DNA from: Acidovorax sp. 107
GTDB taxonomy: Bacteria; Pseudomonadota; Gammaproteobacteria; Burkholderiales; Burkholderiaceae_C
Assembly (NCBI RefSeq): GCF_003058055.1
Contig: NZ_QBTZ01000001.1
Span: 4,234,001 to 4,298,000, forward strand
DNA: 64,000 nucleotides
Reading direction: 5' to 3'
Shown in pieces: positions 1 to 64,000 of the stretch. Position 1 is the stretch's first letter, and each line of letters starts with the position of its first letter. A model generated the notes under the pieces. The model made no database searches. It saw nothing but the letters and a program-made list of their open reading frames with translations, and was not told the DNA's origin. The translations under genes and the position numbers were made by a program.

Positions 1-83
1 CGCCGAGCAAGAGCCGCCCCGCAGTGAGGGCGGCGTCCCCCTGGAGGGGGAAGGCGCGAAGCGACTCAGGGGGGGCTTCATAT
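1..83 (-). repeat. Dispersed GC-rich hairpin repeat (family B, copy 1)
   Basis: Read on the minus strand this stretch runs CCCCCCTGAG, CGCTTCGCGCCTTCCCCC, a short hairpin, then GGGGGACGCC and TGCGGGGCGGC. The same ordered blocks recur on the plus strand at 27463-27557 with a different, longer central hairpin. It lies just downstream of ugpA and contains no credible gene. It could work as a transcript-stabilising or terminating element, or be a small non-autonomous mobile repeat. The left end of the copy may lie outside the window. Confidence 0.55.
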
Positions 84-965
84 TCAGTACTGCACTTTCT
101 TCTCGACGTAGCGGAATTGGATGACCGTGAGCACAACCACGATGGCCATCAGCACCACCGACTGCGCCGCCGAGCCGCCCATGTCCATGGCCTTGAAACC
201 ATCGTGGTAGACCTTGTAGACCAGGATGGAGGTGTCGCGTCCCGGGCCGCCCTGCGTGGTCGAGTCCACGATGGCAAAGGTGTCGAAGAACGCGTACACG
301 ACGTTGATCACCAGCAGGAAGAACGTGGTGGGCGACAGCAGCGGAAACTGGATGCTCCAGAACCGGCGCCAGGGGCCGGCGCCGTCGATAGCGGCGGCTT
401 CGATCAGCGACTTGGGGATGGACTGCAACCCTGCCAGGAAGAACAGGAAGTTGTAGGAAATCTGCTTCCACACCGCTGCAATCACGATCAGTGCCATGGC
501 GTGGTCGGAGTTGAGCATGTGGTTCCAGTCAAAGCCCGACTGGCGCAGCATGTAGGCTACCACCCCCAGCGAGGGCGAGAACATGAACATCCACAGCACG
601 CCTGCCACCGCAGGGGCCACGGCGTAAGGCAGCAGCAGGGCAGTCTTGTAAACGATGGCGCCCTTGACGATGCGGTCGGCAAAGATTGCAAGGATGAGCG
701 ACAGGCCAATGCCCACCACCGCCACCAGGATCGAGAAGAAAGCCGTGGTCTTGAAGGACGCCAGGTAGCCCGGGTCTTCAAACAGGGCCTTGAAGTTGTC
801 CAGCCCCACCCATTCGGTGGACATGCCAAAGCTGTCCTGCATCTGGAACGACTGCACCAGGGCTTGGCCTGCGGGCCAGAAGAAGAACACGCTGATGATG
901 ACCAGCTGAGGCGCCAGAAGCACCCAGGGCAGCCATGCGGAGCGGAAAAGTACGCGTTTTTCCAT
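84..965 (-). CDS. ugpA: sn-glycerol-3-phosphate ABC transporter permease UgpA
   Basis: Inner-membrane permease of the glycerol-3-phosphate / glycerophosphodiester importer UgpBAEC. The 293-residue product has the usual length and several hydrophobic segments. It carries the binding-protein-dependent permease EAA loop (EAAAIDGAGPWRRF, around residues 188-201), which contacts the ATPase UgpC. Segments such as LLPYAVAPAVAGVLW and SYNFLFFLAGLQSIPKSLIE closely resemble E. coli UgpA as I recall it. It lies downstream of ugpB on the same strand with 119 bases between them, a gap that holds strong hairpins. The partners ugpE and ugpC are not in the window and would be expected to the left. Confidence 0.95.
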   Translation of the reverse strand: MEKRVLFRSAWLPWVLLAPQLVIISVFFFWPAGQALVQSFQMQDSFGMSTEWVGLDNFKALFEDPGYLASFKTTAFFSILVAVVGIGLSLILAIFADRIVKGAIVYKTALLLPYAVAPAVAGVLWMFMFSPSLGVVAYMLRQSGFDWNHMLNSDHAMALIVIAAVWKQISYNFLFFLAGLQSIPKSLIEAAAIDGAGPWRRFWSIQFPLLSPTTFFLLVINVVYAFFDTFAIVDSTTQGGPGRDTSILVYKVYHDGFKAMDMGGSAAQSVVLMAIVVVLTVIQFRYVEKKVQY

Positions 966-976
966 GACGAAACTCT

Positions 977-1026
977 CAAAAAGAAAACCCCACCGCCCCG
1001 TGAACCAAGATGGTTGACGGGGCGGC
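977..1026 (-). terminator. Intercistronic hairpin with T-rich tail between ugpB and ugpA
   Basis: On the minus strand a 9-bp GC-rich stem (arms 1017-1025 and 993-1001) with an inner AACCA/TGGTT pairing is followed by TTTTCTTTTT. This is the shape of a partial rho-independent terminator. It sits after the binding-protein gene and before the permease gene, so it could keep ugpB mRNA more abundant than ugpA mRNA, as is known for other binding-protein operons. Confidence 0.6.
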
Positions 1027-1032
1027 GGGCTT

Positions 1033-1066
1033 TCGATGCAACCCGCCAGGTGGCGGGCGGCATCGA
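1033..1066 (-). other. Second perfect hairpin in the ugpB-ugpA gap
   Basis: Arms TCGATGC (1033-1039) and GCATCGA (1060-1066) pair perfectly. Inside them CCCGCC (1042-1047) pairs with GGCGGG (1052-1057) around a 4-base loop. There is no T-run behind it, so it is more likely an mRNA 3'-end stabiliser than a terminator. Confidence 0.5.
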
Positions 1067-1084
1067 CAGATGGTGGGACCGTAC

Positions 1085-2398
1085 TTACTTGTTGGCGCGT
1101 GCGAAGCGGGCCAGTTGTTCGTTGCCACGGGTCACAGCGGTGTCCAGGGCTTCCTTGGGCGACTTCTTGCCCGACCAGATCTGTTCGGTTTCCTCGTCGA
1201 TGATCGTGCGGATCTGCACGAAGTTGCCCAGGCGGATACCGCGCGACTTGTCGGTGGCCTTGCGGATCATCTGCGTCACGGCCACGTCGGTGCCGGGGTT
1301 CTTGTCATAGAAGCCCGATGCTTCGGTCAGCTTGTACGCGCCCATGGTCACTGGCAGATAGCCGGTGCGCTGGTGGCTGGCGGCCTGCACCTTGGTGTCG
1401 TTCAGGAAGTTCAGGAAGCTGGCCACGCCCTTGTATTCCTCCGTCTTCTTGCCGGCCATCACCCACAGGCTGGCACCGCCGATGGCGGTGTTCTGTGGGG
1501 CGCCCTTCACATCGGGGTAGTAGGGCAGGGTGGAGATGCCGTAGGCAAACTTGGCTTCCTTGGCCACGCGGGCATACAGACCCGACGAGCCGGTGATCAT
1601 GGCGCACTCACCCGAGGGGAAGGACGCATCGGCCGTGTTGTTGCGGCCCTTGTAGACGAAGCTGCCTTCCTTGGAGGCCTTGGCCAGGTTCTCGAAGTGG
1701 CGCACGTGCAGCGGGGTGTTGATCTGCAGCTGGGCGTCGTTGCCGTCAAAGCCGTTGTTCTTGGAAGCGAACAGGGTGTTGTGCCACAGCGAGAAGCTTT
1801 CCAGCTGCGTCCAGCTCACCCAACTGGTGGTGAACGGGCAACTATGGCCGCTGGCCTTGAGCTTGGAGGCGGCAGCGAACACTTCGGGCCAGGTCTTGGG
1901 CGGCTTGTCGGCGTCCAGGCCGGCCTTCTTGAAGGCGTCCTTGTTGTAATAGAAGATGGTGGTGGAACTGTTGAGCGGGTAGCTCAGCATCTGGCCGTTG
2001 GGGGCGGTGTAGTAACCGGCCACGGCAGAGACGTACTGCGTGGGGTCGAACTTGAAGCCGGCGTCGTTCAGCACCTTGGCCGCAGGCACGATGGCGCCCT
2101 TGCTGGCCATCATGGTGGCGGTGCCTACCTCGAACACTTGCAGGATGTGGGGGGCATTGCCGGCGCGGAAGGCGGCGATGGCACCGGTCATCGATTCGTC
2201 ATACTGGCCCTTGTAGGTGGGCACGATCTTGTACTGGGTCTGGCTGGCGTTGTATTGCTTGGCCAGGTCGTTGACCCAGTCGCCCAGCGCTGCACTCATC
2301 GAGTGCCACCATTGGATCTCAATGGGTGCCTGTGCTTGCGCAGGTGCGCAGACCGACATGGCAACAGCAGCGCAGACCGCCAGAAGCTTCGTTTTCAT
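1085..2398 (-). CDS. ugpB: sn-glycerol-3-phosphate ABC transporter substrate-binding protein UgpB
   Basis: Periplasmic binding protein that delivers glycerol-3-phosphate to UgpAE. The start at 2398 is preferred because a strong Shine-Dalgarno (GAGGAAATATTC) precedes it and because it begins with a clean Sec signal peptide (MKTKLLAVCAAVAMSVCAPA, cleavage after about residue 22). The open frame extends further upstream, but into non-coding-looking sequence. The mature part holds family-typical segments: WWHSMSAALGDWVNDLAKQY, TYKGQYDESM, GNAPHILQVFEVGTATMMAS, AIGGASLWVM and the C-terminal GNFVQIRTIIDEE. The 437-residue length is normal. It is the first gene of the ugp operon, with Pho-box-like repeats upstream. 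Confidence 0.95.
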   Translation of the reverse strand: MKTKLLAVCAAVAMSVCAPAQAQAPIEIQWWHSMSAALGDWVNDLAKQYNASQTQYKIVPTYKGQYDESMTGAIAAFRAGNAPHILQVFEVGTATMMASKGAIVPAAKVLNDAGFKFDPTQYVSAVAGYYTAPNGQMLSYPLNSSTTIFYYNKDAFKKAGLDADKPPKTWPEVFAAASKLKASGHSCPFTTSWVSWTQLESFSLWHNTLFASKNNGFDGNDAQLQINTPLHVRHFENLAKASKEGSFVYKGRNNTADASFPSGECAMITGSSGLYARVAKEAKFAYGISTLPYYPDVKGAPQNTAIGGASLWVMAGKKTEEYKGVASFLNFLNDTKVQAASHQRTGYLPVTMGAYKLTEASGFYDKNPGTDVAVTQMIRKATDKSRGIRLGNFVQIRTIIDEETEQIWSGKKSPKEALDTAVTRGNEQLARFARANK

Positions 2399-2438
2399 GA
2401 ATATTTCCTCCGAGGATGACGAAAAGCACAAGGGCCGG

Positions 2439-2471
2439 ATGCTATGCAGCCTCTGTGACATTGATATGTCG
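2439..2471 (-). promoter_or_regulatory. Proximal Pho-box-like repeat with -10-like hexamer for ugpB
   Basis: On the minus strand CGACATA (2465-2471) and TGTCACA (2454-2460) are direct half-sites 11 bp apart. A TAGCAT -10-like hexamer (2439-2444) follows at a PhoB-promoter-like distance. The match to a Pho box is partial. The ugp operon is a classical PhoB target in E. coli; the assignment here is inference. Confidence 0.4.
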
Positions 2472-2537
2472 TTGTCGCATGAGCCCGCGCCCTGCAACAA
2501 CCGGGGAAACCCCTTGGGGTACCCGTGAGGGGAGCGA

Positions 2538-2555
2538 TTGTGACCTTTTTGTGAC
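2538..2555 (-). promoter_or_regulatory. Distal Pho-box-like direct repeat upstream of ugpB
   Basis: GTCACAA occurs twice on the minus strand in exact 11-bp phase (plus-strand TTGTGAC at 2538-2544 and 2549-2555) with an A-rich spacer. This is the architecture of a Pho box: 7-bp direct repeats with a 4-bp spacer and a TGTCA core. It lies about 140 bp upstream of the ugpB start in the ugpB-serA divergent region. Confidence 0.5.
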
Positions 2556-2697
2556 AATGTGTGGTGCATTTGCCGAGGCTTGCAAGGTTTTGTGCAATGC
2601 ACCATGCTGGGGGCTGTTCGCACATCGGTGCAGCACCGTTTCGTTCGCGCCGTCGCGCGCCGCTTCCTTCTTCCATCCCTTCTTCATCCTCATCGCC

Positions 2698-3927
2698 ATG
2701 GCTACCAACTCGCTGGACAAGAACAAAATCAAGTTTCTGCTGCTCGAAGGCATCCATTCTTCTGCGGTGGACGTGATCCGTGCGGCGGGCTATACCCAGA
2801 TCGAGACCGTGTCCGGCGCGCTGCCCGATGAAGAGCTCAAGCGCAAGATCGCTGATGTGCACTTTGTGGGCATTCGCTCGCGCACCCAGCTCACTGAGGA
2901 AGTGTTTGCCCAGGCTCACAAGCTGGTGGCCGTGGGCTGCTTTTGTATTGGCACCAACCAGGTGGACCTGAATGCGGCGCGCGAGCGGGGCATTGCAGTG
3001 TTCAATGCGCCGTACTCCAACACCCGCTCGGTGGCTGAGCTGGTTCTGGCCGAAGCCATCCTGCTGCTGCGCGGCGTGCCCGAGAAGAACGCGGTGGCGC
3101 ACCGGGGAGGCTGGCTCAAGTCGGCCGACAACGCGTACGAGATCCGGGGCAAGACCCTGGGCATCGTCGGCTATGGCTCCATCGGCACACAGTTGTCGGT
3201 GCTGGCCGAGGCCATGGGCATGCACGTGGCGTTCTTTGATGTGGTCAACAAGCTGCCCCTGGGCAATGCGCGGCAGGTGCAGCACCTGCACGACCTGCTG
3301 GGCCAGAGCGACATCGTGAGCCTGCATGTGCCCGAGCTGCCGTCCACCGAAGGCATGATCGGTGCCGCCGAAATCGCGGCCATGAAGCCGGGCGGCATCC
3401 TTATCAACGCTGCGCGGGGCACGGTGGTGGATATTGAAGCGCTGGCGGGCGCGCTCAAGGCCAAGAAGCTGCTGGGCGCTGCCATCGACGTGTTCCCGGT
3501 CGAGCCACGTACCAACAAGGATGAGTTCCAGTCGCCCCTGCGCGGCCTGGACAACGTGATCCTCACCCCCCACATCGGCGGCTCCACCATGGAGGCGCAG
3601 GCCAACATTGGCCTGGAGGTGGCCGAGAAGCTGGTGAAGTACAGCGACAACGGCACCAGCACCTCGTCGGTCAACTTCCCCGAGGTGGCGCTGCCGGCCC
3701 ACCCCGGCAAGCACCGCTTGCTGCACATCCACCGCAACGTGCCAGGGGTGCTGTCCGAGATCAACCGCATCTTCTCGGACAACCAGATCAATATCTCCGC
3801 CCAGTACCTGCAAACGAACGAGAAGATCGGCTACGTGGTCATCGACATCGATGCCGCCTCGTCGGACCTGGCGCTGGACAAGCTGGCGCAGGTCAGCGGC
3901 ACGCTGCGCAGCCGCGTGCTGTTCTGA
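2698..3927 (+). CDS. serA: D-3-phosphoglycerate dehydrogenase SerA
   Basis: Cytosolic NAD-dependent enzyme that oxidises 3-phosphoglycerate to 3-phosphohydroxypyruvate, the first step of serine synthesis. The ATG at 2698 gives 409 residues, matching the short E. coli-type enzyme; the frame is open further upstream but lacks family sequence there. The Rossmann motif GIVGYGSIG is near residues 155-163. Catalytic Arg240 lies in INAARGTVVD, Glu is near 269 in FPVEP, and His292 is in TPHIGG. A C-terminal ACT domain (about residues 335-409, HRNVPGVLSEINRIF) is the expected serine feedback site. A strong terminator follows directly. Confidence 0.95.
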   Translation: MATNSLDKNKIKFLLLEGIHSSAVDVIRAAGYTQIETVSGALPDEELKRKIADVHFVGIRSRTQLTEEVFAQAHKLVAVGCFCIGTNQVDLNAARERGIAVFNAPYSNTRSVAELVLAEAILLLRGVPEKNAVAHRGGWLKSADNAYEIRGKTLGIVGYGSIGTQLSVLAEAMGMHVAFFDVVNKLPLGNARQVQHLHDLLGQSDIVSLHVPELPSTEGMIGAAEIAAMKPGGILINAARGTVVDIEALAGALKAKKLLGAAIDVFPVEPRTNKDEFQSPLRGLDNVILTPHIGGSTMEAQANIGLEVAEKLVKYSDNGTSTSSVNFPEVALPAHPGKHRLLHIHRNVPGVLSEINRIFSDNQINISAQYLQTNEKIGYVVIDIDAASSDLALDKLAQVSGTLRSRVLF

Positions 3928-3933
3928 CACTAT

Positions 3934-3966
3934 TGCAAGGCCGCGCACGGCCTTGCACGTTCTTTT
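3934..3966 (+). terminator. Rho-independent terminator of serA
   Basis: A perfect 10-bp stem, TGCAAGGCCG (3934-3943) and CGGCCTTGCA (3948-3957), has a CGCA loop and is followed by a T-rich tail. It begins seven bases after the serA stop codon. Confidence 0.9.
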
Positions 3967-4090
3967 TGCGCCCGGCCACCCGCCCCGATCTGCGGCGAGC
4001 GCTTTCCGCCAGATGCGTGCAGGGGCCCCCTGGCCCGGCAAGGCACAGGCCGGTGGCTTAAAATCGCGCCCCCACCCCAGGTAGACCCCC

Positions 4091-7000
4091 ATGAATGTAC
4101 CGATCGCGTTGGCGGCCTTGCAGACGCAGGCCGCCGAGCCTGCCCGACTGCGAGAAATTCCCTATAACTACACCTCGTTCTCCGACCGGGAGATCGTGAT
4201 CCGGCTGCTGGGCTCCGCCTCCTGGGAGGTCCTGGACCAACTGCGCAAAGAACGCCGTACCGGCCGCTCCGCCCGCATGCTGTATGAGGTGCTGGGCGAT
4301 ATCTGGGTGGTGCAGCGCAACCCCTATCTGCAGGACGACCTGCTGGACAACCCGGGCCGCCGCAAGCTGCTGGTCGATGCACTGAACCACCGGCTGGCCG
4401 AGATTGAGAAGCGCCGCACCCCCGCCGACGACGCCGACCGCGACCGCCTCGTGGGCGAGCTGGTTGTCGCCGCGCGCCGTGCGGTGGCCGAGTTCAACGC
4501 CACCTTCGAGCAGGCCGCGCAGCTGCGCCGCCAGATCCAGCGCACGCTGGGCCGCCTCACCGCCAAGGACAACATCAAGTTTGACGGCCTTTCGCGCGTG
4601 TCCCACGTGACCGATGCGACCGACTGGCGTGTGGAGTACCCGTTCGTGGTACTCACCCCCGACACCGAGGTGGAGATGGCGGGCCTGGTCAAGGGCTGTA
4701 TCGAACTGGGCCTGACCATCGTTCCCCGTGGGGGCGGCACCGGCTACACCGGCGGCGCGATCCCGCTGACCTGGAAGAGCGTTGTCATCAACACCGAAAA
4801 GCTCGAAGCCATGACCGAGGTGGAAATGCGCCGCCTGCCGGGCCTGGACCGCGAGGTGGGCACGGTGTGGACCGAAGCCGGCGTGGTCACCCAGCGCGTG
4901 GCCGACGCCGCCGAGCGTGCAGGTTTTGTGTTTGCGGTGGACCCGACCAGTGCCGAGGCATCGTGCATTGGTGGCAATATCGCCATGAACGCAGGCGGCA
5001 AGAAGGCCGTGCTGTGGGGCACGGCGCTCGACAACCTGGCCAGCTGGCGCATGGTCACGCCCGACGCCCAATGGCTGGAGGTGACCCGCCTGGACCACAA
5101 CATGGGCAAGATCCATGATGTGGAAGTGGCGACCTTCGAGCTGCAGTACTTCGAGGCCGACGGCAAGACGCCCGTGCGCACCGAGCGCCTGAGCATCCCG
5201 GGCCGCACCTTCCGCAAGGAAGGCCTGGGCAAGGACGTGACGGACAAGTTCCTGGCGGGCCTGCCCGGCATCCAGAAGGAAGGCTGCGACGGCCTCATCA
5301 CCAGTGCGCGCTGGGTGGTGCACCGGATGCCCGAGCACACGCGCACCGTGTGCCTGGAGTTCTTTGGCAACGCCAAGGACGCCGTGCCTTCGATTGTGGA
5401 AATCAAGGACTTCATGTTCGCCGAGCAAAAGCGCAGTGGCGTGCTGCTGGCCGGGCTGGAGCACCTGGACGACCGCTATCTGAAAGCCGTGGGCTACGCC
5501 ACCAAGAGCAAGAAGGGCAATGGCGGCCTGCCCAAGATGGTGCTGATTGGCGACATTGCCGGCGACAACGCCGACGACGTGGCCCGCGTGACCAGCGAGG
5601 TCGTGCGCCTGGCCAACACCCGCAGCGGCGAAGGCTTTGTGGCCATCACGGCTGACGCGCGCAAGAAGTTCTGGGCCGACCGCAAGAAGACGGCGGCCAT
5701 CAGCCGTCACACCAACGCCTTCAAGATCAACGAAGACGTGGTGATCCCGCTGCCGCGCATGGCCGAGTACACCGACGGCATCGAGCGCATCAACATCGAA
5801 CTGAGCCTGCGCAACAAGCTCAAGCTGTGCGATGCGCTGACCGAGTTCTTCGAACGCGGCAACCTGCCCCTGGGCAAGCACGACGCCGACGACGAAGTGC
5901 CCTCGCCCGAACTGCTGCAAGAGCGCGTGGCCCAAGCCATCGCCCTGGTGGACGAGGTGCGCGGCCTGTGGCAAGGGTGGCTGCACGATGTGGAGACGTT
6001 GTTCCCGCAATTGCAGGACCATACGCTGCGTGCCAGCTGGAAGACCCAGCTGCGCGCGCCGCTGCAAGGCATCTTCACCGGTGCGGCGTTCAAGCCCATC
6101 CTGGACGAGGCCGTGGCCATTCACAAGCGTGTGCTCAAGGGCCGCGTGTGGGTGGCGCTGCACATGCACGCCGGCGACGGCAATGTGCACACCAACATCC
6201 CCGTCAACAGCGACGATTACGAGATGCTGCAGACCGCCCACGAGGCCGTGGCGCGCATCATGGTGCTGGCGCGCAGCCTCAATGGCGTGATCTCTGGCGA
6301 ACACGGCATTGGCATCACCAAGCTGGAGTTCCTGACCGACGACGAACTGCGCCCGTTTGCCGAGTACAAGCGCAAGGTGGACCCGGAGGGCCGTTTCAAT
6401 AAGGGTAAGTTGCTCCGAAATCAGGAGCAATCTGGGCATGTTTCACCGGCGCTTGATGCCGATTTGGCCTCAAAACCTGCGCTGCATGCCGACTTGACCA
6501 ACGCCTACACGCCGAGCTTCGGCCTGATGGGACACGAGTCGCTGATCATGCAGCAGAGCGACATTGGCGCCATTGCCGATTCGGTCAAGGACTGCCTGCG
6601 CTGCGGCAAGTGCAAGCCCGTGTGCTCCACGCACGTGCCGCGCGCCAACCTGCTGTACAGCCCGCGCAACAAGATCCTGGCAACGTCGCTGCTGGTCGAG
6701 GCGTTTTTGTATGAAGAGCAGACCCGCCGGGGCGTGAGCATCAAGCACTGGCAGGAGTTCGAGGATGTGGCAGACCACTGCACGGTGTGCCACAAGTGCG
6801 AGAGCCCTTGCCCGGTGAAGATCGACTTCGGCGATGTCACGATGAACATGCGCAACCTGCTGCGCAAGATGGGCAAGAAGAGCTTCCGGCCCGGCAACGC
6901 GCTGGCCATGACCATGCTCAACGCCACCAACCCCGACACCATCAAGCTGCTGCGCACGGCCATGGTGGGCGTGGGCTTCAAGGCCCAGCGCATGGCGGTG

Positions 7001-8008
7001 GACCTGCTGCGCAAGGTGTCCCGCAAGCAGACGGCCAAGCCGCCTGCCACGGTGGGCACGGCGCCGATCAAGGAACAGGTGATCCACTTCGTCAACAAGA
7101 AGCTGCCGGGTGGTCTGCCCAAGAAAACCGCGCGCGCGTTGCTGGACATCGAGGACAAGGACTACGTGCCCATCATCCGCAACCCGCAGGCCACCACGGC
7201 CGAGACGGAGGCGGTGTTCTACTTCCCCGGGTGCGGGTCGGAGCGCTTGTTCTCGCAGGTCGGCTTGGCGACCCAGGCCATGCTGTGGCATGCAGGCGTG
7301 CAGACGGTGCTGCCGCCGGGCTACCTGTGCTGCGGCTACCCGCAGCGCGGCAGCGGCCAGTTCGACAAGGCCGAGAAGATGATCACGGACAACCGCGTGC
7401 TCTTCCACCGCGTCGCCAACACGCTCAACTACCTGGATATCAAGACCGTGGTGGTGAGCTGCGGCACCTGCTACGACCAGCTGCAGGGCTACGAATTCGA
7501 CAAGATTTTCCCGGGCTGCCGCATCATCGACATCCACGAATACCTGCTCGAAAAAGGCATCACGCTGCCCGCAGGCCAGGGCGGTTACCTGTACCACGAG
7601 CCCTGCCACAACCCGATGAAGCAGGGAGACTCGATGAAGACCGTGCGCGCTCTCGTGGGCGACAAGGTGCTCAAGAGCGAACGGTGCTGCGGCGAATCGG
7701 GCACGCTGGGCGTGACGCGGCCCGACGTGTCGACCCAGGTGCGCTTCCGCAAGGAAGAGGAAATCCGCAAGGGCGAGACCCAGCTGCGCGCCAGCGGCGC
7801 CGTGGGCGCGCAGGACAACATCAAGATCCTGACCAGCTGCCCCAGCTGCCTGCAGGGCATCACACGCTACGGCGACGACCTGCAGACCGGCTTGCTCGAA
7901 GCCGACTACATCGTCATCGAGATGGCCAAGCAGATCCTGGGCGAGAACTGGCTGCCCGAATATGTGCAGCGTGCCAACCAGGGCGGCATCGAGCGGGTTC
8001 TCGTGTGA
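4091..8008 (+). CDS. Large DUF3683 / FAD-linked oxidase / Fe-S oxidoreductase fusion (D-lactate or glycolate dehydrogenase-like)
   Basis: A 1305-residue multidomain oxidoreductase. In order: an N-terminal DUF3683-type region (about 20-150); an FAD-binding PCMH domain with the [10 protein letters not shown] motif near residue 213; a FAD-oxidase C-terminal domain (about 450-780, including [20 protein letters not shown]); and a two-cluster ferredoxin domain with [11 protein letters not shown] near 834 and [13 protein letters not shown] near 896. Two CCG repeats follow, with FPGCGSERL near 1046 and HEPCHNP near 1170. The architecture matches flavin/Fe-S 2-hydroxyacid dehydrogenases such as Dld-type D-lactate dehydrogenases and fused GlcD-GlcF, which pass electrons to quinone. 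The substrate cannot be read from sequence. Its stop overlaps the next start by four bases. Confidence 0.85.
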
Positions 8009-8439
8009 CGGCGTGCCCTTTGTGCGCCGAAGACGGCGGCGCGCTCGTCTGGCGCGATGCGCATCTGCGCGTGATCCGGGCCAACGAAGCGGGCTTTCCG
8101 GCGTTCTACCGCGTGGTGTGGAATGCGCATGTGGCCGAGTGGTCGGACCTGGCCGCCGCTGACCGCCTGCATTGCATGGAAGCCGTGACCGTGGTGGAGC
8201 AGGCGCTGCGCCAGCACCTGTCGCCCACCAAGGTCAACATTGCGGCGCTGGGCAACCTGGTTCCCCATCTGCACTGGCACGTGATTGCCCGGTTTGACTG
8301 GGACAGCCACTTTCCGGCGCCTGTGTGGGCGGCTGCGCAGCGGCGCAGCCCTGCGGCGCAAGAGGCGGCCGTGCAGGCGTTGCTGCCAGCGCTGGAGGCG
8401 CACCTGCAATCGCAACTGGCGCAGTGGGCCATCCGGTAA
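8005..8439 (+). CDS. HIT family hydrolase
   Basis: A 144-residue histidine-triad protein with the signature HLHWHV near residue 92, followed by a conserved RFDWDSHFP segment; HIT proteins hydrolyse nucleoside phosphoramidates or dinucleotides. CPLC at residues 4-7 is typical of the bacterial subgroup. Translation probably starts at the GTG at 8005, which overlaps the previous stop (GTGTGA) and suggests translational coupling to the large oxidoreductase. The physiological substrate is unknown. Confidence 0.85.
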
Positions 8440-8518
8440 CCCGCATGCAGAGTGCGCCCACGCGGGTGGGACAATTGCCGCCGTCGTTTCTGACAACAGT
8501 TTTCTCACAGGTGATTCC

Positions 8519-8941
8519 ATGGCAGGTTTGAAAGCGGGTGCGCCCACGCCGCAAGCCCTCACGGTGCATGAGCAGTCGCGCGTGCTGGAGGTGGGCTTTT
8601 CGGATGGCGCCACGTTCCGCATTCCGTTTGAGCTGATGCGCGTGTACTCGCCGTCGGCCGAGGTGCAGGGCCACGGCCCGGGGCAAGAGGTGCTGCAGAC
8701 GGGCAAGCGCAACGTGACGCTGGTCAATCTGGAGCCGGTGGGCAACTATGCCGTCAAGCCCACGTTCTCCGACGGGCATGACAGCGGCATCTTCACCTGG
8801 GACTATCTGTACGAACTGGGCCAGAAGCAGGACGCACTGTGGGCCCAGTACACCGAGCGGCTGGCTGCGGCAGGAGCGGATCGCGATGCGCCCATGGCGG
8901 CCAAGGGCGGCGCCGGGGGCCATGCCTGCGGTGGCCACTGA
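8519..8941 (+). CDS. DUF971 (gamma-butyrobetaine hydroxylase-like N-terminal domain) protein
   Basis: A 140-residue protein made almost entirely of the DUF971 fold. Recognisable stretches are LEVGFSDGATFRIPFELMRVY and VGNYAVKPTFSDGHDSGIFTWDYLYELG. The C-terminus ends in a Gly/His tail (GGAGGHACGGH) that could bind metal. This family often lies just upstream of ubiE in betaproteobacteria, as here. Its biochemical role is not established, though homologous domains have been linked to Fe-S protein assembly. Confidence 0.85.
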   Translation: MAGLKAGAPTPQALTVHEQSRVLEVGFSDGATFRIPFELMRVYSPSAEVQGHGPGQEVLQTGKRNVTLVNLEPVGNYAVKPTFSDGHDSGIFTWDYLYELGQKQDALWAQYTERLAAAGADRDAPMAAKGGAGGHACGGH

Positions 8942-9005
8942 GGCTCCCTGCCAGCTCGGCCACGCTGCTGGCGCGTAAAGTCGCCGAAGCCCCTGCACAC
9001 CAAGG

Positions 9006-9064
9006 TGCTATTGAAAACATAGCTGTAGGCGCAATATTTACTTGCACCAGCGGCTGGTTTTGTT
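9006..9064 (+). repeat. Comamonadaceae-type dispersed repeat (family A, copy 1)
   Basis: TGCTATTGAAAACATAGCTG followed by AGGCGCAATATTTAC and a GGCTGGTTTTG tail. The same modular pattern (TTGCTATT, ATAGCT, GCGC-AT-rich-GCGC, GCC) recurs at 26202, 29757, 34672 (reversed) and, shortened, at 40664. It occupies the gap upstream of ubiE. Confidence 0.6.
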
Positions 9065-9155
9065 TCAATGGCGTTCTCCAAATTGCGACAGATGCCCCAA
9101 TGCAACGCGGGGTTGTCGCTGTACCTCTGGCGTTCACGCGCCTAGCATGATTCTT

Positions 9156-9887
9156 ATGAGCACCACGCATTTTGGTTTTCAGTCGGTGGACGAGCAGGAC
9201 AAGGCACGCCGCGTGCGTGGCGTGTTCGATTCCGTGGCCTCCAAGTACGACGTGATGAACGACCTCATGTCGGCGGGTTTGCACCGCGCCTGGAAGGCTT
9301 ACACCGTGATGGTGGCCAACCTGCGCGAAGGCAGCCAGGTGCTGGACATCGCGGGTGGCACGGGTGACCTGTCGCTGGCGTTCTCCAAGAAGGTGGGCGC
9401 GTCGGGCCGCGTGGTGCACACGGATATCAACGAAGCCATGCTGCGCGTGGGCCGCGACCGGCTCATCAACGAAGGCGTGGTGTTGCCCACCCTGGTCTGC
9501 GACGCCGAGAAGCTGCCGTTCCCCGACGCGCATTTCGACGTGGTGAGCGTGGCCTTTGGCCTGCGCAACATGACGCACAAGGACCAGGCCATTGCCGAGA
9601 TGTGCCGCGTGCTCAAGCCCGGCGGCAAGCTGCTGGTGCTGGAATTTTCCAAGGTGGCGCAGCCGCTGACCAAGGTGTACGACTGGTATTCATTCAAGGT
9701 GCTGCCCCAGTTGGGCAAGCTGGTGGCGGGCGACGACGCGAGCTACCGGTACCTGGCGGAGTCGATCCGCATGCACCCGGGGCAGGAAGAACTCAAAAGC
9801 CTCATGCAAAAAAATGGTTTTGGGCATGTGGACTATCACAACATGACGGGGGGCATTGTGGCTCTTCATGTTGGAATCAAGTGCTGA
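9156..9887 (+). CDS. ubiE: Ubiquinone/menaquinone biosynthesis C-methyltransferase UbiE
   Basis: SAM-dependent methyltransferase that methylates the ring of the polyprenyl-benzoquinol intermediate in ubiquinone synthesis. It shows SAM motif I ([12 protein letters not shown], near residue 62) and the UbiE signatures [17 protein letters not shown] near the start and [15 protein letters not shown] in the middle. The start at 9156 gives 243 residues and MSTTHFGFQ, typical of Comamonadaceae UbiE; an ATG at 9147 is an in-frame alternative. It heads a cluster with ubiJ and ubiB. Confidence 0.95.
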
Positions 9888-9923
9888 GCGGTTTGCTCGG
9901 CGGATAACGGAGACGGAGAAGTC

Positions 9924-10964
9924 ATGATGAAACTGTGGTCTGTGGTGTTGGTCGCGATGCTGGCGTTTGCGCACGCCGATGCCGACGCCGCGCGGCGACT
10001 GGGTGGTGGCAAATCGGTGGGCAAGCAGTCCAGCAACGTGACGCAGCGCGAGTCGGCCACGCCGCCCGCCACGCCCGGGGCACCGGCGCAGAGCGCGACC
10101 AATACGGCCGCCGCTGCCAAGCCTGCCACCGCCACGCCGGCGACGGCACCGGCCGCACCGGCCAAGAAGCCCTGGGGCGCCATGCTGGGCGGCCTGGCGG
10201 CTGGCCTGGGCCTGGCCTGGCTGGCGCATTCGCTGGGCCTGGGTGCAGGCTTTGGCAACATCCTGATGATTGCGTTGCTGGCCTTTGCCGCGTTTGCCAT
10301 CTTCAAGATGGTGATGCGGTCCCGCAATGGGGGAGGCAGCAACGGTGCGGGGACCGCTGCCGGTGGCGCTCCGTTCGCGTTCCAGGGCGCAGGGGCCGCA
10401 ACGCCCGCCGCCGCCCAGGTGCCGCGGCAGTACAGCCCCAACAATGTGGGCAACGACGCTTCTGCCCGCCCCTGGGAGCGCAGCAGCATGGCATTTGACG
10501 CATCGCGTGCCGGCCAGGCAGGCGTGGGTTCGGGCGTGGTGATCGGGTCGGGCCTGTCGGGCTCGCAAAACTGGGGCGTGCCTGCCGATTTCGACACCGA
10601 GGGTTTCCTGTCGGCGGCCAAGCGCAACTTCGTGACCTTGCAGGGTGCGTGGGACCGCTCGGACATCGCCACCCTGCGGTCCATGATGACGGACAACATG
10701 CTCGACGAGATCCGCACCCAGCTGACCGAGCGTGAAGACCACCGCGGCACCCAGCCCAACCACACCGACGTGGTCATGATCGAGGCGCAGCTGCTGGGCA
10801 TCGAAGACCTGGGCGACGGCTACATGGCCAGCGTCGAGTTCTCGGGCATGATCCGTGAAGAACCCTCGGCCGGGCCCAGCCCCTTCCGCGAGGTCTGGAA
10901 CATGACCAAGCCCAAGGCGGGCAACACCGGCTGGCTGGTGGCAGGCGTGCAGGCACTGCAGTAA
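9924..10964 (+). CDS. Tim44-like domain membrane protein
   Basis: A 346-residue envelope protein. The N-terminus is a signal peptide or anchor (MMKLWSVVLVAMLAFAHADA), then comes a low-complexity Ala/Thr/Pro linker (about residues 40-75). One or two transmembrane segments follow (about 78-130, LGGLAAGLGLAWLAHSLGLG and ILMIALLAFAAFAIF). The C-terminal part (about 220-346) is a Tim44-like domain (FDTEGFLSAAKRNFVTLQGAW and a closing TGWLVAGVQAL). Despite the name, bacterial members are not import motors and their function is unsettled. It lies between ubiE and ubiJ in one orientation. Confidence 0.85.
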   Translation: MMKLWSVVLVAMLAFAHADADAARRLGGGKSVGKQSSNVTQRESATPPATPGAPAQSATNTAAAAKPATATPATAPAAPAKKPWGAMLGGLAAGLGLAWLAHSLGLGAGFGNILMIALLAFAAFAIFKMVMRSRNGGGSNGAGTAAGGAPFAFQGAGAATPAAAQVPRQYSPNNVGNDASARPWERSSMAFDASRAGQAGVGSGVVIGSGLSGSQNWGVPADFDTEGFLSAAKRNFVTLQGAWDRSDIATLRSMMTDNMLDEIRTQLTEREDHRGTQPNHTDVVMIEAQLLGIEDLGDGYMASVEFSGMIREEPSAGPSPFREVWNMTKPKAGNTGWLVAGVQALQ

Positions 10965-11025
10965 TCGCAGCCCAGGGCGCTCCTGTGCGCCAGGGGCATT
11001 CCAGTTCAGGGAATAATCGGGGACT

Positions 11026-11673
11026 ATGGCAACACCACAGTCCCCTTTTCCTTTTCTGGACGGCCTCTTCGAGCGGCTGGCCGCCGGTCCACAGCCCCCG
11101 CAATGGCTGGTGCATGAAGTGCAGCAGCGTCTGGTGCTGTTTCTCAACCATGTGCTGATGCAGGAAAAAGAGGCCACCGACCGGCTGGTGCGCCAAAAAG
11201 GCCGCGTCGCTCGCGTGCAGTGGCGGGTTTACTCCCTGTCGCTGGTCATCACCCCGGCAGGCCTGTTCAACCTGGCGCCCGAATCTGCCGTGCCGGATCT
11301 GCGGCTGGAAGTGACCGACAGCTCTCCCTTCACCCTGGCCCAGGCCGCGCTGCGGGGCGACAAGCCGACCATCCGCATCGAGGGCGATGTGCAACTGGCC
11401 GCAGAGATCAACTGGCTGGTGGACCATGTGCGCTGGGACGTGGAAGAGGACCTGGCCCGCGTGATCGGTGATGCCCCCGCGCACACGCTGGCGCAGTTTG
11501 CCAGCCGCGCTGCACAGGCGCTGCGCCAGTTTGTGGGTTCGCGCATGGCCGCAGCCGGCCAGTCGCCCTCATCGGCGGTCGCGCCGATGGCTACGGTGGC
11601 GCCGGTGGCTCCTGGCACTCCGACGGCTGCGCCGCTGTCGCCCTCGGGTGGTTCCGACCGGGCTGACGCATGA
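11026..11673 (+). CDS. ubiJ: Ubiquinone biosynthesis accessory factor UbiJ (SCP2 domain)
   Basis: A 215-residue cytosolic protein with an SCP2-like lipid-binding fold over its first about 150 residues (for example [15 protein letters not shown] and [20 protein letters not shown]). A helical segment and a low-complexity Ala/Pro tail follow. In E. coli UbiJ binds ubiquinone intermediates in the Ubi metabolon. The assignment rests on the fold together with its position between ubiE and ubiB. Its stop overlaps the ubiB start by four bases (ATGA). Confidence 0.85.
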
Positions 11674-13236
11674 AGCGCTTCTTGCGGGGGGCTGCCATCC
11701 TGTGGGTGGTGTTCCGGTTCGGCCTGGACGGCTTGCTGCTAGACAGCTTTCAAAAGCCCTGGCTGCGCATGATCTCGCGCATCCTGTCCATCGGGCGCAA
11801 CCTGGATGCGCCGCGTGGACAGCGCCTGCGCGAGGCGCTGGAGAGCCTGGGGCCCATCTTCGTCAAGTTTGGCCAGGTGCTGTCCACCCGGCGCGACCTG
11901 CTACCGCCCGACATGGCCGACGAACTGGCCCGCCTGCAGGATCGGGTGCCGCCGTTCGACCCCGACATTGCGATTGCCACCATCGAGCGCGCTTTTCGCC
12001 GCCCCGTGGACGAGGTGTTCACCACCTTCGACCGTATCCCGGTGGCCAGTGCGTCCATTGCCCAGGTCCATTTCGCCACGTTGCGTGATCGCCAGGGCAT
12101 CGAGCGCGAGGTAGCGGTCAAGGTGCTGCGTCCGGGCATGCTGCCCGTGATCGAAAAGGACCTGAGCCTCATGCGCATGATGGCGGGCTGGGTCGAGAGC
12201 CTGTCGGCCGATGGCAAGCGCCTCAAGCCGCGTGAGGTGGTCGCCGAGTTCGACAACTACCTGCACGACGAGCTGGATCTGGTGCGCGAGGCGGCCAACG
12301 CCGCGCAGCTGCGGCGCAACATGACCGGGCTGGACCTGGTGCTGATTCCCGAGATCTTCTGGGACTTCTGCCACCCCGAGGTCATGGTGATGCAGCGCAT
12401 GAAGGGCGTTCCCATCAGCCAGGTCGAGCGCCTGCGTGATGCCGGGGTGGACATCCCCAAGCTGGCGCGCGACGGCGTCACCATCTTCTTCACCCAGGTG
12501 TTTCGCGACGGCTTTTTCCACGCTGACATGCACCCGGGCAACATCCAGGTGAGTCTGGAGCCAGCCACGTTCGGCCGCTATATCTCGCTGGACTTCGGCA
12601 TCGTCGGCACGTTGACCGAAGTGGACAAGGAATACCTGGCGCAGAACTTCGTGGCGTTTTTTCCGCCGGGACTACAAGCGGGTGGCGGAGCTGCACATCG
12701 AAAGTGGCTGGGTGCCCCCGGGGACGCGGGTCAACGACCTCGAATCGGCCATTCGCGCCGTGTGCGAACCGTATTTCGACCGGCCGCTCAAGGAAATCTC
12801 GCTCGGCATGGTGCTGATGCGCCTGTTCCAGACCTCACGCCGTTTTCAGGTCGAAATCCAGCCCCAGCTGGTGCTGCTGCAAAAAACCCTGCTCAACATC
12901 GAAGGCCTGGGCCGCCAGCTCGACCCCGAACTCGATCTCTGGAGCACGGCCAAGCCTTTCCTCGAAAAGTGGATGCTCGAGCAGATGGGCCCCCAGCGCC
13001 TGTGGCGCGAACTGCGGGCGGAGGCGCCGCACTATGCCAAGCTGCTGCCCGAGCTGCCACGGCTGGTCTACGACGCGCTGCGCCAGCGCCCGGCGGACCA
13101 CCAGTCGGCGATCCGCGAGCTGCTGGAAGCCCAAAACCGCACCAACCGGCTGCTGCAAGGCATCATTTTTGCTGGGGTGGGGTTTGTGCTGGGCTTGCTG
13201 CTCATCCAACTGCTGATCAGAATCCGGCTTTTCTGA
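11670..13236 (+). pseudogene. ubiB: UbiB (ABC1/ADCK-like ubiquinone biosynthesis ATPase), interrupted by a +1 frameshift
   Basis: Atypical protein-kinase-like ATPase needed for ubiquinone biosynthesis, normally membrane-anchored by C-terminal helices. The first part (11670 to about 12662) holds [15 protein letters not shown] (KxGQ motif), [17 protein letters not shown] and HADMHPGNI. The frame then shifts inside a run of six T (12657-12662). With five T the codons would read through into [20 protein letters not shown] and the normal C-terminus, ending at 13236 with two hydrophobic helices. All domain parts are intact on both sides. It may be a single-base sequencing error, a recent mutation, or be rescued by slippage at the T-run; without correction the product loses its C-terminal third. 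Confidence 0.85.
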
Positions 13237-13333
13237 CGATCTGCATGTGCGGGGCCCCCGGGCAGGGGGCCGGTGCTGTCGTCGGATTTCTTCACCATCG
13301 ACCGACCGAGACAAAAAGAGAGAGGAGCGCGCT

Positions 13334-14779
13334 GTGCTGCTGACCCTGGTTATCGTTTACCTGCTGATCACGATCGGCATCGGCCTGTTGGCAGCCCGGC
13401 GCGTCAAGAACGCTGCGGACTTCGCCATCGCCGGGCGCCACCTGCCGCTGTACATGATCATCACCACCACGTTCGCCACGTGGTTCGGGTCAGAGACCGT
13501 GCTGGGCATTCCCGCCAAGTTCATCGAGGGTGGCCTGGGCAATGTGGTGGAAGACCCCTTCGGCGCGGGCTTCTGCCTGATCCTGGTCGGCCTTTTCTTT
13601 GCTGGCAAGCTGTACCGCATGACGCTGCTCACCATCAGCGACTACTACCGCGAGCGCTACGGCCGTGCGGTGGAAGTCGTCTGCTCGCTGATCATCATGC
13701 TGAGCTATCTGGGCTGGGTTTCGGCCCAGGTCACGGCGCTGGGGCTGGTGTTCAACCTGTTGTCTGGCGGCGCCATCAGCATTCCGGTGGGCATGACGAT
13801 TGGCGTGGTCTCCATCCTGGCCTACACGCTGTTCGGCGGCATGTGGTCGGTGGCGGTCACCGACTTCATCCAGATGATCATCCTGGTGGTGGGCCTGGCC
13901 ATCATTGCCGTGTTTGCGGGCAACATGGCCGGCGGGGCCGACAAGGTGATCGAGTTCGCGTCCAGCCGTGAGCTGTTCCGGTTCCTGCCTGAACCGAAGT
14001 TCCATGACGTGATGTTCTTCATCGCGGCGGGCGTGACCATGATGTTCGGCTCCATCCCCCAACAGGACGTCTTTCAGCGCGTGATGTCGGCCAACAACAT
14101 TCAGGCGGCCACGCGAGGCCCTGTGATCGGCGGCATCTGCTACATCCTGTTCGCCTTTGTCCCCATGTTCCTGGTGGCCAGCGCACTCATCATCATGCCG
14201 ACCGAAACGGCTGCGCTGCTCAAGGACGACCCGCAAAAGGTGCTGCCCACGCTGGTGCTGGAGAAGATGCCTTTCGTGATGCAGGTGCTGTTCTTCGGGG
14301 CCCTGCTGTCGGCGCTCAAATCCACGGCCTCGGCCACCCTGCTGGCGCCGAGCGTCACTTTCACCGAGAACATCTGGCGCCAGTTCCGCCCGCACAGCTC
14401 GGACAAGCAGCACCTGCGCACGATGCGCATCACCACGCTGGTGTTCAGCGCCTGTGTGCTGGCTTATGCCATCTACATGCAGGGCACGTCGATCTATGAG
14501 CTGGTGTCGGGCGCCTACCAGGTGCCGCTGGTGGGTGCGTTTGTTCCGCTGGTGTTCGGCCTGTACTGGAAGCGCGCCACCACGCAGGGCGCGATCTTTG
14601 CCATCGTGCTGGGCCTCGTGACCTGGCTGTTGTTCCTGGCCACACCGGCAGGGGCAACCTTCCCGGCGCAGTTGGCAGGTTTGCTCGCTGCGCTGGCGGG
14701 CATGCTGATCGGCTCTCTCGGGCCACAGGCCATCCGCAACAGCCACGCCACTCACCACAAGATGGTCGGTGTGGAATAG
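13334..14779 (+). CDS. Sodium:solute symporter (SSS family)
   Basis: A 481-residue polytopic inner-membrane protein with roughly 13 hydrophobic segments. Family features include [21 protein letters not shown] near residues 35-55, [18 protein letters not shown], the core [11 protein letters not shown], and a late YKR-like [13 protein letters not shown]. The GTG at 13334 is chosen because AGAGAGGAG precedes it at good spacing and the hydrophobic start ([17 protein letters not shown]) follows at once. The substrate is unknown; relatives carry proline, pantothenate or organic acids. It is followed by the leader hairpin that contains the group II intron. Confidence 0.85.
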
Positions 14780-14803
14780 ACCAGTGGTTATGGGCATGCC
14801 GCC

Positions 14804-14820
14804 TATAATTGAGGGTTTTG
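14804..14820 (+). promoter_or_regulatory. Possible -10 element and split leader hairpin of the fmdB-DUF502-aspS operon
   Basis: TATAAT at 14804-14809 is a perfect -10 hexamer, but no convincing -35 is visible. It is followed by TTGAGGG, which would pair with CCCTCAA just beyond the intron (17706-17712) if the intron were absent. The intron therefore lies in the 5' leader, downstream of the likely transcription start. Confidence 0.4.
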
Positions 14821-15849
14821 GTGCGACACGTAACGTGTTGCTCTGAGAGAGGTAGCTAGCCTCACTAAATAATTAGCAATTAAATCAAGCACTTACGGTG
14901 CTTTTATTTAGAGATTGAGAGCCGGTAAAACGGTCCTCTACAGACCGCAACCTAGTTGCGGTTTTGATAATTGCAGCGGGTAAAACCGACTGCAATGCAG
15001 GGTTAAACCTGCTTTCATCGCGGCAGTGATGCCGTCTGTGGCGCTCGCGCAACTTGCCGACGAGTCCGCCACAAGCGGAACTCGCCAATGGGATGACCAA
15101 ATCCGTCCACGGATTGGTCACCTTGTAAATTGCGCTGCGCATCTCTGACTCTCAGAGTGCTCTGCTCTGTTTTGCCTTGTCACACCTTCGTCCGAAGTGC
15201 TGTGACCTCTTGTACGACCATGAGTAGCCTAGAGTGGCATGCGGGGACGGTAACGTCTCCGTGTGAAGCCCGCTCGACAATGCGTCCCCGTAACACGGCT
15301 GGAGTCCCCTGCGAGGGGGGCGTCAGGACCATCGCCAGCAGAGGTGATATAGGACGCTAGGCTAGTTCCGCATGGGCAACATAAGTGAATCATCGTTTGA
15401 ACCAGGGTAACAATTGAGCGGCCAAATCTGCTGATAGGCCGTAACCAAACGGTGCGCTGCTGGCATCACCTGTCAAAACTAGGTGTTCGTCGTCACACAT
15501 GCAGCCCCTGGAGAGATGAGCCCTAAACGGATAGACGTAAACAACGCAAGTTGTCATTCGTCGGCAAGACAGGGAACGTGGTAAGCCCCACTGTCCGCCC
15601 AAGCGCTCTGCGCAAGGGCAGGGAAGTCGCGAGACGACCTGTTGGATGAGGGGGTATGGGATAGCGGAGAAAGCGAATGGTTACCTGTAATGGGTGGCAT
15701 AGGGGCCCGTGCCCTGACGCGAAAGCGTGCTGACTTCCGCGTGGTGCAATCGTCGTTACACGACTGACTAAGTTCAAACTGACCCCGAAGGGATGCAATT
15801 CCCCTTCGGGGGAGGTGTGCGTCTCCAGGGGTTCAACCTGGAGGAAAGC

Positions 15850-17580
15850 ATGAGAAAACACGTCGCTTCGCGCGACGAGTCTGCGTCCTCACGCGAACCG
15901 CAAGACTGGCACTCCATCGATTGGGGTCTAGTGGCGCGGAACGTGCGGACGACGCAGACCCGTCTAGCGAAGGCTACGCAAGAAAAAGACTGGCGCCGCG
16001 TGAAAGCGCTGCAAAGGTCCCTAACTCACTCGTTCTCGGCCAGAGCGCTGGCCGTGAGAAGAGTGACCGAAAACCAAGGCAAACGAACGAGTGGCGTCGA
16101 TCGCGAACTTTGGGATTCGCCTGCCTCCAAATGGGCGGCGATCGGTCGGTTGAAGAATCTTCGAGGGTACAAACCGCAGCCCTTGCGGCGGGTCTACATT
16201 CCCAAAGCAAACGGGAAGGAAAGGCCGCTTGGCATTCCGACCATGTTTGACAGGGCCATGCAGGCGTTGTTCTTACTGGCATTGGAACCAGTGTCAGAGA
16301 GCACCAGCGACCCGAACAGCTACGGCTTTCGGACTGGGCGCTCAACGCACGATGCCATGAGCCAGTTGTTCGTTTCCTTGTCTCAGAAGGCCTCGGCCGA
16401 ATGGGTACTGGAAGCCGACATTCAGGGGTTCTTCGACCATATCAACCATGACTGGATGCTCGACCGTGTTCTCACAAACAGGGAAGTGCTACGGAAATGG
16501 TTGAAAGCCGGAGTGGTCCATCAAGGCCGCTTCTCGCCGACTGATGAGGGAACACCGCAAGGTGGTGTCATTTCGCCAGCCCTGGCGAACTGCGTTCTGA
16601 ACGGGTTGGAAACGGGACTCGCCGCGCACTTAAAGGCGCGGCTGGGTGTTGTGAAAGTCCGCAGAGCCAAAGTAAATGTGGTCCGCTTCGCGGACGACTT
16701 CGTCATCACTGGGAGCTCACGAGAGCTGTTAGAGATTGAAGTCCGACCATGGGTAGAAGCCTTCCTTGCAAAACGAGGATTGCGACTATCGCTGGAAAAG
16801 ACCTGCGTCACGCACATTGACCGAGGCTTCGATTTCCTTGGATGGAACTTCCGCAAATACCGTGGAAAGTTGCTAATCAAGCCTAGCAAGAAAAACGTGA
16901 AAGCGTTTTACCGAAAGGTATCGGAAATCGTACGGACGCATCTATCGACGAAACAGGAGAATCTCATTGCGCAACTGAACCCAATCCTTCGGGGCTGGGC
17001 TAGGTATCACCAACCGGTGGTCGCGAAAGAGACGTTCAGTCGGATGGACTACCTCATCTACTGGCGGCTTGTCCGCTGGGCGAGGAGGCGACATCCGAAG
17101 AAGTCCCCAAGCTGGTGCACCCAACGTTACTGGAAGGTCATTGGTGAAAGGACAGAGTTCGCAACCAAAGTAGGTACAGAAGACGAACCGATCATGAAAC
17201 GGTTGGCGCGATTAAGCGACACAGTGATTGAAAGGCATGAAAAGATCAAAGGAGACTACAACCCCTTTGATCCTGTCTGGGAGGAGTATGGAGAGATGTT
17301 GCGGACGAAACGCACGGCAAAGAGCCTGCGCCATCGTTACGAAGCGTCAATGCTGTATATCTCCCAGGACGGGCGCTGTGCACTCTGCACGGAACTGCTC
17401 GATCATGAGGGCGGCTGGCACGATCATCACATTGTTTACAAGGTGAATGGCGGGTCGGACGCTATGTCTAACCGGGTGCTCCTGCACCCGGTGTGCCATC
17501 AGAGGCTGCATGCCCTTGGGTTGCCGGTCGCGAAGCCGGCCTCAACAAGGCTTAGGGTCCAAGATAAGAAAGGCGCGTAG
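15850..17580 (+). CDS. ltrA: Group II intron reverse transcriptase/maturase with HNH endonuclease
   Basis: A 576-residue intron-encoded protein that splices (maturase), reverse-transcribes and mobilises the intron. In order: an RT domain with YIPKANGKERPLGIPT (about residues 116-132), ADIQGFFDHINHDWML (about 193-208), GTPQGGVISPALAN, and the catalytic VRFADDFVITG, a FADD variant of YADD, near residue 281. A maturase X domain follows (NPILRGWARYHQ), then an HNH nuclease (about 510-560) with CALC, HHI and CHQRLHALG. The ATG at 15850 follows an excellent GGAGGAAAGC site. The overall sequence fits the chloroplast-like lineage; the class is recalled, not computed. The reading frame is intact, so the intron is probably active. 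Confidence 0.93.
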   Translation: MRKHVASRDESASSREPQDWHSIDWGLVARNVRTTQTRLAKATQEKDWRRVKALQRSLTHSFSARALAVRRVTENQGKRTSGVDRELWDSPASKWAAIGRLKNLRGYKPQPLRRVYIPKANGKERPLGIPTMFDRAMQALFLLALEPVSESTSDPNSYGFRTGRSTHDAMSQLFVSLSQKASAEWVLEADIQGFFDHINHDWMLDRVLTNREVLRKWLKAGVVHQGRFSPTDEGTPQGGVISPALANCVLNGLETGLAAHLKARLGVVKVRRAKVNVVRFADDFVITGSSRELLEIEVRPWVEAFLAKRGLRLSLEKTCVTHIDRGFDFLGWNFRKYRGKLLIKPSKKNVKAFYRKVSEIVRTHLSTKQENLIAQLNPILRGWARYHQPVVAKETFSRMDYLIYWRLVRWARRRHPKKSPSWCTQRYWKVIGERTEFATKVGTEDEPIMKRLARLSDTVIERHEKIKGDYNPFDPVWEEYGEMLRTKRTAKSLRHRYEASMLYISQDGRCALCTELLDHEGGWHDHHIVYKVNGGSDAMSNRVLLHPVCHQRLHALGLPVAKPASTRLRVQDKKGA

Positions 17581-17624
17581 AGTAAAATCGCGTGTTTTGC
17601 TTATTGCTGGACTAAGTTGTGCTT

Positions 17625-17658
17625 GAGCCGTGTGCGGTGAAAGTCGCACGCACGGTTC
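17625..17658 (+). other. Group II intron catalytic domain V
   Basis: A 34-nt helix starting GAGCCGTG and ending CGCACGGTTC, with a GAAA tetraloop and the catalytic AGC triad at 17626-17628. It is the most conserved part of group II ribozymes and is intact here. Confidence 0.9.
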
Positions 17659-17721
17659 TTAGGGGGGGATGGTCCAGTAATGGGCTGTCCCTACCCTCCC
17701 ACTTTCCCTCAACACACTGAC

Positions 17722-18063
17722 ATGCCTATTTACGCCTACAAATGCGGCTCCTGTGGCCATGCCAAGGATGTGCTGCAAAAAATCTCCGACGCACCGCTGA
17801 CGGTGTGCCCCGCTTGCGGCGCCGAGGCCTTCTCCAAGCAGGTCACGGCCGCAGGTTTCCAGCTCAAGGGCTCGGGCTGGTATGTGACCGATTTCCGCGG
17901 AGGCAACGGGGGTAACTCGGCCCCGGCCACCGAGGCCAAGTCGGAGTCCAAGACCGAGTCGGCAGCACCGGCCAGTGGCGGTGATGCTCCTAAAAAAGAA
18001 GCGGCCAGCACAAGCAGCACTAGCGCCACCGGCGCCAGCGGCACTTCTTCGTCTTCGAGCTGA
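17722..18063 (+). CDS. FmdB-family zinc ribbon protein
   Basis: A 113-residue protein that begins MPIYAYKCGSCGH, typical of the FmdB zinc-ribbon family. Two CxxC pairs (CGSC near residue 8 and CPAC near 31) would bind one zinc. The C-terminal half is a low-complexity Ser/Ala/Thr tail. The start at 17722 matches the family N-terminus. It is the first gene after the intron and leads an operon with DUF502 and aspS, a common betaproteobacterial order. FmdB was named as a regulator of amidase genes, but this small version has no proven role. Confidence 0.85.
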   Translation: MPIYAYKCGSCGHAKDVLQKISDAPLTVCPACGAEAFSKQVTAAGFQLKGSGWYVTDFRGGNGGNSAPATEAKSESKTESAAPASGGDAPKKEAASTSSTSATGASGTSSSSS

Positions 18064-18071
18064 GGATCTGC

Positions 18072-18692
18072 ATGGCTGCCTTGCGCAAATGGCTGTTGAC
18101 AGGCCTCCTGGTCATCGTGCCCGGTGTCATCACCGCCTGGGTGCTCAACTGGATTGTGAGCACGCTCGACCAGACCCTGCAGATCCTGCCTGGCGCGTGG
18201 CAACCCGACAAGCTGCTCGGGGTGCATGTCCCGGGCTTTGGCGTGGTGCTGACACTGGCCATCTTGCTGGTGGTGGGCGCCATTGCCAGCAACTTCGCGG
18301 GCCGCAAGCTCGTGCAGTGGGGTGATGCACTGGTGCACCGCATCCCGGTGGTGCGCTCGATCTACTCCAGCGTCAAGCAGGTGTCGGACACGCTGTTTTC
18401 CGAAAGCGGCAATGCCTTTCGCAAGGCCGTGCTCGTGCAGTGGCCCCGCGAAGGGGTATGGACCGTGGCGTTCGTCACGGGTGCCCCCAATGGTGAAGTG
18501 GCTGCGTACCTGCGCGACGAGTTCGTCAGCGTGTACGTGCCCACCACCCCCAACCCTACCGGTGGGTATTTTGTGATGGTGCGCAAGAGCGACTGTGTCG
18601 AGCTCGACATGAGCGTGGACAGTGCCCTCAAGTACATCGTCTCGATGGGCGTTGTGGCTCCTGCGGACCCCACGCTGCCCCCACCCAAGTAA
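18072..18692 (+). CDS. DUF502 family membrane protein
   Basis: A 206-residue inner-membrane protein with two N-terminal transmembrane segments (about residues 6-28 and 55-80). A soluble domain carries the family block IPVVRSIYSSVKQVSDTL (near residue 95) and PTTPNPTGGYFVMV (near residue 156). Function unknown. It lies eight bases after fmdB and 48 bases before aspS, in the same direction. Confidence 0.88.
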   Translation: MAALRKWLLTGLLVIVPGVITAWVLNWIVSTLDQTLQILPGAWQPDKLLGVHVPGFGVVLTLAILLVVGAIASNFAGRKLVQWGDALVHRIPVVRSIYSSVKQVSDTLFSESGNAFRKAVLVQWPREGVWTVAFVTGAPNGEVAAYLRDEFVSVYVPTTPNPTGGYFVMVRKSDCVELDMSVDSALKYIVSMGVVAPADPTLPPPK

Positions 18693-18740
18693 GCAATCTC
18701 TTTCAACGTCAACGCGCCCCCCGGCGCCGGAAGTTTTGTC

Positions 18741-20558
18741 ATGGCCATGCGTTCCCACTATTGCGGTCTTGTGACCGAAGCCCTGATGGGCCAAACCGTT
18801 ACCCTGTCGGGCTGGGTGAACCGCCGCCGTGACCATGGTGGCGTGATCTTCATCGACCTGCGTGACCGCGAAGGCTACGTGCAGGTGGTGTGCGACCCCG
18901 ACCGCGCCGAGATGTTCAAGGTCGCCGAAGACGTGCGCAACGAGTTCTGCGTGCAGGTCAAGGGTGTGGTGCGTGCCCGCCCCGTTGGCACCACCAACGA
19001 CAAGCTCAAGACCGGCCAGATCGAAGTGCTGTGCCACGAGCTGAACGTGCTCAACCCCTCGGTCACGCCCCCGTTCCAGATCGACGAGGAAAACCTGTCC
19101 GAAACCACGCGCCTCACGCACCGCGTGCTGGACCTGCGCCGCCCCTACATGCAGAACAACCTGATGCTGCGCTACAAGGTGGCCATGGAAGTGCGCAAGT
19201 TCCTCGATGCCAACGGCTTCATCGACATCGAAACCCCCATGCTCACCAAGAGCACGCCCGAAGGCGCGCGCGACTACCTCGTGCCCAGCCGTGTGCACGA
19301 TGGCCATTTCTTCGCGCTGCCCCAGTCGCCCCAGCTGTTCAAGCAGCTGCTGATGGTGGCGGGCTTCGACCGTTACTACCAGATCACCAAGTGCTTCCGC
19401 GACGAAGACCTGCGCGCCGACCGCCAGCCTGAGTTCACCCAGATCGATATCGAAACATCGTTCATGGAAGAGCAGGACATCCGCGACATGTTCCAGGGCA
19501 TGATCAAAACGGTGTTCCAGAACACGCTGGGCGTGGACCTGGGCGAGTTCCCCGTCATGACCTACCAGGACGCTGCGCGCCTGTATGGCTCCGACAAGCC
19601 CGACCTGCGCGTGAAGCTCGAATTCACCGAGCTGACCGACGTGATGAAGGACGTGGACTTCAAGGTGTTCTCCGGCGCCGCCAACATGAAGAACGGCCGC
19701 GTGGTGGCCTTGCGCGTGCCTGGTGGCTCGGTCGAAGGCGGTGGCATCAGCCGCGGCGAGATTGACGCCTACACCGAATTCGTCAAGATCTACGGCGCCA
19801 AGGGCCTGGCCTATATCCGCGTCAACGAGCTCGCCAAGGGCCGTGACGGCCTGCAGTCGCCCATCGTGAAGAACATCCACGACGCCGCCCTGCAAGCCGT
19901 GCTGGAGCGCACTGGCGCACAAGACGGCGACCTGATCTTCTTTGGCGCCGACAAGGAAAAGATCGTCAACGACGCGATCGGCGCGCTGCGCATCAAGATC
20001 GGCCACAGCGAGTTTGGCAAGAAGAACGGCCTGTTCGAGAACCGCTGGGCCCCGCTCTGGGTGGTGGACTTCCCGATGTTCGAGTACGACGAGGAAAACC
20101 AGCGCTGGAACTCGGTGCACCACCCCTTCACCAGCCCCAAGGACGGCCACGAAGACTGGATGGTCACCGCGCCCGAGAAGTGCATCTCCAAGGGCTACGA
20201 CATGGTGCTCAACGGCTGGGAAATGGGTGGCGGCTCCGTCCGTATCCACCGCGCCGACGTGCAGCAGAAGGTGTTCGACGCCCTCAACATCACGCCCGAA
20301 GAAGCCCAGCTGAAGTTCGGCTTCCTGCTGGACGCGCTGCAGTACGGCGCGCCCCCGCACGGCGGCCTGGCCTTTGGCCTGGACCGCATCGTGACGCTGA
20401 TGACCGGTGCCGAATCGATCCGCGACGTGATCGCCTTCCCCAAGACCCAGCGCGCCCAGTGTCTGTTGACGCAAGCGCCATCCGTGGTCGATGAAAAGCA
20501 ACTGCGCGAGCTGCACATCCGCCTGCGCAACCCCGACGCGGTCAAGACTGCGGCGTGA
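18741..20558 (+). CDS. aspS: Aspartyl-tRNA synthetase (probably non-discriminating)
   Basis: Class IIb synthetase that charges tRNA-Asp. N-terminal OB-fold anticodon domain (about 1-110), class II motif 2 ([20 protein letters not shown]), a bacterial GAD insertion domain (about 300-420), and motif 3 ([14 protein letters not shown], near residue 535). The length of 605 residues is normal; an in-frame ATG two codons on (18747) is an alternative start. His32 (in RRRDHGG) and Gly83 (in RPVGT) match the residues reported for non-discriminating AspRS of Pseudomonas, which also charges tRNA-Asn for later amidation by GatCAB. That specificity is inferred. Confidence 0.96.
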
Positions 20559-20611
20559 TTCCGGGCGCATCACCCACGTCCCTCGCGCATGCAGCCATGC
20601 ATCGCACACCA

Positions 20612-20645
20612 AGCGGCTCGGGCCTTGTGCCCGGGCCGCTTTTTT
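20612..20645 (+). terminator. Rho-independent terminator after aspS
   Basis: The arms AGCGGCTCGGG and CCCGGGCCGCT form a GC-rich stem followed by a run of T. It lies about 55 bases after the aspS stop and ahead of the next gene. Confidence 0.9.
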
Positions 20646-20701
20646 CATGCTCCACCCGCCAGGCATTGATGGCCGGGCGCGGGCCCAAAGAGGCTTTCCC
20701 C

Positions 20702-21535
20702 ATGCGTTTGTTGACAACTTCCCCCGTGTTGCTGCTGGTGACGGCCGCCTGCCTGGCACTGGCCGGCTGTGGCGAGAAGAAGACTGAACTGGGCCAGGGG
20801 GGCTCTGTGGTCACGGGTTCGGCCGGGCCGCAGGGCGCGCAGAACGCGGCCCGCGAGCTGGTGCGTTGTGATGCGCCGGTAGCCACCCTGGCGCTGGCCG
20901 AGAACCCCAATGGCTACATCATGGGCTCGGGCTACCAGCTGCCGGCGTCGCCGGTGCCGTTGGTCAAGCTGCTGGCACAGCAAAGTGGGTGCTTCCGGGT
21001 GGTAGACCGGGCGGCTGGCCTGAAGGGGACCATTCAGGAGCAGGAGCTGAAGGACGCGGGCGTCCTGCGCAAGAACAACTCCACCGTGGCCAAGGGCAAG
21101 GGTTATGAGGCGCAATACACGCTCACGCCCAGCCTCACGTTCAGCGAGCAGGATGCGGGCCGGGGCCTGGCCGGTGTGATCGCCATGATCCCGGTGCTGC
21201 GCGACATTGCAGGCCTGGCCGGGCTGGTGGAGCAGGTCAAGTTCAAGGAAGCGCAGACGGCCTTGCTGCTGTCCGACAACGAAACCACCGAACAGGTGGC
21301 AGCGGCCACGGGCTCTGCGCGCACCACCGACCTGGGCCTGGGTGGCCTGGTGTTTGGCAAGCTGGGCGGCGCTGCGGGTGCGGGCTGGAGCAATACCAAT
21401 GAGGGCAAAGTCATTGCCGCGGCGTTTCTGGATGCACACAACCAGCTGGTTGTGCAGGCACGCGCGCTGCAGGCCAAGGAGCTGCCCCCGCCCGTGCCCA
21501 CTACCCCGGCAGTCCAGCGCCCCAAGGGCGGTTGA
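20702..21535 (+). CDS. Putative lipoprotein, CsgG-like
   Basis: A 277-residue exported lipoprotein. The ATG at 20702 gives a signal peptide ending in the lipobox LALAGC, so the cysteine near residue 24 should be lipid-modified. The segment LVKLLAQQSGCFRVVDRAAG followed by QEQELKDAG resembles the CsgG / curli-assembly-like fold, and a later VAAATGSARTTDLGLGGLVFG fits the same group. True CsgG forms an outer-membrane channel; no csgA or csgE neighbours are here, so the role is unknown. A poorly conserved Pro-rich C-terminus closes the protein. Confidence 0.65.
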   Translation: MRLLTTSPVLLLVTAACLALAGCGEKKTELGQGGSVVTGSAGPQGAQNAARELVRCDAPVATLALAENPNGYIMGSGYQLPASPVPLVKLLAQQSGCFRVVDRAAGLKGTIQEQELKDAGVLRKNNSTVAKGKGYEAQYTLTPSLTFSEQDAGRGLAGVIAMIPVLRDIAGLAGLVEQVKFKEAQTALLLSDNETTEQVAAATGSARTTDLGLGGLVFGKLGGAAGAGWSNTNEGKVIAAAFLDAHNQLVVQARALQAKELPPPVPTTPAVQRPKGG

Positions 21536-21564
21536 AGGCCAGTGAGCGCAAGCGCCGCCCAGCC

Positions 21565-22038
21565 ATGACACCCGCGCCCCAGCGACCGTACAAGCTCCCG
21601 GAGTCGGTGCTGGTGGTCATCCACACCCCGGCTCTGGAGGTGCTGCTGATCCGCCGCACCGGGGGTGAGGGGCATTGGCAATCGGTCACCGGCAGCAAAG
21701 ATGCGCTGGACGAACCTTTTGCAGAAACAGCGCGGCGCGAGGTCGCCGAAGAAACCGGCATCGACACCCAGGCACCGGGTTGCTGGCTGGCCGACTGGGC
21801 GCTGGAGAACGTGTACGACATCTGGCCTCAGTGGCTGCACCGTTATGCACCCGGTGTGGTGCGCAACCGCGAGCGCGTGTTTGGCCTGTGCGTGCCCCCG
21901 GGGACGCCCGTGGTGCTGAGCCCGCGCGAGCACGATGCCTATGAATGGCTGCCCTGGCAGCAGGCGGCCGACCGGTGCTTCTCTGCGTCCAATGCCGAAG
22001 CGTGTCTGCTGCTTCCCCGGTTTGTGTGCCGTACGTGA
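21565..22038 (+). CDS. nudB: Dihydroneopterin triphosphate diphosphatase NudB (Nudix)
   Basis: A 157-residue Nudix hydrolase; NudB removes pyrophosphate from dihydroneopterin triphosphate, the second step of folate synthesis after FolE. The Nudix box reads G-x6-E-x7-REVAEETG (about residues 42-66), one residue longer than the canonical G-x5-E spacing. The N-terminal PYKLPESVLVVIHT and GHWQSVTGS fit NudB proteins of this group. folE lies 4.3 kb away. The ATG at 21565 is preferred over an upstream TTG at 21532. Another Nudix role cannot be excluded by sequence alone. Confidence 0.8.
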   Translation: MTPAPQRPYKLPESVLVVIHTPALEVLLIRRTGGEGHWQSVTGSKDALDEPFAETARREVAEETGIDTQAPGCWLADWALENVYDIWPQWLHRYAPGVVRNRERVFGLCVPPGTPVVLSPREHDAYEWLPWQQAADRCFSASNAEACLLLPRFVCRT

Positions 22039-22268
22039 GGTGGCCCGGTGTGGGCGGGCTCAAAGGGCCGAGAAGGGTGGAGAAGGTGTGTCCGCCCTCC
22101 AAGCCCGCTTGTCTCGCGCCGACGAACCCCCTCGGCGTTGCAAATGCCCGCCATGTCCCTCGCTATGGCTGCGCTTTGCGTCTTGACGGGGCACGGAGGT
22201 GCGACCCCCTCGGTCACGCCGGGTTCATTCACACTTTCTGAGCGAACGGAGGGCGGAGCGCCCGCCCA

Positions 22269-24047
22269 TCACGGCGTATGGGGCGGCCGCATGCGCAGGG
22301 CGGCAGCAGGGTCGTCGTCGCCGACCTCGTCATCGTCTGCGGGCGCTGGGTCATCGGCCTGGCTGTCCTGCGGCGGCGGGAGGCGCGCGGGTGCGCTGTT
22401 GTCGGCACCGCCCCGTACCCGCAGCGCCACGCCACCCGGATGCCGCTCGCTGTCTTGCCCCAGGATGGCCCGTGCCGGGGTGTTGCCGATGCGGGTACGC
22501 AAGGCGTCGATGGCCTCCTGCAACGGCTCGGGTGTGGTCATGCGCGCGCCATGGCGCAGCAGCACTTGCTGGGCCATATCGAGCAGCTTGGAGTTGAGAG
22601 TGCGTTCGGCCTCGGCCAGCAGGTTCTGCACGGCACCGCCGGGGTCGCCCCCCAGGCTTTGCGCCATGGCCACCTCGGCCGTCTTGTTGACGCGTTGCAG
22701 GCAGTCGCGCACCAGGTCACTGTAGGGCGCATGCAGGTTGCAGGCGTTGGCCAGCAGCTCAGTCAGGCCGCGCGTGTTAGCGTAGCGCATGCCCAGGGCA
22801 AGCACCCAGCTGTCGCCCTCGGGCAACTCGATGGACGTGACGGCCAAGACGGCCAAGAGGCTGCCCAGGTTGCAGGCGGCCTCGAAGTCGAAGGTGCTGG
22901 AGGCGATCTCGCGGGCCATGCCACGCACCGATTCGACCGCCTGCGAGAACTGCCGCTGCTGGATGAGCTGCAGCGCGCGCGCCACCTCGGCAAAGCGCCG
23001 AATGCGTGCACTGCTCGGGTGGCGCTCCAGGATGCGGGCAAAGTCTGCCATGCACCGCTCGATGCCCTTGCGGTCGTTCTCGGCGTAATAGGCAAACGTC
23101 AGCAGCACCAGCGACTGGTAGTCGAACAGCTTGGAGTCAATGCCCAGCATCGTGGCGCGCGCCAGCACCTTGGTGGCGGTGGCGCGGTCGCCCATGTAGT
23201 ACGACATCATCCCCAGCTTCTGCAGCCGCACCACCGAGTCGGGCGTGAGGGTACTGGCCGTGCGGTAGGTCTCGATGGCCTGCGCAAAGTTGCCCATCTC
23301 CACCTGCGCGCGGCCCAGCACGTCGTAGGCGTCGGCAAACGAGGCGTCCTCGCCAATCAGCTCCTGCAAGGTGGTGATGGCGCGGGCAGCCTGGCCCGAT
23401 TCGATCTGTGCACGCGCCACGCCCAGCTTCGCCCAGGGCAGGGCGCGCGCGGCGATCACGGCTTCGAACAGCGTACGTGCCTCGTCGTGCCGCCCCAGGC
23501 GCAGCAGCAGCTCCGAGCCGATGCGCGCGGCATACAGCCAGTACGGCTTGCGGGCCTCGAAGCGCTCCACGCACAGCGCGGCGGCCTGCTCGAAGTCCTC
23601 GGCCTCGATGGCGTCGAAGATGGGCTTGAGGTGGATCTTGCGCAGGCGCGCCAGGCTCAGGCGCTCAAACAGCGCGCTGGGCGTGAAGGGTTTGAGCAGG
23701 TAGCCGTCCAGGGCCGACTCGGCAGCCTCAGCCACCGCTGCGTACGAGGCTTCGGCCGTGACCATGAAGAACACGGTGGAAAACGGCAGCAGCTGTGCGC
23801 GCCGCAGGTCGTCCAACAGGGTCTGGCCCGAGTAGTTGGACTCGCCAAAAAACTGGTCGCACAACACGTAGTCAAACACCGTGTGTTCCAGCCGGCTGCG
23901 TGCGTCTTGCACACGCGAGCACTGCACGATGCGGGTCACGCCGTATTCGCGCAACTGTCCCACCAGGATGCTGCGCGACGTGGCATTGCTGTCCACGATC
24001 AGCGCCTGGGTTGGTGGGGCGGGATTGGGGCCGCTTTCGGTAGCCAT
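22269..24047 (-). CDS. Response regulator with TPR repeats
   Basis: A 592-residue cytosolic protein. Residues about 15-140 form a CheY-like receiver domain: ALIVDSNATSRSILVGQL at the start, the probable phospho-acceptor Asp64 in VLCDQFFGES, and the conserved Lys in DGYLLKPFTPSALF. The rest (about 150-510) is helical with tetratricopeptide repeats such as ADAYDVLGRAQVEMGNFAQA. The tail is acidic and Ala/Pro-rich. There is no DNA-binding or enzymatic output domain, so output is likely by protein-protein contact through the TPRs. No histidine kinase is adjacent. It is divergent from the EEP gene. Confidence 0.85.
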   Translation of the reverse strand: MATESGPNPAPPTQALIVDSNATSRSILVGQLREYGVTRIVQCSRVQDARSRLEHTVFDYVLCDQFFGESNYSGQTLLDDLRRAQLLPFSTVFFMVTAEASYAAVAEAAESALDGYLLKPFTPSALFERLSLARLRKIHLKPIFDAIEAEDFEQAAALCVERFEARKPYWLYAARIGSELLLRLGRHDEARTLFEAVIAARALPWAKLGVARAQIESGQAARAITTLQELIGEDASFADAYDVLGRAQVEMGNFAQAIETYRTASTLTPDSVVRLQKLGMMSYYMGDRATATKVLARATMLGIDSKLFDYQSLVLLTFAYYAENDRKGIERCMADFARILERHPSSARIRRFAEVARALQLIQQRQFSQAVESVRGMAREIASSTFDFEAACNLGSLLAVLAVTSIELPEGDSWVLALGMRYANTRGLTELLANACNLHAPYSDLVRDCLQRVNKTAEVAMAQSLGGDPGGAVQNLLAEAERTLNSKLLDMAQQVLLRHGARMTTPEPLQEAIDALRTRIGNTPARAILGQDSERHPGGVALRVRGGADNSAPARLPPPQDSQADDPAPADDDEVGDDDPAAALRMRPPHTP

Positions 24048-24164
24048 TGGGTGTGGGCCGTCCCTGCGTGCTCAAGAAGTTAGAGGTGCCAGTGTAAGGC
24101 GCAGCGCTATCCTGCGGTCGTCGGGCAAACCCCTTGCCCGGGCGGCTTGCGACACAATTCAACC

Positions 24165-24902
24165 ATGCAACACGACGACATCCTGCGGGTAGCCACCTAC
24201 AACATCCACAAAGGGGTGCAAGGCATCGGGCCCGCGCGGCGGCTGGAGATCCATAACCTGGGCCTGGCGGTGGAGCAGCTCGATGCCGACATCGTCTGCC
24301 TGCAGGAGGTGCGCAAGCTGCACCGGCGTGAGGCGGCGTATTTTCAGCGCTGGCCCGAGCTGCCGCAGGCCGAGTTCCTGGCGCCCGAAGGCTACGAGGC
24401 GGTGTACCGCACCAACGCGGTCACCAAACACGGCGAACATGGCAACGCGTTGCTGACCCGCTGGCCCGTGATCGGGCACCAGCACGAAGACATCTCGGAC
24501 CACCGTTTCGAGCAGCGCGGCCTGTTGCATGTCGAGGTGGACGTCCAGGGCCGCAAGGTGCACGTGATCGTGGTGCATCTGGGCCTGATCCCCGGCAGCC
24601 GCATCCGCCAGATCGAGCGCCTGCAGAGCTTCATCGAGCGCGAGGTGCCGCCCGGCACGCCGCTGGTGGTGGCGGGCGACTTCAATGACTGGGGGCAGTT
24701 GCTCAAGCGCATGCTGGCGGGCTTTGGCCTGTATGAGTGGGATGCGCCGCGCACCTTCACCTACCCCGCGCGCCTGCCCCTGGCGCAGCTGGACCATGTG
24801 TATGCGCGCGGGCTCACGCCGCTGTCGCTGCACGTGCCGCGTGGCCGCATCTGGTGGCGCATGTCAGACCACTTACCCTTGATCGCGGAGTTCGGGCTGT
24901 GA
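24165..24902 (+). CDS. Endonuclease/exonuclease/phosphatase family protein (YbhP-like)
   Basis: A 245-residue member of the EEP superfamily, metal-dependent phosphoesterases. Catalytic motifs are visible: ATYNIHKG near residue 9, CLQEVRKL near 45, VVAGDFNDW near 168 and the closing SDHLPLIAEF. It is followed by clsB in the same direction with 37 bases between them. The pair recalls ybhP-clsB (ybhO) of E. coli and suggests a phospholipid-related substrate, which is inference. The ATG at 24165 is preferred to a TTG at 24147. Confidence 0.88.
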   Translation: MQHDDILRVATYNIHKGVQGIGPARRLEIHNLGLAVEQLDADIVCLQEVRKLHRREAAYFQRWPELPQAEFLAPEGYEAVYRTNAVTKHGEHGNALLTRWPVIGHQHEDISDHRFEQRGLLHVEVDVQGRKVHVIVVHLGLIPGSRIRQIERLQSFIEREVPPGTPLVVAGDFNDWGQLLKRMLAGFGLYEWDAPRTFTYPARLPLAQLDHVYARGLTPLSLHVPRGRIWWRMSDHLPLIAEFGL

Positions 24903-24939
24903 GGCTTTGCCGTGGTGCGCGCGGTGTCGAGGTGGCGGG

Positions 24940-26184
24940 ATGAGGCGCAAGCCCTTTGCGCAGGCCCCGGGCACCGGGCCCGCCGATGACCACCAGGTGC
25001 GCCTGCTGCAGGGCGCCGAAGAGCTGTTTCCGGCACTCATCGAGGCCATGGATGCCGCGATGGCGGACATCCAGTTCGAGACCTACATCTTCGACTTCAC
25101 CGGCGCCGGTGCCTCGGTGGCCCAGGCGCTGATGCGCGCGGCAGCGCGCGGCGTGCGCACCCATCTGGTGGTCGATGGCGTGGGCACGGGCGCGTTGCCC
25201 AAGGCCTGGGCCGAGCAGCTCCAGGCCGCAGGGGTGTTGTGCAGCGTGTATTCGCCGCTGGGGCCGCTGGGGCTGCTGCTGCCGCACCGCTGGCGGCGCC
25301 TGCACCGCAAGCTGTGCGTGGTGGATGGGCGCGTGCTGTTTTGCGGCGGCATCAACGTGCTGGACGACTATCACGACCCCAACTACGGCGCGCTGGAGGC
25401 CCCCCGTTTTGACTTTGCAGTGCGGACCACGGGCAGCCTGGTGGCATCGGCCAGCGACACCATGGAGCAGCTCTGGTGGCGCATGCAGGCCGTGCGCGAC
25501 GCGCGCCAGCGCCGCCTGCCCGAGGCGCTGCAGGCCCTGCGCGCCGCCAGCGCAGCACGGCATGCCGCGCAGGGCGCCAAAGCCGACGCCCGGCCACCCG
25601 TGCGCGCTACCCTGGTGCTGCGCGACAACGTGCGCAACCGCAGCCGCATCGAGAAGGCGTACCGCAAGGCCATCGGCGCGGCGCGGCACGAGGTCATCAT
25701 CGCCAACGCCTACTTCATGCCCGGTGGCAAGCTGCGCCGCGCGCTGGTGATGGCCGCGCGCCGGGGCGTGCGCGTGCGGCTGCTGCTGCAGGGGCGGTAC
25801 GAATACTTCATGCAATACCACGCGGCCCGCCCCGTGTATGGCGCGCTGCTGGAGGCGGGGGTCGAGATCTACGAGTACGCCCCCAGCTTTCTGCACGCCA
25901 AGGTGGCCGTCATCGACGCGCAGGGCGACCGGCCCTGGGCCACAGTGGGCTCGTCCAACCTCGACCCGCTCTCCCTGCTGCTGGCGCGCGAGGCCAACGT
26001 GGTGGTGGAAGACGCCGCCTTCGCCATCGACCTGCGCCAGCGCCTGGTGCACGCCATGCAGCACGCGGGCCGCCGCATGGACCCTGCGCGCTATGCCGGC
26101 CGCCCGCTGCGCCAGCGGGTGCTGGACCGCGTGGCTTTTGGCCTCATGCGCCTGGCGCTGTGGGTGACGGGCAAGCGGTATTGA
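24940..26184 (+). CDS. clsB: Cardiolipin synthase B (phospholipase D family)
   Basis: A 414-residue membrane-associated enzyme of the PLD superfamily that joins phosphatidylglycerol with another phospholipid to form cardiolipin. Two HKD motifs are present: HRKLCVVDGRVLFCGGIN near residue 118 and HAKVAVIDAQGDRPW near 314, the latter followed by VGSSNLDPLSLLLAREAN. The ATG at 24940 follows a GGTGGCGGG site. There are no clear N-terminal membrane helices, which fits the ClsB rather than the ClsA type. It is in a likely operon with the upstream EEP gene. Confidence 0.9.
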   Translation: MRRKPFAQAPGTGPADDHQVRLLQGAEELFPALIEAMDAAMADIQFETYIFDFTGAGASVAQALMRAAARGVRTHLVVDGVGTGALPKAWAEQLQAAGVLCSVYSPLGPLGLLLPHRWRRLHRKLCVVDGRVLFCGGINVLDDYHDPNYGALEAPRFDFAVRTTGSLVASASDTMEQLWWRMQAVRDARQRRLPEALQALRAASAARHAAQGAKADARPPVRATLVLRDNVRNRSRIEKAYRKAIGAARHEVIIANAYFMPGGKLRRALVMAARRGVRVRLLLQGRYEYFMQYHAARPVYGALLEAGVEIYEYAPSFLHAKVAVIDAQGDRPWATVGSSNLDPLSLLLAREANVVVEDAAFAIDLRQRLVHAMQHAGRRMDPARYAGRPLRQRVLDRVAFGLMRLALWVTGKRY

Positions 26185-26201
26185 CGGTCGCTTTGTCCAG
26201 A

Positions 26202-26258
26202 TTGCTATTTAATTTATAGCTATCAAGGCATATTGCACTAGCGCTTGCTGCCTAAAAC
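26202..26258 (+). repeat. Comamonadaceae-type dispersed repeat (family A, copy 2)
   Basis: TTGCTATTTAATTTATAGCT, then CACTAGCGCTTGCTGCC. It shares module order with the copies at 9006, 29757 and 34672 and fills most of the gap upstream of folE. Confidence 0.65.
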
Positions 26259-26301
26259 CCTTGCAATCGATCAACCCGCGTTCGCTGGTACGATGCCACC
26301 C

Positions 26302-27027
26302 ATGTCCAGCCAACCTGCCGCCGATATGACGCCCACCTCACCGGACGAAGGCACGCCCGTTTCCGTCAAGATCCGAGAGCGCCTCGCCGCCGCGCGCAAG
26401 CGCTTTCACGCCAACGACAACATCGCCGAATTCATCGAGCCCGGCGAGCTGGAAAAGCTGCTCGACGAGGTCGAGATCAAGATGCAGGGCGTGCTCGACA
26501 GCATGGTGATCAACACCGAAGGCGACCACAACACCAACAACACCGCGCGCCGTGTGGCCAAGATGTACCTCAACGAGGTGTTCCGCGGCCGCTATGTGGC
26601 ACAGCCACCCATCACCGAGTTTCCCAACGCCGAGCACCTCAACGAACTGATGATCGTGGGCCCGCTCACCGTGCGCAGTGCCTGCAGCCACCACTTCTGC
26701 CCCGTCATCGGCAAGATCTGGATCGGCGTGATGCCCAACGAGCACACCAACGTGATCGGCCTGTCCAAATACGCGCGCCTGGTGGACTGGATCATGGGCC
26801 GCCCCCAGATCCAGGAAGAAGCCGTGGTGCAACTGGCCGACCTCATCATGGAAAAGACCCAGCCCGACGGCCTTGCCATCGTGATGGAAGCCAGCCATTT
26901 CTGCATGTCCTGGCGCGGCGTGCGCGACAACGACAGCCGGATGATCAACTCGGTCATGCGCGGCGTGTTCCTAAAGGATAGCGCGCTGCGCCGTGAATTT
27001 TTGTCCCTCATTCCTGGAAAGAACTGA
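26302..27027 (+). CDS. folE: GTP cyclohydrolase I
   Basis: Converts GTP to 7,8-dihydroneopterin triphosphate, the entry step to folate. Family motifs: NTNNTARRVAKMYLNEVFRG near residue 74, the zinc-binding SACSHHFCPVIGK near 130, IGLSKYARLVDWIMGRPQIQE near 153, and HFCMSWRGVRD near 196. The 241-residue length includes a poorly conserved N-terminal extension. ATG codons at 26293 and 26302 are both possible starts; the second is used here. Only two bases separate its stop from the BLUF gene, so the two are almost certainly cotranscribed. Confidence 0.95.
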   Translation: MSSQPAADMTPTSPDEGTPVSVKIRERLAAARKRFHANDNIAEFIEPGELEKLLDEVEIKMQGVLDSMVINTEGDHNTNNTARRVAKMYLNEVFRGRYVAQPPITEFPNAEHLNELMIVGPLTVRSACSHHFCPVIGKIWIGVMPNEHTNVIGLSKYARLVDWIMGRPQIQEEAVVQLADLIMEKTQPDGLAIVMEASHFCMSWRGVRDNDSRMINSVMRGVFLKDSALRREFLSLIPGKN

Positions 27028-27029
27028 CC

Positions 27030-27452
27030 ATGCTGGTACGCCTGCTTTACGCCAGTCGCGCGGTCGATACCTCGCCCGCCGCCATCGAAGCCATCCTGAC
27101 CCAGTCGCGCCAGCACAACCCGGGCTGCGGCATCACCGGCGTGCTGTGCTACGGCGGCGGTGTGTTCCTGCAAGCCATCGAGGGCGGCCGCTCTGCGGTG
27201 AGCGAGCTGTACGGCCACATCCAGAAAGATCCGCGCCACCAAAACGTCGAACTGCTGCACTACGAAGAAATCGCCGAGCGCCGTTTTGGCGGCTGGACCA
27301 TGGGCCAGGTCAACCTGTCCAAGATCAACCACTCCATCTTGCTCAAATACTCTGAAAAGCCCGAGCTGGACCCGTATGCGGTGTCGGGCAAGGTGTCGTT
27401 TGCGCTGCTTGAAGAGTTGATGGCCACCGCCTCCATCATCGGAAGAGCATAG
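27030..27452 (+). CDS. BLUF-domain blue-light sensor protein
   Basis: A 140-residue single-domain photoreceptor that would bind FAD. The expected flavin-site residues are present: Tyr7 in LLYASRA, Asn30, Gln48 in VFLQAIEGG, and Trp89 with Met91 in FGGWTMG. After the BLUF fold (about 1-95) there is only a short helical extension, so signalling must go through a partner protein. It sits two bases after folE and is followed by a repeat and a terminator. The light-dependent function is inferred from conserved residues. Confidence 0.9.
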   Translation: MLVRLLYASRAVDTSPAAIEAILTQSRQHNPGCGITGVLCYGGGVFLQAIEGGRSAVSELYGHIQKDPRHQNVELLHYEEIAERRFGGWTMGQVNLSKINHSILLKYSEKPELDPYAVSGKVSFALLEELMATASIIGRA

Positions 27453-27462
27453 AGATCACCCC

Positions 27463-27557
27463 CCTGAGGCGCTGCGCGCCTTCCCCCCGCTCTCGCACCA
27501 CTTCGCGGTGCGGGCAGGGGGACGCCACCAGTGCGGCGGGGCGGCCCTTGCACGGTG
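27463..27557 (+). repeat. Dispersed GC-rich hairpin repeat (family B, copy 2)
   Basis: The order CCCCCCTGAGGCGCTGCGCG, CCTTCCCCC, a hairpin with arms CGCACC and GGTGCG, AGGGGGACGCC and TGCGGCGGGGCGGC matches the complement of bases 1-83 with a longer central hairpin. It lies between the BLUF stop and a terminator. Confidence 0.6.
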
Positions 27558-27618
27558 GCCCCCGGCTTGGGCCGCGCCAGTTGCAGATGCCGTGAGCGGT
27601 ACCTAGCCCTTCAATCCA

Positions 27619-27649
27619 AGCCGCAGCCGCCATCGCGCTGCGGCTTTTT
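27619..27649 (+). terminator. Rho-independent terminator downstream of folE-BLUF
   Basis: The arms AGCCGCAGC and GCTGCGGCT pair around a short loop and are followed by TTTTT. Confidence 0.88.
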
Positions 27650-27677
27650 GCATTCAAGCCCTCTCTCTTTTTGACCC

Positions 27678-28559
27678 GTGACCTTCACCGCCTTCGCCCT
27701 CATCATCCTCGCCGGCCTCATCCACGCGTGCTGGAACATTGTGGCCAAGAAGGCTGGGGGGGACTCGCGGTTTGCGTTCTTCACCTCGGTGATCATGATG
27801 GTCGTGTGGGCGCCGCTGGGCTGGTACCTGGGGCGCGACGCGGTGCCGCTGTGGGGCGCGGTGGAGTGGGGCTTTGTGGTCGCCAGCGGGCTGCTGCATG
27901 TGGCTTATTTCGTCATCCTGCTGCGCGGCTACCGCGTGGCGGACCTCACCGTGGTTTACCCGCTGGCGCGGGGCTCGGGGCCGCTCTTGTCGTCGCTGGT
28001 GGCCATCACGCTGCTGGGCGAGCAGATCTCGGCGCTGGGTGCCCTGGGCATTGTGGGCGTGGTGGGGGGCGTGTTTCTGATCGCGGGCGGCCCGGGCCTG
28101 CTGCAAGCGGCGCACGACCCCGCCGCACGGGCGCGGGTGCACAAGGGCATGTTGTACGGTTTGCTCACGGGCGCATTCATTGCCAGCTACACGGTGGTCG
28201 ATGGCTATGCGGTCAAGTTTTTGCTCATGTCGCCCATCCTGGTGGACTACATGGGCAACTTTGTGCGCGTGGGGCTGCTGGCGCCGGTGGTGCTGCGCGA
28301 CCTGCCCACGGCCCGCACGCTGTGGCTGGCGCAGTGGCGTTTTGCCCTGGCCGTGGCGGTGGTGAGCCCTGTTGCCTATGTGCTGGTGCTCTACGCCATG
28401 CAGCAGGCACCCCTGTCGCACGCGGCCCCGGCGCGCGAGGTGTCCATGCTGTTTGCCGCGCTGATCGGCGGGCACCTGCTGGGCGAGGGTGACCGCCTGG
28501 CGCGCATCTGTGGAGCGCTGTGCATTGCGGCGGGCGTCACGGCCCTGGCATTGGGATGA
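27678..28559 (+). CDS. EamA/DMT superfamily transporter
   Basis: A 293-residue inner-membrane protein with about ten hydrophobic helices in two EamA-type halves. The first half has HACWNIVAKKAGG and VVYPLARGSGPLLSSL; the second has GLLTGAFIASYTVVDGYAVK and AAPAREVSMLFAALIGGHLLGE. Such proteins export or exchange metabolites, but the substrate is unknown. The start is the GTG at 27678, immediately followed by a hydrophobic segment. Its stop overlaps the next ATG (ATGA). Confidence 0.85.
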   Translation: MTFTAFALIILAGLIHACWNIVAKKAGGDSRFAFFTSVIMMVVWAPLGWYLGRDAVPLWGAVEWGFVVASGLLHVAYFVILLRGYRVADLTVVYPLARGSGPLLSSLVAITLLGEQISALGALGIVGVVGGVFLIAGGPGLLQAAHDPAARARVHKGMLYGLLTGAFIASYTVVDGYAVKFLLMSPILVDYMGNFVRVGLLAPVVLRDLPTARTLWLAQWRFALAVAVVSPVAYVLVLYAMQQAPLSHAAPAREVSMLFAALIGGHLLGEGDRLARICGALCIAAGVTALALG

Positions 28560-29410
28560 CAGCCATGGCACCCCAACCCCCATTCCAGCTGCTGGGCTGC
28601 GACTTCTCCAGCAGCCCCACGCGGCGCAAGCCCATCATGCTGGCGCTGGGCCAGCGCCAGGGCGCGCGCGTGGTGCTCACCGCGCTGCAGCCGTTCGACA
28701 CCCTGGCCGCATTCGGCCAGTGGCTGGTGCAGCCCGGCGACTGGGTGGGCGGGTTCGACCTGCCGTTTGGCCTGCCGCGCGAACTGGTGCAGGCACTGGG
28801 CTGGCCCACCGACTGGCAGGCCTGCATGCAGCACTACCGCAGCCTCAGCCGCGAGCAGATCCGCGCGCAGTTTGCGGCGTTCTGCGATGCGCGTCCCGTG
28901 GGTGGCAAGTTTGCCCACCGCGCCACCGACGTCCCCGCAGCCTCCAGCCCCTCGATGAAATGGGTGAACCCGCCCGTGGCCTACATGCTGCACGCGGGCC
29001 TGCCGCTGCTGCTGGACGCAGGCGTGCACCTGCCCGGCCTGCATGCAGGTGACCCCCGCCGCGTGGCGCTGGAGGCCTACCCCGGCCTGCTCGCGCGCGA
29101 AGTGCTGCAGCGCCGCGGCTACAAAAGCGACGACCGCGCCAAGCAGACCCCCGACCGCCTCATCGCCCGCAAAGACCTGGTCAATGCGCTGGAGCTGGGT
29201 CAAACGCGCCTCGGTCTCCGCCTCAAGCTCAGCCACGCCCAGCGCGATGCGCTGGTGCAAGACGCCAGCGGCGACAGCCTGGACGCCGTGCTGTGCCTGC
29301 TGCAAGCCGCCTGGGCCGAGCAGCGCCATGCCGAGGGCGATGCGCTCTACGGCCTGCCGCCGGGGCTCGATCCGCTGGAAGGCTGGATCGTCACGGCGGA
29401 CAAGCCCTGA
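28556..29410 (+). CDS. DUF429 domain protein
   Basis: A 284-residue protein of the DUF429 family (predicted RNase H-like nuclease fold). It opens with a beta-strand and acidic residue (LLGCDFSSSPTRRKP) and contains GGFDLPFGLPRELV and VALEAYPGLLAREVL, with a closing SLDAVLCLLQAAWAEQR. No function is proven. An ATG at 28556 overlaps the previous stop, giving translational coupling; a second ATG at 28565 is an alternative start. Confidence 0.8.
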   Translation: MTAMAPQPPFQLLGCDFSSSPTRRKPIMLALGQRQGARVVLTALQPFDTLAAFGQWLVQPGDWVGGFDLPFGLPRELVQALGWPTDWQACMQHYRSLSREQIRAQFAAFCDARPVGGKFAHRATDVPAASSPSMKWVNPPVAYMLHAGLPLLLDAGVHLPGLHAGDPRRVALEAYPGLLAREVLQRRGYKSDDRAKQTPDRLIARKDLVNALELGQTRLGLRLKLSHAQRDALVQDASGDSLDAVLCLLQAAWAEQRHAEGDALYGLPPGLDPLEGWIVTADKP

Positions 29411-29479
29411 CCAACGATCCCGCCGCTTTTCCGGGCATCGGCCTGCCGCAGGCTGCGTAGCATGGGTGGGACACGTTCG

Positions 29480-29725
29480 ATGCTTTGTTTGCCCATGCTT
29501 TTCGCCCCCCGCCTTTCGTGCGCGCTGTTCGCGCTGGTCGTCTTGCTGGCCCCGCTGCTGGTACAGGCCTCCCCCGCGCCTTGGTATTACTGGCGCAGCC
29601 TGGTCGACGGCCAGCGTGTGTGTGCGCAAACCTCGCCCGGCCCGGGCTGGGAGCAGGACAGCGCCGCTCACGAAGGCCCCGGCTGCCAGCCGCGCCGCAG
29701 GGTGCTGGTCGTGCCCATGCGGTGA
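29480..29725 (+). CDS. Small exported hypothetical protein
   Basis: An 81-residue protein with a typical signal peptide (hydrophobic core ALFALVVLLAPLLVQA) and a short mature part rich in Trp/Tyr and Pro with two cysteines (VCAQTSPGPGWEQ, GCQPRRR), which may form a disulfide. I do not recognise the family. An ATG at 29495 is an alternative start. The coding call rests on the signal peptide and position. Confidence 0.55.
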   Translation: MLCLPMLFAPRLSCALFALVVLLAPLLVQASPAPWYYWRSLVDGQRVCAQTSPGPGWEQDSAAHEGPGCQPRRRVLVVPMR

Positions 29726-29756
29726 CGGGCCGCACGGTGGGTGGTGGACAGGCGGT

Positions 29757-29810
29757 TGTTATAAAAAACATAGCTATCAGCGCTTATTGCATAAGCGCTT
29801 GCGGGCAAAA
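29757..29810 (+). repeat. Comamonadaceae-type dispersed repeat (family A, copy 3)
   Basis: AACATAGCTATCAGCGCTTA followed by TTGCATAAGCGCTTGCGGGC. The core AGCGCTTA-TTGCA-TAAGCGCT is a near-perfect inverted repeat. It sits just upstream of a promoter-like sequence. Confidence 0.65.
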
Positions 29811-29814
29811 GAGC

Positions 29815-29842
29815 TTGCAATGCTGTGTGTACATTCGATAAT
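29815..29842 (+). promoter_or_regulatory. Candidate promoter of the histidine phosphatase gene
   Basis: TTGCAA (29815-29820) and GATAAT (29837-29842) lie 16 bp apart. A start point about 7 bp downstream would coincide with the ATG at 29850, implying a leaderless or near-leaderless mRNA. Confidence 0.45.
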
Positions 29843-29849
29843 GGCACGC

Positions 29850-30521
29850 ATGACCGAACTCATCCTGATCCGCCACGGCGAGACCGACTGGAACCGCGAA
29901 ATGCGCTTTCAGGGCCACGTGGATGTACCCCTCAACGCCACCGGCCACGAACAGGCGCGCCGCCTGGCCGAGCGCCTGGCCGCAGAGCGCCCCGTGGTGC
30001 ATCACCTCATTTGCAGCGACCTCATCCGCACCCAGCAGACCGCCACGCCCAGCCTGCAGGTGCTGTTCCCTCAGGCCCGCATCGACACCCTCACCGACAG
30101 CGCCCTGCGCGAGCAAAACTTTGGCGTGGTGGACGGCAAGCGCGTGGACGATGTCAAGCAGGAACACGCCGATGCCTGGAACCAGTGGCTACGCTTTGAA
30201 GCCGACTACGGCATGCCCGGCGGCGAGACCACCCGCCAGTTCCACACCCGCGTGATGGACGCCGTCTACCGCATCGCCCAGCAGCACAGCGGCCACACCG
30301 TGATGGTCGTTACCCACGGCGGCGTGCTCGACATGATCTGGCGCACTGCACGCGGCACGGGGCTGGACGGCCCGCGCCAGAGCGACATCCCCAACGCGGG
30401 GCTCAACCGCGTGCGGGTGAGCGGCGAGGCGGTGGAAGTGCTGGACTGGGCCGACGTGCGGCACCTCGCGGATTTGCCGGAGCAGCCGGTGTATGATCAG
30501 ACGAAGTTGGTGGTGCGGTGA
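29850..30521 (+). CDS. Histidine phosphatase family protein (GpmB-like)
   Basis: A 223-residue member of the phosphoglycerate mutase-like branch of histidine phosphatases. The phospho-histidine motif LIRHGETDWN starts near residue 5. Other conserved sites are CSDLIRTQQTA, the acid residue in ALREQNFGVVDG, and the second histidine in VVTHGGVLDMIWR. It may act as a cofactor-independent-looking mutase or, more likely, a phosphatase of small metabolites. An ATG at 29841 is an alternative start, but it overlaps the candidate -10. Confidence 0.85.
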   Translation: MTELILIRHGETDWNREMRFQGHVDVPLNATGHEQARRLAERLAAERPVVHHLICSDLIRTQQTATPSLQVLFPQARIDTLTDSALREQNFGVVDGKRVDDVKQEHADAWNQWLRFEADYGMPGGETTRQFHTRVMDAVYRIAQQHSGHTVMVVTHGGVLDMIWRTARGTGLDGPRQSDIPNAGLNRVRVSGEAVEVLDWADVRHLADLPEQPVYDQTKLVVR

Positions 30522-30604
30522 GGATGGAAACTCCGTCAATCGACCCGTGCTACCTGCCGAGCTTCATTTTTTTTCGGTACTCGCGGTTCAAGCGTGGGAG
30601 CTTT

Positions 30605-31126
30605 TCACACCACGTTGTTTATTACTTCGCAATCGCAGTACCCGCCCCAGTGGCGAATGGCTTTCAGCTTTGAATCTACCTTGGTGGATGAATGTTCAGA
30701 CAGCCAATGGCGAGTCTGGTCGAGTGTGTGGTCGCATGACTTCTGGGAAAGTGCGCTTTCAAGAAAACTCCCGAGGCTTGCCAACTCCTCCGGACTGATC
30801 GGAAGCTCAGCCCATTTTTTCTCGTACTCCCTCAGCAAAGCCAAGCGCTTCAGATCCTTGGCCTCTCGTTGCGTAGAAAGTTGGATCGCCAGTTCGAGAC
30901 TGGCTCGTGCCCCGGGATAGTTCAGCAGGCACTCTTGCGCTGTGCTTAGGAGTCGATGGGCTTCTGCCTCTCCGTTGTGCAGCGAGAGAAATTCTTGGAT
31001 ATCCGATTTGGCTTTCAGAAGCGCGGGAATGGCCTTGGGCGATGGGGCTCTCCGTTCATACGAGGACTGCCCAGTGAGTTTTTGAGCAGAGATCAGTTGA
31101 GCACGGAGTTGGGCAATTGTTGTCAT
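30605..31126 (-). CDS. Hypothetical helical (TPR-like) protein
   Basis: A 173-residue, mostly helical soluble protein. The middle section, EAEAHRLLSTAQECLLNYPG followed by ARASLELAIQLS, resembles a degenerate tetratricopeptide pair. No catalytic motif is seen. It starts four bases after the stop of the TTC38-like TPR gene on the same strand, so both are probably cotranscribed. I do not recognise a specific family. Confidence 0.65.
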   Translation of the reverse strand: MTTIAQLRAQLISAQKLTGQSSYERRAPSPKAIPALLKAKSDIQEFLSLHNGEAEAHRLLSTAQECLLNYPGARASLELAIQLSTQREAKDLKRLALLREYEKKWAELPISPEELASLGSFLESALSQKSCDHTLDQTRHWLSEHSSTKVDSKLKAIRHWGGYCDCEVINNVV

Positions 31127-31130
31127 GGCT

Positions 31131-32468
31131 CTAGAGTGCATTTCCCTGTTCTACAGGCAATCCAATCGCTTGGTTCACCACTCCCACCTGCCTCGCCAGC
31201 CGCACCGACTCTGGCTGCCCATTCACCATCGGCTGCAGTACGTTCTGCACCGCCGCCCACTGCCCGTTGCGCTGTAGCGCATCCAGCCAGATCTGGTGAA
31301 ACAGATCCCGTTGCGCATGGCTGCCGCCAATCTCCACCAGCCGGGGCAGGGCCACGCCCAGCTTCTCCACGGCCGTCGCCCAGTCGCCCTGGGCATGCCC
31401 CAGCAGGCCGTGGGCGGCAGGCACACACACCTGTTGCCACACGGTACGTTCATGCGCCTCGGTGCGGGTGGCGGCGTGGGCGGTGATGTTGTTTTGCAGC
31501 GTCCGCGCGGCCTCCATGCGCCCGGCGCGGGCCAGACCGTAGAGGTATTGCAGGTCCAGAAAAGGCAGCACGTGGTCGGCCAGGCGCAGTGCGAGGTGGT
31601 CAGCCACGTCGGCCCAGCGGTCGCCCACGTCCACGCCCGCCAGCTCCAGTCGGGCGAGCAGGGACACGGCGTTGATCTGGTCTTGCGTGTATTCCTTGAC
31701 CACGCCCCACACCTGCTGGTCGTAGAGCGCCAGCACCTCGGCGTGCCGGTCCTGTTCCAGTAAAAAAAGTGCCTGGTGCCACCAGTTGTGCGTGACCATG
31801 AAGGAGTTCAGGTCCGTCCAGGTGTCGCTCACGCTGGCCATGAAGTCGGTGCCTTCGCGGATGCGGCCCTGGGTCAGCATGACGTGGGCCAGCGCGTGAT
31901 GGGCCCAGGGCTCTTTGCGGCACAGGCCGATGGCGTGGCGGGCGGCGGCCTCGGCCTCTGGCAGGCGGTGGCATTGCTCCCAGCCAAAGGCCAGCATGCC
32001 GTGCAGATAGGGCACCTCGGCCGCTGCGGGCAGGGCCTGCAGCGCCAGGCGCAGCATGCCAGGCGAGTCGCCCCGGTTGAACAGATGGTATTGACCGAGC
32101 TTGAGGGAGGCGAGGTCGCGCGGGTGCAGGCGGGCTTGCTCTTCGTGCAGTGCAATGGCGCGGGGCAGGTCGCTATCCACCCAGGCGGCGATGGCGGCTA
32201 CAAAACGTTGCTCACGCTCGGTAGCCTCTGCAGCACGGGCCAGTGCCTGGTCGATGAAGGGGCGGGCGTTGCGCGGGGCGTCGGCCGACTCGGCAAACAT
32301 GTGCAGCGCGGCGCAGCTGGCCTGGACGATGGGGCTGGTGTCGGCCGCCGCGTTCAGCACGTTCACCGCGCGGGCTTCGCAGGCGATGAAGCCTTCTACA
32401 AAGTCATTCAGCGCCGTCGCGCTGGTGGCGTCGTGCAGCGTGATGGGGTTGCCCAGGCTGTCGGTCAT
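31131..32468 (-). CDS. Tetratricopeptide repeat protein, TTC38-like
   Basis: A 445-residue cytosolic TPR protein resembling the TTC38 family. Typical segments are DLASLKLGQYHLFNRGDS (near residue 118), EPWAHHALAHVMLTQGRIREG (near 185) and HNWWHQALFLLEQDRHAEVLA (near 220). The histidine-rich AHHALAH and HNWWH blocks are characteristic. The molecular function is unknown. An upstream in-frame ATG at 32492 is an alternative start. Confidence 0.8.
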   Translation of the reverse strand: MTDSLGNPITLHDATSATALNDFVEGFIACEARAVNVLNAAADTSPIVQASCAALHMFAESADAPRNARPFIDQALARAAEATEREQRFVAAIAAWVDSDLPRAIALHEEQARLHPRDLASLKLGQYHLFNRGDSPGMLRLALQALPAAAEVPYLHGMLAFGWEQCHRLPEAEAAARHAIGLCRKEPWAHHALAHVMLTQGRIREGTDFMASVSDTWTDLNSFMVTHNWWHQALFLLEQDRHAEVLALYDQQVWGVVKEYTQDQINAVSLLARLELAGVDVGDRWADVADHLALRLADHVLPFLDLQYLYGLARAGRMEAARTLQNNITAHAATRTEAHERTVWQQVCVPAAHGLLGHAQGDWATAVEKLGVALPRLVEIGGSHAQRDLFHQIWLDALQRNGQWAAVQNVLQPMVNGQPESVRLARQVGVVNQAIGLPVEQGNAL

Positions 32469-32515
32469 GCGGGTGTGCGTGGAGGATAGCATGGGGCATT
32501 GTTGGGTCGCTGGGC

Positions 32516-33124
32516 TCAGCCGCCGTTGATCAAGGTCAGGTAGGCGTTGCGGGTTTCGGCGGACACCGAGGCCACGAGTTGTTCGTGCGGCGTCTGGTGC
32601 CGCGCCAGCATGCGGGCGCTGGCCACGGTTTTGGACTTGCAGTACCAGTGGCAGGTGTGCTGCATCAGAAACAGCTCGGCCGTCATCATGTAGGCGCGGT
32701 CCTTGGGTGACAGGTGGCTGGTGTTCTGCACCACATGGGCAATGCCGCGCGCGTGGATGGCGAGCGCTCGGCGCACGTCAAACGTCATGGCGGGCAGCAG
32801 CTTGTCGGCAAACGGGATCGGCACGGAGAGCCGGCTGACGCGGGTGTGGGCTTCGTCCACCTTGGCAAAGTCGGCGGCAAAGCGGCTGAACTGCTCGCTC
32901 AGCTGCGACTCGGTGGTGCTCAGCAGGCTCCATATCTGGCTGCGGCGCTCGTCGGTGCTTTCGCCCAGAGCGCGCAGGTAGCCGTCGGTCAGCGCCTCCA
33001 TCAGCTTTTCGATCTGGTAATTGGCCAGGTGTTTGCCCAGCAGTGCAATGCGTTTGCGCTGCTCTTTGGCGTTGAGCATGAAGGTGCCGGTGGCGATGAG
33101 GATCGCCAGGATGATGATGTCCAT
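32516..33124 (-). CDS. Membrane-anchored hypothetical protein
   Basis: A 202-residue protein with a single N-terminal transmembrane segment (MDIIILAILIATGTFML) followed by a cytosolic, mainly helical domain. That domain has Cys/His residues near residue 158 (MQHTCHWYCKSKTV) but no recognised motif. It is separate from the TPR genes downstream, being 47 bases upstream of them. Probably lineage-restricted; function unknown. Confidence 0.65.
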   Translation of the reverse strand: MDIIILAILIATGTFMLNAKEQRKRIALLGKHLANYQIEKLMEALTDGYLRALGESTDERRSQIWSLLSTTESQLSEQFSRFAADFAKVDEAHTRVSRLSVPIPFADKLLPAMTFDVRRALAIHARGIAHVVQNTSHLSPKDRAYMMTAELFLMQHTCHWYCKSKTVASARMLARHQTPHEQLVASVSAETRNAYLTLINGG

Positions 33125-33229
33125 GCGGTGGTGGGGTGGTGGTTGGTAAGGCGGGGGGCTCCAGCGGCGGTGTCAGCGTCAGAGCGTGTCCCCCAAGGTT
33201 ACCAACAACAGCGCACGACAGACGCAGCG

Positions 33230-34633
33230 TTATGCCGCAGGCGGCTGGGGCCATGCGCGCTGGGGCTCGCGGATGAGCTCGAAGGCATGCGCCACCTGCA
33301 GCACGCCCAGGTCGTCAAAGCGCGCACCTGCAATCTGCAGGCCGATGGGCAAACCAGCACGGGTGTAGCCGCAGTTGACCGAGGCCGCAGGTTGCTCGGA
33401 CATGTTGAATGGCACGGTGAAGCCGATGTGTTCCAGCGGGCGCAGCGGGTCGTTGGTGGGCGATGGCAGCTCGGCCTGGAAGGCGACGTTGGGCGCCACG
33501 GGCGAGATCACGTAGTCGAACGCGCTGCAGGCCTTGACCGTGTTCACCCGGGTCAGGTGGAACTGGTGGCTGGCGTTGAAGACTTCGGTGCCGCTCATGC
33601 CGGCCGCGCTGTCGGCCCAGGTGCGGATATAGGGCAGCACCTTGTCGCGCCGCGCCGCAGGCAGGGCCTGCAGGTCGATGTGGGACCGCATGCGCCAGAA
33701 ATGGTCCATGCCGTCGAGCATGGCCTGGGTCATGAAGGGCGCCATGGGCACGATGGTGGCGCCAGCGGCTTCCATGAGTTTTGCTGCGCGCTCCACGGCG
33801 GCCTTCACCTCGGGCTCCACGGGCAGGCCGCAGCCAGCATCCAGCAGCAGGCCGATGCGCAGGCCGCGCAGGCGCTCGGCGCCCTTGTTGAACTGGCTCC
33901 AGGCGATGTCCTGGTAGGGCAGGCTCATGCTGTCGCGTGCGTCGGGCTGGCTCAGCACCTGCATCATCAGCGCGGCGTCGGCCACGGTGCGGGTCATGGG
34001 CCCGGCGGCACGCCCGGTGTAGGGCGGGTCAATCGGGATGCGACCCAGGCTGGGCTTGAGGCTGAAGATGCCGCACCAGCTGGCGGGCAGGCGCAGCGAG
34101 CCGCCAATGTCGGTGCCGATGTGCAGCGGGCCGTAGCCCGCAGCGGCCGCAGCGCCACCACCGGCGCTGGAGCCGCCGGGGCCTTTGCTCACGTCCCAGG
34201 GGTTGCGCGACAGCGGGTGAAACGTGGACAGGCCCGAGGACAGCATGCCGTAGTCGGGCATGGTGGTCTTGGCGACGATGACGGCACCGGCCTCGCGCAT
34301 GCGGGCGGCAGGGGGGGCGTCGGCTGCGGCGGGCAACAGCTCGACGGCGGCCGTGCCCAGCGGGGTGGGGTCGCCTTCGGTGGCAATGTTTTCCTTGATG
34401 GTGCTGGGCACGCCGTCCAGCGCGCCTTTGGGCTCGCCGCGCAACCACCGGGCCTCGGAGGCACGCGCCTGGGCCAGGGCGGTCTCGGGGCGCAGCAGGT
34501 AGGTGGCCTGGATGTGGGGCTCCCACCGTTCGATGTGGGCCAGCACGGCCTGCGTGACCTCGACCGGTGACAGCTTGCGCTGGCGGTAGGCGGCAATCAG
34601 GTCGTGAGCGGGCAGGTCGTGCAGTTCGGTCAT
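33230..34633 (-). CDS. Amidase (amidase signature family)
   Basis: A 467-residue hydrolase with the Ser-cisSer-Lys triad: Lys in VPSTIKEN near residue 80, the cis-Ser in GPGGSSAGGGAAAAAG near 155, and the nucleophile Ser in GTDIGGSLRLPA near 178. Members hydrolyse linear amides; the substrate is not predictable. The ATG at 34633 gives MTELHDLPAHDLIAAYRQ, a normal amidase start. It lies directly downstream of a peptide-type ABC transporter, so it may hydrolyse an imported amide or peptide derivative (inference). A dispersed repeat and a hairpin separate it from the binding-protein gene. Confidence 0.92.
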   Translation of the reverse strand: MTELHDLPAHDLIAAYRQRKLSPVEVTQAVLAHIERWEPHIQATYLLRPETALAQARASEARWLRGEPKGALDGVPSTIKENIATEGDPTPLGTAAVELLPAAADAPPAARMREAGAVIVAKTTMPDYGMLSSGLSTFHPLSRNPWDVSKGPGGSSAGGGAAAAAGYGPLHIGTDIGGSLRLPASWCGIFSLKPSLGRIPIDPPYTGRAAGPMTRTVADAALMMQVLSQPDARDSMSLPYQDIAWSQFNKGAERLRGLRIGLLLDAGCGLPVEPEVKAAVERAAKLMEAAGATIVPMAPFMTQAMLDGMDHFWRMRSHIDLQALPAARRDKVLPYIRTWADSAAGMSGTEVFNASHQFHLTRVNTVKACSAFDYVISPVAPNVAFQAELPSPTNDPLRPLEHIGFTVPFNMSEQPAASVNCGYTRAGLPIGLQIAGARFDDLGVLQVAHAFELIREPQRAWPQPPAA

Positions 34634-34671
34634 GGCGGGGTGGGTGGTCGTCGTAGCGACGTTTATCAATA

Positions 34672-34722
34672 AAAAAGGCTGCAAGCGCTAGTAAATCAAG
34701 CGCTGGCAGCTATTGTTTTAGG
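34672..34722 (-). repeat. Comamonadaceae-type dispersed repeat (family A, copy 4, reversed)
   Basis: On the minus strand: AACAATAGCTGCCAGCGCTT then GATTTACTAGCGCTTGCAGC. The same modules as the plus-strand copies are inserted between the binding-protein gene and the amidase gene. Confidence 0.65.
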
Positions 34723-34736
34723 AGTGTTGGCTCCTG

Positions 34737-34759
34737 CACGCGCCGCGTTGCGGCGCGTG
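34737..34759 (-). terminator. Perfect hairpin after the binding-protein gene
   Basis: The arms CACGCGCCGC (34737-34746) and GCGGCGCGTG (34750-34759) pair perfectly over 10 bp around a 3-base loop, four bases past the stop codon. There is no T-run, so it is either a weak terminator or an mRNA 3'-end stabiliser. Confidence 0.5.
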
Positions 34760-34763
34760 GCTA

Positions 34764-36254
34764 TCAGGACCAAGACAGCGTGGAGATGTCGTTCACGAAC
34801 ACGGGCATGTCTTTCCACAGGCCCTTGAGGTTCTTGTTGGCCACCGTGATCCACTGGTTGGAGTACAGGAACGCATGCACTGCGTCATCGGCCAGCAGGC
34901 GCTGCGCATCGCCCAGCAGCTTGGCGCGGTCGGCAGGGCGGGCGGCGTTCTTGATCTGGTTGAACAGGTCGTTGAACTTGGGCGAGTTGTAGGCCCAGTA
35001 GTAGTCGGGCTTGGCAAAGTTGCCCAGGTCAAAGGGTTCCACGTGGCTGATGATGGTCAGGTCGTAGTTCTTGCTGCCGTAAGTGCCGCTGAGCCACTGC
35101 GCCCATTCCACGTTCTGGATCTTGGCGACGATGCCGACCTTGGCCAGCTGGGCTGCAATCACCTCGCCACCCTGGCGCGCGTAGGGTGTGGGGGGGAGCG
35201 TCATGGTCAGCTCCAGCGGCGTCTTGATGCCGGCCTCGGCCAGCAGCTTTTTGGCCTTCTCGGGGTCGTAGGGGTTCACGCCCGTGGTGTCCACATAGCC
35301 AAACGCGCCGGGCACGTAGTGGCTGCCGATGGGCGCGCCGTAGCCGTCGCCAGCGCCCTCGATCACGGCTTTGCGGTCCACCGCAGCGGCGATGGCGCGG
35401 CGCACGCGCACGTCGTCCAGCGGCTTCTTGCCGTTGTTGATGGCCAGGATGGTCTTGGCACGCGAGCCGCTGACCACCACCTGGAACTTGGGGTTGGCCT
35501 TGAACTGCGCCACGCTGCGCGGCGTAACGCGCGGGAAGGCGTCCACGTCACCGGCGAGCAAAGCAGCCACCTGGGCGGCTGGGTCGGAGATGAAGCGGAA
35601 GGTGGCGCGCTTGATCTTGAGCGCCTTGGCATCGCGGTAGTCGGCCCAGGCGGTCAGCACCACCGACGAGCCCTTGTTCCAGGCCTGCAGCTGGTAGGGG
35701 CCGGTACCCACGGGCTTGTTGGCGTTGGTGTCGGCGCTCTTGGGCTCCACGATGATGGAGGTGGCCTGGCCCAGCACGAACAGCAGGTCGGGGTCGATCT
35801 CCTTGTTGAGCAGCACCACGGTGTAGTCGTCCACCACCTGGGTGGTGATGCCTGCAAAGGTGCGCTTGTCCTTGTTGGTGCTCTTCTCGCCGCCTGCGCG
35901 GTCGTACGAGAACTTGACGGCCGCAGCGGTGAAGGGCTCGCCGTTCTGGAACTTCACGCCACGGCGCAGCTTGAAGGTGTAGGTCTTGAGGTCGGGCGAA
36001 ACCTCCCAGCTTTCGGCCAGCAGGGGCGACACGCTGCCGTCGGGGTTGATCTTGGTGAGCGTCTCGAAGATGTTGTACTGAACGATCTCGGCGATGGCAG
36101 AGGCCGCACCAGCGGTTGGGTCCAGGCCTGGGGGCTCCAGCGTCATCGCCACAGTCACCGCATCTTTGCGGCCTTGCGCCAGGGCGCCAAGCGAGGTGGT
36201 CAAGGGCACAGCGGCGATGGCGCCAGTGGCAAGGACGGTACGGCGGTTCAGCAT
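34764..36254 (-). CDS. ABC transporter substrate-binding protein, family 5 (peptide/nickel type)
   Basis: A 496-residue periplasmic binding protein of the DppA/OppA class. The N-terminus MLNRRTVLATGAIAAVPLTT has a twin-arginine-like RR, so Tat or Sec export is possible; cleavage is expected after ALA near residue 26. Family segments: LAESWEVSPDLKTYTFKLRRG near residue 79, VGTGPYQLQAWNKGSSV near 182 and VRRAIAAAVDRKAVIEGAGDG near 285. It is the last transporter gene of the leftward operon (permeases, ATPases, binding protein), followed by the amidase. The ligand cannot be predicted. Confidence 0.92.
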   Translation of the reverse strand: MLNRRTVLATGAIAAVPLTTSLGALAQGRKDAVTVAMTLEPPGLDPTAGAASAIAEIVQYNIFETLTKINPDGSVSPLLAESWEVSPDLKTYTFKLRRGVKFQNGEPFTAAAVKFSYDRAGGEKSTNKDKRTFAGITTQVVDDYTVVLLNKEIDPDLLFVLGQATSIIVEPKSADTNANKPVGTGPYQLQAWNKGSSVVLTAWADYRDAKALKIKRATFRFISDPAAQVAALLAGDVDAFPRVTPRSVAQFKANPKFQVVVSGSRAKTILAINNGKKPLDDVRVRRAIAAAVDRKAVIEGAGDGYGAPIGSHYVPGAFGYVDTTGVNPYDPEKAKKLLAEAGIKTPLELTMTLPPTPYARQGGEVIAAQLAKVGIVAKIQNVEWAQWLSGTYGSKNYDLTIISHVEPFDLGNFAKPDYYWAYNSPKFNDLFNQIKNAARPADRAKLLGDAQRLLADDAVHAFLYSNQWITVANKNLKGLWKDMPVFVNDISTLSWS

Positions 36255-36298
36255 GTTCGGACTCTCCAGACAAAAAACCAGACAACAACCATAAAGAC

Positions 36299-36322
36299 CC
36301 CCGGTGCAATTTGTTACCGGGG
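36299..36322 (-). other. Intercistronic hairpin upstream of the binding-protein gene
   Basis: The arms CCCCGGT (36299-36305) and ACCGGGG (36316-36322) flank a 10-base loop in the gap between the ATPase stop and the binding-protein start. The tail on the minus strand (GTCTTTATGG) is only weakly T-rich. It may adjust expression of the binding protein relative to the rest of the operon. Confidence 0.4.
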
Positions 36323-36360
36323 AGGAAAGAAGCTTTTTACACCATCACACCTGCATGTGG

Positions 36361-37242
36361 TTATGCGGTTTTTGCCGTTGCCGCAGCGGCTGCCGCACGG
36401 CGCGCCCGCGCGCGTCCGGGCAACACCTGCGGCACGGCGCCCACCAGCGACTGTGTGTAAGGGTGCTGCGCGTTGCGGAACAGCTCGCCCGGCGAGCCGC
36501 GCTCCACGATGCGGCCCTGGTACAGCACCGCCACTTCGTCGCACAGGTGGTTGACCACCGCGAGGTCGTGGCTGATGAGCATGTAGGTGATGCCGAACTG
36601 CTGCTGCAGGTCCTGCATCAGGTTCAGCACCTGGGCCTGCACCGACACGTCGAGTGCGCTCACCGGTTCGTCGGCCACGATGAGGCGCGGCCGGGTGATG
36701 AGGGCGCGTGCAATGGCAATGCGCTGGCGCTGGCCGCCGGAAAACTCGTGCGGGTACTTGCCCAGATCATTGGTGCGCAGGCCCACTTGCGACAGCACCT
36801 GGGCGGCCTGCTCGCGCTGCTCGGCGCGCGTGGTCTGGCCTTGCGCCTGCAGAGGTTCGGTGACGATGCGTTCCACCGTCTGGCGCGGGTCCAGCGACCC
36901 ATACGGGTCCTGGAACACCATCTGAAAATCGCGCCGCGCCTGGCGCAGCTCTTCGGCGGGCAGCTGGTGCAGGTTGCGGCCCAGCAGTTCTACCGTGCCA
37001 GAGGTGGGCGCATCGAGCGCCATCACCAGCCGTGCCAGGGTGGACTTGCCCGAGCCTGATTCGCCGACGATGCCCAGGCTGCGGCCTGCAGCAATCGAGA
37101 AGTTCACGCCGTTGAGCGCATGCACCTTGCCCGGCGGGCGGAACAGGTGCTCGCGGGGCAGCGTGTACTCACGCACCAGATCGGTCACCTGGAGCAGCGG
37201 CGCGGTGGTGGGAGCGACGGTGGTGGGAGTGGCGTGGTTCAT
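36361..37242 (-). CDS. ABC transporter ATP-binding protein (DppF/OppF type)
   Basis: A 293-residue ATPase. Walker A GESGSGKS is near residue 58, the signature FSGGQRQR near 168, Walker B LIVADEP near 190 and the switch His in ISHDLAVV near 223. The C-terminal PYTQSLVGAVP is the oligopeptide/dipeptide transporter C-terminal extension. The N-terminal LVREYTLPREHLFRPPGKVHA is typical of DppF. Its start overlaps the stop of the partner ATPase by four bases, so the heterodimeric pair is translationally coupled. Confidence 0.92.
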   Translation of the reverse strand: MNHATPTTVAPTTAPLLQVTDLVREYTLPREHLFRPPGKVHALNGVNFSIAAGRSLGIVGESGSGKSTLARLVMALDAPTSGTVELLGRNLHQLPAEELRQARRDFQMVFQDPYGSLDPRQTVERIVTEPLQAQGQTTRAEQREQAAQVLSQVGLRTNDLGKYPHEFSGGQRQRIAIARALITRPRLIVADEPVSALDVSVQAQVLNLMQDLQQQFGITYMLISHDLAVVNHLCDEVAVLYQGRIVERGSPGELFRNAQHPYTQSLVGAVPQVLPGRARARRAAAAAATAKTA

Positions 37243-38276
37243 GCAGCCACCTCGGTGATGTTCGCCACGTTCGCACTCTGCGCCTCGGCAATGGCCTCGC
37301 GCCGCAGGCAGCGCACAAGGTGGTCGCCGTCGGCATCGGTGGCCACGAGCGTGGCCTCGGGTTGTTTGTGGTGGCAGTCATCCACCGTGTAGCTGCAGCG
37401 TCCCGCAAAGGGGCAGCCTGCGGGCAGGTCTACCAGCTCGGGCACCGTGCCCGGAATGGTGGACAGGCGAGGGCGCTGGCCGGGCGCGTGCACCGCACCC
37501 AGGTGGGGCCGTGCGGCGAACAAGCCGCGTGTGTAGGGGTGGGCCATGGCTGAGAAGACCGAGGCGGTGGAGCCGCTTTCGACCACGCTGCCGCCGTACA
37601 TCACCATCATGCGGTCCACGTTCTGCGAGATCACGCCCAGGTCGTGCGAGATGAGGATGAGCGCCATGCTGCGCTCGGCCACCAGGTCGCTGATGAGGTC
37701 CAGGATCTGCTGCTGGATGGTCACATCCAGCGCCGTGGTGGGCTCGTCGGCAATCAGCAGGTCGGGCCCGCAGGCCAGCGCCATCGCAATGGTGATGCGC
37801 TGGCGCTGCCCGCCAGAGAACTGGTGCGGATAGGCATCAAAGCGCTGTGCGGCGTTGGGGATGCCCACGCGGTCCAGCAGTGCAATCGCTTCGGTGCGTG
37901 CGGCTGCTGCACTCATGCCCCGGTGCAGGCGCAGCGGCTCTGCCACCTGGCGGCCAATGGTGTGCACGGGGTTGAGGGCCGTCATGGGCTCCTGGAACAC
38001 CATGCCAATGCGGTTGCCACGCATCTGGCACATCTGCGCATCGGTGCGGCCCACGAGCTCTTGGCCGTCAAAGCGGATGCTGCCGGTGACCTGTGCGCTG
38101 TCAGGCAGCAGGCCCATGAGCGACATGGCCGTGATGGATTTGCCACAGCCCGATTCACCGATCAGGCCCAGGGTTTCACCGCGCGCCAGCGAAAAGCTCA
38201 CGCCGCGCACGGCGTCGGCGGGGCCCCGGTGCGTTTGCAGGCGGATGCGGAGGTTGGAGACTTCTAACAGAGACAT
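37239..38276 (-). CDS. ABC transporter ATP-binding protein (DppD/OppD type)
   Basis: A 345-residue ATPase. Walker A GESGCGKS is near residue 40, the signature FSGGQRQR near 157, Walker [13 protein letters not shown] near 177 and ISHDLGVI near 212. The C-terminal extension carries the cysteine-containing [14 protein letters not shown] block that in DppD-type ATPases can bind an Fe-S cluster. The ATG at 38276 starts [11 protein letters not shown]; the frame is open further upstream over the permease gene. Confidence 0.92.
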
Positions 38277-38305
38277 CGTGGGGTCTGGAAGGCTTTTTGG
38301 GGGGG

Positions 38306-39184
38306 TCAACGCTTGCGCGAGAGGCGGGGATCTAGGAGGTCGCGCAGGCCATCGCCCAGCAGGTTCAGGCCCAGCACGGCCAGCGCAATCGCCACGCCGG
38401 GCCACACGGCCAGCAACGGGGCCTGGAACATCAGCGTCTGCGCTTCGCTGAGCATGCGGCCCCAGGAGGGTTGGGGGGGCTGGGTGCCCAGGCCCAGGTA
38501 CGACAGGGCCGCCTCGGCCAGGATGGCGATGGCGAACTGGATGGTGGCCTGCACGATGAGCACCGACAGGATGTTGGGCAGCACGTGCTCGATCGTGATG
38601 CGCCAACTGCCCTTGCCGCAGGCGCGCGAGGCCAGGATGTATTCGCGCGACCACACAGCGTTGGCCGATGCACGGGTGACGCGTGCGAACGTCGGGATGT
38701 TGAAGATACCGATCGCAATGATCGAATTGACAATACCCGCGCCGAACACGGCGGTCAGCATGATGGCGGAGAGGATGGCCGGGAAGGCGAAGGTGAAGTC
38801 CGCCAGTCGCATGATGAGCTCTTCCACCCAGCCGCGCTTGGCGGCGGCCAGCAGGCCCAGGGCCGTACCGATGGTGAGGCCAATGCCCACGGCGATCACG
38901 CCCACCAGGATGGAGTTGCGGGCGCCCACCAGCAACAGCGAGGCCACGTCGCGGCCAAAGGCATCGGTGCCCAGCCAGTGCTTTGCAGACGGGCTCGCCA
39001 GCTTGTTCGCCAAGTCCATCTCGTAGGGCGACCAGGGCGTCCAGACGAAAGAGAGCAGGGCAGCCAGGATCAGCAGCGCCGACAACACGGCACCGATGAC
39101 AAAACTGCGGTGGCGCAGAGCGCGGTGCAGCCAGCCGGGGGCGGAGGGCATGGAGGAGGAGGGGGTGGAAACGGCGGCGCTCAT
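38306..39184 (-). CDS. ABC transporter permease (DppC/OppC type)
   Basis: A 292-residue inner-membrane permease with about six helices. It has the N-terminal OppC-like region, the KHWLGTDAFGRDVASLLLVG block near residue 78, and the EAA loop around GLGTQPPQPSWGRMLSEA (near 225-242). It follows the DppB-type permease gene with seven bases between them and precedes the two ATPase genes. Confidence 0.92.
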   Translation of the reverse strand: MSAAVSTPSSSMPSAPGWLHRALRHRSFVIGAVLSALLILAALLSFVWTPWSPYEMDLANKLASPSAKHWLGTDAFGRDVASLLLVGARNSILVGVIAVGIGLTIGTALGLLAAAKRGWVEELIMRLADFTFAFPAILSAIMLTAVFGAGIVNSIIAIGIFNIPTFARVTRASANAVWSREYILASRACGKGSWRITIEHVLPNILSVLIVQATIQFAIAILAEAALSYLGLGTQPPQPSWGRMLSEAQTLMFQAPLLAVWPGVAIALAVLGLNLLGDGLRDLLDPRLSRKR

Positions 39185-39191
39185 GGGGGGA

Positions 39192-40154
39192 TCAGATGTC
39201 GGAGGCCTTCACGCGGGGGTCGATCACGGCGTAGAGGAGGTCCACGACGAAGTTCACGATGACCACCATGGCAGCGAGCAGCATCACGCAGTTGCGCACC
39301 ACGATCAGGTCGCGGTTGGAGATGGACTGGAAGATGAGGCGCCCGAGGCCCGGCAGGTAGAACACGTTTTCCACCACGATGGTGCCCGCCAGCAGGTTGG
39401 CGAATTGCAGCCCCATCACCGTGACCACCGGGATCATCGCGTTGCGCAGCACATGGCCCCACAGCGCGGCGCGCTGCGTCAGGCCCTTGGCACGCGCGGT
39501 GCGCACAAAGTCTTCACGCAGCACCTCCAGCACGGCCGAGCGGGTGATGCGCGCCAGGATGGCCGCCTGCACCACGGCCAGCGCAATCGCAGGCAGCAGC
39601 AGGGCCTTGAGGGCTTCGAGCGGGCTGCCACCGGCGTCTTCGGTCCAGCCCGGAAAGCCACCGGCCGAGAACCACTGCAGCTTCACCGAGAACAGCAGGA
39701 TCAGCAGGATGGCGAACCAGAAATTGGGGATGGCAATGCCGATCTGCGCCAGGCCCATCACGCCCACATCGCCCAGCTTGTTGTGGCGTGCCGCGGCGTA
39801 CACACCAGCGGCCAGCGCCAGCACCGTGGTGATCACCATCGCCATCAGGGCCAACGGCACGGTGAGCGCCAGGCGCTCCAGCACCAGGTCCAGCACGGGG
39901 GAGCTGTAGGCGTAGCTCTCGCCCATGTTGCCCACCACCAGGCCGCTCACCCATTGCCAGTAGCGCAGGCTGGCGGGTTGGTCCAGCCCCAGCTTGGTGG
40001 CCAGCTCCGCAACCGCGTCGGGGGAGGCATCGGGGCCCATAAGGATCTGCGCGGCGTTGCCCGGCAGAATTTCCAGCACCAGAAACACGACGATGGAGGC
40101 GCCAATCAACGTGGCCAGGAGGGTGACAAACCGCTTGAGAAAAAACAGGCCCAT
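39192..40154 (-). CDS. ABC transporter permease (DppB/OppB type)
   Basis: A 320-residue inner-membrane permease that begins [20 protein letters not shown], typical for DppB. The EAA-like loop is [20 protein letters not shown] (near residue 210), followed by [21 protein letters not shown] near 270. It is the first gene of the leftward transporter operon, with a palindromic operator-like sequence about 50 bp upstream of its start. Confidence 0.92.
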
Positions 40155-40203
40155 GGGTGGGGTGCGTGGGGAAGTGGATCAGACGCGAGGGCGTCAAAAT
40201 TAA

Positions 40204-40215
40204 TGTGTATACACA
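40204..40215. promoter_or_regulatory. Palindromic operator-like site upstream of the transporter operon
   Basis: TGTGTATACACA is a perfect 12-bp palindrome with a TGTATACA core, a form often bound by GntR-family repressors. It lies immediately downstream of a TATGCT -10-like hexamer (40216-40221, minus strand) and 49 bp upstream of the permease start. Such a position suits repression of the transporter operon. No regulator gene is adjacent. Confidence 0.45.
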
Positions 40216-40221
40216 GCATAG

Positions 40222-40620
<399 letters not shown>

Positions 40621-40663
40621 TTTTACGCGTAATCGGCCGCTTGTGTCGGTGAGTCATGCCTTG

Positions 40664-40686
40664 ATTGCTATTGAATGAATAGCAAT
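40664..40686. repeat. Short family A-like inverted repeat
   Basis: ATTGCTATT (40664-40672) and AATAGCAAT (40678-40686) form a perfect 9-bp inverted repeat with loop GAATG, like the first module of family A repeats. It lies between the convergent ferredoxin and pth genes and could also act as a bidirectional terminator. Confidence 0.5.
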
Positions 40687-40722
40687 ACCCTCTGTGCAAC
40701 GGCTGGACGGGTTGGTGGCCTG

Positions 40723-41331
40723 TCAGTCCTCCACGGGCCGAGGAGGCTTGGGGCGGGGTGGTTTGGTGGTGTGGATGAGCAGCGTGGCTTTTTCCATGTC
40801 CCCCGCCAGCAGGGCCGGGTAGGCCTTGAGCGAGTGGATGATGCTGTCCTCGATCAGCGTGCGTTGGTCTGGCGACGGTTTCTTGAGCACCCAGTTGGCG
40901 ACTTCGCTTTTGACGCCCGGATGGCCGATGCCGATGCGCAAGCGCCAGTAGTCGGGCGACCCTAGCTGACCGTGAATGTCCCGCAGGCCGTTGTGCCCGG
41001 CATGGCTGCCGCCGCGCTTGAGCTTGACCTGCCCGGGGGCAATGTCCAGCTCGTCGTGCACCACCAGGATTTCCTCGGGCAGGATCTTGAAAAAGCGCGC
41101 GAGCGATGCCACCGACTTGCCCGAGAGGTTCATGAAGGTCTGCGGCTCCAGCAGCCACACGTTCTGGCCGTGCACCGTGGTGCGCGCCGTCAGACCGTGA
41201 TAACTGCGCTCGGGCACCAGCGTGGTCTTGAGTTCGCGCGCCAGGGCGTCAATCCACCAGAAGCCGGCGTTGTGCCGCGTGTCCTCGTAGTCCGGCCCGG
41301 GGTTTCCCAGGCCTACAAACAGCTTGATCAT
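40723..41331 (-). CDS. pth: Peptidyl-tRNA hydrolase
   Basis: A 202-residue essential enzyme that recycles peptidyl-tRNA. The N-terminus [20 protein letters not shown] holds catalytic His20 and is family-diagnostic. Other conserved residues lie in [19 protein letters not shown] and [13 protein letters not shown]. It follows rplY on the same strand, the usual rplY-pth order, with a terminator-like hairpin between them. Confidence 0.96.
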
Positions 41332-41445
41332 GTGCGGGATTATCGGTGGCTGGGATGGGGTCAGGCCGTCGGGATGGCTGCGCCGCTGCTGAAGACGTGT
41401 TCAGGAAGTGGGCTGTGCAGTTTGCGAGATGCGCCGCACCAATGA

Positions 41446-41472
41446 AAACGGCCCACGCAAGGTGGGCCGTTT
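41446..41472 (-). terminator. Hairpin terminator between rplY and pth
   Basis: AAACGGCCCAC (41446-41456) and GTGGGCCGTTT (41462-41472) form a perfect 11-bp stem with a 5-base loop. The A/T ends give a T-rich tail in either direction, so it can terminate or attenuate rplY transcription ahead of pth. Confidence 0.8.
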
Positions 41473-41533
41473 CGTGGTCAACACCGCAAAGCGGGTTGAC
41501 CGGATGAAGTGATCGAGGTCTTTGACCGACGAA

Positions 41534-42169
41534 TTACTTCTTGCCCTTGCCCTTGCCCTTGGCATCGGCTGCAGGAGCGGCGTCAGCAGGGGTCTCAACG
41601 ACCACGACTGGAGGCACCACGGACACCAGCACGGGGTTGTTGTTCTGGCCACCACGGACCTTGGCCACCACGCCCTTGGGCAGCTTGATGTCCTTCAGGT
41701 GCAGGGAAGCACCCTTTTCCAGTTTGGACAGGTCCACAGCGATGAATTCGGGCAGGTCCGAAGGCATGCAGGTCACGTCCAGTTCGTTCACGATCGGGTT
41801 GACCATGCACTTGTCCACCTTGACGGCGTTGGACTCTTCGGCACCGCTGTAGTGCAGTGGCACCTTCAGGTGCAGCTTGGTCTTGTCGTCCACGCGCTGG
41901 AAGTCGATGTGCAGCACCAGTTGCTTGTAGGGGTGGTATTGCACGTCACGCAGCACGACCTTGGAGGTTGCGCCAGCCACTTCCATGTCCAGCACGCTGG
42001 AGTGGAAAGCTTCCTTCTTGAGGGCGTGCCACAGAGCGTTGTGGTCCACCTCGATCAGTTGGGGTTCGGCAGCACCACCGTACACGATGCCAGGCGTCTT
42101 GCCCGAATTACGCAGACGGCGGCTCGCACCCGTACCCTGCTTGGCGCGCTCAAAAGCGACGAAGTTCAT
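41534..42169 (-). CDS. rplY: 50S ribosomal protein L25/general stress protein Ctc
   Basis: A 211-residue long form of L25 that binds 5S rRNA. The N-terminal L25 domain ([20 protein letters not shown]) is followed by the C-terminal TL5/Ctc domain (about residues 95-185), with a low-complexity Ala/Lys tail (GKGKGKK) at the end. It sits between prsA and pth on the same strand, the standard order in proteobacteria. Confidence 0.95.
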
Positions 42170-42274
42170 AGTTAGCTCCTGAAAAGGACAGACCGCGACC
42201 AGTCATATCCCGATTAAAAAAGACCTGTGACGCCCTCATGGCGGCAGGCCTGCGCATTGCTCCCGAACAGACAA

Positions 42275-42327
42275 GCCTCCCGAAGGAGGCCTGCGTGCAA
42301 TCCGACTGCAACGCTCCCGGGGGAGCG
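42275..42327 (-). terminator. Two consecutive hairpins downstream of prsA
   Basis: CGCTCCC/GGGAGCG (42312-42318 and 42321-42327) lies right after the prsA stop. GCCTCC/GGAGGC with a tetraloop (42275-42280 and 42285-42290) follows, with a short T-containing tail on the minus strand. Termination would be partial. Confidence 0.5.
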
Positions 42328-42329
42328 CG

Positions 42330-43304
42330 TCAGAACAGGTTGTCCTGGTCCGAGAACAAACTCATGACCGACTCACCCTTGGCAATGCGCTGGATCGTCT
42401 CGGCGATCAGCGGGGCCACGGAGAGTTGGCGAATCTTGGAACATCCCTTGGCGTTGTCGCTCAGCGGGATGGTGTTGGTCACCACGACTTCATCGAGGGC
42501 TGTGCCCTTGGCGATGCGTTCGATGGCAGGACCCGAAAAAATGGGGTGCGTGCAATAGGCGTACACGCTCTTGGCGCCACGCTCCTTGAGCACTTCGGCA
42601 GCCTTCACCAGCGTGCCGGCGGTGTCGATCATGTCGTCCATGATCACGCAGTTGCGGCCTTCGATTTCTCCGATCACGTGCATGACTTCCGACACGTTGG
42701 CCTTGGGGCGGCGTTTGTCGATGATCGCCAGATCGCAACCCAGTTGCTTGGCCAGAGCCCGCGCACGCACCACGCCGCCCACGTCTGGGGATACCACGAT
42801 CAGGTCCTCGTAGTTCTTCTGACGCAGGTCGCCCAGCAGCACTGGCGACGCGTAGATGTTGTCCACGGGGATATCGAAGAAACCCTGGATCTGGTCGGCG
42901 TGCAGGTCCATGGTCAGCACGCGGGCCACGCCCACGGCTTGCAGCATGTTGGCCACCACCTTGGCCGTGATAGGCACACGGGTAGAACGGGGGCGGCGGT
43001 CCTGGCGGGCGTAACCGAAATAGGGGATCACGGCGCTGATGCGCTCAGCCGACGCGCGCTTGAGCGCATCGACCATGATCAGCAGTTCCATGAGGTTTTC
43101 GTTGGTGGGTGCGCAGGTGGACTGCACCACGAAAACGTCACGTGCACGCACGTTTTGCTTGATTTCGACGGTGACTTCACCGTCAGAGAAACGACCCACG
43201 TCAGCCGCACCGAGGGTGGTGCCGAGGTGTTGGGCAATTTCAGCCGCCATGCCAGGATTGGCATTGCCGGTGAAAACCATGAAGTCGGGGTGGTTGGCTT
43301 GCAT
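42330..43304 (-). CDS. prs: Ribose-phosphate pyrophosphokinase
   Basis: A 324-residue enzyme that makes PRPP from ribose-5-phosphate and ATP for nucleotide, histidine and tryptophan synthesis. Diagnostic segments: [20 protein letters not shown] near residue 39, ATP-site [20 protein letters not shown] near 96, [17 protein letters not shown] near 131 and the PRPP loop [13 protein letters not shown] near 218. The ATG at 43304 gives the normal length; the frame reads on upstream through the tRNA-Gln gene, which is not coding. Confidence 0.96.
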
Positions 43305-43350
43305 GAGCGTCCCAGCAGTCTGAAAAAAAAGCCCGTACGCGGAAAGCGTT

Positions 43351-43427
43351 TGGCAGGGGAAGAAGGATTCGAACCTTCGCATGCCGGAATCAAAATCCGG
43401 TGCCTTAACCAGCTTGGCGACTCCCCT
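43351..43427 (-). tRNA. tRNA-Gln (anticodon TTG)
   Basis: The 77-nt minus-strand gene has acceptor AGGGGAG pairing with TTCCCCT. The anticodon loop TTTTGAT (anticodon TTG) sits on a CCGGA/TCCGG stem, the T-arm contains GGTTCGAATCC, and CCA is encoded. The sequence closely follows proteobacterial tRNA-Gln. It lies between ispE and prsA, the usual betaproteobacterial location. Confidence 0.96.
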
Positions 43428-43457
43428 ACACAGGTCAATTGCCGAAGGCAACCAACC

Positions 43458-44315
43458 TTAAATTCTTCCTGATGCCCAGCCTGCCAGAGGATGAACCATC
43501 AGATTCTCACACGTCTTCACTTGCCAGCCCTCAGGGACTTCGCTCAGATCGACTGCGTGTGATTCTTGTGCAAACACTGCACTGCCTGAGCCTGTCATCC
43601 TGCCTTTGAGGCCGCGCTTCTTGAACCATTCAATGGCTTGCGAAACATCGGGGCAAAGTGCCTGAGCAACGGGCTGCAAGTCGTTTCGACCGAAGTCAAA
43701 GTGTGCTGCAGCAAAGCCTAAGATTGTAGCACTATCTGAATCGCGTTTCAAACTTGGTGACGAAAAAATTTCTTTTGTCTCCAAACCTGCTGCGGGCTTC
43801 ACGATCACGAAGCTCGCTTGCGGCAGCTGGTGCGCTTTCTCAAGCGGCGTGATTGTCTCACCAATTCCCTCCACCCAAGCGTTGTGACCGCATAAAAAAA
43901 ACGGCACGTCTGCGCCGAGCTGCAAACCGATCTTTGCCAGTGCATGCCGGGACAGGCTCAGACCCCACAACCGGTTCAAAGCCAGGAGCGTGGTGGCCGC
44001 ATCTGACGAGCCTCCCCCCATGCCTGCCTGCGCGGGCACGCGCTTCAGCAGTCCGATATGCGCGCCCTCACGGCAGCCCGTAGCGGCCTGCAGCGCACGG
44101 GCTGCGCGAATCGACAGGTCGACTTCTGGCAGCGCTGTGGAAAGGTCTTCCCGCGAAATCAGTCCATCTGCTCTGCGTTCGAAATGCAGGGTGTCGCACC
44201 AGTCCATGAGCATGAAAACGGACTGCAGCAGGTGGTAGCCATCGGAGCGCCGCCCGGTGATGTGCAGAAAGAGATTGAGTTTGGCCGGTGCCGGCACGTC
44301 ATACAGAGCTTGCAT
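43458..44315 (-). CDS. ispE: 4-diphosphocytidyl-2-C-methyl-D-erythritol kinase
   Basis: A 285-residue GHMP kinase of the MEP isoprenoid pathway. The substrate-binding N-terminus APAKLNLFLHITGRRSDGYH and the ATP motif VPAQAGMGGGSSDAATTLL (near residue 95) are clear, as is GRMTGSGSAVFA near the end. The ATG at 44315 is the first good start; upstream only a TTG is in frame. The neighbours lolB upstream and tRNA-Gln-prsA downstream form a conserved cluster. Confidence 0.95.
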   Translation of the reverse strand: MQALYDVPAPAKLNLFLHITGRRSDGYHLLQSVFMLMDWCDTLHFERRADGLISREDLSTALPEVDLSIRAARALQAATGCREGAHIGLLKRVPAQAGMGGGSSDAATTLLALNRLWGLSLSRHALAKIGLQLGADVPFFLCGHNAWVEGIGETITPLEKAHQLPQASFVIVKPAAGLETKEIFSSPSLKRDSDSATILGFAAAHFDFGRNDLQPVAQALCPDVSQAIEWFKKRGLKGRMTGSGSAVFAQESHAVDLSEVPEGWQVKTCENLMVHPLAGWASGRI

Positions 44316-44391
44316 GGAGGGCAAAAGAGTGAGCTGAAGCGCGGGATTTGCTGTGCGACCGGACCTGCCGGCTTCCGCAGTCTGTGGGCCT

Positions 44392-44919
44392 TCAGGGCGT
44401 CAAAGCAATGCGCAAGGTCGCTATAGGCTCTGGATCACTGCGGCGTGCCGTCAATCGTCCATCGGCAATGCCGGTGAGGTCCGCTTGCCACCCGGTGGCA
44501 CTGGCCTGGATGCCCTTGAGCCAGCTGAACAGGGCAGTCACAGGAATGCGGGTGCCTGTCACGTCCTGGAGCAGTCCATCCAGCGAATCCGAGGTGCGGG
44601 TGTCTTGGCCGCTGAGCAGCTGCGCGTGGCCGTCTTTCCAGTCGAGTTGTGCAATGCGATTGCCGAAGGGACTGAGCAAAACCAGCCCACCCGTCTGGGG
44701 CGTGCCACGCAGTTCAAACAGGGCAGAAAAAGATTGTGACGCCTGCCCGTCGATCTGCAAGGCAATGCGCCCATTCCAGCTGTCTTCCCCGACGGAGACC
44801 TGGGTCACAGGCTGCGCGCAGCCTGCGAGCCACAGAGCACACACTACCAGCCACCAGGCCCATCCGCGAGAAAGAGTCTGCTGCGGAGCGCTTGGACTGG
44901 CGCTGAAAAAGCCTGGCAT
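44392..44919 (-). CDS. lolB: Outer-membrane lipoprotein insertion factor LolB
   Basis: A 175-residue lipoprotein. The signal peptide ends in the lipobox LWLAGC (Cys near residue 34), and the mature part has the LolB fold (SWNGRIALQIDG, FSALFELRGTPQTGGLVLLS). LolB accepts lipoproteins from LolA and inserts them in the outer membrane. The ATG at 44919 overlaps the stop of the upstream TPR gene (ATGA), which indicates translational coupling. Confidence 0.88.
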   Translation of the reverse strand: MPGFFSASPSAPQQTLSRGWAWWLVVCALWLAGCAQPVTQVSVGEDSWNGRIALQIDGQASQSFSALFELRGTPQTGGLVLLSPFGNRIAQLDWKDGHAQLLSGQDTRTSDSLDGLLQDVTGTRIPVTALFSWLKGIQASATGWQADLTGIADGRLTARRSDPEPIATLRIALTP

Positions 44920-46679
44920 CAGAGGGCGGCTCCGAGGCGCTTCAACGTCTCTTTGAGGGTGTCGTTGTCGGGGCTGGCGCGCTGCCCTTCCTTCCACACC
45001 CGGGTCGCACCGTCCTTGTCGCCCATGCTCCACAACACCTCGCCCAGATGAGCCGCAATCTCTACATCGGGCCGGGCCTTGAATGCCGCTTCAAGGTGTT
45101 TACGAGCGTCTGCCTTGTTACCAAGGCGAAACTCCACCCAGCCGAGGCTGTCCATGATGAAGGGGTCATTGGGCGCAAATTCGAGCGCCTTCAGGATGAG
45201 CTGCTTTGCCTCATCCAGCTTCACACCGCGGTCCGCCAGCGAATAGCCAAGGGCGTTATAGGCGTGGTGATATTGCGGCTGACGCGCGATCACCTGCCGC
45301 AGCAGCTTTTCCATGGTGTCGGGCTGGCCCGCCTTTTCGGCCAGCATGGCCTGGTCGTAGACCAGCTCGGCATCGTCCGGCGCCAAGGCCACCAGTTCGA
45401 CCTGCACTTTGTAGGCCTCTGGGTACAGGCGCTGGTCGCGCAGCAGTTGGACCTCCGCCATCAATTTCATCCGTTGGCTTTCCGCCGAGTTGCCGGGCAG
45501 GTTGCGCAAAAGAGCGCGGGCCTGCGCCAGCTTGCCCTGACGTGCCAGCAGGGACGCACGGCGCGTCTGAGCGCCAAACACTTCTTCGGCGTTATCGATG
45601 CGCGCGAGCCATGCTTCCGCACCGGCAAAGTCTTTCTTTTTCTCTGCAATCTGAGCGTGAAGCAGGTATGCCTGTGTGAGGCTCTTTTGCCGCAGGTCGG
45701 CATCCGCAGACGCCGATGCAAGTTCCATGAACCGCTGCAGCGACGCCTCTGCGGCAGGCAACCGGTTGTCTTGGTATTGCAAGGTGGCAACCACCAGCCA
45801 AGCTTCCACCAGATCAGGTTTTTCCTTGGTGACGGTTTCCAGCTGGCGACTGGCTTCGGGGTAGCGCTGCAAACCCAGCAACACCCTCGCATATGCCATG
45901 CGCAGGTCCGGGATGGGCTGTTTAGACAGCGTTTGTGTCACGATGGGTTCTGCGTCCATAAGACCTTCGTCCATCAGTTCCAGCGCCAGTCTGGCTGCGC
46001 TTTCGCTGGCATTGTCGAGGGCCTGTGCCCTGCGTGCTGCGTCCAGAGCGCCCGCCTTGTCTCCAGCTGCCAGTCTCAAACGGCCCAGCGACACCCAAGC
46101 CTCCGGGCCCGTGGCGGGGTTGGTAAGCTCGTTCACCAGGGCTTGTTCCACCACCTTGGCGGCCAGGGCCTTGTCGCTCGCCCGTCCGTACAGCTGGGGC
46201 AGGGCGGTCAGGGCCGAGGCCTTTGACCGGGGCGAAGCCTGCGCGAGTTCCTGGCGCAGCAGATCAGGTGTCTCGCCAATGCGGTTCAGGGCGATCAGAA
46301 TTTGCAGCACATATTGGTTGGCCTCGCGCGATTGCGGCAAGGCTTCTTTCCAGGCCTGGGCTGCAGCAAGGGCATATTCGCCGGATCGTGACTGCAGCGC
46401 AATGTCTGCAGCCCTTTGGTAGAGCTGACCGTCAGCGCTGCGGCGAGCTGCCTCCAGCATGAACGCGTAACCCGCACCCGGATCACCGGTGCGCGCACTG
46501 ATCTCGCCCAGAAAAATCTCGTAAAACAGCTCTGCGTCCAGCGCGGGGTTGGACGCCACGGGTGGCTCCTGGCTGGCGGGGCGGCTTTCACCGCTGGGCT
46601 TTTGTGCCCAGGTGGAATGGGCGGCGGCCGCAATCAGGGTGGCCAATGCGACGGTACGAAAGCGGGAAGGTAACACCAT
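44919..46679 (-). CDS. Exported tetratricopeptide repeat protein
   Basis: A 586-residue envelope protein with a signal peptide (MVLPSRFRTVALATLIAAAA, cleavage near HSTWA) and many TPR motifs from about residue 60 to the end. The clearest are near residues 480-560: HHAYNALGYSLADRGVKLDE, then DPFIMDSLGWVEFRLGNKAD. This gene precedes lolB in many betaproteobacteria, and the pair is coupled here. It may be a scaffold in envelope assembly, which is inference. It is divergent from mutM. Confidence 0.85.
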   Translation of the reverse strand: MVLPSRFRTVALATLIAAAAHSTWAQKPSGESRPASQEPPVASNPALDAELFYEIFLGEISARTGDPGAGYAFMLEAARRSADGQLYQRAADIALQSRSGEYALAAAQAWKEALPQSREANQYVLQILIALNRIGETPDLLRQELAQASPRSKASALTALPQLYGRASDKALAAKVVEQALVNELTNPATGPEAWVSLGRLRLAAGDKAGALDAARRAQALDNASESAARLALELMDEGLMDAEPIVTQTLSKQPIPDLRMAYARVLLGLQRYPEASRQLETVTKEKPDLVEAWLVVATLQYQDNRLPAAEASLQRFMELASASADADLRQKSLTQAYLLHAQIAEKKKDFAGAEAWLARIDNAEEVFGAQTRRASLLARQGKLAQARALLRNLPGNSAESQRMKLMAEVQLLRDQRLYPEAYKVQVELVALAPDDAELVYDQAMLAEKAGQPDTMEKLLRQVIARQPQYHHAYNALGYSLADRGVKLDEAKQLILKALEFAPNDPFIMDSLGWVEFRLGNKADARKHLEAAFKARPDVEIAAHLGEVLWSMGDKDGATRVWKEGQRASPDNDTLKETLKRLGAAL

Positions 46680-46726
46680 CGGGCCATAATAATCCATGCC
46701 TGTGAAGCTGTTGCCCGCTTGTTTGT

Positions 46727-47542
46727 ATGCCTGAGTTGCCCGAAGTGGAAGTCACGCGGCGCAGCTTCGCCGACGCGATTGCTGGAGCCCGGATTGAGGC
46801 GGTGGTGATGGGCAAGCCCCTGCGTTGGCCCCTGGGTTGTGATCCGCAGATACTGGTGGGTCAACAGGTGGTCGGATTCCGCCGACGGGGGAAATATCTG
46901 TTGCTCGATATGACCCAAGGCCTGCTGCTCCTGCATCTGGGCATGTCGGGAAGTCTGCGCTTTGCGTCTGGGATGCCGCAAGCCGGCATTCACGACCATT
47001 TTGACCTCGTCACCAACCAGGGGACGCTGCGTCTGCATGACCCGCGCCGGTTTGGTGCGGTGGTTTATGCGCAGGCGGAGCATTCGCCGGTGGCTGCCAA
47101 GTTGCTGGGGGGGCTGGGCATGGAGCCTCTGTCGGAGGGGTTCTTGCTCTCCGATTTCCAGGCAGGACTCAAAAAGAGCCGGATGCCCATCAAGCAGTTG
47201 CTTTTGGGCGGACGTTTGGTCGTGGGGGTCGGTAACATTTACGCGTCCGAGGTGCTCTTCCTGGCTGGTATCCGCCCTACCACCGTCGCATCGCGCATCG
47301 GCGCCGCGCGAGTGCACAAGCTGCACCAGGCCATTCGCTCCGTGCTGGCCCAAGCGGTCAAGATGGGGGGCAGCACCTTGCGCGATTTTTCCAATGCAGA
47401 GGGAATGGCGGGTCACTTTCAGACGGCGGCAAATGTGTATGGCCGCGATGGCCTGCCGTGTAATGCGTGCGGAACGGCCATTGCGCTGTTACGCCAGGGG
47501 CAGAGAAGCACGTACTTCTGCCGCCGGTGCCAGCGGCCATAG
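46727..47542 (+). CDS. mutM: Formamidopyrimidine-DNA glycosylase
   Basis: A 271-residue base-excision repair enzyme that removes 8-oxoguanine and FaPy lesions. The N-terminal [12 protein letters not shown] exposes catalytic Pro and Glu after Met removal, and the conserved lysine lies in RRGKYLLLD near residue 57. The helix-two-turn-helix segment is [18 protein letters not shown] near 168. The C-terminal zinc finger is C-x2-C-x16-C-x2-C. mutY lies two genes downstream, so two members of the oxidised-guanine repair system are close together. Confidence 0.96.
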
Positions 47543-47642
47543 GGCCCCATCCAACCCGCGATTCGTGACACCCGGTGTACGGTCGATGCTATATTTTGTA
47601 TATACCTGCCTCGCGGGCCATCCATAGATCTCTGGGAGCAAA

Positions 47643-49604
47643 GTGGGACCTTCATTCAACGAACAGTTCGACCAGCATGGCGCTTGGCGGCGGGAGTTCG
47701 CCCAGCAGCTCAAGCGACTGGCCGATTGGATGGCCACGCACGACCTCATGGATGCCGCTGTGCAAGAGCGCCTGCAGCGCCTGGAGGAGCAGGTCCGCAG
47801 CGACAAGGTCATGGTGGCATTTGTGGCGGAGTTCTCACGCGGCAAGTCCGAATTGATCAACGCGATCTTTTTTGCCGACTATGGCCGCCGCATCATGCCT
47901 GCCAGCGCAGGCCGCACCACGATGTGCCCTACCGAGCTGGGGTACGACGCAAATGTCGCACCCAGCCTGCGGCTCTTGCCCATTGAAACCAGGCTTCAGA
48001 TGCAGAGTCTGGCCGAGTGGCGGGTCAAGACCGACCGTTGGCAGGAAATCCCGCTGGATGTCGGCAATGCTGACCAGATATCCAAAGCCCTGGAGAAAGT
48101 AGCCGAGGTGCGCAAGGTCACCCTGGACAACGCTCGCGCGCTGGGTTTCTGGCACGACGATCTGACGGACGAGAACCCTGTGCCCGATGCACAGGGCTTG
48201 GTAGAGGTGCCCATGTGGCGCCATGCCATCATCAATATCCCGCACCCGCTGCTGAAGCAAGGGTTGGTGATTCTGGACACGCCTGGCCTGAACGCGGTGG
48301 GCGCGGAGCCGGAACTGACCGTCAATCTCATCCCCCAGGCGCATGCCGTGGTGTTCATCCTGAGCGCTGACACCGGCGTGACACGCTCGGACCTGTCAAT
48401 TTGGCGTGAGCACCTCGCCATCTCGCCCGAGAGTATGGAAGCGCGTTTGGTGGTGTTGAACAAGATCGACACGCTCTGGGACACGCTCAACACTGCCGAG
48501 CAGGTCCAGGCTCAGATGGAGCGGCAGTGCGTGACTTCGGCCGAGATGCTTGGCGTTTCACTGGATCGCGTGGTGCCGGTATCCGCGCAAAAAGGCTTGG
48601 TGGCCAAGATCACTGCGGACGATGTCTTGCTGGAGACCAGTGGACTGCCTGCATTGGAAGAGGCCCTGGCCAAAGGCATCATGGGCAGGCGGCAAGCCAT
48701 ACTGCGCGCTGCAGTGGGTACTGGCGTGGCCAGCTTGCGCACAGAAACTTCGCGTGTCATCAATATCCGGCGGCGCGACCTCGATGACCAGATGGCAGAG
48801 CTGCGCAGCCTGCGCGGCAAGAATGCGTCGGTGATCGAATCCATGCGCCATCGCATTGAGCAGGAGCAGCGTGAATTCGACCTCAGCACTGCCAAGATCC
48901 AGGCGGTGCGGGCAGTGCACCTCAAGCTATTGCGCGATGTATTCCAGCAGCTGGGCGCCAAGGCATTGAAAGTGGAGCTGTCCGAACTGGCGCAGACACT
49001 GCAGCAAAAGGGGCTCAAGCTGGGAGTAAAGAAAGTTTACGTCCAGACCTTTGACAAGCTGCGTGGGACTCTGGACAAGGCGCAGGCCTCGGGCACAGAG
49101 ATTCAGGCCATGCTGAGCGGAACCTTTCGTCAGCTCAATGCGGAGTTCGGGTTTTCGTTGCAGGTACCTTCGCCGCCGCAGTTGGAACATTTTTCGCAAG
49201 ACCTGCACCAGATCGAGCAGAGCCATTTGCAGTACCTGGGAATGGGCAATGCGCTCAAACTGGCTCAACCCGAGTTTGCCGAGCGCCTGGTGCGCGCGCT
49301 GGCCATGCGGTTGCGCACGGTGTACGAGTCGGCGGCCAATGATCTGGAATTGTGGAGCAAGTCTGCAACCGCGCAATTGGACGCGCAGCTGCGGGAGCGG
49401 CGCCGCAGCTTTGCTCGCCGCATGGAAGCAGTGGACCGTATACAGCAGGCCGCCAGCGGATTAGTGGAGCGTATCTCTGAGATAGAGGCGGGGGAAGAGG
49501 AGCTGGGTCAATTGGAGCGAAAGTTGCACGAGCTGACTGCCAAACTGGTGGTTCTGCCGAGGGCCGCACCCGCATTGACTAACGTACATCCGGTCACCGC
49601 ATGA
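47643..49604 (+). CDS. Dynamin-family GTPase
   Basis: A 653-residue large GTPase. The P-loop is a variant, VAEFSRGKSELINAIFF, near residue 60. Switch/G3 is VILDTPGLNAVGAEPE near 210, and G4 NKID is near 272. After the G domain (to about 330) the protein is helical with coiled-coil character, as in bacterial dynamin-like proteins that act on membranes. The GTG start at 47643 follows GGGAG. Its stop overlaps the mutY ATG (ATGA), so the two are coupled. The membrane role is inferred from the family. Confidence 0.88.
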   Translation: MGPSFNEQFDQHGAWRREFAQQLKRLADWMATHDLMDAAVQERLQRLEEQVRSDKVMVAFVAEFSRGKSELINAIFFADYGRRIMPASAGRTTMCPTELGYDANVAPSLRLLPIETRLQMQSLAEWRVKTDRWQEIPLDVGNADQISKALEKVAEVRKVTLDNARALGFWHDDLTDENPVPDAQGLVEVPMWRHAIINIPHPLLKQGLVILDTPGLNAVGAEPELTVNLIPQAHAVVFILSADTGVTRSDLSIWREHLAISPESMEARLVVLNKIDTLWDTLNTAEQVQAQMERQCVTSAEMLGVSLDRVVPVSAQKGLVAKITADDVLLETSGLPALEEALAKGIMGRRQAILRAAVGTGVASLRTETSRVINIRRRDLDDQMAELRSLRGKNASVIESMRHRIEQEQREFDLSTAKIQAVRAVHLKLLRDVFQQLGAKALKVELSELAQTLQQKGLKLGVKKVYVQTFDKLRGTLDKAQASGTEIQAMLSGTFRQLNAEFGFSLQVPSPPQLEHFSQDLHQIEQSHLQYLGMGNALKLAQPEFAERLVRALAMRLRTVYESAANDLELWSKSATAQLDAQLRERRRSFARRMEAVDRIQQAASGLVERISEIEAGEEELGQLERKLHELTAKLVVLPRAAPALTNVHPVTA

Positions 49605-50677
49605 GTGGTGTCTCCGGGGGGGCTGATGCTGTGGCCGAGCGCGTCGTGGCCTGGCAGGCGGTGCATGGACGCAACCATCTGCCTTGGCAGCAAACCCGCG
49701 ATCCGTACCGGGTCTGGTTGTCGGAGATCATGCTGCAGCAGACCCAGGTGACCACCGTGCTGGACTACTACGCACGTTTTCTGGACAGATTTCCGGACGT
49801 GGGCGCACTGGCAGCTGCTCCGCAGGACGAGGTTTTGGGCTTGTGGAGCGGGTTGGGTTACTACAGCCGGGCGCGCAATTTGCACCGCTGTGCGCAGCAG
49901 ATCATGGCGGAGCATGGGGGGGTATTTCCTCGAACTGTGGCGGTGTTGTCCTCTTTGCCGGGCATCGGGCGCTCGACGGCGGGCGCGATTGCCGCGTTCT
50001 GTTTTTCGGAGCGCGCACCCATTCTGGATGCCAACGTGCGCAGGGTGCTGACGCGCCTGCTGGGTTTTGATCGTGATCTTGCTTCTGCCAAGAACGAGCG
50101 CCTGCTGTGGGGCCACGCGGAGGCGCTATTGCCCGCGGGCGATCTTGCGTTAGCGATGCCTCGGTATACCCAGGGCCTGATGGACCTGGGGGCGTCTCTT
50201 TGTAATCCCCGCGCTCCACGATGTGTGGATTGCCCGTTGGCAGGCCATTGCGTGGCTTTTAAAGACGGTGATCCCGAACGTTATCCGGTCAGGACCCGCA
50301 AACTGGCACGTCGGGCTGAGTCCTGGCAATTGGTGATTCTGCGTGATGTCGGAGGCCGGATCTGGCTGCAACGCCGACCCTCGACCGGTATCTGGGCGGG
50401 AATGCACTGCGTGCCTGTGTTCACAGATGTGGAGTCTCGCGATGCGTTCGTGGGTGCTTTGGGTGGCCCCGCGCAGTGGGTGCAGCAAGAGTTGCCGCCC
50501 TTTGTGCATGTGCTGACGCACCGGGATCTGCACCTTCATCCGCTGTTGATACAGACCGATGAAGGCGGGTCTCCTGCGCAAGACGGGGAGTGGCTGAGTC
50601 CAGATCAGTGGTCTTCGGTGGGGTTGCCTGCGCCCATCCGCAAATTGCTGGACACCACGCAATCGACGCTCTGGTGA
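49601..50677 (+). CDS. mutY: A/G-specific adenine glycosylase MutY
   Basis: A 358-residue DNA repair enzyme that removes A mispaired with 8-oxoguanine. The catalytic Glu is in WLSEIMLQQTQV near residue 42, the HhH motif LPGIGRSTAGAI near 119, and the catalytic Asp in LDANVRRVL near 144. The [4Fe-4S] site is C-x6-C-x2-C-x5-C (residues about 205-221). The C-terminal Nudix-like domain (about 240-350) recognises 8-oxoG. It is translationally coupled to the dynamin-like gene and convergent with rapZ. Confidence 0.96.
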   Translation: MSGVSGGADAVAERVVAWQAVHGRNHLPWQQTRDPYRVWLSEIMLQQTQVTTVLDYYARFLDRFPDVGALAAAPQDEVLGLWSGLGYYSRARNLHRCAQQIMAEHGGVFPRTVAVLSSLPGIGRSTAGAIAAFCFSERAPILDANVRRVLTRLLGFDRDLASAKNERLLWGHAEALLPAGDLALAMPRYTQGLMDLGASLCNPRAPRCVDCPLAGHCVAFKDGDPERYPVRTRKLARRAESWQLVILRDVGGRIWLQRRPSTGIWAGMHCVPVFTDVESRDAFVGALGGPAQWVQQELPPFVHVLTHRDLHLHPLLIQTDEGGSPAQDGEWLSPDQWSSVGLPAPIRKLLDTTQSTLW

Positions 50678-50788
50678 GCGCGTGTGGTTCGCTACCCCGC
50701 CTACAGCGGCGTTGTGTAGCCACCCCGTAAATGTGCCTCGAGCGTGCCAGAGCTGGTGCTCCCTCAAGTGGGCCGCTAAAAGAAATGG

Positions 50789-51652
50789 TCAGCGCCCATC
50801 GAGTTCGCGGTGCCGTTTCAACGCGGTCCATCGATTGCTGAATGCCTGTGCCAGTTTCTCCACCAGATAGACAGAGCGGTGCTGCCCGCCGGTGCAGCCG
50901 ATGGCGACCGTGACGTAGCTGCGGTGATTGCGATCAAGCATGTCCAGCCAGTGCGCCAGAAATTGCTCGATATGGACCCGCATGAGGCCCACTTCGAGCT
51001 GCATGTCCAGAAAGTCGGCAACAGGCTGATCCAGCCCGGTGAGGTCCCGCAGTGCGGCTTCATAGTGCGGGTTCGGCAGCATGCGTACGTCGAAGACATA
51101 GTCGGCGTCCATGGGAATCCCGCGTTTGAAAGCAAATGACTGGAATACCAGTGTCAATTGCCCTTGTGCCGTGGACATCAGGCCTTTGACATAGCTTTGC
51201 AGCTGCGAGGCGCGGATAGTGCTGGTGTCGATCACATGCGACTGCTCGCGCAGTTCCGCGAGCAATTCACGCTCCAGCTCAATGATTTGTACCAGGGCCC
51301 TGCGTCCCTGCTGGAGATCATCGTGTGACAGTGGATGGCGGCGACGTGTTTCGGAGAAGCGACGCACCAGGGTGTCAATCGTGGCATCCAGAAAGAGTGA
51401 TTTCACGGCCACGCCTTGGCTACGCAGGCGATTCAGTTCTTGCGGCACTTGGTGCAAAGAAGTGGCGCTGCGGACATCCACCGCAATGGCCACACGGTTG
51501 CCGTGATGCTTGTGTTCTAGCGCCACAAAGGCTGGCAGTAGCTCGGGCGGGAGGTTGTCCACGCAGTAGTAGCCTGCATCTTCCAGAGCGTGCAGGGCGA
51601 CGGACTTTCCAGAGCCCGACATGCCCGTAATGAGGACGATTTCGAGAGCCAT
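50789..51652 (-). CDS. rapZ: RNase adapter protein RapZ
   Basis: A 287-residue P-loop protein. Walker A GMSGSGKS is near residue 9, and the UPF0042 segments [16 protein letters not shown] and [17 protein letters not shown] are diagnostic. In enterobacteria RapZ guides RNase E to the sRNA GlmZ and senses glucosamine-6-phosphate; in betaproteobacteria the role is less known. The start codon overlaps the recN stop by one base. Confidence 0.93.
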
Positions 51653-53361
51653 CAGCGTTTCCTGACGAAGGTCGCGGAATTGAGTGGTGCGGGCGGTGCC
51701 ATGGCTGACATCGGAGCTGCACCGCCCAGCATTTCTCGGGCGTGCGCCAAGGTCGTCTCGGTGGCGCGCTCGCCGCCCAGCATGCGGGCGATCTCTGCAA
51801 CGCGCTCGTCCTGCTGCACGATCAGTACCGTGCTGGTTGTGCCTCCGGCGCTTTTGTTTTTTACGACCTTCAGATGGTGATGCGCACACGCCGCTACTTG
51901 CGGCAGGTGGGTCACGGCCAGCACCTGGCGGTCGCGCCCCAACTGTTGCATCAATCGTCCTACGGTCTCTGCGACCGCTCCACCCACGCCGGAGTCCACC
52001 TCGTCAAAAATGAGGGTGGGAGCCGCACCCAGCTCACTGGTCGTGACGGCGATTGCCAGCGATATGCGCGACAGCTCACCGCCAGACGCCACTTTGCCGA
52101 CGGGCCTGGGAGTTATACCGGGGTGCCCTGCCACCAAAAACACCACGTCGTCGATCCCGTCGGAGGAGGGCTCTGACGCTTTGGTCACCGATACCTCGAA
52201 TTTGCCGCCTTCCATCCCAAGGCCCTGCATTGCCTGCGTGATGGACGCTGAGAGCTTGGGGGCTGCCTTGGCGCGGGCCAAAGACAATGCGCGCGCCGCC
52301 GCCTGGTACGCTTTGGCACTGGCTAATTCGTTGGCTTGCAATCGGTCCAGATCGGTAGCGGCATCCAACTGGTGCATGGCTGTTTTCCAGCCTTTAAGCA
52401 GAGCCGGTAGTTCTGCGGGTGGGCTTTTGTACCGGCGCGCCAATCCCATCCATTGCGACATGCGTTCATCCAGTTCTATCAGACGCTGCGGGTCGATGTC
52501 GGCATGGCGCAGATACGTGTGCAGTGAATGCACCACATCCGTCACCTGCGCCAGACTCGATGCCAGGATGTCGGCCAGATTGGCGAACTCTGGTTCGATG
52601 TGTTCCTGTGTGTGCAGCAACGCATGCGCGCGTGTGAGTGCAGAGACGGCGTCCGCCTCGTCTTCTTGCAGAGCTTGCAGCGCACCATGCGCCCCATCCA
52701 GCAAAGCCTGTGCGTGGGAGAGTCGCTTGTGCTGCGTATCGAGCTCCTCCCACTCCAGGTCGCCCGGCGCCAGTTTGTCAACTTCGCTGATCTGCCATTG
52801 CAGGCGTTCGCGCTCTTGCTGCAGGGTCGACTGGGCCACGCGCGCTTGTTGCAGTGCCTTGAGGTCAGCACGCCATTGCGCCCAGCGCGACGTTGTCTCG
52901 CGGGTGTTCACACCCGCAAAAGCGTCTAGCAGGCCACGTACTGACTCCGGGCGGGTCAGGCTCTGCCATGCGTGCTGACCGTGAATGTCAAGAAGCATCT
53001 CGCCCAATGCGCGCAACTGAGAGGCTGTCGCGGGTGTTCCGTTGATCCAGGCCCGGCTCTTGCCCTGCGTGTCTACTGTGCGCCGCAGCAGCAGGCCGTC
53101 ATCTGTGTCAAACCCCGCTTCTTCCAGCCAAGACCGAGCGTGTGCAGGGCAGTCAAATTCTGCGCAAATGTCGGTCTTGCCGCACCCCTCACGCACCACC
53201 CCCGCATCCGCACGTGCACCCAACGCCAGCTGCAACGCGTCGATCAGGATCGACTTGCCCGCGCCGGTCTCGCCCGTCAGCACGGTGAAGCCGCTGCGCA
53301 GATCAAGCACCAGTTTTTGGACAATCACAAAATCCCGCAGGGTCATGCGTCGCAGTGCCAT
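51652..53361 (-). CDS. recN: DNA repair protein RecN
   Basis: A 569-residue SMC-like ATPase for double-strand break repair. Walker [17 protein letters not shown] is near residue 28, then a long coiled-coil middle (about 160-360). The C-terminal ABC signature [18 protein letters not shown] is near 420 and Walker [15 protein letters not shown] near 450. The ATG at 53361 gives [14 protein letters not shown]. It begins two bases after the nadK stop, an order common in proteobacteria. Confidence 0.95.
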
Positions 53362-53363
53362 GC

Positions 53364-54260
53364 TCAGGATCCTCCTTCGTTCCAACGCAGCTTCTTGCGC
53401 AGTGTGGCGAAGTAGTTCCATCCCTGGGGGTGCAGAAACCGCACACGATGCTCTGACCTTTTGACGAGGATGCGGTCGCCATGCAGCAAGGATGCAAGCG
53501 ACTGCATGTCAAAGTTTGCGCTGACATCGCGCCCGCTCACCACTTCCACAGCTACTTCCGTTGCGTCAGAGAGCACGATGGGACGATTGGACAACGTATG
53601 TGGTGCGATCGGAACCAGTACCCAGCCCGGGATGGAGGGGTGGAGCATGGGGCCGCCCGCCGACAGAGAATATGCCGTGGAGCCGGTGGGAGACGCAATG
53701 ATGAGGCCGTCTGCCCTCTGGTTAGCCACAAACTGCCCACCCACTTCAACGCGCAGCTCCACCATGCCCGATGTGGCCCCTCGGTTCACCACCACGTCGT
53801 TCATGGCCAAGGCTTCAAACACCACGCGCTCGTCGCGTACAACGGTGGCATGCATCAGAGGTCGTTGGTCTTCTTCGTAGGCCCCTCGCAGCATGGGCGG
53901 CAACGTGGTCTGGTAGGTATCGAAAGGAATATCCGTAATGAACCCGAGCCGGCCCTGGTTGATGCCGATCAGTGGCGTTCCGAAACGTGCGAGGCGCCGG
54001 CCAATCCCCAGCATTGTCCCATCTCCTCCCACCACCAGTCCCAGATCGCACCGTGCGCCGATCTGGTCTACATTCAGAGACGGGTAGTGTGTCAGTCCGG
54101 TGTTGCTGGCGGTTTCCGCTTCCAGCACCACCTCACAGCCCTGCCGCTCCAAGAAATGCGCAATGTCTTCCAAAGCCCGGCGAGAACCGTCACCGGAAGT
54201 GCCTGCTGCTGAAGTCTGATACTTGCCTATAAGTGCGACATGGCGGAAATTGGACGTCAT
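53364..54260 (-). CDS. nadK: NAD kinase
   Basis: A 298-residue essential enzyme that makes NADP from NAD. The [11 protein letters not shown] motif is near residue 79, with [23 protein letters not shown], and [13 protein letters not shown] near 190. It is the first gene of a nadK-recN-rapZ operon. Its start codon lies only about 15 bases from the nearest prophage gene, so its native promoter has probably been cut away or rebuilt by the inovirus insertion. Confidence 0.96.
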
Positions 54261-54298
54261 CGCGAAATTACATCATTAAACAGATGTGAGTTTCGCGA
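54260..54298. other. Nested inverted repeat at the nadK-prophage junction
   Basis: TCGCGAAA (54260-54267) and TTTCGCGA (54291-54298) form a perfect 8-bp outer stem. ACATC (54270-54274) and GATGT (54283-54287) form an inner stem. One arm lies in host DNA at the nadK start and the other in phage DNA. It could be a terminator for the leftward phage genes, an mRNA structure over the nadK start, or part of attL. Confidence 0.5.
54267..54277. other. Candidate attL (left prophage junction)
   Basis: The interval between the nadK start and the phage regulator stop contains ATTACA (54267-54272) and, overlapping it, ATCATT (54272-54277). Each word also occurs at the right junction. Short identical cores are usual for serine recombinases. 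Confidence 0.5.
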
Positions 54299-54539
54299 CG
54301 CGCTTCATCATCCGCGTCTTGCATGCGCTGTCTCGTTCTGATTCCAGTGCGGCAACCACTATCCAAGTCTTCACATCCTCGCCCAGCTCGTCTGCCAGTG
54401 CTCCTGCTATTGCCGGGCTGATATGGCCCCTTTGTCTCGCGTTATGAAGTGCGTTCCTGTTCAGGTTCAGTTTTTCGTGCCAGTACTGCGCTGGCTGCAT
54501 CGATAGGGCTTGTTCCAATAGGGTCATTGTTGACAGCAT
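54276..54539 (-). CDS. DUF3693 / HTH phage regulator
   Basis: An 87-residue protein with a Cro/CI-like helix-turn-helix core (YWHEKLNLNRNALHNARQRG then HISPAIAGALADELGED), as in DUF3693 proteins of inoviruses. The ATG at 54539 follows AAAGGAGC. It is the likely repressor of the phage, acting on the three inverted repeats at 55040-55116. Its gene overlaps the end of the DUF2726 gene by 98 bases in another frame and ends next to nadK. The regulator role is inferred. Confidence 0.7.
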   Translation of the reverse strand: MLSTMTLLEQALSMQPAQYWHEKLNLNRNALHNARQRGHISPAIAGALADELGEDVKTWIVVAALESERDSACKTRMMKRVAKLTSV

Positions 54540-55020
54540 TTTTCGCTCCTTTGAGGGTGCTTTTGTCCAGTGGGAAGTCGCGTTGCAGTTGGTCGGTGTC
54601 GGGGATGTTGCCGTATCGGATCACGCGATATCCAGCGTTCGTTAGTAAGGCGTCTCTCGCTGCGTCTTCTTCCGTTTTTTTCTTGTGTGAATCGTCGTCC
54701 AGTTCGATAACCGCTAGCACTTGCAGGGATTTGTCGCAGACAACGAAGTCTGCAATTTTTCTGTCGAAGCTGTTTCTCGTCGCTCTTGACTTTGCAGATA
54801 GCAAAGCTCCGAAAGAAACCTGCGCCAGGATTTTTGATTCAGGCAAAGACGTCGTTAGTCGGTTGTACATAGCCTCTTCGCGCTGTGTGAGAAGACGCTT
54901 TCTTTTTGGCCGTTCTTGCTCTTCGCCGTCTGTCGTGGTTTCTGTGCTTTTCTTTTTCAGCGCGGCTATCACGATTGCCGCAATCAGCACCAGCACAACC
55001 AGAAATATCAAGGTTTTCAT
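54442..55020 (-). CDS. DUF2726 membrane-anchored nuclease-like protein
   Basis: A 192-residue protein with an N-terminal transmembrane helix (about residues 3-20, LIFLVVLVLIAAIVIAAL), a short charged linker (about 23-45) and a DUF2726 domain. That domain shows the strand pattern of PD-(D/E)xK nucleases: KIADFVVCDKSLQVLAVIEL followed by DDDSHKKK, then RDALLTNAGYRVIRYGNIPD. It is the first leftward phage gene, overlapping the regulator gene. It might act on DNA at the membrane, for example against superinfecting phage. No function is proven. Confidence 0.7.
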   Translation of the reverse strand: MKTLIFLVVLVLIAAIVIAALKKKSTETTTDGEEQERPKRKRLLTQREEAMYNRLTTSLPESKILAQVSFGALLSAKSRATRNSFDRKIADFVVCDKSLQVLAVIELDDDSHKKKTEEDAARDALLTNAGYRVIRYGNIPDTDQLQRDFPLDKSTLKGAKNAVNNDPIGTSPIDAASAVLARKTEPEQERTS

Positions 55021-55039
55021 GGATCAAGCGTTGTAATTT

Positions 55040-55116
55040 TGCAATCAATGTGATTGCAGTGTTGCAATCATGGTGATGGCGAGTCTATTCTCCCGTCTGC
55101 AATCAATGTGGTTGCA
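55040..55116. promoter_or_regulatory. Triple inverted-repeat operator region of the prophage
   Basis: Three sites share the form TGCAATCA-N3-TGATTGCA: 55040-55058 (perfect), 55063-55081 (right arm TGATGGCG, 6 of 8) and 55098-55116 (right arm TGGTTGCA, 7 of 8). Centres are 23 and 35 bp apart. They lie between the leftward DUF2726-regulator pair and the rightward replication and capsid genes, exactly where a lysogeny repressor should bind. A rightward promoter TTGCAA (55062-55067) - 16 bp - TCTATT (55084-55089) overlaps the second site. Confidence 0.75.
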
Positions 55117-55131
55117 TGAGTCGGAGCCGCC

Positions 55132-55497
55132 ATGACCTCAAACCCGCCCTTTTGCCTACCCCCAGCCACAAAAGGCGCTGCACGCGCTGTGGCGGCTCCT
55201 GCAGCGCCTGCGCTGGGGGTGTGCACCCGCTCTTACGTCAAGGGCTCCACCGCTTCTCTCCCCTGGCCTCGCGTCGAGATTCGTGGGCAATCCGGCGCCG
55301 GGATGCTCAACGGTTGGCACTCCATCGCAACCCTTGTTGATGACATGCCGCAGCGCGCCGCAGCCGCGCCCAGCAAGCGGAGCGCGGGCGCGGTAGCGGA
55401 GCGCGGTGCTATCAATTTTGGGGGGTGCGTAGCACCTCAGACAGCTTCGGTCCCCGATGGTAATCACGGGGACAACTTTCCAGAGTCAGCCGCATGA
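55132..55497 (+). CDS. Hypothetical phage protein at the start of the rightward operon
   Basis: A 121-residue Ala/Pro-rich protein of unknown function. It begins at an ATG preceded by GGAG and ends in an ATGA overlap with the Rep gene, which supports real translation and coupling to rep. No domain is recognised. Composition is low-complexity, so it may be fast-evolving or unstructured. Confidence 0.55.
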   Translation: MTSNPPFCLPPATKGAARAVAAPAAPALGVCTRSYVKGSTASLPWPRVEIRGQSGAGMLNGWHSIATLVDDMPQRAAAAPSKRSAGAVAERGAINFGGCVAPQTASVPDGNHGDNFPESAA

Positions 55498-56717
55498 CCC
55501 ATCCCACATCGCTCGTTCTAGAGGGCAATGAGGTCAAGCTCCGTTTGCAAGCGGAGCGCGTCCAAACCGGCTCGCCCGTTCATGTCGATTGGCTGCGCTT
55601 CACAGTCAATCTGCGGTTCGCGCCCATTCCCACCGTTGAGCATCTTTTCCCGCCCGCCCAGGCATCGGAATTCGATCTGCGCTCAGAGCACCAACTGAGC
55701 GAAGACGATCGCCGCCGCGCAAAGCTCTGCCACCTGCTGCGCGACATTCCAGACCCTGACTTTGCCGCCAGCACACAAGCGCTTGAGCTGGCTAACAACG
55801 TCTGCGACATCCTCGGCGAAGGCTTCACCGTAGACCCCGAAATGAAGAAGGGTCACGACTTCTACCGCCACCGCTGGAGCATCCTGCGCGCTGGCAATGA
55901 ATGCGGCTGGGTCGGCTTCCTCGCCTCCGGTGAAAGCCCACGCCAGCGTGCCCAGTCGAAGACCATTCATTGCAACCTGTACGGCGTCGCCTGCACGTTT
56001 GCTGCCCCAGGCTGGGCACCACGCATGGCCGACTACATGGACGAACACCGCGCCCTGGTCACGCGCTGCGATCTGGCCCTGGACTTCTTCGACGGCATCA
56101 GCGGTGGCATGGACCGCGTTGCCACTGACTACGACGCCGGGGCCATGGACCACTACGGCCACCGCCCTGAACACAACTGTGTGGGCGCTTGGCGTGCTGG
56201 TGGTGTGGGCCGCTCCTTCTACTTCGGCAGCAAGGCCGCAGGCAAGCAAACCAACGTCTACGACAAGGGCGTGCAGCTCTACGGCAAACAGGACGCTACC
56301 GGCTGGCAGCGCATCGAGTTGCGCTATGGAAACCAAAAGCGCCTGCTGCCCACGGACGTTCTGCGCAGGCCCGCCGACTTCTTCGCAGGTGCCAGCGACT
56401 GGCATGCACAGATGCTGGCTGAGCACGGCGCCATTGCAACGCCTGAGCCCATCAAAACAGAGCCACGCCTGCCCCTTGAAACCCTCATGGCCGAGTGCAC
56501 GCGCAACGCCCGTTGGTTCTTCTCCACCGCTGGCAAATCAGCCGCGCTCGCGTTCCTCTACATGGACCGCGAAACCCTCATGCAATTCATTGAGAACTGC
56601 GCCGAGATGCCCGGTCGCCTTGCCAAGTTCAAGCGCTCCGAAGTCGAGCGCATCTATCAGCAGATGTTCAAAAAGATCTCGGGCTCCGGTGCTGGCCACA
56701 CCGCGTTTGCCCACTAA
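55494..56717 (+). CDS. Inovirus replication initiation protein (Rep_trans family)
   Basis: A 407-residue rolling-circle replication initiator, the functional analogue of filamentous phage gene II / RstA. Family blocks: VHVDWLRFTVNLRF near residue 28, ALVTRCDLALDFFDG near 188, GRSFYFGSKAAGKQTNVYDK near 240 and WQRIELRYGNQKRLLPTDVL near 270. It should nick the plus origin in the intergenic region. It is followed after 22 bases by the ssDNA-binding protein gene. Confidence 0.9.
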   Translation: MTHPTSLVLEGNEVKLRLQAERVQTGSPVHVDWLRFTVNLRFAPIPTVEHLFPPAQASEFDLRSEHQLSEDDRRRAKLCHLLRDIPDPDFAASTQALELANNVCDILGEGFTVDPEMKKGHDFYRHRWSILRAGNECGWVGFLASGESPRQRAQSKTIHCNLYGVACTFAAPGWAPRMADYMDEHRALVTRCDLALDFFDGISGGMDRVATDYDAGAMDHYGHRPEHNCVGAWRAGGVGRSFYFGSKAAGKQTNVYDKGVQLYGKQDATGWQRIELRYGNQKRLLPTDVLRRPADFFAGASDWHAQMLAEHGAIATPEPIKTEPRLPLETLMAECTRNARWFFSTAGKSAALAFLYMDRETLMQFIENCAEMPGRLAKFKRSEVERIYQQMFKKISGSGAGHTAFAH

Positions 56718-56739
56718 CCCAGGCCACGAAGGACTAACC

Positions 56740-57060
56740 ATGAAGATGACCAGCAAAGCCGTGTTGCACGGCCTCAAGCAATCCAAGGGCGACTATGAGG
56801 GCCGCGCCTTCGACTCCACCACCTTCCACCTGTCGGTGGACATTGCCCAGTCCTCCAGCGGCGAAAGCATCGGCGTGGTCACTCGCCCGTTCAAGCTGGG
56901 TGACTCCACCGAGTTCCAAAAGTGGGCACACCTCAAAAATTCGTGGCCCCTCGGCGGCGTGATGTGTGAATGTGAGTTCGACATCGTGGCCGGTGCGGAC
57001 AACACCACAAAGCTCACGCTGCTGGCGATCAAACCCGCCGCCCAGGCCAAGGCCGCGTAA
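56740..57060 (+). CDS. Putative inovirus ssDNA-binding protein (gene V analogue)
   Basis: A 106-residue protein that starts after an AAGGA site. Its size, its place right after Rep, and the alternating beta-type pattern (TFHLSVDIAQ, GVMCECEFDIVAG, TKLTLLAIKP) fit the small single-strand-binding proteins that coat inovirus DNA and switch replication to export. There is no strong sequence signature, so the call is by position and form. Confidence 0.65.
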   Translation: MKMTSKAVLHGLKQSKGDYEGRAFDSTTFHLSVDIAQSSSGESIGVVTRPFKLGDSTEFQKWAHLKNSWPLGGVMCECEFDIVAGADNTTKLTLLAIKPAAQAKAA

Positions 57061-57076
57061 GGCACCAAGGCACGCC

Positions 57077-57298
57077 ATGCGCAACGTGATCCAGTCCCGC
57101 ACAACAGGCGCTTTCCTCGCGCCCTCATACGAGGACGGCCAACCGGAGTGGACCATGTTGCTCTGCGAAGCCGCCATTGTCGAAGACCTCGAAACCTGCG
57201 TGCAGCTTATCGAGGACCACACCGAACCGTTCCACCGACCCCAAGTCGTGGACCTCGATGACCTCTACAAAAAGCAGGAGCCACACCTTGGAAATTGA
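57077..57298 (+). CDS. Small phage hypothetical protein
   Basis: A 73-residue soluble acidic protein (SYEDGQPEWTMLLCEAAIVE then DLETCVQLIEDH). I recall similar proteins at this place in betaproteobacterial inoviruses, but no function. It starts 16 bases after the ssDNA-binding gene and overlaps the next gene by 11 bases. Confidence 0.6.
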   Translation: MRNVIQSRTTGAFLAPSYEDGQPEWTMLLCEAAIVEDLETCVQLIEDHTEPFHRPQVVDLDDLYKKQEPHLGN

Positions 57299-57494
57299 CC
57301 TCTCGTTCTTCGCCCAGCGCGTTGCCATGCTGGCCCTACTGGCGGGCTTCGTTGGCGGTCTGCTGTTCGTCCTGGTGCATGGCGCAGTAGTCGCCCTGGC
57401 TGAGCGTCTGCGCTCACGCGCCAACACTGCCGAACGCGTCGCCCAGGCACGCATTCGGCAGCAATCAATCATGCGGGCCATGCCTCGTGGCTGA
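57288..57494 (+). CDS. Small phage membrane protein
   Basis: A 68-residue protein with one long hydrophobic helix (VAMLALLAGFVGGLLFVLVH) and a basic C-terminal tail rich in Arg. The TTG at 57288 is the probable start, because CAGGAG lies upstream and no ATG fits. It may be a minor virion protein like pVII or pIX, or an assembly factor. It overlaps both neighbours, a typical compact phage layout. Confidence 0.6.
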   Translation: MEIDLSFFAQRVAMLALLAGFVGGLLFVLVHGAVVALAERLRSRANTAERVAQARIRQQSIMRAMPRG

Positions 57495-57699
57495 CCCAAC
57501 TGTCATCGAATGCCCCAGCACCTGCACGGTGACTGTGGTGCATGAATTAAGCCTCCCTCCGCTGCAACTCGATACAGCGGATGGAGCAGCCATCGCGGGC
57601 GCCGTCCTCGCGGTCTGGGTAGTCGGCTGGGCATTTCGCATGCTCGTCCGCTCCTTGAACATCGACGGCAATTCATCAACCACCAATGAGGAAAACTGA
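57487..57699 (+). CDS. Small phage membrane protein (minor coat candidate)
   Basis: A 70-residue protein starting at GTG 57487 inside the previous gene. The N-terminal part has two cysteines (VIECPSTCTV), and a transmembrane helix follows (AAIAGAVLAVWVVGWAFRML, about residues 34-53). It ends just before the major coat gene. Proteins like this precede pVIII in several inoviruses; the exact role is unknown. Confidence 0.6.
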   Translation: MADPTVIECPSTCTVTVVHELSLPPLQLDTADGAAIAGAVLAVWVVGWAFRMLVRSLNIDGNSSTTNEEN

Positions 57700-57700
57700 A

Positions 57701-57919
57701 ATGAACCGCTTCAACATGCAAACCCGTCGTGCAGCCCAGATCGCCGCTGCCTCTGCCCTCGTCCTGGCTTCGCAATCGCACGCTGCTGCCATCGATGTGA
57801 CCCCCGTCACTGCCGACATTAGCGCTCAGGCCGCACCAGTGGCCGCCATCGGTGCTGCTGTGCTGGTGCTCTTCGTGGGCATCAAGGCCTTCAAGTGGGT
57901 GCGTAAGGCTCTGTCCTAA
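57701..57919 (+). CDS. Inovirus major coat protein (pVIII-like)
   Basis: A 72-residue precursor. A signal peptide (AAQIAAASALVLASQSHA) leads to a mature protein of about 40 residues. That has an acidic amphipathic start (IDVTPVTADISAQ), a hydrophobic helix (AAVLVLFVGIKAFKWV) and a basic C-terminus (RKAL), the usual design for DNA-facing lysines and arginine. The start at 57701 follows GAGGAAAACTGAA. This is the main capsid subunit. Confidence 0.88.
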   Translation: MNRFNMQTRRAAQIAAASALVLASQSHAAAIDVTPVTADISAQAAPVAAIGAAVLVLFVGIKAFKWVRKALS

Positions 57920-58004
57920 GCCCTCACTGCATGCGCTCCCTGACCGGCCGGCAGGGGCCTTGCAAAAGCTCACGCGGGGTGGGCTTCTTCAAGGTGCAAA
58001 ACAC

Positions 58005-58064
58005 ATGGGCCTCTTCGTCATCATCGCCGTCTTGGGGGCCGCATGGTTCATCTTTACCGCCTGA
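58005..58064 (+). CDS. Tiny hydrophobic ORF upstream of and overlapping pIII
   Basis: A 19-codon frame encoding MGLFVIIAVLGAAWFIFTA, preceded by AAGGTG at good spacing. Its last 22 bases overlap the start of pIII in another frame. It could be a very small virion cap protein, or a leader peptide that couples translation to pIII. Chance cannot be excluded at this length. Confidence 0.35.
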   Translation: MGLFVIIAVLGAAWFIFTA

Positions 58065-59497
58065 TCGCGGCGATGGTCATTGCCGTCTTCTCGGCCACTA
58101 CGTTCGCTGCCATCGCGCCTGTTGTGAAGTATCGCGACAACCTCGGGCGTGTCGATACGGTCAGCGGTCTGGTTGCGTGGTGGCAGGCTTATGACCCGGT
58201 TTTTCCGTGTACCTCGCCGTACACCAACAAGGCTGCGACATGGGAAGCCCGGAACGTCACGGCGCAGAAGTTTGATCTCTACAAAGTCGGGTCCAACTGT
58301 CTCGGCACAGGTACATACAACACCCTAGTGCAGAGTCCCACCGCTTCGGGCTCTGCGTGTCCTACTGGCTCCGCCCTGTCCGGTGGCACTTGCCAATGTC
58401 TTTCACCGCTGGTTGAGGTTGGAGGTGAATGCAAGCTCCCTGCTTGTCCTGTCGGCCAGCATGAGGAAGGCGGTGCATGCGTTCCTGATGCCTGCAAGCC
58501 GAATGAAACCCGCGTCAATGGCGTGTGCGTTCCTGAGCCTCCCTGTCCAACTGGGCAGACCCGGGTTAACGGCAAGTGCGTACCCATGAAGTGCCCTTCT
58601 CAGGGAACGGTGTCGGACCAGTGGTACGAGCTCACATCACCGGGCACGAGTGCGACATGCCTGTTCAACAGCCAGGACAACACCTACTGCACCATGACGG
58701 TGAAGCCCAGCGTTATCGCTTCCAGCGGCGGCAGCAACACGTATATGGGCGGCTATGGCGTTTACACCGGTGGCACCTGTGGCCCTTCTGAGCCCGGAAA
58801 GCCCACGCCTGTGGACCCCAATAAACCTGATGGCGACCCCAATAACGGAACCAAGCCACCCGGCCCGAATGACCCCAAGCCGGACACAAGGCCCGGTGGC
58901 AGTCCCGGCGGCCCCGGCAGCAATCCAACGCCGCCAAACCCTGATGGCACATGCCCTGCTGGCACCTACAAATCGAACGGCGGTTGCTACCCCAAAGACC
59001 CGCCCACGCAGCCGCCAGACAATGACGGCAAGTGCCCTAGCGGGTACATCAAGGTGGGCGATAAGTGCGTCCCCCTGATGCCGCCAGAAGACAAAGACCC
59101 TGACGACAAAGACCCCTCGTCGTTCGGAGGCCAGTGCGAGGCGATCACCTGCGACGGCGACGCCATTCAGTGCGCCATAGCCCGCGACCAATACAAACGG
59201 TCCTGCCAGCTCATGGAAAAGGAAAGCGCTGAATCTCAGCTCTACGGCTCCAATAAGGGCAAGGAGGGCAATCAGACTGGGGAGCTTCCGGGCAATGAAA
59301 CCATCAGCCTGTCGGGCCGCATCGATACCTCTGATGCGCTCGGCGGTGGCTCCTGCTTTGGCAATCTGAACGTCACTGTGTGGGGCCAGTCGGTGGTGCT
59401 GCCACTCGCTGACCTGTGCCAATACCTCGCCATGCTCGGCAACATCTTGGTGGCCGTGTCGATGCTCATGGCCGCCCGCATCGTCACTAGGGGATAG
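58043..59497 (+). CDS. Inovirus adsorption/attachment protein (pIII-like) with repeated C-x10-C modules
   Basis: A 484-residue minor coat protein at the virion tip. A signal peptide (about 1-23) is followed by an N-terminal domain and five C-x10-C modules (starting at residues 106, 119, 135, 151, 168). Next come a further Cys-containing domain, a Pro/Gly/Asp linker (about 246-302), two more C-x10-C modules (304 and 331), and a C-terminal anchor domain with a hydrophobic helix (NILVAVSMLMAARIV). The layout matches pIII: receptor-binding part, flexible linker, membrane anchor. The Cys modules probably form small disulfide loops. The binding target (pilus or Tol) is unknown. Confidence 0.85.
   Translation: MVHLYRLIAAMVIAVFSATTFAAIAPVVKYRDNLGRVDTVSGLVAWWQAYDPVFPCTSPYTNKAATWEARNVTAQKFDLYKVGSNCLGTGTYNTLVQSPTASGSACPTGSALSGGTCQCLSPLVEVGGECKLPACPVGQHEEGGACVPDACKPNETRVNGVCVPEPPCPTGQTRVNGKCVPMKCPSQGTVSDQWYELTSPGTSATCLFNSQDNTYCTMTVKPSVIASSGGSNTYMGGYGVYTGGTCGPSEPGKPTPVDPNKPDGDPNNGTKPPGPNDPKPDTRPGGSPGGPGSNPTPPNPDGTCPAGTYKSNGGCYPKDPPTQPPDNDGKCPSGYIKVGDKCVPLMPPEDKDPDDKDPSSFGGQCEAITCDGDAIQCAIARDQYKRSCQLMEKESAESQLYGSNKGKEGNQTGELPGNETISLSGRIDTSDALGGGSCFGNLNVTVWGQSVVLPLADLCQYLAMLGNILVAVSMLMAARIVTRG
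58358..58579 (+). repeat. Five C-x10-C modules within pIII
   Basis: Residues 106-179 of pIII hold five copies of a 12-residue C-x10-C unit with a G-G or N-G just before the second Cys, for example CPTGQTRVNGKC. Spacers are 1, 4, 4 and 5 residues. The spacing is invariant while the sequence varies, as expected for disulfide loops under diversifying selection. Confidence 0.8.
58952..59068 (+). repeat. Two further C-x10-C modules within pIII
   Basis: Residues 304-315 (CPAGTYKSNGGC) and 331-342 (CPSGYIKVGDKC) repeat the same unit after the Pro/Gly-rich linker. Confidence 0.8.
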
Positions 59498-59501
59498 AAC
59501 C

Positions 59502-59801
59502 ATGCCAATGTTTGTTGCTGCCATCGGCGGCATGCTCATCAACCTTGTGGGCACCCTCGCGGGCCGCATCCTGATTGCTCTTGGCATCAGCGTTGTGACC
59601 TACACGGGTGTCTCTGCTTCACTCGATTGGATGAAAGCTGGCGCAGTCTCCGCGCTCGGTGGTCTGCCTGCCGACATGATCGGGCTGATCGCTTTCATGA
59701 AGGTGGGCGTCTGCATCAGCATCATCACCAGTGCCATTGCTGCACGTGCCATCGTCAGCGGCCTTAGCGGCGACAGCTTCAAGAAGTGGGTGATGAAATG
59801 A
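59502..59801 (+). CDS. Inovirus minor coat protein pVI-like (DUF2523)
   Basis: A 99-residue membrane protein with three hydrophobic segments (LINLVGTLAGRILIALGISV, ADMIGLIAFMKVGVCISII, and a terminal amphipathic part). It is the DUF2523 type found between pIII and Zot in many inoviruses and thought to cap the virion with pIII. Its stop overlaps the Zot start (ATGA). Confidence 0.85.
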   Translation: MPMFVAAIGGMLINLVGTLAGRILIALGISVVTYTGVSASLDWMKAGAVSALGGLPADMIGLIAFMKVGVCISIITSAIAARAIVSGLSGDSFKKWVMK

Positions 59802-60970
59802 TCTACCTCACCACTGGTGCGAACGGCGCAGGCAAAACGCTGCTGACTCTCAAGGATGTGCGGGCGCAGCAGCTCAAGGAAAACCGCCCGGTTTACTACC
59901 ATGGCTTTGACATGGACGAGGCCAAAGCGGCTGAATTCGGCTGGCAGAAGTTTGACCCCAAGGATTGGCAAGGCCTCCCTGATGGGTCGATCTGCATCAT
60001 GGACGAGTGCCAGAACGAATTCCCGTTGAGGCGCTCCGGCTCGGAGGTGCCTGAGTACGTGCAGGCCATCGCTCAGCACCGTCGCCGCCGCGGTTTTGAC
60101 TTCTGGATGATCTGCCCGCACCCCTCGCTGGTCGATGTGTTCGTGCGCCGTCTGATCGATAAGCCATCATGGCATCGGCACCTAAAGCGTGCCTTCGGCG
60201 CTGATGTGGTCAGCGTCCTTCGCTTCTCGGCACCTGACATGAAGTGTGAAGAGCCCGGCGCAGGCGCTCGCGGCGAAGTGTCCATGGTGGGCTATCCCAA
60301 GGAGGTCTACAGCTGGTATCGCTCGGCCAGTCTCCACACCGGGAAAAGGAAAATCCCTCGCGCCGTGTTCGTCCTGGCTGCGTGCGCCATCGCTGTTCCC
60401 TCGGCCCTGTACTTCGCCATCACCGGCGTTTACAAAAACGCCACTAAGCAGGCCAAGCCCGCTACAGAAACGATAGCAAACGTGCCAGGCGGAAATGCTC
60501 CTCAAAACGGGCGGCAGGTTGCCCAGGTGATGACCGCTGCGGAATATGTCGACCACCGCACCCCGCGCCTGAAAGACTTCCCGCAGACGGCCCCGGCCTA
60601 CGACGAGGTCACCAAGCCCACTGAGGCCCCGTACCCTGCGGCCTGTGTCCAGATGGGCAAAACCTGCAAGTGCTACACGCAGCAGGCCACGCTATTGCAA
60701 GTGTCCGGCGCTGCATGTCTCCAGATCGTGCAACAGGGCTTCTTCATGGACTGGAAAACCGCCCCCAGGGGTGAATTCAGTCCAAGGGATAGGGGCGACT
60801 ATCGGCAAGGCCGGGAAGGCCATCAGCAGCCCCAGCAAGTGGCCCAGCTGGACCCGCAACGCACAGTCCCTGTGCCATCGCCTGCGGCCCGACCTGAGCC
60901 CGTGCAGAGTCAGTACCTCCAAGGCCTCGCTGCGCGCAATGCTCAGGTGCGTTCTAGCCTCACGCAATGA
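59798..60970 (+). CDS. Zot-like inovirus assembly ATPase (pI)
   Basis: A 390-residue membrane protein that drives phage extrusion. The N-terminal Zonular occludens toxin domain has Walker A GANGAGKT (residues 7-14) and a Walker B-like SICIMDECQNEFP near 63-75. AQHRRRRGFDFWMICPHPSL near 93 is family-typical. One transmembrane helix (about 188-207) is followed by a periplasmic C-terminal region with a Cys-rich KTCKCYTQQATLLQVSG block. It is the most conserved inovirus marker and confirms the prophage identity. Confidence 0.93.
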   Translation: MIYLTTGANGAGKTLLTLKDVRAQQLKENRPVYYHGFDMDEAKAAEFGWQKFDPKDWQGLPDGSICIMDECQNEFPLRRSGSEVPEYVQAIAQHRRRRGFDFWMICPHPSLVDVFVRRLIDKPSWHRHLKRAFGADVVSVLRFSAPDMKCEEPGAGARGEVSMVGYPKEVYSWYRSASLHTGKRKIPRAVFVLAACAIAVPSALYFAITGVYKNATKQAKPATETIANVPGGNAPQNGRQVAQVMTAAEYVDHRTPRLKDFPQTAPAYDEVTKPTEAPYPAACVQMGKTCKCYTQQATLLQVSGAACLQIVQQGFFMDWKTAPRGEFSPRDRGDYRQGREGHQQPQQVAQLDPQRTVPVPSPAARPEPVQSQYLQGLAARNAQVRSSLTQ

Positions 60971-60971
60971 T

Positions 60972-61184
60972 TCAGCCGCGCCGTGTTTGCTCTCTGGCTT
61001 CGGCCTCATCTTCAAGCATTAGCACCCATCGGTAGCCCTCTGGTGCCTCTGGTCGGCTGAACGGCGATGGCCCTCCGTTCTTTGGTTCCTTGTCAGCAAA
61101 AAACAGCAGATAGGCGGCTTGAATGAGGCCCATGCCTGATAGGGCTAGCAGCGCGTAGTACGTGAAATAGGGGAGTTGCTTCAT
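60972..61184 (-). CDS. Small membrane protein convergent with Zot
   Basis: A 70-residue protein with one transmembrane segment (YYALLALSGMGLIQAAYLLFF) and a charged cytosolic tail. It reads opposite to Zot and ends two bases from the Zot stop. The start at 61184 is the first ATG before the hydrophobic segment. No family is recognised. It is a candidate accessory gene of the prophage. Confidence 0.45.
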   Translation of the reverse strand: MKQLPYFTYYALLALSGMGLIQAAYLLFFADKEPKNGGPSPFSRPEAPEGYRWVLMLEDEAEAREQTRRG

Positions 61185-61242
61185 GCCCTTAAAACTAGCA
61201 CAGCCTTTCAAATGTCGCCAAAACGGATCTGGCCATGACAAT

Positions 61243-61605
61243 TCAGGCGCTGACAACGATAGGGCAGCGGGCCAGCGGACGCATTGCGCGCATGCGGTCG
61301 ATGTGCCCGCCGAAGCCCTTCCGCTTCACCGGCTCAGAGAACACCAGCGCAACTTGCGCAGCCTTCACCAGCTTGCCCAGGTCGCGCACCTTCTTCGCCA
61401 GCTCTCGCGCCCAGCTCGGGGCAGTCTTGCGGACTGGATAGGCCACCCGGCCCGCTGCCTTGAACGCCGCACCACGCTCGGCCCTGATCGCCCGCAGGAG
61501 GCGTGTCGTAGGCCGCGACGTAGCCCACACCAGCAAGCGCCCGAACTGCAAAGGCATCTGCAGCGCCAGAGCTTCAGGAAATTTGCGGTAGTTGATTGCG
61601 ATCAT
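61243..61605 (-). CDS. Basic hypothetical protein in the phage accessory region
   Basis: A 120-residue Arg/Lys-rich protein preceded by AAGGGGAAC before its ATG at 61605. It has no recognisable domain. The composition (RPTTRLLRAIRAERG, KKVRDLGKLVKAAQ) suggests nucleic-acid or membrane-surface contact. It lies on the minus strand between the structural genes and the intergenic region, where inoviruses often carry cargo genes. Confidence 0.45.
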   Translation of the reverse strand: MIAINYRKFPEALALQMPLQFGRLLVWATSRPTTRLLRAIRAERGAAFKAAGRVAYPVRKTAPSWARELAKKVRDLGKLVKAAQVALVFSEPVKRKGFGGHIDRMRAMRPLARCPIVVSA

Positions 61606-62007
61606 GGTGTTCCCCTTCAGGTGTACCGGGCCCCTAGATTCCGAGCCGGACAACTGTTGTCTGTTGCCCGTGCAAGCTGGCCTTGCTTGCACCGTTCCCC
61701 TGAGTTCTTCGCCGTGCCATTAGCGGTGCCGGGATTGAGTTCCGGAGGGGGGAGGGTTTGTAAAGCGCAGCTTTATGGATTCCCCCCGCAGGAACTCAAA
61801 GCGCCCTCGGCGCGGTCCTGGCTTAGCGTTGGCCGAAGAGGCGAAGAAATCTGGGGAATGGTGCTGGGCACTACCTTTCACGGGCAACGGACGCCGCGCG
61901 GCGAGCGCCTAAAGCTGCGAAGCAAGCTCAAGCCAATTGAAGTCCTCGATAGCGCGCACCGTTTGATACATTCGTGCTATCAAAATTACAGCTAACTGAT
62001 TACCGTT
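61606..62007. other. Phage intergenic region: probable replication origin and packaging signal
   Basis: A 402-base non-coding stretch with several inverted repeats. TGCAAG/CTTGCA (61671-61676, 61686-61691) is a small one. A large nested hairpin spans 61735-61799. Near the right end TGCTATCAAAATTACAGCTA (61973-61992) resembles the first half of host repeat family A. Inovirus genomes normally have one main intergenic region carrying the plus origin and packaging hairpin, and this is the best candidate. Confidence 0.6.
61735..61799. other. Large three-tier hairpin, candidate packaging signal
   Basis: Outer arms TTGAGTTCC (61735-61743) and GGAACTCAA (61791-61799) pair perfectly. Middle arms GGGGGG (61747-61752) and CCCCCC (61782-61787) pair, and an apical TAAAGC/GCTTTA hairpin (61761-61766, 61770-61775) closes it. 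Extended hairpins of this type mark the packaging signal of filamentous phages. Confidence 0.6.
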
Positions 62008-62598
62008 TTGACCATCTACGGCTACGCCCGCGTTTCGACAACTGAGCAAAACACCGCGACACAGCTCGCGGCATTCAAGCGTGCGGGCATCGAAAAAATC
62101 GTTCAGGAAAAGCGCTCAGCGGTAAAGCAGCGCCCAGAGTTGGAGAGGCTGTTGACCACCATGGTCAAAGGTGACGTGCTGGTGGTCTACAAGCTTGATC
62201 GGCTGGCCCGTTCTGTCTCTCACTTCGTCAAGGTTTTTGAGCATCTGAAAGGGAAGGGTGTCGGCTTCAGGTCGCTGACAGAGTCAATCGAAACCGATAC
62301 GCCGCAGGGGCGCATGTTCTTGCACCTGCTGTCTGCTTTTGCAGAGTTTGAGCGTGAATTGATCCGGGAGAGGTGTCTTGCTGGTCAGCGGGCAGCTCGT
62401 GCCGCTGGGAAGACATGGGGCCGAAAGCGGGCTCTGGCAGATGATGATGTTGCCCAGGCCGCAGCGTGTTGGCGTTCGGGCTGGTACGACCAGCGGACTC
62501 TTGCGGATATGCTGAGCGTTTCCATCAGTAGCCTGCGCGACCACATCCACCGCCATGAGGGCAGGGGGCGTTGGGCGAAGACTCGATTACAAAAGTAA
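62008..62598 (+). CDS. Small serine recombinase (resolvase/invertase type), probable phage integrase
   Basis: A 196-residue serine recombinase. The catalytic Ser10 lies in YGYARVSTTEQN, and other active-site residues are in KLDRLARSVSHF near 70 and AEFERELIRERCLAG near 120. A C-terminal helix-turn-helix (about 150-185, QRTLADMLSVSISSLRDHIH) binds DNA. The probable start is TTG at 62008. It is the rightmost phage gene, next to the junction, and likely catalyses integration in place of host XerCD. Its last codons lie in the attR interval. Confidence 0.88.
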   Translation: MTIYGYARVSTTEQNTATQLAAFKRAGIEKIVQEKRSAVKQRPELERLLTTMVKGDVLVVYKLDRLARSVSHFVKVFEHLKGKGVGFRSLTESIETDTPQGRMFLHLLSAFAEFERELIRERCLAGQRAARAAGKTWGRKRALADDDVAQAAACWRSGWYDQRTLADMLSVSISSLRDHIHRHEGRGRWAKTRLQK

Positions 62599-62605
62599 AA
62601 TCATT
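62586..62605. other. Candidate attR (right prophage junction)
   Basis: It contains ATTACA (62586-62591) and ATCATT (62600-62605), each matching a word at the left junction. If ATTACA is the core, the last recombinase codons are host DNA. If ATCATT is the core, both flanking phage genes are complete inside the phage. Confidence 0.5.
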
Positions 62606-62607
62606 CC

Positions 62608-63612
62608 ATGCTCGATGACCGTGCCAAGTTGTTGCTCAAAGCCCTGGTCGAGCGTTACATCGCTGATGGGCAACCCGTGGGGTCTCGAACCCTTTCCCGT
62701 GCGTCGGGGTTGGATTTGTCGCCGGCCACGATCCGCAATGTCATGGCTGACCTCGAAGAACTGGGACTGATTGCAAGTCCGCACACTTCTGCAGGTCGCA
62801 TCCCTACTGCGCGCGGGTACCGGTTGTTTGTGGACACCATGTTGACGGTACAGCGAGAGTCTGTAATGCCACCACAACTGGCCCCAGAACAGCCACAAAA
62901 GGTCATTGCAAACGCTGCGCAGCTTCTATCCAGCCTCTCCCAGTTCGTCGGTGTGGTGATGGCACCTCGGCGTACCTCGGTCTTTCGGCACATCGAGTTT
63001 CTGCGACTCTCTGAAAAGCGGTTTCTGGTCATCATCGTGTCCCCTGAGGGCGACGTCCAGAATCGCGTGATTTTTACCGAGGTGGACTATTCGCAGTCTC
63101 AACTGATAGAGGCCTCCAACTTTCTGAATGCACACTACGCAGGGCTTGCGATGGAGCAGGTGCGAGAGCGCTTGAAGTCCGAGGTCGATGTGTTGCGTGG
63201 GGAGATCGCATCGCTCATGCAGGCTGCGGTCAACGTGGGTTCTGAGGCGCTTTCAGAAGCGCAGGACGAGGTGGTGATCTCTGGCGAACGCAACCTTCTG
63301 TCAGTCAGCGACTTCTCCAGCGACATGGGTAATCTGCGCAGAGCTTTTGACCTGTTCGAGCAGAAGACACAGATTCTTCGGCTTCTGGATATTTCCAGCC
63401 AGGCGGAAGGTGTGCGCATCTACATCGGTGGAGAGAGCCAAGTGGTGCCATTTGAGGAGCTTTCGATCGTGAGCTCGCCCTACGAGGTCGATGGAAAGGT
63501 GGTGGGAACGCTGGGCGTGATAGGCCCCACGCGCATGCCCTACGACCGCATGATCCAGATTGTGGACATCACTTCCAAGCTGGTCTCCAACGCCCTCAGC
63601 CACCGCAAGTAA
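62608..63612 (+). CDS. hrcA: Heat-inducible transcription repressor HrcA
   Basis: A 334-residue repressor of CIRCE-controlled chaperone genes. The N-terminal winged helix ([46 protein letters not shown]) and [20 protein letters not shown] are diagnostic. The C-terminal GAF-like domain includes [19 protein letters not shown] near 272. Only about 2-20 bases of host DNA separate it from the prophage. A -10-like TAAAAT (62596-62601) lies seven bases before the ATG. Confidence 0.96.
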
Positions 63613-63663
63613 ACGCCCTACAATACGGCGCTTGCCCCGTTGTATGGCGCTGGAGCATGGCTT

Positions 63664-63740
63664 GGGGCGTTAGCTCAGTTGGTTAGAGCAGAGGACTCAT
63701 AATCCTTTGGTCGTTGGTTCAAGTCCAACACGCCCTACCA
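63664..63740 (+). tRNA. tRNA with CAT anticodon, probably tRNA-Ile2 (lysidine type)
   Basis: A 77-nt gene with acceptor GGGGCGT/ACGCCCT (one G-T pair), D-arm AGCTCAGTTGGTTAGAGC, a CTCATAA anticodon loop on a GAGGA/TCCTT stem, T-arm TTGGTTCAAGTCCAA, and encoded CCA. The TTTGGTCG region and T-arm resemble E. coli tRNA-Ile2 (CAU) more than elongator tRNA-Met, so lysidine modification by TilS and isoleucine charging are likely. Confidence 0.9.
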
Positions 63741-63907
63741 CCCTCGTTTGCTGGACGAGGTATTAACAACAAACGCATTTTTTCAATCCGAATCGCGCAG
63801 TTTGTTTTTTTGGAGCCTTCAGCGTGCATTACAATCGTAGCTAGCGCTGAATTGATGAGTTGTTCGAATGCCTTGCTAAGAGGCGTCAAGCAACAAGCAA
63901 GCAGATT

Positions 63908-63937
63908 TTGAGGGAGACCAAAAAATCATGCTATAAT
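63908..63937 (+). promoter_or_regulatory. Promoter of the tRNA-Arg gene
   Basis: TTGAGG (63908-63913) and a perfect TATAAT (63932-63937) are 18 bp apart, with the tRNA beginning 10 bases after the -10. Confidence 0.65.
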
Positions 63938-63947
63938 TCAAAGCTTA

Positions 63948-64000
63948 GCGGCTGTAGCTCAGCTGGATAGAGTACTTGGCTACGAACCAAGGGGTCGTGG
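63948..64000 (+). tRNA. tRNA-Arg (anticodon ACG), truncated by the window end
   Basis: The first 53 bases show acceptor GCGGCTG, D-arm AGCTCAGCTGGATAGAGT and anticodon arm CTTGG-CTACGAA-CCAAG, with anticodon ACG read as ICG. The T-arm and 3' end lie outside the window. Confidence 0.93.

What the first reader, a model, noticed from the sequence alone, without database searches (positions are those of the whole stretch)
54267..62605. Complete inovirus that uses a serine recombinase and sits in the tiny nadK-hrcA gap
Seen: Zot, pVI-like, pIII-like, pVIII-like and Rep genes in order, plus a small serine recombinase at the right end and no Xer/dif-like or tRNA target. Known: most inoviruses hijack XerCD or carry transposases; Ralstonia RSM phages carry a resolvase-like enzyme and integrate at a tRNA gene. 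Inference: this is a related but distinct lineage with a non-tRNA intergenic target between an essential kinase gene and a heat-shock repressor gene. It may be an undescribed Comamonadaceae phage.
Basis: partly seen in the sequence, partly recalled or inferred. Interest (0 to 1): 0.85.

Follow-up and report, generated by a model that had tools for sequence, protein, structure and literature searches.

The report
Filamentous prophage in a shared promoter
A complete-looking filamentous phage has inserted itself, probably by its own small recombinase, into the 28-base stretch between two divergent housekeeping genes, and comparison with relatives suggests that such phages change their landing site by exchanging the DNA-reading half of that recombinase.

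Summary
An 8,319-nt inovirus provirus (core to core, 54277-62596) sits between nadK and hrcA. Of 34 genomes of the genus with a readable hrcA start, 28 have an empty gap of 28-29 bp. The two junctions share only the 4-bp core TAAA, the start of a conserved -10-like element (TAAAAT-N6-ATG of hrcA) that insertion rebuilds. At the right end the core holds the recombinase's stop codon; at the left end a host base completes the repressor gene's stop codon. Inoviruses whose recombinases are as little as 48% identical to this one use the same site in at least five genus groups. nadK-hrcA recombinases have catalytic domains of two lineages (one clade rejected, p-AU 5e-5), yet their C-terminal DNA-binding domains form one clade (100/99). 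Their nearest catalytic kin carry other DNA-binding domains and sit at tRNA-Ser, in the analogous cyaY-lptM gap, or inside a permease gene. The best reading is natural retargeting by exchange of the DNA-binding domain with the adjacent attP. Architecture is like phi-RSM phages, the target is not. Integration activity, promoter function and leaderless transcription are inferred, not shown.

The parts
53364..54260 (-). nadK, host NAD kinase; left host flank
   Evidence: NF002561 E 1e-147; adjacent to hrcA in congeners
54268..54280 (.). attL: host left half TTACATCAT plus core TAAA (core 54277-54280)
   Evidence: Comparison with empty sites
54276..54539 (-). HTH repressor-like protein; in the prophage its stop codon includes a host-derived base
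   Evidence: phrog_31301 E 7e-32; local junction read; function inferred
54442..55020 (-). DUF2726/DUF559 protein with an N-terminal hydrophobic stretch, function unknown; overlaps the HTH ORF
   Evidence: PF10881 E 5e-18, PF04480 E 2e-9
55040..55116 (.). Three near-copies of TGCAATCAATGTGATTGCA, possible operators
   Evidence: (D6), sequence; role inferred
55494..56717 (+). Rep, replication initiation protein
   Evidence: PF02486 E 3e-18; phrog_453 E 6e-56
56740..57060 (+). 106-aa protein, pV-like by position only
   Evidence: Homologue read in L033; no match in NCBIfam or Pfam
57487..57699 (+). Small coat-like membrane protein
   Evidence: phrog_4644 E 3e-8, phrog_9110 E 4e-8; Pfam coat family only E 0.02, below cut-off
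57686..57919 (+). pVIII-like major coat protein
   Evidence: PF05356 Phage_Coat_B E 3e-16
58043..59497 (+). pIII-like adsorption protein, named by position and size
   Evidence: phrog_4352 E 3e-37, of unknown function
59502..59801 (+). pVI-like minor coat protein
   Evidence: PF10734 E 6e-16; phrog_1242 E 1e-20
59786..60970 (+). Zot-domain pI assembly ATPase
   Evidence: PF05707 E 3e-15; phrog_197 E 5e-65
60972..61256 (-). 94-aa ORF, unknown
   Evidence: no PHROG match
61243..61692 (-). 149-aa ORF, unknown, 97% identical in the second inovirus of the genome
   Evidence: No Pfam or NCBIfam match
62008..62598 (+). Small serine recombinase (196 aa, TTG start): catalytic domain about 1-140, C-terminal DNA-binding domain about 141-196; stop codon TAA lies in the attR core
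   Evidence: PF00239 E 5e-42; best PDB match DNA-invertase 4m6f E 6e-38
62587..62607 (.). attR: phage left half TTACAAAAG, core TAAA (62596-62599), host right half ATCATTCC; rebuilds TAAAAT-N6-ATG
62608..63612 (+). hrcA, host heat-shock repressor; right host flank
   Evidence: TIGR00331 E 1e-91

Best explanation
This is an integrative filamentous phage. Its own resolvase/invertase-type recombinase joins attP to attB within the 4-bp core TAAA, probably at the dinucleotide AA. attP lies between the convergent 3' ends of the recombinase and repressor genes. attB is the conserved divergent promoter-like gap of nadK and hrcA. The core is the first four bases of hrcA's -10-like TAAAAT, and the left half keeps nadK's -10-like ATTACA, so insertion rebuilds both elements and breaks neither gene. 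Target choice lies in the recombinase's C-terminal DNA-binding domain, which together with the neighbouring attP has been exchanged between inoviruses whose catalytic domains differ. Shown: junctions, empty sites, repeated use of the site, contradictory domain trees. Inferred: catalysis, exact cleavage dinucleotide, promoter function, leaderless transcripts, and the order of the exchange.
For: Exact junctions against 28 empty sites of the genus. In all eight loci whose two ends could be read the host side of the left core is CAT and the core is TAAA, or TAGA at both ends in G163. The site pattern occurs in 83 of 399 family genomes, one place each, and not in G000, G163, G190, G199 or G345, whose sites are occupied. 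The 14 recombinases with this DNA-binding domain whose right host flank is held (window, L033, L034, L035, L036, L076-L079, L086, L088, L091, L098, L099) stand upstream of hrcA. Control: of the 30 loci, the 25 others, all with other DNA-binding domains where I aligned them, show no hrcA within their roughly 1.5-kb flanks. Catalytic/DNA-binding identity: window vs L077 47/66, vs L080 68/27, vs L081 71/29; L077 vs L082 80/21. Catalytic tree rejects the 18 rows as one clade (dlnL 97.7, p-AU 5e-5); the DNA-binding tree joins all 18 (100/99) and rejects the catalytic grouping (dlnL 62.5, p-AU 5e-6). L082 lies in the analogous cyaY-lptM gap with core TACA, the start of TACAAT-N6-ATG. The genome's second inovirus has a 13-bp tRNA-Ser(GCT) core.
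Against: No excised circle or attP was seen: 0 matches in the own genome, one match in viral contigs in a stretch without phage genes. The DNA-binding alignment has 55 usable columns for 57 rows and several long branches; groups were named after a first tree, so the p-values lean low. Four of the 18 rows (L084, L090, L092, L093) are viral contigs that end at the recombinase, so their target is assumed. L087, a near-copy of L086 left out of the trees, has about 500 bases after the recombinase that hold another ORF and no hrcA; its host flank is not held. Only 2 of 5 lineage-B phages (L077, L079) share the window's repressor; L099 is at 46%, L098 and L078 have no match, and L076 of lineage A has none. 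The sequence upstream of hrcA's -10-like element is replaced by phage DNA, so the rebuilt promoter may not be equivalent. L081 sits inside a permease gene, so promoter targeting is not general.
Confidence: 0.83

Rival explanations
1. An ordinary phi-RSM-like phage whose recombinase has simply diverged, with its target, along a single lineage; no domain exchange.
For: Architecture recombinase-attP-reversed repressor as in phi-RSM1 (passages of PMC3816273). Within lineage A target and catalytic clade agree.
Against: Catalytic and DNA-binding trees contradict each other with strong support; L077 and L082 are 80% identical in the catalytic part and 21% in the DNA-binding part.
Confidence: 0.08
2. 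Convergence: the DNA-binding domains of two recombinase lineages became alike because they bind the same DNA.
For: Both lineages use the same conserved site; the domain is short.
Against: 66-67% identity between L077 and window/L036, all 18 rows in one clade at 100/99; the adjacent repressor is also shared in L077 (70%) and L079 (81%) while Rep is 32% and 29%.
Confidence: 0.07
3. The prophage is a dead or domesticated fixture, brought in by homologous recombination.
For: Relics exist: G022 keeps only a fragment of the DNA-binding domain and the right junction; L034 has partial Rep and Zot. No circle was seen.
Against: The core genes of the window's phage are open; G004, with HrcA 99% identical, is empty; the core position is the same at eight loci.
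Confidence: 0.1

Closest known systems
Ralstonia phages phi-RSM1, phi-RSM3 and phi-Rs551
   Same: Inovirus with its own resolvase/invertase-type integrase; attP between integrase and reversed repressor gene in phi-RSM1 (PMC4471427, PMC3816273 and PMC5608472, passages seen). The genome's second inovirus and L080 use tRNA-Ser genes like them.
   Different: Their attB core is 13 bp of tRNA-Ser(UCG); here the target is a divergent gap and the core is 4 bp. RSM proteins were not compared: the accessions tried are not in the collection.
phi-RSS0 and XacF1
   Same: Integration changes the 3' end of a phage regulator gene (PMC3816273 passages; XacF1 abstract start of PMC5666396 in listing).
   Different: They use host XerCD at dif and carry attP inside the regulator gene.
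Inovirus catalogue of Roux et al. 2019 (PMC6813254) and IMG/VR
   Same: Relatives of this recombinase are in IMG/VR; the paper lists serine recombinases and says integration genes are among those most often exchanged (passages).
   Different: The att sites it counted are direct repeats of at least 10 bp, so a 4-bp core would not be called; the passages seen name no nadK-hrcA site and no domain exchange. Its supplements were not seen.
Hin/Gin-type DNA invertases
   Same: Same enzyme family; best solved match DNA-invertase 4m6f.
   Different: Used here between phage and chromosome, not for inversion (role of invertases recalled); alignment to 4m6f is weak beyond about residue 140.

Membership tests
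Inovirus (filamentous phage) | Zot/pI-type assembly ATPase | tested here: met
   PF05707 and phrog_197
Inovirus (filamentous phage) | Rolling-circle-type Rep and small coat proteins | tested here: met
   PF02486, PF05356, PF10734
Inovirus (filamentous phage) | Filamentous particles released without lysis | not testable with these tools
   Needs culture
phi-RSM-type phage | Phage-coded small serine recombinase | tested here: met
   PF00239
phi-RSM-type phage | attP between integrase and convergent repressor gene | tested here: met
   repressor role inferred
phi-RSM-type phage | attB at tRNA-Ser with a 13-bp core | tested here: not met
   attB in the nadK-hrcA gap, 4-bp core; no tRNA at the ends
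phi-RSM-type phage | Protein similarity to RSM1/RSM3 | not tested
   Records not held
XerCD/dif-using inovirus | att core is the host dif site | tested here: not met
   Core is TAAA between nadK and hrcA; the host's dif itself was not searched

The most novel reading that the evidence does not exclude
Inoviruses of this bacterial family carry a swappable targeting cassette: the 3' end of the recombinase gene coding the DNA-binding domain, the attP beside it, and in some phages the repressor. Exchange of the cassette moves a phage between tRNA-Ser genes and the -10 elements of divergent, possibly leaderless promoters of housekeeping genes. The phage core copies the first four bases of the -10 element, so insertion rebuilds the promoter, and its upstream part becomes phage DNA that could tie nadK or hrcA expression to the prophage.
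Probability: 0.5. Interest if true: 0.78.

Novelty: new variant of a known kind. Interest (0 to 1): 0.62.

Why it matters
It gives a natural set of matched recombinases, similar catalytic domains with different DNA-binding domains and the reverse, with their natural att sites, so how small serine recombinases change target in evolution becomes directly testable. It also shows a kind of integration site that searches for long direct repeats miss: a 4-bp core inside a divergent promoter-like gap that is rebuilt by insertion.

Tried and rejected
Direct-repeat search of the window region did not show the att core. Phage-collection searches: no DNA match; Zot relatives below 60% identity in 49 of 49 records; Rep in 24 records, none over 80% of the protein; recombinase in 571 records, of which the 30 listed are mostly tailed-phage invertases; HTH none. 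An attP pattern in viral contigs gave one match in a stretch without phage genes; in the own genome none. A functional longer repressor in the circular form is not favoured: of the six loci with an HTH match (window, L033, L034, L036, L077, L079) five read on by 69, 69, 69, 45 and 20 residues and one (L079) stops at once. An exact CIRCE consensus search in the window found none. The reading that lineage equals target was dropped after the first tree. The far end of L080 was missed by two repeat scripts and found later as TGGCGGAGACTGTG at 2355-2368. The G010 cyaY-lptM insert (L214, about 1.1 kb) holds a TPR-repeat ORF and no phage gene that I saw; left unexplained. Dropped before the domain trees, 5 of 62 rows: L056 and L047 (long branches), L085, L087 and L089 (copies or near-copies). 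Rows in no target group stayed in the trees. My first script for the cyaY-lptM gap read 24 of 30 loci; one search read 27 of 29.
Full report
Observation. The window lies in a 5.1-Mb genome of two contigs. No call names it; it is probably Acidovorax, because the genus flanks match named Acidovorax records. Between nadK (start codon at 54260, minus strand) and hrcA (start at 62608, plus strand; both named by NCBIfam) lies a gene block with Rep, coat proteins, a pIII-like protein, pVI, a Zot-domain pI ATPase and a small serine recombinase.

Boundaries. In congeners the nadK and hrcA start codons are separated by a 28-bp gap whose commonest form is CGCGAAATTACATCATTAAAATCATTCC. In the window the left junction reads ATTACATCAT-TAAA-CAGATG and the right one GATTACAAAAG-TAAA-ATCATTCC-ATG. 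Only TAAA is shared, and core-to-core distance is 8,319 nt. Of the 36 genomes of the genus, two (G012, G025) gave no hrcA match. Of the 34 others, 28 have the 28-bp (27) or 29-bp (1) gap, three have longer gaps (163, 168, 199 bp) without a recombinase match, two hold an inovirus (the window's genome and G003), and one (G022) keeps only a relic of the recombinase's DNA-binding domain with an intact right junction. G003 and the named A. delafieldii 2AN locus L036 are probably the same genome: both contigs are 31,226 bases long and give the same matches.

Repeated use of the site. The one scan of named genomes, with strict peptide patterns, found four relatives of the recombinase, and all four stand directly upstream of hrcA: Acidovorax sp. 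FJL06, an Acidovorax MAG, Paracidovorax konjaci and A. delafieldii 2AN. In 399 genomes of the family, 66 hold a recombinase match at E 1e-30 or better; loci were made for 30 matches. Five of these 30, the window's own included, have hrcA in the locus; the other 25 do not. The four new ones belong to four further genus groups and have nadK at the other end: G163 (65% identity), G190 (54%), G345 (51%) and G199 (48%). In all eight loci with both ends readable the base triplet before the left core is CAT; before the right core it is AAG in four, and CAG, CAC, CAT and CGG in one each. In G163 both cores read TAGA. The recombinase stop codon lies in the core in the window, L033, L034, L035, L036, L077, L086 (TAA) and L076 (TAG); in L088 the frame runs through the core and stops just after it; in L091, L078 and L079 it stops before it. 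The distance from recombinase to hrcA ranges from about 10 bp to about 350 bp (L078).

The target is a conserved promoter-like site. The pattern ATTACATCAYTAAAAT-N6-ATGCT occurs in 83 of 399 family genomes, one place each, and not in the occupied genomes G000, G163, G190, G199 and G345; the reversed control pattern gave 0 in every row. Most other genomes also lack the exact pattern, so its absence shows variation of the site and not occupation. TAAAAT stands six bases before the hrcA ATG, where a -10 element of a leaderless transcript would lie; ATTACA, read on the other strand as TGTAAT, stands six bases before the nadK ATG. I see no Shine-Dalgarno-like stretch. Promoter names are inference from position; no transcript data were available. 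Insertion keeps both hexamers and replaces what lies beyond them.

A second gap of the same kind. L082, an inovirus in genome G016 of the same genus, lies between cyaY (TIGR03421) and an lptM gene (NF047847 for the G010 copy). Of 29 other genus loci, 27 gave a readable gap, and in 24 of these the start codons are 12 bp apart, CAT-TACAAT-N6-ATG; the other three measure 10, 11 and 15 bp. The junctions of L082 are TCAT-TACA-GTATTC and ATAAG-TACA-ATTTGCGC-ATG. The core is again the first four bases of a -10-like hexamer.

Other targets. The second inovirus of the window's genome (L067) is bounded by two copies of CCGTTTCCGCCAA, one at the 3' end of tRNA-Ser(GCT). L080 (G001) is bounded by TGGCGGAGACTGTG, one copy in tRNA-Ser(TGA). 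L081 lies inside an ABC permease gene: the two halves match positions 1-169 and 169-300 of one 300-position model.

Domain exchange. A whole-protein tree put the nadK-hrcA recombinases in two places. I then split the alignment near residue 140. Catalytic/DNA-binding identity is 47/66 between window and L077, 68/27 between window and L080, 71/29 between window and L081, and 80/21 between L077 and L082. With 57 of 62 rows the catalytic tree rejects the 18 nadK-hrcA rows as one clade (dlnL 97.7, p-AU 5e-5), and L082 falls inside lineage B, with support 99/76 there. The DNA-binding tree joins all 18 with 100/99 support and rejects the catalytic grouping (dlnL 62.5, p-AU 5e-6). Fourteen of the 18 stand upstream of hrcA; the other four (L084, L090, L092, L093) are viral contigs that end at the recombinase. 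L087, left out as a near-copy of L086, has a shortened C-terminus followed by about 500 bases with another ORF and no hrcA; its host flank is not held. Caveats: 55 columns, long branches, groups named after a first look.

Why attP can travel with the DNA-binding domain. In the circle attP lies directly after the DNA-binding end of the recombinase gene, so a crossover inside that gene can move domain and site together. The repressor next to attP is 70% (L077) and 81% (L079) identical to the window's, against 32% and 29% for Rep. L099 has 46%, and L098 and L078 no match; so in lineage B the repressor is clearly shared in 2 of 5. The backbone moves too: L182, with the L080-type recombinase, has pVI 92% and Zot 84% identical to the window's phage, and L033 shares Rep and recombinase (93% each) but has another structural module.

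Repressor 3' end. In the prophage a base from the host flank completes the repressor's stop codon. Of the six loci with an HTH match, the codon across the phage junction reads TAC in five, and the frame runs on 69, 69, 69, 45 and 20 residues; in L079 it is a stop. The variable length speaks against a conserved function. A comparable change at a regulator's 3' end is described for phi-RSS0 (PMC3816273 passages).

Known work. Papers seen: PMC4471427, PMC3816273, PMC5608472 and PMC6813254 as passages; PMC5666396 and PMC4197438 only as listing with the start of the abstract. Searches for nadK or hrcA with inovirus, Acidovorax with inovirus or filamentous phage, recombinase domain swaps, and small serine recombinases in filamentous phages listed no paper that I recognised as describing this site or natural retargeting of inovirus recombinases. 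The library holds only open-licence papers, listings were capped, and no supplements were read. Engineered chimeras of large serine integrases are known (PMC4197438).

Noticed in passing
window 61243-61931 and L067 11905-12592: The two inoviruses of one genome share about 690 bp at 92% DNA identity around the 149-aa ORF and the stretch after it, and a further 441 bp at 81%, although most other shared pieces are at 69-76% or short: recent exchange, or a shared origin or packaging region.
   Followed up: partly
window 55040-55116: Three near-copies of a palindromic repeat upstream of the DUF2726-HTH genes, possible operators.
   Followed up: no
L214 1402-2535 (G010): The cyaY-lptM gap of another congener holds about 1.1 kb with a TPR-repeat ORF and a right junction AAAAGTACAAT like that of the L082 prophage.
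   Followed up: partly
L023, L032, L072: Three congeners have 163-199 bp between nadK and hrcA without a recombinase match but with the hrcA-side TTAAAAT kept: possible scars or other small elements.
   Followed up: no
window 54442-55020: A DUF2726/DUF559 protein with an N-terminal hydrophobic stretch beside the repressor, also in some relatives (L034, L049, L079, L080); role unknown.
   Followed up: no
L081 (G205): A related recombinase and its element split an ABC permease gene, and the genome holds a second recombinase match with the same score.
   Followed up: partly
L087 7664-8165: A viral contig with a near-copy of the L086 recombinase has extra DNA with a small ORF after it instead of hrcA, perhaps cargo between recombinase and right junction, as in L080.
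   Followed up: partly
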